Below, piece by piece: positions 1 to 64,000 of a DNA stretch of 64,000 nucleotides; within the stretch, counting starts at the first letter, position 1, and each line of letters opens with the position of its first letter. The translations under genes were made by a program, and so were the position numbers. Under the pieces are notes generated by a model. It did not search any database, had not been told where the DNA came from, and saw nothing but the letters and a program-made list of their open reading frames with translations. Origin of the DNA: Chrysogorgia sp. JL179-B06 (lineage: Eukaryota; Cnidaria; Anthozoa; Scleralcyonacea; Chrysogorgiidae); NCBI GenBank assembly GCA_035772405.1, contig JAYKKM010000309.1:2070001-2134000 (forward strand). Reading direction: 5' to 3'.

Positions 1-1190
1 TTTATAGACGTTGGTGTATATTATAATAGCTATTAGATTATTCAAGAGATTGACTTGTCAAACGAAGCGAAGGCTGAATGCACACATACAATAGCGCGTG
101 GGTCGTTAAGAGTCATTAGTGGTGCAACTCACAAATATTTGCATGTCCTGGGAATATTTAATTTATTTGAGGGTACACACTAGGATTTTATGGGTAAACA
201 TTAGTCAATATGGGATAATGAGGGATATTTATCATCCCTAACTTCGTATACGTAATTAGCGTTAAGAACGCCTCACATCCCTTGTAGACATAATTTCACC
301 TTCATGATAACCCTAAATTTAATTATATTTGGAATATCACAGATTTCAATTCCGACTCGTTGACTCTCACCAGGAGTTGTGCGATTGCCTAATCGTTCGA
401 CTGAACCTGTGGATTCAGCGTTCGATTGAACCTGTGTTTTCATGGCATCTACAAAGATATCAACCCTAATAATTTTAGCCGTATTATGGTGACGCCGTTG
501 TCATGATGTATATTCACGTTGTTAAGGTTAAGATTTGCATAAGCCTACATGAACCCTAGCCATTTTGGCCGCGGAATTATCGCTAATTATCTCGCGTTAG
601 TGTATACGGGATTCCAATGGGGGAAGAAACCCTTCGGGAAACAGTGTGAAGAACTGTTCAAGATCTCAAACGCAGCGACATAGAAAAATAATAAATCATA
701 TACTTAGTTTTGGCGTAAAGTATTCTGAAGAAACCATTCGCAAAATGATCAGGAATTACAAAATAAGGTTTCCTGGCAGAAAAAGTAATATATCTAAGAG
801 TTTTAAATTGGTTGAACGGCTTTACTTCATAGAGAACGACCGAGTGAAGAGTTAGAACGAGGATATAACTAACTAAACTAGAAGCTTGAATAAATTTGTC
901 CACCTGATCTTCGATAAAAGCGTGGGAGCCATTAAGCGTTGATAGCATAAGCGTTCAAATCGGCAGAAATAACTTGCCGAGCAATCATTTCGGGAGAATT
1001 ATCACTTATATAACCTTCGTTTATCGATTAAGCGATTCCTGTGTCGAAGAAACACTTTGGGAAGCAGTGTGAACAACTGTTAAGTATTTAAAACGTGTGG
1101 AAGGAATTGCTTTCAAAACGTTGCTAGGCCAACTTATCCTACGGCCGATATTTGCATATTTCGCCTGAAAGCATGTGTAGAAACAAGAGC
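1..1190. other. left-edge intron sequence of gene 1, no gene seen
   Basis: No coding region with recognisable domains. Two diverged copies of a segment of about 110 bp occur around 545-665 and 985-1095; both contain GAAGAAAC..TT..GGGAA.CAGTGTGAA. The short ORF at 646-855 has no recognisable motif and falls in one of these copies, so it is not called. The stretch is inferred to be intron because the next exon downstream enters in the middle of an F5/8C domain. Confidence 0.45.
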
Positions 1191-1194
1191 ACTT

Positions 1195-1590
1195 AAGCCT
1201 GGTTTCCATATGGTCGCTGCGCTGTCTTTACGGTCGCAGAAGTGAAGCAGTGAAGCGTGCTTCTTTTGTTATGACAAAAGAAACACGCTTCACTGCATCA
1301 CTTCCGCAACCGGTGAACATGATTGTAACAATACGTTCTCGCTTGTTCCAGCATGCGTGAACAACCATTGTTGTTTCAACAAGCTGTAACAACATGTTGA
1401 AACAATGATGAACAATGTTGTTCATTCAACAATGTTGTTCACGTATGTTAACAAGTTGTTGCAGCATTGTTCAGGCAACAATGTTGTAACAACTTGTGAG
1501 ATTTTTACGTGTGTACAGTATGTCAACAAGTTGTTACAGTATTGTTCAGGCAACAATGCTGTAACAACTTGTGAGATTTTTACGCGTGTA
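1195..1590. repeat. foldback plus AACAAGTTGTT-rich dispersed repeat
   Basis: It starts with TTAAGCCTGGTTTCCATAT, the same terminal motif as the MITE at 9319. An inverted repeat follows (AGTGAAGC..GTGCTTC against GAAACACGCTTCACT), then many short palindromic words such as AACAATGTTGTT and AACAAGTTGTT. Close copies of the second part occur at 44,930-45,310, again directly upstream of the F5/8C-C exon of gene 2, and a diverged copy lies at 39,780-40,045. The placement in both genes shows that it predates the gene duplication. Confidence 0.6.
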
Positions 1591-1668
1591 GGTTGCATTT
1601 CATTAATTTACATTATTATGAATTACCTTTTTATTACTAACAAATTCGTATTTTTTAATAAATTCAAG

Positions 1669-1810
1669 GAATTCAGCGGAAATAAAGACGGAAACTCCAT
1701 TGTCCAACAATCTGTATCACCTGTTATTGTTGCTCGCTACATCCGTATTCATCCTCTGAGTTGGCATAATTATATTTCAATGAGGGTCGAGTTTTATGGA
1801 TGTATTAAAG
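1669..1810 (+). CDS. Gene 1 exon: F5/8 type C domain, C-terminal half
   Basis: The exon follows the acceptor ..AATTCAAG and precedes the donor GTAAAA. It is 142 bp, phase 0 in and phase 1 out. It encodes [20 protein letters not shown] followed by [12 protein letters not shown] and RVEFYGC. The pattern ARYIRIHP..W......R.E.YGC is the hallmark C-terminal part of discoidin domains: the two final strands and the closing Cys, which pairs with the Cys at the start of the domain. The copy at 45392-45533 in gene 2 has the same length and phases. The first half of the domain must lie upstream of the window. Confidence 0.8.
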
Positions 1811-4800
1811 GTAAAAATGTATTGTTTGGAAGTAGTATAAATGGTAGTTGGAGAAAAAATACCACGTGCATGACTTGTGCCATCTAGAATCTTCAGGATA
1901 TGATGGGGAACTTCATTTCTACTAACAACTTTGCGTCTTTTTCAACATGTAAAATCGATTGCGATGGAATTAATTAGTGGATAGTGCTTTTTACTATCCG
2001 AATACCGGATTTGCCGGATAGTTGAAAAAATCCGTCAGGATACCGGATATTTTCGTATACAAGGCTCAGTCCTCAGTTCAGAATTGCCATATTTTGGCTA
2101 GTTTCTGGGCTATAGCCTGCATTGTGACCAAGATTTGATTCGATGCATTGAAAATCACTAACCCATGCTTCAATTGGTTTGTCTGCAGTTATACCAATTT
2201 AATAGTACTGTAGTTTGCAAGTATAAATAGTATTAAACTATGAAAAATTGAAAATGAAATGATTAATCCAACTTGGTCTAATGGTCTCTAAACATGTAGG
2301 CTATAAAAGATAAAAATATATACATATGAAATTATCATTTATTAAGCTTCGTATGAAATAGATTACTAGATATTATTTATAAATGTAAACAAACTGAAGC
2401 GGTGTTATGGAAACGTGTTAAAGTGCCACTACGATGAAAATTCACCACCGTCTTTTAGATTTTCTTTAGCATAGAATAGTATTTCAGGGTCGAAAGTGTT
2501 CATCGATGTAAAAAAAAACTAAAAAATGGTATTTTGAAGTAAGTATTTTGAGCTCTGAAATCACTATTATTATAAATCACCATTACTAAAAACGTGTTCC
2601 AAGTAAGCCCGCAATTTCAAAAGGTAATATTGTTTGTGACGTCAGATTCTCAATGCTATACGCCTGAATTTCGGTCGAGGTTATTGCTGTTTTGTTGCAT
2701 TGATATCTATTTTTATTATATTTGAATGAACACAAAGTTAGTTCTCCTTGGAAAACTGTCAAAACAAATTATCCGGTATCCGGCCGGATAATAGAAAATA
2801 TCCGGCAGGGTACCGGATAGTGAGAATATCCACTATCCGGTCGGATACTAAATCCGGTGCAACCCTTAATATACTTGTCCCCGAAGAATTAATGAGAAGT
2901 AGCGCTTGTGTGTAGAGTGAATATCAATGGTATAGATACGAATATGTCGTGGATTTTTCGCCAAACACGCGCGCAATTTTACATCACCTCATAGTGACAG
3001 TTTTCATTCCTATAAACTGTTTTATTTCCTATAAACTATTTTATTTCCTATAAACTGTTTTATTTCCTATATCTGCTTTATTTCCTATAAACTGTTTTAT
3101 TTCCTATATCTGTTTTATTTCCTATAAACTGTTCTATTTCCTATATCTGTTTTATTTCCTATAAACTGTTTTATTTCCTATAAACAGTTTTATTTACTAT
3201 AAACAGTTTTATTTCCTATAAACAGTTTTATTTCCTATATCTATTTTATTTCCTATATCTGTTTTATTTCCTATAAACTGTTTTATTTCCTATATCTGTT
3301 TTATTTCCTATAAACTGTTTTATTTCCGATAAACTGTTTTATTTCCTATATCTGTTTTATTTCCTATAAACTGTTTTATTTCCTATATCTGTTTTATTTC
3401 CTATAAACTGTTTTATTTCCTATATCTGTTTTATTTCCTATAAACTGTTTTATTTCCTATGTCTGTTTTATTTCCTATATCTGTTTTATTTCCTATATCT
3501 GTTTTATTTCCTATAAACTGTTTTATTTCCTATAAACTGTTTTATTTCCTATATCTGTTTTATTTCCTATATCTGTTTTACTTCCTATATCTGTTTTATT
3601 TCCTATGTCTGTTTTATTTCCTATAAACTGTTTTATTTCCTATAAACTGTTTTATTTCCTATATCTGTTTTATTTCCTATATCTGTTTTATTTCCTATAT
3701 CTGTTTTATTTCCTATAAACTGTTTTATTTCCTATATCTGTTTTATTTCCTATATCTGTTTTATTTCCTATATCTGTTTTATTTCCTATAAACTGTTTTA
3801 TTTCCTATAAACTGTTTTATTTCCTATATCTGTTTTATTTCCTATAAACTGTTTTATTTCCTGTAAACTGTTTTATTTCCTATATCTGTTTTATTTCCTA
3901 TAAACTGTTTTATTTCCTATATCTGTTTTATTTCCTATAAACTGTTTTATTTCCTATAAACTGTTTCATTTCCTATATCTGTTTTATTTCCTATATCTGT
4001 TTTATTTCCTATAACTGTTTTATTTCCTATATCTTTTTTATTTCCTATATCTGGTTTATTTCCTATAACTGTTTTATTTCCTATAACTGTTTTATTTCCT
4101 ATATCTGTTTTATTTCCTATATCTGTTTTATTTCCTATATCTGTTTTATTTCCTATAACTGTTTTATTTCCTATAACTGTTTTATTTCCTATATCTGTTT
4201 TATTTCCTATAAACTGTTTTATTCCCTATATCTGTTTTATTTCCTATATCTGTTTTATTTCCTATAAACTGTTTTATTTCCTATCTGTTTTATTTCCTAT
4301 ATCTGTTTTATTTCCAAAAACTGTTTTATTTCCTATATCTGTTTTATTTCCTATATCTGTTTTATTTCCTATAAACTGTTTTATTTCCTACAATCTGTTT
4401 TATTTCCTATATCTGTTTTATTTCCTATATCTGTTTTATTTCCTATAAACTGTTTTATTTCCTACAATCTGTTTTATTTCCTATATCTGTTTTATTTCCT
4501 ATAAACTGTTTTATTTCCTATATCTGTTTTATTTCCTATATCTGTTTTATTTCCAAAAACTGTTTTATTTCCTATATCTGTTTTATTTCCTATATCTGTT
4601 TTATTTCCTACAATCTGTTTTATTTCCTACAATCTGTTTTATTTCCTATATCTGTTTTATTTCCTATATCTGTTTTATTTCCTATAAACTGTTTTATTTC
4701 CTACAATCTGTTTTATTTCCTATATCTGTTTTATTTCCTATATAATTCTTTTGCGCGCAAACATTTCTAATTCACCAACAAAATATCATCCTCGAATTTA

Positions 4801-7800
4801 CGGATGAACTCAAACAGCTCGACCTCATGTTGTGTATTTCTTCTCTTTTCTATGTTCCTCCAACAGAGCCCCATCCTTGTGACAGCTCGCCATGTCAAAA
4901 CGGTGGAACGTGTTCGTCACAAGGAGACTCGTACGCCTGCACCTGTCCAAGTAATTATGAAGGAAACAACTGCGAAGTCAAAAAGTGTAAGTCAACTGTT
5001 AACACTGTTTCATATATACATACAGTACTGCTCAAAATTAACCTAACGAAAAACGCGTTCGAAATGCATTCCGCTGGAGGTTTGAATATCGTGACCTAAT
5101 CGGTCCCTGTTCGGTGATCTTCGCTGTTTTTAGACCCGTTAGCGTCAGAATGTAGTTCGTTTTCTTTATGCGATTCGTCATGTGAATCAAATCTCTTCGG
5201 CCTGTCTCAACACACTGGGATCATCTAAACAAGAGAAAATGATAAACTTGGGTAAAATCACCCCTTCAAAGAAAGACGGCAGATTCAATGTACTTTCTCT
5301 TTTATTCTCGTTTAATAACTTCTTATTAACCGAGAGCGCGGTCATTACGGGAAAATATCAGACCGAGGCCTTGACAGTACGGACCGAGCCCGTAGGGCGT
5401 GGTTCGTACATAAAAGACCGAGGTCGATCTGATATTTTTCCCGTAATGACCAAGCGGTCAAGGTTAATAAGAGGTTTACTATATGGCATGGCTTTTTTAA
5501 ACAACATACTTTACATACGTTTTGAGTGACAGAATCGTCATTTTCAATCTTGTACTTGTTCTTCTGTTGCTTTCATGATAGTAAGACTCTTTTAGACTGT
5601 TCGTCGTCCGACTCGTACATGATTTAGAGTAGTGCTTAGTTTACTAAATTCCTTCAATTTTTGCTGCTGTTCAAAGTTTCCTAGTTCGGTTTGTTCTTTG
5701 TAAACAAAATGGCTGACAAAATCTGCAATCCGGACATGTCCATTACCGGGAAATAACGGACCGGCACGTGACATGTCTCATTTCATGACGTGCCATTTCA
5801 CCGGAAGTAGCTTGTGCCATATAATAATAAATCATATACCACAAGCCCAGCAACGATTTAAATTTTGACAATTGGCTAAATCAGAAATTAAAGGGATACT
5901 GCAGCCAAAATACAAATGTAGTTGATCATATGAAAGATCTTACTGACTTCAGTTTATTTCCAAAGTTTTTGAAAATTTGAGGATTTTGACGCCATATTGG
6001 TTTGAAAATATGACGTCATTGAGTGATTATTTATCGACATATGAACTACATTTGTATTTTGAATGGAGTATCCATGAACACATTCAAGTGATTGTTGTTG
6101 CCACTCTGGCCGTGTGCAAGTAAACCGATAACGAAAACGGCAGGGTAAGACGTTACAAAGAGATGAAGAGGAGTCGTTAATAGCTTGGTATAGAATATTT
6201 TAAATTATATTTAATAATCTTTATACACGGTAACCAAGTCAGTCCACATACAGAGAAGAATGTAAAAAAATGTTAAAAACTAATTAAATAGTAAATGAGG
6301 ATCTAAAATTAGATATATATTTAGTGATTTGAAAAAAATATGTACAATAAATTACAGTATGATTTTCTTATAGATAGTTGTTTTCGTGATTTAAGTTCCA
6401 CAACATGGCACCTCGATACCCAAAAGTTCGTTTCATCGCATTAGTGTTAGGCTTGGGGAGCATTAGAGTATTGTTGTTACTCCTCAAATCGTAACAATCC
6501 CGATGAGATAACCTGAAAAAGTCGCCGAGATTTGAAACCCCACCAATATTTTTATTGACTAAGGAGAAGAGTTGTTCATCCTTTCTACACTGAAGCGTTT
6601 CCCAACCCACTTTAGATAAAGTTTCTGTTGCTGATGAGTAATAACTGTCATCGGTTACAACCCGAGCAGCCTCATTCTGTAATTGTTGCAGTTGAGTTTT
6701 TAATTCGGCCGAACAATTGTCTCAAACAAGAGAACAATAATCTAAATGAGGCAAAGCTAAAACTTTAGCCTTTAAACAATATTTCCAGACTTGCGTTACT
6801 AATCATTCTCTTTGCTCGTCGTAAAACACCTATGCTCTTAGACACTTTTTTGCATACATGATTAATATATGTTTTCCATGTAATATTTTCATCAATAAAA
6901 ACCCCAAGATTTTTCGTATTATATAGATACGATCAATAATTTGATTATTGATGAACACATGGGATCTGTACCAATACGTGATCTTTTTCTAGATCCAATT
7001 AGCATGTATTCCGATTTACTGGCATTCAATATTAATTTGTTCGCTAAAAGCTAAGCCAATAATGCCAGTTGTTTAATTCTCTATTTAACTTGGCTAGAAT
7101 ATAATAGAATAGAATAGAATAGAATGGAATGGAATGGAATGGATGGAATGGATGGAATGGATGGCCCGGAATGGGAATGGGAATGGGAATATAGAGTGGG
7201 AATGTAGAGTAGAGAGAGTAGAGAGAGTAGAGAGAGTAGAAAGAGTAGAAAGAGTAGAAAGAGTAGAAAGAGTAGAGAGAGTAGAGAGAGTAGAGAGAGT
7301 AGAGAGAGTAGAGAGAGTAGAGAGAGTAGAGAGAGTAGAGAGAGTAGAGAGAGTAGAGAGAGTAGAGAGAGTAGAGAGAGTAGAGAGAGTAGAGAGAGTA
7401 GAGAGAGTAGAGAGAGTAGAGAGAGTAGAGAGAGTAGAGAGAGTAGAGAGAGTAGAGAGAGTAGAGAGAGTAGAGAGAGTAGAGAGAGTAGAGAGAGTAG
7501 AGAGAGTAGAGAGAGTAGAGAGAGAGTAGAGAGAGTAGAGAGAGTAGAGAGAGTAGAGAGAGTAGAGAGAGTAGAGAGAGTAGAGAGAGAGTAGAGAGAG
7601 TAGAGAGAGTAGAGAGAGAGTAGAGAGAGTAGAGAGAGTAGAGAGAGAGAGTAGAGAGAGAGAGTAGAGAGAGAGAGTAGAGAGAGAGAGTAGAGAGAGA
7701 GAGTAGAGAGAGAGAGTAGAGAGAGAGAGAGTAGAGAGAGAGAGTAGAGAGAGAGAGAGTAGAGAGAGAGAGTAGAGAGAGAGTAGAGAGAGAGTAGAGA

Positions 7801-8735
7801 GAGAGTAGAGAGAGAGTAGAGAGAGAGAGTAGAGAGAGAGAGTAGAGAGAGAGAGTAGAGAGAGAGAGTAGAGAGAGAGAGTAGAGAGAGAGTAGAGAGA
7901 GAGTAGAGAGAGAGTAGAGAGAGAGTAGAGAGAGAATAGAGAGAGAGTAGAGAGAGAGTAGAGAGAGAGTAGAGAGAGAGTAGAGAGAGAGTAGAGAGAG
8001 AGTAGAGAGAGAGTAGAGAGAGAGAGAGTAGAGAGAGAGTAGAGAGAGAGTAGAGAGAGAGTAGAGAGAGAGTAGAGAGAGAGAGTAGAGAGAGAGAGTA
8101 GAGAGAGAGAGTAGAGAGAGAGAGTAGAGAGAGAGAGTAGAGAGAGAGAGTAGAGAGAGAGTAGAGAGAGAGTAGAGAGAGAGTAGAGAGAGAGTAGAGA
8201 GAGAGTAGAGAGAGAGTAGAGAGAGAGTAGAGAGAGAGTAGAGAGAGAGTAGAGAGAGAGTAGAGAGAGAGTAGAGAGAGAGTAGAGAGAGAGTAGAGAG
8301 AGAGTAGAGAGAGAGTAGAGAGAGAGAGTAGAGAGAGAGTAGAGAGAGAGTAGAGAGAGAGGAGAGAGAGAGTAGAGAGAGAGTAGAGAGAGAGTAGAGA
8401 GAGAGTAGAGAGAGAGTAGAGAGAGAGAGTAGAGAGAGAGAGTAGAGAGAGAGAGTAGAGAGAGAGAGTAGAGAGAGAGAGTAGAGAGAGAGAGTAGAGA
8501 GAGAGAGTAGAGAGAGTAGAGAGAGAGTAGAGAGAGAGTAGAGAGAGAGTAGAGAGAGAGTAGAGAGAGAGTAGAGAGAGAGTAGAGAGAGAGTAGAGAG
8601 AGAGTAGAGAGAGAGAGTAGAGAGAGAGTAGAGAGAGAGCAGAGAGAGAGCAGAGAGAGCAGAGAGAGTAGAGAGAGAGTAGAGAGAGAGTAGAGAGAGA
8701 GTAGAGAGAGAGTAGAGAGAGAGTAGAGAGAGAGT

Positions 8736-8766
<31 letters not shown>

Positions 8767-11700
8767 AGAGAGTAGAGAGAGAGTAGAGAGAGAGTAGAGA
8801 GAGAGTAGAGAGAGAGTAGAGAGAGAGTAGAGAGAGAGTAGAGAGAGAGTAGAGAGAGAGTAGAGAGAGAGTAGAGAGAGAGTAGAGAGAGAGTAGAGAG
8901 AGAGTAGAGAGAGTAAGTAGAGAGAGTAGAGAATAGAATCCTTCGGGGAATAAGAAACACAGTTATTTGTTGAACTAATCTGCATGCATATCTTTCACTT
9001 TATTTCAGGGTGCGCAATTAATATAAAGAAAAGAGGATGCTTCAAAACCCCTCCGATTGCCCAACGTGAGAGGTTGCTATTTAGTCAGCGAGACAACATT
9101 GACTGGGGCAATGGCTGGGATAACTTTATCGAAAACGTTAACTGCGAGTAAGTATAGCGCACTAATCTTAACACTCGTGCCCAGATCTCTTTGCGGACCT
9201 ATGTATATAGTCAACGAAATCTCGATTTGTGACGTTTTGTGACGTAAAAGTTTTATCATGTGTATTAAATCGAGACATAACCATAGTTGGCACACTGCTC
9301 ACATATGTTTGTTTTAAAGCCTGGTTTCCATATTGTAGTAATTGTTGTAATTCAGTCGGCGACTATCGCCGATCAAGTCTTATAACAATTACAACTGTAT
9401 GGAAACGCGTGTTGTAATTGTTGTAATTCAATCGGAGATCGATCGGCGACTGTTGTAGAAGTTGAATCAACTTCTAGAAGTTGGTTCAACTTCTACAACA
9501 ATTACAACAGTTGCCGATGCGATAACAGTTAATGGAAACATCAGTCGCTGACAGTCGCCGACTGCAGTGGGGTAGCCTGCAGCCGTACTCAATTACAAGG
9601 GCACTCCCTGGGCACTACTCCAAAGCTTTGATCGCGCCGTGCAAGAGTGAAGCCTGAGACCAGCTAGGAGGGGCAGGGCATACCATTACGCCCCGAAAAA
9701 TGTTCAAACTCTAGAGTCTTTGAAATGGTATTTCCAGCATTTTGAGAAAGTAGAATATTTGATTTCGGTTGGACAAATTTGTTTCTTTAATTATTGCCAA
9801 AAAGCAGGAAACAAGGGAATCAGAGTTATATATAGAACATTAGACAAAGAACGCTAGATGGTTATTGTTTAATATATGTAATGATAGTTTTAGTCAGGAA
9901 GGATGGTCCATTAGTCCAGGCTCAGGATTCAGTGGTATGGGAAGACTGGATTGGTATGGTGTTCCGTTTTCCGATAAATTACAAATAAATAAAAACAAAC
10001 TTGAAATACCATGGCATTATGCACTTGCAAGATTGTCAATAAAAATATCATGCTTTGGCTATGCATGTATATACTTGCCAAAATACAAAATACTTTTTAC
10101 TAGGGCCTTCACGACGTTTACCAGGACCTGGCCCCTCTAGGCCCTGGTCTAGCTACGCCACTGGCCGACTGTCGGCGATAGAAAAGTGTCACATGATGGT
10201 AAATAACCAATCAGCATCAAGCGTTGCGTTGCCAGGCATCCACATTGCCAAGTCTTCAGTCTTTCACTTTCCAATCACTTTTACTTCACGTGTTTGCAAG
10301 TCACTTCGTATTAAGATATATCTAAGAATAAGTGAAATGGATAGTTTAATAGCTGACGAGCGGTTCATCGATGTTGTTCGTGAGTATACCCAGCTGTATA
10401 TATTCCTACACTCGAAATTTTCCTTCACCATAAATCCTGAGAACATGTAGTTCAATCGAGTGAAATGCCAAATATTACCTATAATATACCCAGAATCTTA
10501 TCCCGGCATTACCACCACTATATATACAGAACTCGTGACTAAGCTCTCGGCAACGGCTTCCGTAGCTCAGTGGTCAGAGCACTGCACTAGCAATCGCAGG
10601 GTCGCGGGTTCAATTCCTACCGGAAGGCCGCTAAGTTGCAATTTTCGCAACTGGTCCCGGTTTGGTCTTAAAATGTATATATTCCTACACTCGAAATTTT
10701 CCTTCACCATAAATCCTGAGAACATGTAGTTCAATCGAGTGAAATGCCAAATATTACCTATATCTACCAAAGATCGTCGGTTGAATTTCGCGACAAAAAC
10801 AAGAAATTAAATTCTTGGCGCCGAGTGGCAGTTTCAACATAATTCGGCGATTACTTAACCGCGGCGGCGTCCTGAGTACTAGGGAGAAATCGGCGTCTGA
10901 ATTTACAACAATTACAACTATATGGAAACCAGGCCTAACCGCGCGCCTATTGTTGATATGTTAGGGTTGTGATCGGCAACTTTGAGTTCAAAAATGAAGC
11001 AGTCAGCTCCGAGCACAAATTCTGAAAATTTCATTTTATAATTGGTAAAAGTAAATAGGGCTATACAACAATATATCTTGCGCTTGTGTTGCGATATCTC
11101 AGTCGTTTGAGAGCATAATAAAAAAAAATCCATCTATCTTATTGTGTGTCACCATTAAGGGCTTTTCAACACTCAATTACAAAAATTGGTGAATATACTA
11201 AAAAGAAGATTAATTACGTATATACCGTAAACTGCGGAATATAAGCCCCTCCGTTTATAAGCCCCCCGTTTATAAGCCCATCTATCCCCTCGAATATAAG
11301 CCCCCCACCCCATCTCTCTGGTCAGCACTTGTTTCCAACCACCAAACTGACGTGACATCATTTTATCAACTAATCTCACCTTTAACAAACGAATTCTAAT
11401 CCTAACCCTAGCCCTAACAAAGCACTAACCCTAACCTTAAAAAGAAGGAAAAAACGAAGGACAAAATGACGCCATGTCAGTTTGACAGATGGAAACAAGT
11501 ATTTGCCCATCTTTCTTACTAGTAATGTAATCTTACTGACTTTTGGGCTTTGGAGGTGTAACAGTTTACTCAGTATATCAGCCTGGCTATGCCGGTTTTC
11601 GATTATTTTATTTATTTCAATGTTTAGTGTGAGTGAGACAATACAAGTTGTGTTGACAGCAGGAATCTGACCTGTTGACATACAGTTATTTGTGACGCAA

Positions 11701-13580
11701 ATGGGAAAATTAAATATACAAGCGAATGAAAAAATCCCATATCATAGCAGTTCGATCATTTCCAAACGTTTTTTATTCCGCTTATAAGCCCCACGGCCGA
11801 ATATAAGCCCCCCGTTTATAAGCCCACCCAAAACCCCTAACGAAATTGTATAAGCCCAGGGCTTATATTCCGCAGTTTACGATATATATATATATATATT
11901 TACATGTGTGAGTTAAAACAGTATCAAAATAAGCTAGAGTAATCAACTAATAATATATTTATAAATTCGAATAAAAATTGTCTAACATAAATGCTCTAAG
12001 AACCTTTTTAAAATTACCAAGAGATGGGATCTGCTTTATAGTTCATTATCCAATTTGTTCCATATTTTACCGTGCTTTTTTGTAAAAGGTTCTCTGACCT
12101 GAGTCAATTCTAAACAACGGATCGTTTAAGGTGGTCTTACACCCAAAATATTAGAATTGGGCTAATTTTTTTAAATGTCCATACTATTGAGATACTTAAT
12201 GATATAAGAATAGATAGTCAAAATAATTTTTGTGATTGGATACATAGAAATGTAGAAAATTGAGAAAATTCTAAGACTAGTCTGGTTTTGTTGACTTAGC
12301 AACACACTTAGCAACGAACGTTTGGATAATTCCAATAATTATAGTTCCAATAAATATATAATAGTTCCAATAATTAATGGTAATCTTTTACCATTAATAG
12401 TTCTTGCAGGAGAGACACTTTTGCTCACTTAATTACAAAAACTATTTAGATTACTTCAAACACGTAACTTTAAAGTCATTTTCTCAAATCCCGAAATTCA
12501 AGAAAAAGCGAATATTTCAAAAAGCATATCTCATTACGTTTTGATCAATTGTTCTGAAATTTTCAATGCTGAAAGATACAAACAATGTCTAGGAGGTAAA
12601 CCTATAAAATTGACAAGTATTATAAAGCTTATTCCTCTATAATATCTATATATTATTATATATTATTATATATATTATTATATTCCTATATATATCTACC
12701 CGCATGCTTGCTTAATTTTAAAAAATTCCTATTTTTGTGGAAAATTTAAAAAAATTTTAAAAACAATGATAAATGTTCCACTTTTTAGGTTTAGCTCCGA
12801 AACCATGTATTCATTAATAAAATAACCCATGAAAAACATTTCCCTGACCATTCCTTCATGAGATATCATGTCTGAAAATAAGGGTTCTTAATCACTATGG
12901 GGGCAATTGTCTTGGTTACCATGGCAACACAAGAGTAGAGCACAGTATTTTCTGGGTCAAACTTTCACATTATCTAAATTTAAAGGGGAAAAGATTTGGG
13001 TGTAAGACCACCTTAAAAGCTCTCGGAGCGTTTACTGAACTTATTACATTAATAACTGGGTGCACAACCATTAAAACATGAATAGGTCAGTACTGTATTC
13101 CTGTACAATAATAATTGTTCCACTGGTAAACCAGTTGAGTTGCTGCAGCGCACAATCCTTTCAAATATGTTTACGAAGACTCTCAGACTCTCTTGATAAT
13201 AAATATAAAGATATATCTATGTACAGTAAAATTGTAAAACTTTTTTTTTTTTTGGGCAGTTGTGCTGAAGCAGCTAAAGCCGCCGGTTTTAAATACTTCT
13301 GCATCGAGTTTTATGGTGAATGTTGGGGATACAACAATATTAAACTTGCCACCCAAAGCAAAGCGCCGACACAGTGTTGGAGTAAAAGACCTGACTATAC
13401 AAAGTGCAAAGACGGGAACCCTAACGAAACAACTGTTTGTGTGGGAGTTAATTGGCATGGGTATGTCTACGAATTGGTGAGTTAACTTAACAATATTTAT
13501 ACACAGACGATACGTGGACAATCGTCAAGCTCATATCCTCAGAAAAATGATTCTGAGTCCCGTACAGGAATCGAACCTGC

Positions 13581-13677
<97 letters not shown>

Positions 13678-13681
13678 TATA

Positions 13682-13717
<36 letters not shown>

Positions 13718-13917
13718 AAGTGGTCTTACCTCAAAACGATAAAAGCTGCAACTGTCAGTTTCACGCAAGGCGATCTTCAGGCGCGAAGATCGCCTGGCGT
13801 GAAACTGACAGTTGCGGCTTTTATCATTTTGAGGTAAGACCACTTTCACTATATTCGCTCTACCTTTATGGTATTGAGCACTTTCAACGTTCCGTGAACA
13901 ACATCACATTCGTTTTA

Positions 13918-13957
<40 letters not shown>

Positions 13958-16263
13958 TCATTGTAACCTTCGCTCTCCATCTGAGTCTCGTTAGCTCAAT
14001 GGTTAGAGCGTCTCACCGGCAATCAGAAGGTTACAATAAACAGAATCATTTTTCTGAGGATATGAGCTTGACGATCGTCACGTATATCTGCATTCTGTCT
14101 ACTCCGAGCTCTCCCACATTCACTACAACATATACATTAACGCAATATTTATACACTTCTAACTTAATAATATTTATATAATAAAACCGAAAACCCTAAA
14201 AAAAAATTATGAAGTACGGTTTAATAAACAAGCAGCAGTGCGTAGTCCGACTTATTTAGATCTGATAAAAAATGTGCTGCGAGTTTATTATAAACGGCAT
14301 AAAAAACGCGACCCATTTGATAAGTTCATTGGCGTAGTATAATTTTGAAAATCAATGTTGTCTATAAGACGAGAAAATCAAAGATAAAGTTTATGTAAAT
14401 CAGGACGAATCTTTATCACATATGAAAACCTACAACACGATACCTATGAAGGTATATAGACGAGTTTCTTAAATGTCTTCAACCGATCTTTATATATAAT
14501 ACATCAACTTGGAATTCATGCACTGTTCAAAATTGGATCGCGTTGTTTTGTCTCCACATCTACCGATAGAAATAGCCTCGTATGGAACAGCCTTCTCGAC
14601 GAAACATTTCTCTCAAAGCACGTTAGTCCGTTCTCAAAAGCTATATATGCTCTCCTTTCAAATTCATAAGCACAACAACATGTTTTTTGTCAATTTGAGA
14701 TCAGCTTAGTTCCTATAGTCCTATAGGGATTGAAGCTGTTTTATCAGGTGTAAATCACTTTTGGTACTATATACATAAAATATTTTCCAGGAAAAGTTGT
14801 ATTTTTAACAAAAATCAGTGACAAAGTATACCTTTCACTGATGGATACCGATGTTTAGAGAAATGGTAATGAAAAAAAAAAACAAGCAAACATGATTTTG
14901 TATAGCATCTTGTAGTATTGTTTTCTGAGAATGCATTTTGTAGCAACCTCGCCATCTTCAAACACTATTCAGTCTCTCTTATTTCTCCATATATTTTAAT
15001 GAAATCTTCACCACAGACTCTTTGCATGAATATCTAGGGAATGATGATAGGAATTTCGAATCGATTAAAACTTGTTGAATTATCTGACATTATTAATATT
15101 GCGAAAATTGAAAAACATGAAAAAAGCGTGACAGAAAATAGCTGAGCACTTAATCTTGAAAGTGTTACCATCAGAATATGCCTAAACATACAAGTTATAA
15201 ACTCTGCAACTTCCAGGACCCTATATCTGAAAATGCCTGAGTAATCAAACTCTCGCCTTGCTGGTCATTTTGATCGGTCACATTATGACATTAAGCAAAA
15301 GAACAAACTAATTGCTCAAAAGGCGAAGTGGAAATAAATTCAATTGCGAGCGTCAAAACTGTCAAAACCATCGCCTGCAACTGTCAAAACCCAACACTGT
15401 TATGTTATGTTTCTTTTACTATATCAATGAAATGAGGCGTCGCCTGCACGCAACGAACTTGTTTGAATTTATTGACGACAGACCCCGGATTCATGAATTA
15501 ACAAGCGTCGCATAATTCCGAAACTTTCCAGAGAGGAATCGACAAAGAACATCTACTTTATAGAGTAAAATGAATGTGGATTGCTAATTAAATAAATTAA
15601 ACTGAAAAGTTCAAGCAGTTCATTTGCGTTGACACAATACCAAGGCTGAGCGTGCCGTTTCCATCTCGCACCACCGCTTATAAATGATTTTCAAATTGCT
15701 CCAGATAATTATAGGTGACGGTTTCGTACATTTTCAGTCTTGCATCGCGTGTAAATGCAACGGCTAACTGAGCTAAAGCGCAATGCATTTTACGTGAAGG
15801 AGTTTACCGATTTCAATTACGGAATTAAGACTTTTTTTCAGGCTTTTAGCTGAATAATTTGTCCGGTCATAAAAGCGGCATGTCCGAGCTAAAGTTGACT
15901 TGGCCGGTCATCTTGACCGGTGACCAGCTAGCAGTTATTTCGCGCCCTTTAGAAGAATTAATGAAAAATAACACTTGTGTTTGGTGAAATATTCATAAAA
16001 CCACTCAAAGTATACACTTGTGGTTGTATACGAATGTTTAGCCAAAGACGCGTGCAATTTTTCATTAAATTCCCCTCGAACAGTGCCCAGTGATAATATT
16101 TCCTATGCTAATCATGGCACCCTTTCATACCGTCTCTAACCAACAACCAACCAATCGACCAACCAACCCACCAACCAAACGAACCAACCAACATAAATTA
16201 ACTTTAAAACATTAATTAACTTTAGTAACATTAATCTCTTCATGCTCTATCTTTCAGGTGTAA
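1669..16263 (+). CDS. Gene 1 (partial 5'): secreted F5/8C-EGF-WSC-like protein, spliced
   Basis: Gene-level entry for five exons: 1669-1810, 4867-4986, 9009-9147, 13260-13476 and 16258-16263 (coding part). Phases chain without conflict: 0 in, 1, 1, 2, 0, then GTG TAA. The product would be an extracellular protein with an F5/8 type C (discoidin) domain, one EGF domain and a C-terminal WSC-like cysteine-rich domain, ending just after that domain. F5/8C domains usually bind carbohydrate or phospholipid and EGF modules act as spacers; a role in adhesion, matrix or lectin-like recognition is inferred. The signal peptide and first half of F5/8C must lie upstream of the window, by analogy with gene 2 (30.4-58.5 kb), whose exons and introns are clearly homologous. 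Introns are swollen by tandem arrays and MITEs. No stop or frameshift is seen in the joined exons. Confidence 0.75.
1993..2869. mobile_element. palindromic MITE with CCGGATA-type termini
   Basis: Both ends are built from nested copies of TATCCGG/CCGGATA words: left ATCCGAATACCGGATTTG, right CGGATACTAAATCCGG followed by TGCAACCC. No ORF lies inside. The homologous intron of gene 2 (45,705-45,725) has the flank GTGCTTTTTACTAT joined directly to other sequence, so this element inserted in gene 1 only. The GGGTTGCACCGG end recalls hAT-type MITEs, but no target duplication is clear. Confidence 0.6.
3001..4744 (+). repeat. 18/19-bp minisatellite, about 94 units
   Basis: Units alternate between TTTTATTTCCTATAAACTG (19 bp) and TTTTATTTCCTATATCTG (18 bp), with minor variants (ACAATCTG, GTCTG). 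The array ends about 120 bp before the EGF exon acceptor at 4867. Gene 2 has one or two units of the same word at the same position upstream of its EGF exons (48,015; 50,435; 53,665-53,695), so the array is a local expansion of a pre-existing seed. Confidence 0.95.
4867..4986 (+). CDS. Gene 1 exon: EGF-like domain
   Basis: A symmetric phase 1-1 exon of 120 bp, between acceptor CTCCAACAG and donor GTAAGT. It encodes [15 protein letters not shown] then [14 protein letters not shown], with all six EGF cysteines in the spacing C-x4-C-x5-C-x8-C-x-C-x8-C. It carries the O-glucose consensus C-x-S-x-P-C (CDSSPC) and the O-fucose consensus C-x4-[S/T]-C (CQNGGTC). There is no calcium-binding D-x-[D/N]-E motif before the first Cys. 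Gene 2 has five related exons; this one most resembles the last (53815), with which it shares CPSNYEG and the KK-containing end. Confidence 0.88.
5323..5485. repeat. foldback (inverted repeat) element
   Basis: The arms CTTATTAACC...GGTCATTACGGGAAAATATC and GATATTTTTCCCGTAATGACC...GGTTAATAAG pair with each other over about 50 bp, with a G/C-rich loop (CCGAGCCCGTAGGGC). It is absent from the paralogous gene 2 intron near 55,830, where TTTACTCTTTC continues directly. Confidence 0.65.
6365..7065 (-). pseudogene. degenerate CR1/L2-type LINE 3' fragment
   Basis: On the minus strand, broken frames give the C-terminal part of a non-LTR reverse transcriptase ORF: a [24 protein letters not shown] segment (the usual 'LGV.id..LtW..Hi' motif), [10 protein letters not shown] with frameshifts, then [20 protein letters not shown] close to the end. 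The last motif is typical of CR1/L2-like C termini. The 5' part is missing and there are several stops and shifts, so the copy is dead. Confidence 0.7.
7096..8935 (+). repeat. purine satellite (GAGAGTA/GAGAGAGTA)n with TAGAA leader
   Basis: Starts as (TAGAA)n and (TGGAA)n at 7096-7200, then about 1.73 kb of TAGAGAG repeats with unit lengths of 7, 9 and 11 bp (GA gains and losses). The + strand is almost pure purine apart from T. It gives spurious long ORFs in several frames (SLLSLYSL repeats on the minus strand), which are not genes. It ends 73 bp before exon 9009. Confidence 0.95.
9009..9147 (+). CDS. Gene 1 exon: WSC-like cysteine-rich domain, first half
   Basis: Lies between acceptor CTTTATTTCAG and donor GTAAGT; 139 bp, phase 1 in and phase 2 out. 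It encodes [20 protein letters not shown] followed by [20 protein letters not shown] and ENVNC. The pattern GCFK....R.L......NIDW.N....I..C is the start of a cysteine-rich domain I know from cnidarian and other invertebrate extracellular proteins, resembling WSC/PAN-like folds. The next exon begins with the continuation [13 protein letters not shown]. The homologous exon in gene 2 is 58336-58478 (143 bp). Confidence 0.8.
10396..10480 (+). repeat. direct repeat of SINE tail (first copy)
   Basis: About 80 bp (ATTCCTACACTCGAAATTTT ... GTGAAATGCCAAATATTACC) that recurs almost exactly at 10,676-10,761, downstream of a tRNA-like segment. The two copies flank the tRNA head, as in a tandem SINE pair whose first head is lost. 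Confidence 0.75.
10545..10761 (+). mobile_element. tRNA-derived SINE
   Basis: The head 10,556-10,627 reads as a degenerate tRNA: acceptor-like CTTCCG...CGGAAG, box A TAGCTCAGTGGTCAGAGC, an anticodon-loop-like ACTAGCAATC and box B GGGTTCAATTCC. The T-stem and anticodon stem have mismatches, so I do not call a functional tRNA. An AT-richer body follows (GCAACTGGTCCCGGTTTGG), then the tail that is duplicated at 10,396. Confidence 0.75.
11223..11884. mobile_element. MITE with TACCGTAAACTGCGG terminal inverted repeats
   Basis: Left TACCGTAAACTGCGGAATAT and right ATATTCCGCAGTTTACGATA are inverted repeats, followed inside by repeated TATAAGCCCC words at both ends. TA flanks suggest a Tc1/mariner-type origin. 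It carries an internal CCCTAA-like stretch (11,395-11,440). No transposase ORF. Confidence 0.75.
12126..13016. mobile_element. TTAAGGTGGTCTT-type TIR element, 0.9 kb
   Basis: Left TTAAGGTGGTCTTACACCC and right GGGTGTAAGACCACCTTAA are perfect inverted repeats (about 22 bp including the next bases); the TTAA at each edge may be the target duplication. The interior is AT-rich and non-coding. Elements with the same outer 13 bases lie in the EGF introns of gene 2 (45,931; 48,335; 50,749; 52,083). Confidence 0.8.
13260..13476 (+). CDS. Gene 1 exon: WSC-like cysteine-rich domain, second half
   Basis: Follows a T-run and the acceptor GGGCAG; phase 2 in. It encodes [26 protein letters not shown], then [28 protein letters not shown] and YVYEL. 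The blocks CA..A...GFKYF.I.FYGECW and C.G.....YVY are typical of the second half of this domain. NET is a possible N-glycosylation site. I chose donor GTGAGT at 13477 (phase 0), which keeps the conserved YVYEL end and leads to GTG TAA in the next exon. An alternative donor GTATGT at 13461 (phase 2) would give a different tail, [19 protein letters not shown]. No second copy of this exon was found in gene 2 within the window. Confidence 0.8.
13493..13583 (-). mobile_element. tRNA-derived SINE fragment (3' part, minus strand)
   Basis: Read on the minus strand: box B GCAGGTTCGATTCCTGTACG, then ACTCAGAATCATTTTTCTGA and GAGCTTGACGATTGTCCACG. The same body follows a tRNA head at 13,983 and 62,463 on the plus strand. 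The head is cut off by the (TA)n tract beginning at 13,584. Confidence 0.75.
13584..13712. repeat. (TA)n microsatellite
   Basis: About 129 bp of alternating T/A with two ATAATTATAT interruptions. It abuts a SINE fragment on the left and a hairpin element on the right. Confidence 0.95.
13713..13954. mobile_element. (TA)n-associated hairpin element, copy 1
   Basis: 13,713-13,850 is a near-perfect palindrome: GTGAAAGTGGTCTTACCTCA ... TGAGGTAAGACCACTTTCAC, arms about 60 bp, apex CTTCAGGCGCGAAGATCG. It is followed by a conserved 65-bp unit (TCGCTCTACCTTTATGGTAT, TTGAGCACTTTC) and then (TA)n at 13,919-13,954. Copies with the same order hairpin - unit - (TA)n occur at 26.5 kb, 26.85 kb and 39.35 kb. 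Confidence 0.8.
13983..14165 (+). mobile_element. tRNA-derived SINE, box B lost
   Basis: The head GAGTCTCGTTAGCTCAATGG with box A TAGCTCAATGGTTAGAGCG continues to CACCGGCAATCAGAAGGTT, then jumps to ACAATAAACAGAATCATTTT. The T-arm/box B segment seen in the copy at 13,493 is deleted here. The body GAGCTTGACGATCGTCACGT matches the other copies. Confidence 0.75.
14166..16257 (+). other. last intron of gene 1, no further gene seen
   Basis: No coding segment recognised; short ORFs at 14,509 and 15,312 lack motifs. The 15,945-16,090 segment (AGAAGAATTAATGAAAAATA ... GCGTGCAATTTTTCATTA) is a diverged copy of 2,884-3,010, upstream of the EGF exon. An ACCAACCAACC-rich stretch is at 16,140-16,195. Confidence 0.5.
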
Positions 16264-16380
16264 ACTGAACTTCGCTACGATCAATATGACATGGAAACTG
16301 GATGACGACTTGATTTAAACATTTTATAGTGAGGGATTAGAGTGACATTATTACGTTCACGTGCTTTGAAATAAAGTAGA
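16258..16380 (+). CDS. Gene 1 terminal exon: stop codon and 3' UTR
   Basis: Acceptor CTATCTTTCAG, then GTG TAA in phase 0, so the protein ends VYEL-V-stop (stop at 16,261-16,263). The rest is 3' UTR up to the first AATAAA at 16,370. If the alternative donor at 13,461 is used, the exon is instead read as [19 protein letters not shown], with a stop at 16,315-16,317. Homologous proteins end soon after the cysteine-rich domain, which favours the first reading. Confidence 0.6.
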
Positions 16381-16632
16381 TTAGATTGGGTTTTAATAAA
16401 GTAGATTAGATTGGGTTTTAATAAAGTAGATTACATTGGGTTTTAATAAAGTAGATTAGATTGGGTTTTAATAAAGTAGATTAGATTGGGTTTTAATAAA
16501 GTAGATTAGATTGGGTTTTAATAAAGTAGATTAGATTGGGTTTTAATAAAGTAGATTAGATTGGGTTTTAATAAAGTAGATTAGATTGGGTTTTAATAAA
16601 GTAAATTAGATTGGGTTTTAATAAAGTAGATT
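16367..16632 (+). repeat. 25-bp minisatellite, each unit with AATAAA
   Basis: About 10.6 units of TTTTAATAAAGTAGATTAGA plus TTGGG, period 25 bp, very homogeneous. The first unit coincides with the expected polyadenylation signal of gene 1, so the array multiplies that hexamer. Confidence 0.95.
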
Positions 16633-16639
16633 GGGCATT

Positions 16640-17990
16640 GCAACGATGTCTTGTCGTATTATAAAACGAGCTTGTGAAACGAGCTTGTACATGGGCGTCA
16701 ATCCTGGGAGGGGGTTGGGGAGAGATGTATCTTCTCCACTCTTTAGCTGCACAAACCACCAAACGAACGGAAGTGTACTGTTCCAATTCCATTTCTTCTA
16801 ATAGTCTGGATATTCTTTGATAACTTAGTTATGTTATCATTTAGTTTTTAGTTACTAAGTTATGTCAGGTCCCAATGATATTACTCTTAGGCTTTTGAAA
16901 GAATCTAAAATACTGATCTCGAAAGAAGTCTGGATCGAGCAACTATTGTTCAGAAAATGAAGCCGGAAGTCCTTACTATAAGGGACCAACTGAGGATCCT
17001 ATGAGGTTTTTTGTTGGATAATTATGTGCTCTTATACCGTCGACAAAATAAAATAATTTTACTATAAAGAGGACCAGAAGACATTTTTCAAATTACTGGG
17101 TAAAACGATTCATGGCCTAGCTACAGATTTACTTCTTTACATTATGCAAATATGCAAGCTTCAAAATCAGCTCATCAGATACAATAGAAAGCTCAATCCA
17201 GTCCTATATCTAAATATTTTGAAAGAAGCAAAAAAAGGAATTGTGCCCTTAGATTGGCAGAAAGCCAGAGTCATGCCTTTGTTCAATAAGGGCAAAGCTG
17301 ACGAAATAAACAACTATTGACTATGGTGCCACGATAATAATTACGCCCCTCCCTTCCAAACGTAATGTACGCATTGCGTACCTATTTTTGTGTCTGCTGA
17401 CGTAGTTAAGCTGGATTTCGATTAAGCGAATATAGTCGCGCGCGACTTTTTCCTTTTGTTTTACAAGCACTCGTCTGCAACCAACTAGAGAACCATTCAA
17501 TTTATACAATAGAAAAGTCATTCGGGGCATTAATTATCGAAATATTAATTGTTCGGTCGTGGCACATGACAACGAAAGTTCGCCGAGATCGTTTGTTGCT
17601 TCAATGGCTTCACCACGGCTGTCGAGTGGGCTTCTTCCTTCGCTTTTTTTGGTCCATGATAGGTATTGAACTACTTTTGTTGTTTATCTGAGCCATTGTG
17701 TTTAGACTGACCAACATTTTGGTCAGGTTCTTGTGTGTAAATTTCACGTATTATACGAATTTGAACGAAGATAGTGTCAGTGTGTGTGTTTGCTAGTACG
17801 GGTATTGATGTTTTATACCGTCACACACATTTGTCATATTACATCGCGACTGAATTAACTCAAACGTAATCTACACCTTCGCTATTAAACCTTTCGTAGA
17901 CATAAACAATAAAAGAAATATACTATCTCAGACATTCAGCCTACATCCTATATGATTTGAATAAACTTACGACGCATGGTTCAATTCTTA
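16640..17990. other. intergenic region with LINE and MITE remnants
   Basis: Downstream of gene 1. At 17,140-17,325 broken + strand frames give SSIQSYI then KKGIVPLDWQKARVMPLFNK, the start of a CR1/L2-type reverse transcriptase domain. It is cut at 17,326 by imperfect inverted repeats GGTGCCACGATAATAATTA (17,330) and TAATTGTTCGGTCGTGGCAC (17,548-17,567). Nothing coding is seen in the rest. Confidence 0.5.
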
Positions 17991-17996
17991 CTGTCA

Positions 17997-18172
17997 CCTA
18001 TCTTGGGTTCCAATGAGCAGAATAACCTCTATTAAGCGGACATCTCTATTAAGCGGACACCTATCTTGGGTCCCAATGAGCAGCATAACCTCTATTAAGC
18101 GGACATCTCTATTAAGTGGACACCTATCTTGGGTCCCAATGAGCAGTATAACCTCTATTAAGCGGACAGATG
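17997..18172 (+). repeat. tandem repeat, about 60 bp x 3
   Basis: Three copies of CACCTATCTTGGGTCCCAAT - GAGCAGCATAACCTC - TATTAAGCGGACATCTC; the last is shortened. Confidence 0.85.
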
Positions 18173-18399
18173 GAGTTCAAGATTAACGTTTTCTTTCAAC
18201 ACTTATAAGTTTTACAGGACATACCGACATTAGGCGACATAAGGGCCGTTTTACCATTTATGCGGGAGAGTTAATTAGACGCGACTTACATAGGACGTGG
18301 GTTATGTAAGACGCATATATGGAAAAAGTGACTGCCCCAACCCTGGTCTCCATATCAACGTTTCGGCGCTCTAACCTTTGAGCTAGACAATATCACATC

Positions 18400-19850
18400 T
18401 TAGTATATAAGAACTACTTGTGGAAAACAATTTCTAAAAAACAAACATTCCAAATTACACCTTCCTCGATTGGATCAGAGACCTCGAATTAGTTAATTAA
18501 CCACCCTACCAATAATACCATCTCGCGGTAATTGTTGTGACAAATATTTTGACGTAGCTAAAAAATTCGTTGATTAGTATCTATCTCTATATCTCTCTAT
18601 CTATATATATATCTCGATCTCTCGAGCTATTTCTTTATCTCTATCTCTCTATCAATATCACAAAAAGTATATCACGTTTCCAAAATCGTATATGTCAAAT
18701 TAGCAGACAATACCATATCTTAGTTTTTAAGAACTACTTGTGAAGAACAATTTCTAAAAAACAAACATTCCAAATTCAACATCTTCCTCGATTACACCAA
18801 AGACCTCGATTTTAAAATTCGTACCTTAACCTAATTAGTTTACATGTTAATCGCGCGCCTCAGATTAAACAAGCAGTTCCACACATCTTCTCAAGCGCCA
18901 TTTGAGAGAAACGCGATTATAAAAGACAGCTCGCAGCACAAACTCATCAGGATGAGCGAAACAATCAGATTGGACAGAAGAAGCAGAATTTAGTAGTTAC
19001 ATTTTCAGTTAAACACAATGCATTATTATACCCTCACATATAATCCACCAATCAACCATCTCTATTAGCGTCACGTGGCAGCCCAATATTTTACGATGTA
19101 GCGCAGCTACATATTGGACAGTAACCTTTGGACTGTTTACGTGCGAAGAAACATCTTTATGTTAAGATATTTTGGATAATATTACAAAATATTTAAGTCT
19201 CGATTTGCAATATTAGGCTCGACCTTCTGTCTCGCCAAATATTGAATTCTCGACAAAAATATTTTGTAATATTAGGCTCAGCCTCATCCAATAATTAATA
19301 TTATTATTTATTTAAAATAATTCGTGATCGCTGATATTGCACGCTATGACGTTTTTCCAACTATGCAGGACGAAAGTTGATTGCCTCAGTAAAACACAAA
19401 TGACTTCCTCAAAGGAACGGTTTTTAAATAAATTATTTTAAATAAATAATAAAACAATTATTGAATTCGGTTTTCGCATGATAAGATTATCAAGGCCTCA
19501 GTTTGTGTTATCCGCCTCAGCCTTCGGCAGATAACACAAACTTCGGCCTTGATAATGCTTCTTATCATGCTCAATCTCATTCAATAATTGATAATTATAG
19601 TGTTGTTTCACAGGACGTCAAAGTGGAATGTCAAGGTTTTTCAGAAACAATTAAAAGATCGAATAATTAACGTAAATTCTTTTCACTGCAGATAGGCAAT
19701 CATTAATTACTTGGCAACAACTTCTCCTAAGGCTATATATCTATATATTATTCTCAGTAAGGTTTATAGTTTATAAGCATAATTAAATGACATATAGTTC
19801 AGTTTTCGTCAGTTGTCATGTTGTCGAACTAGTGTCGCCCCCCCCCCCAT
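18400..19850. repeat. large dispersed repeat, inverted copy of 27.53-28.90 kb
   Basis: Segments at 18,880-19,025 and 19,600-19,790 match, in reverse orientation, 28,720-28,870 and 28,600-28,715/27,590-27,640 (for example CTGCTTCTTCTGTCCAAT against ATTGGACAGAAGAAGCAG). It holds an internal duplication (18,410-18,545 and 18,715-18,850, AGAACTACTTGTG words) and a promoter-like GATTATAAAAGACAGCTCGC at 18,917. No ORF. A transposon is likely, class unknown. Confidence 0.55.
19453..19593. repeat. foldback inside the dispersed repeat
   Basis: CAATTATTGAAT ... GATTATCAAGGCC ... GTTTGTGTTATC pairs with GATAACACAAAC ... GGCCTTGATAAT ... ATTCAATAATTG; loop CCGCCTCAGCCTTCGGCA. Confidence 0.8.
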
Positions 19851-19854
19851 TAAG

Positions 19855-20470
19855 TCAGAATTAATGAAGGGCTTTCGCTCGAAATGTTCGGAGTGTATCT
19901 TTCCTCCGTTTGGCAATAATTTATTTCACGTACTTATCGCTTGATTATTTCCATTCCACAACTTTCCACGAAGCACATATATTTTATCTCAATTCTAAAA
20001 ACAACGTTTCTCGTGTTATTCAAAACATTGTAACATTTCAAGTATTAATTGTAACCCAAATGCCACAAATGGTTTAGATCATGCTTGTTTGAATGAATGA
20101 ATGAATTTATTTCTTTAAACAGGAAACCAATATCACCCGAATGTGCTTTGCAAAAGGGACCTGTACTTAAAAATAGATACATATACTGTATATATATAAT
20201 ATATATATACGGCATATAGTGAACAATAAGAAAATATTACAAGATTTAGATTACTTTAAAACTATAACCATATATAGTTATCAAATTAAGTTAAAAATTT
20301 CCACAATTTCCTTTTAAATGAATTAATACAAAAGGTGTCTCTAATATTCATAGGAATAGAGTTCCATTCCTTAACTAACAAATACTGTGTAGTATGAAGA
20401 CCTGAATTAATTGCATTTAACTGAATTTAATGCGTTGCGTTCTAACAATTTTGTTTCTGTTGAATGAACA
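19855..20470 (-). repeat. dispersed repeat R1 (minus orientation)
   Basis: Contains AATGAAGGGCTTTCGCTCGA and TTTCCTCCGTTTGGCA, then GGTTTAGATCATGC and GCGTTCTAACAATTTTGTTTC. The reverse complements of these words, in the same order, lie at 25,640-26,150 and 30,895-31,400; part is at 22,500-22,770. No ORF seen. Confidence 0.7.
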
Positions 20471-20631
20471 TTCAGTACGTACTCATATTATAAATGAGGT
20501 ACCACACCAATTGTCTTACACGAAGCATCATGGGGCGATCCTGAGCGTATTTATAATTTTAGGGGCACATATGTTGTCAGGATTTCGAAAATTGCAGGTG
20601 ATTTATTGGCGTAAATATCTAGATTTTTTAT

Positions 20632-21020
20632 CTGACTCTCTCTGTGCCCTACGCCGTGTTCGATCTCTTCCCTTTCGTCTACATAATCTATCTTCCCGTT
20701 CTTCTACAGCAGTCTCTGACTCTCTCTGTGCCCTACGCCTTGTTCGATCTCTTTCCCTTCGTCTACATAATCTATCTTCCCGTTCTTCTAGACCAGTCTC
20801 TGACTCTCTCTGTGCCCTACGCCTTGTTCGATCTCTTTCCCTTCGTCTATGACATAATCTATCTTCCCGTTCTTCTACAGCAGTCTCTGACTCTCTCTGT
20901 CAGCCGTACGCCGTGTTCGATCTCTTTCCCTTCGTCTACATAATCTATCTTCCCGTTCTTCTACAGCAGTCTCTGACTTTCTCTGCCGTGCCTACGCCGT
21001 GTTCGATCTCTTCCCCTTTT
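20632..21020 (+). repeat. minisatellite, about 84 bp x 4.5
   Basis: Unit: GACTCTCTCTGTGCCCTACG - CCTTGTTCGATCTCTTTCCC - TTCGTCTACATAATCTATCT - TCCCGTTCTTCTACAGCAGTCT. Because 84 is divisible by 3, several frames stay open and give repetitive peptides (SDSLCALRLVRSLSLRL and others). There is no start, splice or homology evidence for a gene. Confidence 0.9.
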
Positions 21021-21029
21021 CTGCATTTT

Positions 21030-22500
21030 CATTTGCTCTTCGCTCTCGGTCTCGTTGGTTCCTTCGCTGTCTACGCGTGTTTCGTCCATAAGACCATAAC
21101 CAAACATCACGATCTGCGCAAATTTTCTGCAAAACACAATTGAATTTTTCACGCGTGCAAGATGGGATTTTCTAGAAAAATGAAAGTTTTTCAACCTAAT
21201 TTATGATAATTAATGCTAATTTATATTAACATAATGTGTTGTCTTGTTCGGGAAATTTAAAAACATTGGGCTTAATTCAGACAATGTATAGCTTTCGCAA
21301 CAGTTATGGTTATTTCCAGAAATATAAATAGAACAAACAGGTGGTTCAATTTTGGATGTTTTTCAGCCGGACAGGAAAGAGTTAATGTTCATCCGATTTG
21401 TTAGAATAATAGAATATTGAAATAAATTCAGAAATAAAGATCATTTATCTACTACATGAAGGCCATGTTCTTTTCTGGTTCAACACGTAACAGCCGAGCG
21501 TAACCAGACAATGTTTCAAGGTTGCTTTCCTGCAGTGCTGTGCTTTTATATACTCTATCACCTTGTGAACGAGCATAAAGCATTTTATAGCTAAACTGCA
21601 TTATCACAAAACAACAGGAAAAATATAATCCCGATAATTTTTGTCGTGTAAACACTCGATCGCGATCGTGATCGCGATAAATTTAATCTGGAGGTGGTTT
21701 GCGATTGCGATCGGCGGGCTATCGCGATCGAAAATAGCCGTGTTGAAACAGTTTTGGGATTGCGATCCGAATAAACACGCGTGCGAATAAACTGGATCCG
21801 AATAAACTGGAAGTTTCCAAATATAAACAAAATCATCTCCAGCATAGCCATATAGTCGTCGGACTATACAAGCGTACTGTATATGATTAGATACAACTAT
21901 AAGTCAATGCATGTAGGAAAATTTCTGGAGGTTCAAATCATTCCTCAACGTGTTCATGATGTTTTTGTTTTAATGTTATTTTCTTCTATCCTTGTTCTGC
22001 TTTGATAGTCGCTGTCAAGACTTCCTTATAGGTACGGTCCTATTTTCTTACTTTCTTTCTTTTACTGCGAACGCTGACGAGTCCGGGTTAGTTTGACATA
22101 GGCTCCGTTCGCTATCTTGAAGAATCTGAAAAGACAAAAGTAAAAACCTTTCGCCTGCGTGGCAACAGTTGGCATAACCTGAAAAACATACACAAACAAC
22201 AAAGCAAAAAAAAAAGAAAAAACTGCGGATTGCGTGTTCGCAATACAATAATTTAACGTTGATTCTTTGAGGGAGAGATGCCTTCGAATGACACACCTTA
22301 CTAACTTAATCCTTAAATATTCCGAACTGTAATACTCTTGGGCCAAGACTATTGTATTCTCACCAGTAGCGAAGTTGGTCATATAGCAACTGGTCATGCT
22401 ATGCAAATTTTGAAACGATTTACTGATATTCAGATCTTTAGAAATATATTGTTTTCAAAATATGCAGATGTTTATAAATTTAGCAGCATGACCAGTTGAG
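21030..22500. other. intergenic, no gene seen
   Basis: Contains CGATCG/GCGATC-rich quasi-palindromic sequence (21,655-21,760) and an R1-related stretch at 21,465-21,555 (TTCTGGTTCAACACGTAACA). No coding motif on either strand. Confidence 0.4.
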
Positions 22501-22770
22501 TCTGATTCTCACAATACCACCACAATCTTGTTATATGCGCATTCCGTAACGCTACAAAGTACATTTCTATATGTACGTTTTACGTTTGTACGACAGCTTC
22601 GCGCGCGTAAATGCAGATGAAATTTGTTTAACGGAAACAAAATCAAATTCAAAAAAAATTTTAAAAAAATAAATATATATTTCTGCAGAAACAAAATTGT
22701 TAGAACACAACGCATTAAACAAACGTGATCTAAACCATTTGGCATTTCGCTCACTTTAATACTTTAATAC
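22500..22770 (+). repeat. dispersed repeat R1 fragment
   Basis: GCTTCGCGCGCGTAAATGCA, GTTAGAACACAACGCATT and CATTTGGCATTTCGCTCAC match 25,700-25,860 and 31,020-31,205 in the same orientation. Confidence 0.7.
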
Positions 22771-23647
22771 TTTAATACTTCACCATGATAAACGTTGTAA
22801 TTTTACTAATTGAGATAATTTTACACATACATTCAGGAAACGTAATACAGTAATACATATTGACCAATTTTATGGTTTTAACTAAATTGTTACGAGAATT
22901 TTGTAGGGGTTTAACCGGCGGACATTGTCCGACCAGAAAATAAGAATGTCCGATCCGAATTTTACTTAGATTTTTTTGCTGAATTAAAAACAGGATTTGT
23001 TTTGTTTGTTTATGACTTTTTGATCATTTGATTAAAATTTCAAATACATTTAATTAAATTTTAATGAAATTCGGTTTAAAAACAGATCGGAAAGAACGGT
23101 ATTAATGTGTTGCCAGGAGCACGAAACCATGGCTTTCTCATTCCGAGGATTTGTCGTGGTGTTGTCATGCTGAACAGTAAGCTTAACGAAGTTCTTATCA
23201 AGGCTACTAGACACTCAAAATGATATTTCAACCTTATGCTTGCGTGAGTGCTGCGCTTGCGTCGAATTTTCACTGTGAAATAAGGACAATTGTACAGTTC
23301 GCTTATATGCTAGTTGCGCTAATATTTTAATATAAGTGAACTTCTTATACAAAATCACAATATTCATAGCTATAATACAAGGAGGAAAAAAGACCTAAAT
23401 CGCGAACTTGGCAAGATAACTTTTAGTTTTAATGGCCTTTACTGTGTAATAAATTCCCTACTAAAGTAAAAGAGGCATCTTCACTTTCAAGTTTTAAGAC
23501 TGAAATTTCGAAATACTTACTGATATTTGACACTTTTTAACTTTTAACTTTTTAACTTTTCTTATATATAATTCCACAGTTTATAATTTACGTTTTGTTC
23601 ATTGGAGACTTTTATATGACTTAAAAATATATGTAGCTATATAACAT

Positions 23648-23930
23648 TATGTAGTTTAGTTTAGTTTAGTTTATTAGATTTCTCACTCTTTGGTGAACGG
23701 AATACCCCAACAGGCTAGAAGCCCAATTGATAGGGGTTCCGAGGGCCTACGATTTAAGGTCGTTATCCGAGAAGACCCGAAAGTCTTACCATTTGCTGAT
23801 ATTATTGCAAAGGCAGCACTTTCTCCTCAATTATTTTTAAGACCCTGAGTGGAGGTCCGACCCAGGATCTGAACCTGCGTCTCCCAGCTTATAGACATGT
23901 CAGTGTAGTAACCACTAGACCACAAAATTT
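23648..23930 (-). mobile_element. tRNA-derived SINE, full length
   Basis: On the minus strand: box A-like TGTGGTCTAGTGGTTACTAC, box B GCAGGTTCAGATCCTGGGTC, a body (ACTCAGGGTCTTAAAAATAA, GAAAGTGCTGCCTTTGCAAT), and a short tandem tail (TAAAC)n at 23,652-23,672. A partial copy lies at 58,845-59,020. Confidence 0.8.
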
Positions 23931-24320
23931 AAACATGCAGGTTCCTTATGAATACCAGTCTTGTAACTGAAGAGACAATTAACCTGTTTAAATAAAGTTA
24001 ATCGTATCGTACTTCATGCGTCGCATTTGAAAACCGGGCTTTAATGCCACGTTCCATCAAGAACAAGGCCAAATAATGAATTTGTTGTTGATAATATATA
24101 ACATTGACATATTAACGCTAAACAGAAACATGGCTTTTGCTACAAGTGGAAAACGTCACTCACTCTCAAGATGAATGCAGCCAAGAAATATAAGTCATGC
24201 ATTTGAACTCATTGATATGACAATGAAATCCTCAACTGAATCACTACGGATTATCGTGGTATATCTTCCCCTCCATCAAAAGTAAACGGCTTGACAAATC
24301 AACTATAATCTTTTCTGAAT
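23931..24320. other. intergenic, nothing recognised
   Basis: No ORF with motifs and no repeat structure seen by eye. Confidence 0.35.
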
Positions 24321-25540
24321 TTACTTCATACCATGGAATGTGATCTTGGAGTGGTGGGTAATGCCCAGAAGTGGATTGCCTCCATCTTGATGGGAAGAAA
24401 GCAACGCATTTGCATTGATCGTGTCCAATCTAAAAGTTACGGTCTGACCTCTGGCGTTCCTAAGGGTAGCTGCTTAGGCCCATTGCTATTTCTTATCTAC
24501 CTCTGAGATATTTAAAATCGTATCAAAACATCTTCCCTGCGCCCCATAAATATGTAGATGATACGCAAATGTATCTCTCGTTCAAGCCTGATACTCCATC
24601 GTCCTGCAAGAAGATGCTGTTATAAATCATTTGAGGAATACATTGCTGAAGTTCCAGCCTTGGATGATCTCACATCGACTGCTAATTAACGATACTAAAA
24701 CTCACTAAATTTTTAATAATTGGCTCTAGGCAGCAGTTGTTGAAAGTAACTATTGATTTTATCAGTCGGTGCGTAATCTTGGTTGTTGTTTGATAACCAG
24801 ATGTCAATGAATGCCCACGTACGTAATTGGTAGAGTCTGTAGTAAGGCATTTCGTAGTCTTTATAACATTCGACAAATTAGAAATTTCTATCATCTGACT
24901 CGACCAGAATCATTTCATGCTTTCGTTGCGTCTCATCTAGACTATTGCAATTCTTTGCTATATGGTGTCCCTCATGATATCAAATTGATCAATTACAACG
25001 TATATACTTAATGATGCGTTAGCCGCTCGAATGGTGTGTCTTGTACCTAAATACGAGTACACCACACCTGTTCTTAAGAAACTTCATTGCCTGCCTATTC
25101 AATATCGTGTGATTTTTAAGATTGCATGCACTGTCTTTAATTGAGCATACGGCAAGGCTCCTGGATATATCTGGAAAGCCTGCTCCATGTTAAACACACC
25201 GGTCCATACCGTTTAAGATCACAAGAACAACACCTGCTTTTGGTCACCAGAAGATCCAGTAAAACCTTTGGAGACAGGGCCTTTTATAAGGCTGGTCCTG
25301 TTGTTTGGAACAGCCTACCGCTTTTTATAAGACAATCCTCTAGTACTGACTCTTTTAAGAAAATAAAAACGTATTTATTTAGAAAGGCTTACGAGTCTTA
25401 GTCTTGTAACATATTTTTTTAAACTTGTTTAATATTTTTCGTAATTATTTGTAATATTCTACACCTAGCTTTAGAATATTTATAGTTTTAGCGCGTTATA
25501 AATTCAAAATATTATTATTATATTATTATTATTATATCTT
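24320..25540 (+). pseudogene. degenerate CR1/L2-type LINE, 3' part
   Basis: Broken plus-strand frames give, in order: NAQKWIASILMGRKQRICID, the RT block SGVPKGSCLGPLLFLIYL, the catalytic box YVDDTQMYL (usually YADD), SKAFRSLYNIRQIRNFYHLT, SHLDYCNSLLYGVP, LKKLHCLPIQYRVIFKIACT and the C-terminal VVWNSLPLFIRQSSSTDSFK. It ends with a (TTA)n tail at 25,513-25,540. Multiple frameshifts and stops make it non-functional. Confidence 0.85.
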
Positions 25541-25639
25541 GAACGGCTAGCTATAGACTTTAAAAAAGTTCTTAGTATAACTGGAGATTGCCACGTCGAG
25601 GACATAAGGTTCGGTCACGTTAAAGTTGTGACGTAGTCA

Positions 25640-26150
25640 AGGTTGTTTTCCTCGGCAGTGCTGTGCTTTTCATGCAATACGTTTTATAATTGCATTACGG
25701 CAGCTTTGCGCGCGTAAATGTAGATGATATGGAATTTGTTCAACGTTTTAAGCGAGTACGAACGCATTATTTTATCCTGCAGAAACAAAATTGTTAGAAC
25801 CCAACACATTACACAAATATGATCCAAACCATCTGGCATTTGGGTTACTTTAATACTTGAAATTTTACAATGTTTTATTAACACCAACATGAGAAACGTT
25901 GTTTTTATAATTGAGATAGAATATGTTTGCTCCGTAGAAAGTTGGGGAATAGAAATAATCAAGCGATCAAGTGAAATATATATATATATAATATAAATAT
26001 ATATCAAATGAAATAAACTACTGCCAAACGGAGGAAAGATACACTCAGACATTTCGAGCGAAAGCCCTTCATTCACTCTGATATAAATAGGGCTCAGCTG
26101 TATTAAGGCATGGCTGTTGACTTTTTCCAGACATTTTGTCAAACTTAGCA
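25640..26150 (+). repeat. dispersed repeat R1
   Basis: Shares CGGCAGCTTTGCGCGCGTAA, GCAGAAACAAAATTGTTAGA, ATTTCGAGCGAAAGCCCTTC and the intervening order with 30,895-31,400, and with 19,855-20,470 inverted. The ORF in the other strand is a chance frame. Confidence 0.75.
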
Positions 26151-26255
26151 AAGTAGGAACTAATTTACGGGTTTGTTTCCATGACAACAAGGTCACGTGA
26201 CTCATTTGGATGAAAACATAAAACGTTCTTGAGGCACGCGTTATACATAATTATA

Positions 26256-27182
<927 letters not shown>

Positions 27183-27416
27183 ATTTAAACAATTAAACAG
27201 CGTATTTTGATGCAAATATTGATCTAGTTTATCAAGCTAACTTGCCACATTGTATAGCATTACCGTAAATGGAAACTTTTAGCGAATGATTTTTCCTCCA
27301 ATTACAATTTCTCTAATATTTTTGTTTCTGCAAATTGATTCCTACCATTCAACTTAACATGATAAACGTAATTGAAGTTTGCATCAAATAACGCTGTTTA
27401 ATTGTTTAAATTGTAT
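27183..27416. mobile_element. MITE with ATTTAAACAATTAAACAGCG ends
   Basis: Left ATTTAAACAATTAAACAGCG ... TTTTGATGCAAA and right TTTGCATCAAATAACGCTGT ... TTAATTGTTTAAAT are inverted repeats of about 35 bp. The interior is 165 bp and non-coding. It abuts the (TA)n tract. Confidence 0.75.
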
Positions 27417-27857
27417 ATATTCGCGTGCGTGATCAAGAACGTTTTAAGTTTTCATTCAATATGGCCGCCAATGAGTCACGTGACCTTGTTGTCATGGAAA
27501 CGAAACCGTAAATTAGTTCCTACTGTATGATGAATACGTTTTATAAGTTAGACTTACTTTCGACAAAATCTCTGGAAAATAGGAAATCGACAACTGAACT
27601 AGTGTAAACTATAAACCTTACTGAGAATAATATACAGTGCGTATTCAACCTATTGTGGTAAGTTTGAAGCCCTAGACCGACCTCTGAGGCCCTGTTTATA
27701 ACCGCTAGGGTAACCCTAGGAGTAGGGTTACCCTAGCGCCAGGGCGAAAAGATAGCTTGCGTTTATAAGGAAATGATCGGGCTAGGGTAACCATAGGACT
27801 ATAGGGTGAAGTATACTCGCGCCGTCGAGCGTGTACGCGGGAAATTCGAGTGTAAAC

Positions 27858-28106
27858 ATGGCGGAAAGAAAGAAAATTCTTGCTGTATTATCGATTTTAA
27901 TCTCTCTACTACCTGTGCTTAGTTCTCTTCAGTTAGATGGTATTCTTGTTTGTTATTCAATCATGTCTATAACTGTTAAACAACTAACACTTCTTCATGC
28001 GGCTCTATATTCTATTGCTCTGCCCTATCTCGACGACTTATTCGAAGAAATTGACATATGCGAGGCTTGCGAGTGCATCAAGAGGCCTGACTACCTGAAA
28101 ACTTGA
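27858..28106 (+). CDS. 82-aa ORF inside Harbinger-like element A
   Basis: ATG to TGA, 82 aa, starting MAERKKILAVLSILISLLPV and ending CECIKRPDYLKT. The N-terminus is basic and then hydrophobic. It resembles the start of the broken ORF in element B (54,840, MAGKRRVLVASFIVLSLGPL), so it is probably the first segment of the same transposon protein, truncated by deletion. No function can be assigned. Confidence 0.45.
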   Translation: MAERKKILAVLSILISLLPVLSSLQLDGILVCYSIMSITVKQLTLLHAALYSIALPYLDDLFEEIDICEACECIKRPDYLKT

Positions 28107-28157
28107 CCCGGGTGTCCGAGTTGTCCCTATCGATTGTGTTTATACAGCAAAAACATA

Positions 28158-28366
28158 TCTCTAGTGCTAGGGTTTCCCTAGCTAAGTGATAGGGTTTCCC
28201 TAGCTAAGTGATAGGGTTTCCCTAGCTAAGTGATAGGGTTTCCCTAGCTAAGTGATAGGGTTTCCCTAGCTAAGTGATAGGGTTTCCCTAGCTAAGTGTT
28301 AGGGATTCCCTAGCTAAGTGATAGGGTTTCCCTAGCTAAGTGATAGGGTTTCCCTAGCTAAGTGAT
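28158..28366 (+). repeat. 22-bp minisatellite, about 9-10 units
   Basis: Unit AGGGTTTCCCTAGCTAAGTG + AT, almost perfect, inside element A. Confidence 0.95.
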
Positions 28367-28499
28367 AGGGTGACCCTACTAGTAGGGTAACCCTATAGTT
28401 TGCTTATAAACGCAACGTAGAAAAATAACTACACTAGGGTCACCCGCGGGCACTATAGGGTAGTAACCCTATTCCTTGAGCCACAGGAATAGATAAAGC

Positions 28500-29060
28500 T
28501 TACAAAATACTTTAAATACATGTTATTTGAGTGCACATCCGTGGCTCAGCTAATGTGTATACACAATGTAGATATAGGAGTAGCTGTTGCCGAGTAACTA
28601 ATGCCTATGTTGTAAAGAATTTACGTTAATTATTCCATCTGTGTTTCTGAAAAACTTAGAACTTTGAAGTTCCCTCCTACATGACGGCTTTGACGTCCTG
28701 TGAAACAACACTATAACGCATTGACATTGTGTTCAACTGAAAATGTAACTACTAAATTCTGCTTCTTCTGTCCAATGTTGTGCTGCGAGCCGTCTTTATA
28801 ATTGCATTCCTCTCAAGAGGCGCGGAAGGTGTAATTTGGAATATTTGTTTTTCAGAAATCGTTCTTATACTAAGATGTGGTGTTGTCTACGCAAGCGAGG
28901 GTGATAATCTCGCGAGTAATATATAATGGGAATATCCCAACGAAACGTTAGCTAATAAAATATGTTTTTAAATTTCTGTCATGTCATATGTCTTAAAGTC
29001 ATTTTTTGGGCTTTAATCTTTATTTCTAAATTAGGGTTCCAGCCTGGTGTTTCAATTGCC
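28500..29060. other. right arm of the 27.5-28.9 kb dispersed repeat; no gene
   Basis: 28,600-28,870 is the inverted counterpart of 18,880-19,025 / 19,600-19,700. Relative to that copy, about 0.9 kb containing element A is inserted here. Confidence 0.5.
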
Positions 29061-29064
29061 ACAA

Positions 29065-29400
29065 TAGGCATGTATGTTATGTATGTGGACTCGCTAATTC
29101 CAAATCTGTTTTCAGAATTGAAAACGGTTAAATATTGATCGAGATAACGTTCGAAATATGATTACAATTTTGTCACGTATAGAAATTATAGTCGCCTGCA
29201 AGCAGCCTAATTGCCGACTAATTTCTAAGTACATAAACCGTTTTTATACGAAGGGTATGCACGTTCTCGTAATATAATAGACACGTATGTTATGTATTTA
29301 GACTCGGTAATTCTGAGAAATCTGTTTTCAGAATTGAAATCGAGTAAATATTGGCCGAGATTACGTTCAAAATCCACGTACGAAGAAACGGCTTTTTGCG
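29065..29400 (+). repeat. dispersed repeat R3, two copies
   Basis: Words GACTCGCTAATTCCAAATCT, GTTTTCAGAATTGAAAACGG and ATTGATCGAGATAACGTTC recur at 33,085-33,350 (+), 33,430-33,510 (-), 38,640-39,090 (-) and 59,205-59,278 (-). No ORF. Confidence 0.75.
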
Positions 29401-29554
29401 ATTTCTTATTACATGTAGGTCTGCAGGGCCCCAAAAAGCGGGCGAGGGATTAATGCGTACACGTATTTCTAGTTTTACACATACGATTTAGAAAACGTGA
29501 TAAACTAAGTTGGGAATGGAAATAAAATGGAAAGAAGAGCTGAATTATATTATG

Positions 29555-29955
29555 CTTTTTCTGATATAGATAGAGAGAGATAGATAGAGACAGATAGAGA
29601 GATAAAGAAATAGATAGAGAGATCGAGAGAGAGAGAGAGAATTTATTTGAATTCGGTATCTTATCAATTTACAAAATTGCTTTCCATAAGAGCCGAATAA
29701 TATTTACAAAATTAATTTCAAAATGAGATCGAGAGATATATAGCGATATAGAGATATAGAGATAGGAAAGATAGAAAGATGGAAAGATCGAAAGATCGAG
29801 AGATCGAGAGATCGAGAGATATAGAGATATAGAGATATAGAGATATAGATATAGAGATATAGAGATATAGAGATATAGAGATAGGAAAGATAGAAAGATA
29901 GAAAGATAGAAAGATCGAGAGATCGAGAGATCGAGAGATCGAGAGATAGATGGCA
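29555..29955 (+). repeat. GATAGAGA/GATCGAGA simple repeats
   Basis: Purine-rich simple sequence in two blocks (29,565-29,640 and 29,728-29,952), units GATAGA, GATCGAGA, GATATAGA and GAAAGATA. ORFs across it are low complexity. Confidence 0.9.
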
Positions 29956-30340
29956 GGAACGTACGGATGAACTATATAGTACATGATAGGAACGCAATTA
30001 AGATACAAGTTACGCGGGTACTTAGAGTGTTGACATTGACATTGTAAGTTTTGAATTTGATATGACGCAACAGTAAATCGATATAACTCAACTCAGGGTG
30101 TTTGTAGGCGTTAGTCTAGATAATAATAATTAATTATTATAACAAGAAACCACGTTGTCATGCATGAACGATGGCGCGATAGACTCTAGTACTGCGAGTG
30201 CCGTATCTATAGCAAAGCCAGTACTGGCTGTAAAAATTCGCGGCGGGTAAACATTACAACAGGACATATCATCATTTACATATACGTATATTCATTGTCA
30301 TCATTTACATGTACGTACATACTCATACATACTGCATGCT

Positions 30341-30350
30341 TATATATAAA
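30341..30350 (+). promoter_or_regulatory. TATA box of gene 2
   Basis: TATATATAAA, followed about 30 bp later by a plausible start region (CCATCATCCAGTGCAG). A 5' UTR of roughly 100 nt, without an intervening in-frame-extending ATG, leads to the signal-peptide ATG at 30,471. The exact start site cannot be seen. Confidence 0.55.
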
Positions 30351-30470
30351 GGACATCGACCCATCATCCAGTGCAGAGCAAGTACCAAGATCAGAGAAGT
30401 ATCTAGCTCAAACATACTCGTCAAACAGACACCAATCAAAGTGTTATCAGAAGCAAAAGGAAGCAGCGAC

Positions 30471-58478
<28,008 letters not shown>

Positions 58479-58844
58479 GTAAGTAAAATAAAAGACTTTT
58501 TTTATAAAGTAAATGGTTTGAACCTAGGAGTATCATTATAGATGTGCGAAGTTGGTCGTCCAGGTTGTTTGTAGTCTTGAGAAGACTATTACTGACGCGT
58601 TTCGACGGCCTCAGCGGTGGTCATCATCGGATTAATCTGCCTGAAGACTAAAGCGTGTTTGTGATCAGGTTTGCCTATATATATATATACGTCTGGTTCA
58701 TACGTCATGTTGGAACACTGTTGTTTCCACATATGGTGTAATTGTTTGCATTTCATATCGCGTGTGGGATTTGTAAATCGATATGGTACGAGGTCGCGTT
58801 TTCCCTAGTTTTGTTATTGTAGTTAGTGGTTGGTGCAAATCCTG

Positions 58845-59020
58845 GGTCGGAACCACCACTCAGGGTCTTAAAAATAATTGAGGAGAAAGTGCTGCCTTTG
58901 CAACAACACCAGCAAATGGTAAGACTTTCGAGTCTTCTCGGAAAACGACCTTAAATCGTAGGCCCTCGGAATCCTTATCAGATGGGTTTTTCCGTTCACC
59001 TAAGAGTGATAAACTTGAAT
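58845..59020 (+). mobile_element. SINE fragment
   Basis: Same family as 23,648-23,930: AAATCCTGGGTCGGAACCAC, AGGAGAAAGTGCTGCCTTTG, TCGTAGGCCCTCGGAATCC. The tRNA head is missing. Confidence 0.75.
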
Positions 59021-59278
59021 AGTCAAGCGCTTAATACATGAGCCTCTGGCTCGGATAAATAGGGCAACCTCATCTTGTTTGGAATTAAACTAGAAATACG
59101 TATCCGCTGACTATCCCCTACGGGATTACCCCCATCCATGGTTCCCAGACCTCGCGCGCCGTGTATTTGTAGTTCACAAATTGCAATTGTGCAATTTGTC
59201 GTAGATTTTGAACGTTTATCTCGATCAATATTTAACCGATTTTAATTCTGAAAACAGATTTGGAATTAGCGTGTCTAA

Positions 59279-59659
59279 GGCCCTGTTTACATGAAGTGGA
59301 TTGACAGTCCAATCGGATCGAAAAACACGGATGAAGTCAATCCGGGCACATGTTTACATGAATCCGTTTGGCAGCAGGCCTCAAACCGCACATGCGTACT
59401 TTTTGAGGCCTGAATACGCGCATGCGTAAATTTCGCGCATGCGTATCAAGTCATTTTCAAGTCAAACCGTGTTTACATCAGTCAGATTGGCAACATTCAA
59501 GTCGATCCTTGCTTGAATCTCAAGTCAATCCACTCAACTGCGTGGATTGACTTCAGCCATCCGTTTCGATCAGATCGAAAACTTTCAATCGTCTTCATGT
59601 AAATACAACAAGGAGAAACATTGACTTGAACACTCAATCCGCTTCATGTAAACAGGGCC
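59279..59659. mobile_element. Harbinger-like MITE with TAA duplication
   Basis: GGCCCTGTTTACATGAAG at the left, CTTCATGTAAACAGGGCC at the right, followed inside by GGATTGA/TCAATCC. Flanked by TAA at 59,276-59,278 and 59,660-59,662. It interrupts an R3 repeat, whose halves GCGTGTC and ATACATAACATAC lie on either side. No ORF. Confidence 0.88.
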
Positions 59660-59759
59660 TAAATACATAACATACCTGTATGTGTCTATTATATGGTTAT
59701 AATTTCATGTGTTAATCATCATAATAACCGAATCATAATCATGTCGTACATCATAATAA

Positions 59760-62378
59760 CCGAATATTAATGGTCAACTTTCAAGGCAACCCTGGATTAA
59801 CAATTGTAGTAACATACTGCCAACAAATACAGCAGATAATGGTACATTAGAAGATCATTATGATAATCTCAGAAGTGCAATTGAGTCAATACCAGTACAT
59901 AACATGACCATTATAACTGGAGACTTCAATGCACAAATAGGGAAGGAGGATGGCAACTTTACATACCACGAAATAACAAATCGAAATGGAAAAATTCTTC
60001 TAGATTTCAGCACAGAAAATAATTTCGAAATAACCAATCTGCGTTTTCAAAAAAAAAAAGGAAAACAATGGACATTTATAGGACCAGGCGGTAACAAAAG
60101 CCAAATTGATTTTATACTTTGTAATAAAAAGTGGAGAAATAGTATCCTGAATGTGGAACCATACAACTCCTTTGCGAGCGTGGGATCTGATCATCGCATT
60201 GTAACATCAAAGATACGGTTAAGTCTTAGGAAGTGTAAAAGAGCTCCACGGAAAATGCAATATGATTGGGAAGTGCTGAGGACAGATTCCGGAATCCAGG
60301 AGGCATATACCATTGATGTGAAAAAGCAATTTGACAATTTGCTGGAAATAGATGAAACCGGAACAGAGATATACCAAAGATTTATTGATGCAAACAAACA
60401 TGCAATGGAAACCATCATGCCAATAAAACCAAGAAAAAAGAGGGTTCGCTTTGATGAAGACCCAAGGGTAATCACAGCCCGTCACCGGATTAAGATTGCT
60501 TATGACACATACCATGTTGATACCTCTGAGCGCAACAGACTCGGATATGAAGAAGCAAAAAACGATCTAGAAAATGCATATGAGATGGTCATGGAAGAAG
60601 ATCTATGTGGAAAAGTGAAAGAAGTCGAACAAGCAAATATCAACTGTAAATATAGTAAAAGCTGGTCACTCATTAACGATATCACAGGACGAAAGTCATG
60701 TATCAAAGGACAACTTAAAGGGAATACGTCCAAAGAAAGAGTTGAAAATTGGTATAAACATTTCCTGGGCCTACTTGGCAGAGCACCAATAGTTGATGAC
60801 GAGTTTGAAGTAATTGATACCGTACTGACAGATATTAATATTAAAGAAGGTCCATTCAGTAAAGATGAATATCAAATGGTCAAAAATTCACTGACAGAGG
60901 GTAAAGCTAATGGAGAGGATGGAATACCACCTGAGGTACTTAAGCGGTGTGACTTGGATGATATCATTCTTGACTTCTGTAACAGGGCTCTCATGGAAGA
61001 AGAAACACCAAACCAATGGAAAATTCTAAACCTTATCCCCATACCAAAGTCTGGAGACCTGAGGGAAGGAGGCAGTTATCGTGGAATTGCCCTGAGCTCT
61101 TCTGTGGCTAAAGCATACAATAAAATGATTTTAAACCGAATTAAATCAGCACTCGACCATCATCTGCGTATTAATCAAAATGGTTTTCGGAATGGTAGAA
61201 CAACAACTAGTCATATTCTTGCTCTCCGTCGACTCATGGAAGGAATACGGAAAAGAAATCTACCGGCTATAATGACTTTTATTGACTTCAGAAAAGCATT
61301 TGACTCAGTTCATCGAGGGAAAATGCTTAAAATATTAACAGCATATGCTATTCCTGACGAACTTGTAACTGCTATTGGTAATCTATACAAGGACACACAT
61401 GCCAAAGTTTTATCGCCAGATGGAGAGACTGAAATGTTTGAAATACTCGCTGGAGTTTTGCAAGGCGATACGCTGGCCCCATATCTGTTCATCATAGTAC
61501 TGGATTATGCACTACGAAAGGCAATTACTGGGAAAGAAGAGGACTTAGGATTTCGCCTGGTGAAAAGGAAAAGCAGACGAGTTAAACCAATTGTAATAAC
61601 GGATTTTGATTTTGCGGATGACATCGCGTTATTATCGGAAGAAATAGACCAAGCACAAGAGCTTTTAAACAGAGTGGAATGGGAGGCAAGTAAAACCGGA
61701 TTGAAGCTAAACACTGCTAAAACGAAATTCATTGCGCTTAACCAACCGTTACCACCCACGCTCATAACTAAAGATGGATCTTCTCTGGAAAGAGTTAAGG
61801 ACTTTAAGTATCTCGGATCATGGATTAACACAACAGAAAAGGATATAAAAGTTAGAAAAGCGCTAACATGGAAGGCATGCAACAAGATGTCCAAGATATG
61901 GAAATCTAAATTATCTCGAAAATTGAAAATTAGACTATTTCAAGCAACTGTAGAGACCGTTCTGTTATATGGTTGCGAATCGTGGACCTTAACTAAAGTT
62001 TTAGAGAAACAACTTGACGGCTGCTATACCAGATTACTTCGTACTATTTTGAACATTAGCTGGAAACAACATCTCACGAACGTTGGACTGTACTCGGGTT
62101 TGCCTAAAATTACTGAACGCATCAAAGAAAGAAGATTACGATTCACTGGTCATTGCTATCGACGAAGTGATGATCTTGTCTCAAGCCTAATTCTATGGGA
62201 ACCAAAACATGGAACTGTGAATAGAGGAAGACCGGAAACCACTTTTATTAAAAAGTTGACAAAGGACACAGGTTTGGAGTCGGAAGATCTACACACGGTG
62301 ATGATGGACAGGGAACAATGGTCTAAGATTGTAAAAGCCAACACTACTCGGCTCTAAAGCCGCCTTGATGATGATGAA
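59760..62378 (+). mobile_element. 5'-truncated RTE-like LINE
   Basis: Plus-strand element. It begins within the endonuclease domain (broken frames at 59,770-59,900: PTNTADNGTLEDHYDNL, SAIESIPVHN), then a long open frame to a stop at 62,355. The 3' UTR is about 20 bp and ends in TGATGATGATGAA; a very short 3' UTR with a microsatellite-like end is typical of the RTE clade. The first half of the endonuclease and the 5' UTR are missing, so it cannot be autonomous. Confidence 0.85.
59904..62357 (+). CDS. LINE endonuclease (C-terminal half) and reverse transcriptase
   Basis: 817 codons without a stop. Endonuclease remnants: MTIITGDFNAQIGKEDG and FASVGSDHRIVTSKIRL. Reverse transcriptase: GIPPEVLKRC (finger), LIPIPKSGDLREGGSYRGIA, TFIDFRKAFDSVHRGKML, AGVLQGDTLAPYLFIIVLDY, catalytic DFADDIALLSEE, then LKLNTAKTKF and FKYLGSWI. 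C-terminal part: CESWTLTK and RLRFTGHCYRRSDDLVSSLI. The uninterrupted frame points to a young insertion, truncated at integration. Clade assignment is by motif style and 3' end only; a phylogeny would be decisive. Confidence 0.88.
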   Translation: MTIITGDFNAQIGKEDGNFTYHEITNRNGKILLDFSTENNFEITNLRFQKKKGKQWTFIGPGGNKSQIDFILCNKKWRNSILNVEPYNSFASVGSDHRIVTSKIRLSLRKCKRAPRKMQYDWEVLRTDSGIQEAYTIDVKKQFDNLLEIDETGTEIYQRFIDANKHAMETIMPIKPRKKRVRFDEDPRVITARHRIKIAYDTYHVDTSERNRLGYEEAKNDLENAYEMVMEEDLCGKVKEVEQANINCKYSKSWSLINDITGRKSCIKGQLKGNTSKERVENWYKHFLGLLGRAPIVDDEFEVIDTVLTDINIKEGPFSKDEYQMVKNSLTEGKANGEDGIPPEVLKRCDLDDIILDFCNRALMEEETPNQWKILNLIPIPKSGDLREGGSYRGIALSSSVAKAYNKMILNRIKSALDHHLRINQNGFRNGRTTTSHILALRRLMEGIRKRNLPAIMTFIDFRKAFDSVHRGKMLKILTAYAIPDELVTAIGNLYKDTHAKVLSPDGETEMFEILAGVLQGDTLAPYLFIIVLDYALRKAITGKEEDLGFRLVKRKSRRVKPIVITDFDFADDIALLSEEIDQAQELLNRVEWEASKTGLKLNTAKTKFIALNQPLPPTLITKDGSSLERVKDFKYLGSWINTTEKDIKVRKALTWKACNKMSKIWKSKLSRKLKIRLFQATVETVLLYGCESWTLTKVLEKQLDGCYTRLLRTILNISWKQHLTNVGLYSGLPKITERIKERRLRFTGHCYRRSDDLVSSLILWEPKHGTVNRGRPETTFIKKLTKDTGLESEDLHTVMMDREQWSKIVKANTTRL

Positions 62379-62462
62379 TATACACATTGCTGTAGTGAAT
62401 GTTGGAGAGCTTGGAGTATATAGTGACTACAGTACATATATCAATCGAACCAGTACATCATT

Positions 62463-62560
62463 GAGTCTTGGTAGCTCAATGGTTAGAGCGTCTCACCGGC
62501 AATCAGAAGGTTTCTGAATATACGAGCTTGACGATCGCCCATGTATCGTCTGTTATAATT
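62463..62560 (+). mobile_element. tRNA-derived SINE, box B lost
   Basis: GAGTCTTGGTAGCTCAATGG, GTCTCACCGGCAATCAGAAG, then TTTCTGAATATACGAGCTTG and ACGATCGCCCATGTATCGTC. Same family as 13,493 and 13,983, with a different internal deletion. Confidence 0.75.
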
Positions 62561-62791
62561 TCATGTTACAAGGTTCCAAATATATTAGCATATATTAGCA
62601 ACAGAACGATAAATATATTAGCGACATAACGATAGTTATTTTTTTTGAGGTTCGTAACTCAGGTCCGTAATTAAAATAGAGCCTTTTGATTGGACTGAGT
62701 ACGAGGTCCGTATCACACCAGTACGGACCTCTCGCAACTTTTCGCGCCAAAAAATTGCAATTTTTTTTACTTTGCTCGAAAAAAATAAACA

Positions 62792-62892
62792 CGTTATTTA
62801 CCGCTTTGGTGGGTCCGTACTGGAAAAATATTTTCCCTCAGTCTCAGAAGGGAAAATATTTTTCCAGTACGGACCTCCCAGCCGGTAAATAA
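62792..62892. repeat. hairpin (inverted repeat)
   Basis: GTTATTTACCG ... GGTCCGTACTGGAAAAATAT / ATATTTTTCCAGTACGGACC ... CGGTAAATAAC; loop CAGTCTCAGAAG. A further copy of the CCGTACTGG/AGTACGGACCTC word is at 62,698-62,735. Confidence 0.85.
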
Positions 62893-62906
62893 CATATATA
62901 TATATA

Positions 62907-63001
62907 TATGTTATGTATTACCTCGTTCTTTAAAAAATCCCCGCTTTAAATTTCTGTATAATTAGCGGGCTTTTTAAAAGAACGAGGTAATACATAACAT
63001 A
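62907..63001. repeat. hairpin (inverted repeat), MITE-like
   Basis: TATGTTATGTATTACCTCGT ... TCTTTAAAA pairs with TTTTAAAAGA ... ACGAGGTAATACATAACATA; an inner pair CCCGCT/AGCGGG is present. TATA-rich flanks. Confidence 0.85.
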
Positions 63002-64000
63002 TATATCTATCGTAACAGCCAAGGCCCAAATACTGTCCGATTCCAATGGATCACCTAAAACGACTTTTTACTTCCTTATAAGGAGTTCGTCTACCATTTT
63101 ATGTAATAGATAAAATAAGAGCGGCAGATCTGTATGGATATTTACAATTGTAAATCCCATACAGATCTGACGCATAGGCGTAGGAACCGGGGGGAGCTTC
63201 AGCCCCCCCCCCTCCCCCACAATTTTAACCCCCTGAGATTTAACCCCCAATGAGACCCCCTTATACCGGAAAGACACTATAACAACCTTTTTCATACTCG
63301 ATCCACTGGGCTCTCCCTTTGGAATCCAGGCTATAATTGTAGTGTCAATAACAATTATACTGTATTATAACTACTGTATACAAGTCTATTTGCAAGCAAT
63401 TACTCATATATTTCACGTAAAACAAAATTAGGAAGTTAAGGGGGCCCGAGTACACACGTCAGTCCTAGGGCCCGGGGTATGCTCTCGCCAGCCTTGTCCC
63501 CTAGAGAAAACGTTGGCAGAAAACCTTCTAAAATTTGAACTAAATCAGTCGAACGTCGACTCTTAGCCAGATACATCTATCTGGCTAAGAGCCTCCGTTC
63601 TAGGTATCTACTCTCATTTAGTAGATAGGGCTTCATACAAACGATATATCTTGCGCTGGTTGTCTTTCGGTATCTCAGTCGTTCAGGGCCTTTTTTAAGG
63701 ATTTTTGCGTGGAGGGAATTTTCCTAAAAGGGACCTTCGTGGCCAAAATATTTGTTTACTGTTTCTGAGGTAGGATTTTTCGTTTATATATATGTGTATA
63801 TTTGTCAGCCATTTTATTAAAAAAAATTTTTCTTCAATTCATGATCAGTGGCGGATCCAGGGTTGTTCGAAAGAGGTAACGGTAATCTACTAGGGGGGTC
63901 TGGGGGCATGCCCCCTCAGGAAAATTTTTAATTTTGCCCAGAAGTGCTTTTCCGGCGATTTCTGATAATAATTTTTGCTAAATTAATGCACCACGCCGTT
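63002..64000. other. right edge, no gene recognised
   Basis: Short inverted repeats only (GATCTGTATGGATAT.. / TCCCATACAGATC at 63,127-63,168; CTTAGCCAGATACATCTATCTGGCTAAG at 63,564-63,591). The expected second half of the WSC-like domain was not found in any frame here. The last 150 bp (GGCGGATCCAGGGTT, GGGGGTCTGGGGGCATGCC) look like the end of another dispersed repeat. Confidence 0.4.

Follow-up and report, generated by a model that had tools for sequence, protein, structure and literature searches.

What kind of element sets the same hairpin, followed by the same short unit, between runs of TA dinucleotides at separate loci? The question is raised by positions 13584-13955 of the window (the whole 64-kb stretch of DNA that was analysed), where (TA)n, a 136-bp palindrome, a 69-bp unit and again (TA)n follow one another. 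An earlier note on this DNA had placed an element of this order near 13.7 kb, and its coordinates hold. It had also counted four copies with a long perfect hairpin, and this count needed correction.

Structure of the hairpin modules

Near-perfect hairpins were found in the copies at 13.71, 26.48 and 26.81 kb, the latter two, previously noted near 26.5 and 26.85 kb, both lying on the minus strand. The copy at 39.35 kb has no hairpin: it holds one arm and the unit, and the four hairpins are therefore restated as three plus a half copy. The common plan is a palindrome with arms of about 65 bp, a short TA-rich joint and a conserved unit of about 65 bp, as follows.

13584-13713: (TA)n left of copy 1, not pure (two pure runs, one of 90 and one of 28 bp, separated by a short interruption containing AATT)
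13714-13849, plus strand: hairpin of copy 1, type A (arms 13714-13778 and 13785-13849, 3 mismatches in 65, 6-nt loop)
13850-13918, plus strand: unit of copy 1 (~65 bp, 69 bp here), GCTCTA..TTGAGCACT..
13919-13955: (TA)n right of copy 1, 37 bp
26298-26481: (TA)n adjoining the unit of copy 2, 184 bp, pure
26482-26544, minus strand: unit of copy 2, type B
26545-26698, minus strand: hairpin of copy 2, type B (arms of 64 bp, 0 mismatches in 64, 26-nt centre)
26698-26808: (TA)n separating copies 2 and 3, 111 bp
26809-26874, minus strand: unit of copy 3, type B
26875-26999, minus strand: hairpin of copy 3, type B (arms of 60 bp, 0 mismatches in 60, 5-nt loop)
26999-27182: (TA)n separating copy 3 and hairpin E
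39230-39351: (TA)n left of copy 4, 122 bp
39352-39399, plus strand: copy 4, type A, 3' arm alone
39400-39471, plus strand: unit of copy 4, type A
39472-39638: (TA)n right of copy 4 (tracts 39472-39550 and 39566-39638 flanking an A run)

The proposed fixed order of hairpin, unit and TA, in a dispersed family with two subfamilies, is supported by these copies. Similarity searches of the 64-kb window revealed no further module copies at E 1e-3. Copies 2 and 3 are adjacent and in the same orientation, differing mainly in the hairpin centre and in a 3-bp joint, and may represent one local duplication instead of two insertions. A stop-to-stop open frame of 168 aa crosses copy 1 (13675-14181, plus strand), reading the TA repeat and flank; it was taken for chance.

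Copy 4 (39352-39471) and copy 1, both of type A, have 96.7% identity over 120 bp, and the part of the arm that copy 4 retains shows no difference from the 3' arm of copy 1. The edge of copy 4 corresponds to the second of two GTGAAA direct repeats present in the full copy (13714 and 13799), which fits a slippage deletion of palindrome material, save for one missing base. A retroelement inserting at TA runs (e.g., a Penelope-like or other LINE-dependent short element), with the unit as its 3' end and copy 4 as a 5'-truncated copy, could also explain why the 5' part is missing here and why the conserved unit is one-sided, inverted ends being absent. We nevertheless regard such an origin as decidedly unlikely: the GTGAAA edge, apart from that junction base, suits palindrome deletion, no ribozyme or other Rfam family except one tRNA reached its gathering score in the window, and no reverse transcriptase was seen beside the copies in the 64 kb, the LINE ORFs lying at 41.95-44.83 and 59.76-62.36 kb.

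Association with TA microsatellites

All 12 pure TA runs of at least 20 bp in the 64-kb window lie at the three copy-bearing loci. Together they amount to 908 bp which, with 2-bp margins, is 1.5% of the window. Away from these loci TA runs do not exceed 18 bp (one of them, 16 bp at 62894-62909, sits between hairpins C and D, described below), and in 50 simulations of the window under a first-order Markov model TA runs reached at most 13 bp. Each of the four copies has microsatellite on both outer sides, so that the TA flanking which the earlier note wished to see checked held for every copy within the window, and none lies outside a microsatellite. The association of the copies with long TA runs is beyond chance.

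An unoccupied paralog of the 39-kb locus

The sequences flanking copy 4 (locus 3) recur at a second place in the window, where the module is absent.

32880-33130, minus strand: unoccupied paralog of locus 3, AT run 32977-32992 (16 bp)

The flank 39170-39229 aligns to this site with 50 identities, 10 mismatches and 1 gapped position (score 75, shuffles at most 32, n=1000), and the flank 39639-39756 with 76 identities, 8 mismatches and 41 gapped positions (score 88.5, shuffles at most 36, n=1000). At the insertion point the paralog reads GGTTGATC-ATATATATATAATATA-CCTATAAACTGATCC. Occupied locus 3 carries ~270 bp of TA in three tracts (122, 79 and 73 bp) and the half copy, against 16 bp in the paralog. 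The target was therefore probably a short AT run, the long tracts arriving with or after the insertion. We favour a short TA run as the insertion site, with expansion afterwards, on the evidence of one diverged paralog at which shrinkage of the run or loss of the insert could also have taken place. The description of the family as living inside (TA)n tracts is right insofar as TA lies on both sides of the copies, but long pre-existing tracts are doubtful, the unoccupied paralog having ATATATATATAATATA alone.

For locus 1, the possibility that a tRNA-like SINE had simply been interrupted was also considered and rejected. Two SINE pieces in opposite orientation surround copy 1 (13480-14090), and their relative in the 62.4-62.6 kb region (62418-62558) does not bridge the junction; no unoccupied site is therefore claimed for this locus.

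When the flanks of the three loci were compared with each other, no match was found at E <= 1e-3. Since copies 1 and 4 are nevertheless so alike, it is the module that moved and not its surroundings. Even without a transposase, recombination between TA tracts (by unequal exchange, conversion or circles re-entering other tracts) could have dispersed blocks of palindrome plus TA, with snap-back copying renewing the palindromes. Many flanks are indeed TA, the neighbouring, like-oriented copies 2 and 3 are what such exchange could leave, and the available text of PMC5907723 proposes circles and homologous recombination into microsatellites for the plant SaTar elements. We hold recombination of this kind to be unlikely, as the 16-bp AT run of the locus 3 paralog offers scant homology and defined module ends are preserved among loci with unrelated flanks.

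Two subfamilies whose arms changed together

Types A and B were aligned across hairpin and unit with 64.7% identity over 187 bp (E = 8.5e-8, window search). The units, aligned end to end, reached a score of 20.5, whereas shuffles reached at most 11.0 (n=2000), and 29 of 40 positions are identical in the unit core. Near the apex, the two types have GTTTCA, ATCTTC and AGGC in common. The earlier note had described two hairpin types differing along the arms around a few kept blocks; the types are indeed homologous, but their homology was understated, the apex blocks being common too.

The arms could be aligned over 53 columns, which leaves 12 bases of A and 11 of B unaligned. Across the four arms, 39 columns are identical; in 11 the types differ while both arms within each type agree, and the remaining 3, all in type A, are discordant between arms. 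Because those 11 columns changed in both arms together, the palindromes were kept or renewed during subfamily divergence. Independent drift of the arms since the split of A and B would have made the difference within a copy about as large as that between types; the palindrome was therefore either renewed (by hairpin-templated copying or conversion) or selected.

The joint between hairpin and unit is TA-rich and of variable length (TATATTC and TATATATTC; TCTATTTGC and TCTATTATTTGC). We count the unit as part of the module because it is present in both subfamilies; its origin may lie in an array module that was once separate and has been carried along, or it may serve as a second recognition site. 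The absence of terminal repeats reported earlier was borne out for the module as a whole, hairpin plus unit: the first 30 bp compared with the reverse-complemented last 30 bp revealed no inverted ends in the three full copies (p = 0.10, 0.16 and 0.17). Thus the terminal inverted repeats at both ends by which MITEs are defined are lacking from hairpin plus unit, while the palindrome alone would have them. No target-site duplication beyond TA was seen, the best common words near the junctions being 3-5 bp long.

The long hairpin, the conserved GAGGTAAG and a candidate stem within the unit, in which both bases of one pair have changed, could also point to a functional RNA gene in duplicated copies (a hairpin RNA, a spliced-leader-like RNA or a microRNA precursor). 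Such a gene appears highly improbable to us. The unit stem is no better than shuffles (235 of 500 were as good), copy 4 breaks the pair in question, Rfam matches are mostly to unrelated miRNA families and all under gathering scores, and an association with TA would not be expected. The sub-gathering, mostly miRNA matches obtained at a loose threshold (22 and 40 in two scans) were set aside, many of them falling on both strands as long hairpins give. Reading CTTACCT/AGGTAAG as a spliced-leader or U1-like motif found no support and was rejected.

Other TA-flanked hairpins and arrays

Moreover, three hairpins beyond those of the earlier note adjoin TA.

27183-27411: hairpin E, imperfect (79 identities, 22 mismatches, 13 gapped), with TA on the left and TGTATATATT on the right
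62793-62893: hairpin D, outer ends GTTATTTACCG.., then (AT)8
62910-62998: hairpin C, outer ends GTTATGTATTACCTCG.., with TA to its left and right and no adjoining unit seen

Two of the three have TTACC near both outer ends, starting 5 bases in for hairpin D and extended to TTACCTC in hairpin C; it is absent from the outer 40 bp of hairpin E. Of the 12 occurrences of TTACCTC or its complement in the window, 9 fall within the copies and hairpin C. As a full homolog of A/B, hairpin C was rejected, its similarity not rising above shuffles (p = 0.65 against A and 0.11 against B, the B arm being offset by one base) and TTACCTC being the sole common stretch.

A scan of the TA-masked window for inverted pairs (matches of at least 30 bp and at least 80%, span at most 700 bp) gave 22 pairs, 16 of which are single palindromes; hairpin E is not among the pairs. 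TA adjoins at least one outer end of each of the five palindromes spanning at least 89 bp (copies 1-3, D and C), but of none of the 11 shorter ones. The hairpins form TA-joined, non-nested arrays: copies 2, 3 and E stand in line between TA stretches at 26.3-27.4 kb, and D and C are joined by (AT)8 at 62.8-63.0 kb. The former array lies centrally between the arms of an older, larger inverted pair (26138-26252 and 27409-27553; 104 identities, 11 mismatches and 30 gapped positions), which may itself be a foldback element of greater age whose middle is TA-rich.

Other repeats of the window

The window contains a LINE reverse-transcriptase ORF on the minus strand (41950-44832) and a second LINE ORF region at 59.76-62.36 kb. 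The former has 62 relatives, including two in the octocoral Paramuricea clavata, one in the stony coral Acropora cervicornis and, oddly, one in the bacterium Thiolapillus sp.; its closest relatives, at up to 66% identity, are others than these. The host is likely to be a cnidarian. GDIETCPGP, near its start, is presumably a 2A-like motif. A 2.4-kb direct-repeat block occupies 45700-53950 (start-to-start distances of 2404, 2414 and 1334 for one part, 90-99% in places). The 31-bp matches found at 45.9-52.1 kb (E 0.03 to 0.65) are weak and part of this unrelated repeat, and were rejected as relatives of the module. A minisatellite with long G runs, built of TTACTTTAAGAGGGGCGGCTACTTTCGGGG-type units, lies at 57668-58195 and a 20-bp tandem repeat, CTGACCGTACACGTGACCGA, at 41203-41407. 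The long simple repeat at 7044-8999 has strong GC skew, and its antisense strand reads as long frames without stops, made up of S, L, Y and T; by its appearance it is not a gene. Outside the window, pattern scans of viral and prokaryote genome contigs gave a single match (L001), AT-rich and without a comparable hairpin, which was taken as chance.

A probable non-autonomous hairpin DNA transposon

Taken together, the A/B family probably consists of short non-autonomous hairpin (MITE/foldback) DNA transposons, moved in trans into short TA runs, where the TA then expanded; a mode of action akin to that of the plant SaTar and MuTAnT elements is most likely. Compared with this, the retroelement and pure recombination readings are the weaker ones. 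A transposase encoded elsewhere would recognise the arm blocks CTTACCTCAAAAC and GC..CAACT, and perhaps the unit, and would bring the module into short TA runs. Growth of the TA on either side may follow, during gap repair or by later slippage, and the long tracts could act as landing or recombination sites for more modules, by which TA-joined, non-nested arrays would accumulate. The transposase, the class-II route, the timing of TA growth and the role of the unit are what we infer here from the architecture. ORFs of at least 150 aa in the 64-kb window, judged by eye for mudrA-type proteins, included no transposase or autonomous partner. This negative result speaks against a hairpin DNA transposon, as do the lack of a target-site duplication beyond TA and, unlike TIR-bounded MITEs, the position of the unit outside the palindrome and the want of inverted module ends. 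Further points against it are that hairpin E is without TTACC and that hairpin C shows no similarity to A/B beyond that motif.

More tentatively, several hairpin families (A/B, C and D) that share little but an outer TTACC(TC) could be moved by one transposase into short TA runs that expand, making up an animal (cnidarian) counterpart of SaTar. The one-sided tail of A/B would then be a second recognition site or a structured end, and the element an asymmetric hairpin-plus-tail transposon that departs from the TIR-bounded MITE plan. This is possible, if somewhat doubtful; if true, the elements create the TA microsatellites that house them.

Comparison with known systems

In the open-access literature searched, hairpin elements in TA microsatellites are mainly from plants, and no cnidarian case was recognised. 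Were a cnidarian family to behave in this way, landing in short TA runs and the seeding of long TA tracts would seem to have arisen repeatedly or to belong to a widespread transposase, and elements of this kind would appear to generate TA microsatellites, not merely to occupy them. New here are the unoccupied locus 3 paralog with its 16-bp AT run and the TA-joined hairpin arrays beyond the A/B copies. The one-sided conserved unit is at odds with the plant models.

The comparison with rice Micron made in the earlier note is apt; Micron is now classed as a non-autonomous Mutator-like element (PMC5907723), although MuTAnT is nearer in shape (PMC4486113). The SaTar elements, non-autonomous MULEs that include Micron, are likewise short and TA-flanked and form non-nested, microsatellite-joined arrays, whereas the guayule families measure 400-1700 bp and have TIRs at both ends (PMC5907723). 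Their MULE membership was established by TSDs and autonomous partners (PMC5907723), while the likeness here is one of architecture and TA behaviour. The Ac-mMITEs of pineapple resemble our hairpins in comprising two families with distal TIR sequence alone in common, in their (TA)n flanks and in their TA-joined clusters; they differ in being plant elements bounded by TIRs, with Mutator-type TSDs in copies outside TA (PMC8449440). The same paper mentions a similar bias in mammals, and microsatellite-targeting elements in Lepidoptera are cited by the MuTAnT paper (PMC4486113). Tm1, a Mutator/foldback family of root-knot nematodes, is an animal foldback family with asymmetric outer motifs at its two ends, but 45 of 53 elements bear TSDs of 8-10 bp, the family shows no target preference, and the word microsatellite does not occur in the available text (PMC3169594).

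MuTAnT, a Mutator-like element of Medicago truncatula, is a 292-bp foldback with 144-bp arms found in TA repeats (PMC4486113). It shares with the present family a foldback that is nearly all inverted repeat, (TA)n flanks, two subfamilies and some one-armed copies. It differs in being a plant element whose arms reach 144 bp, which has TSDs of 9 bp outside TA and for which a mudrA partner is known; the available text describes no one-sided unit (PMC4486113). Moreover, its occupied sites are richer in TA than its empty sites (PMC4486113), and empty sites of the maize TAFT elements hold 6-8 bp of TA, as retold in PMC5907723. The difference in TA between occupied locus 3 and its unoccupied paralog goes in the same direction as both of these reports.
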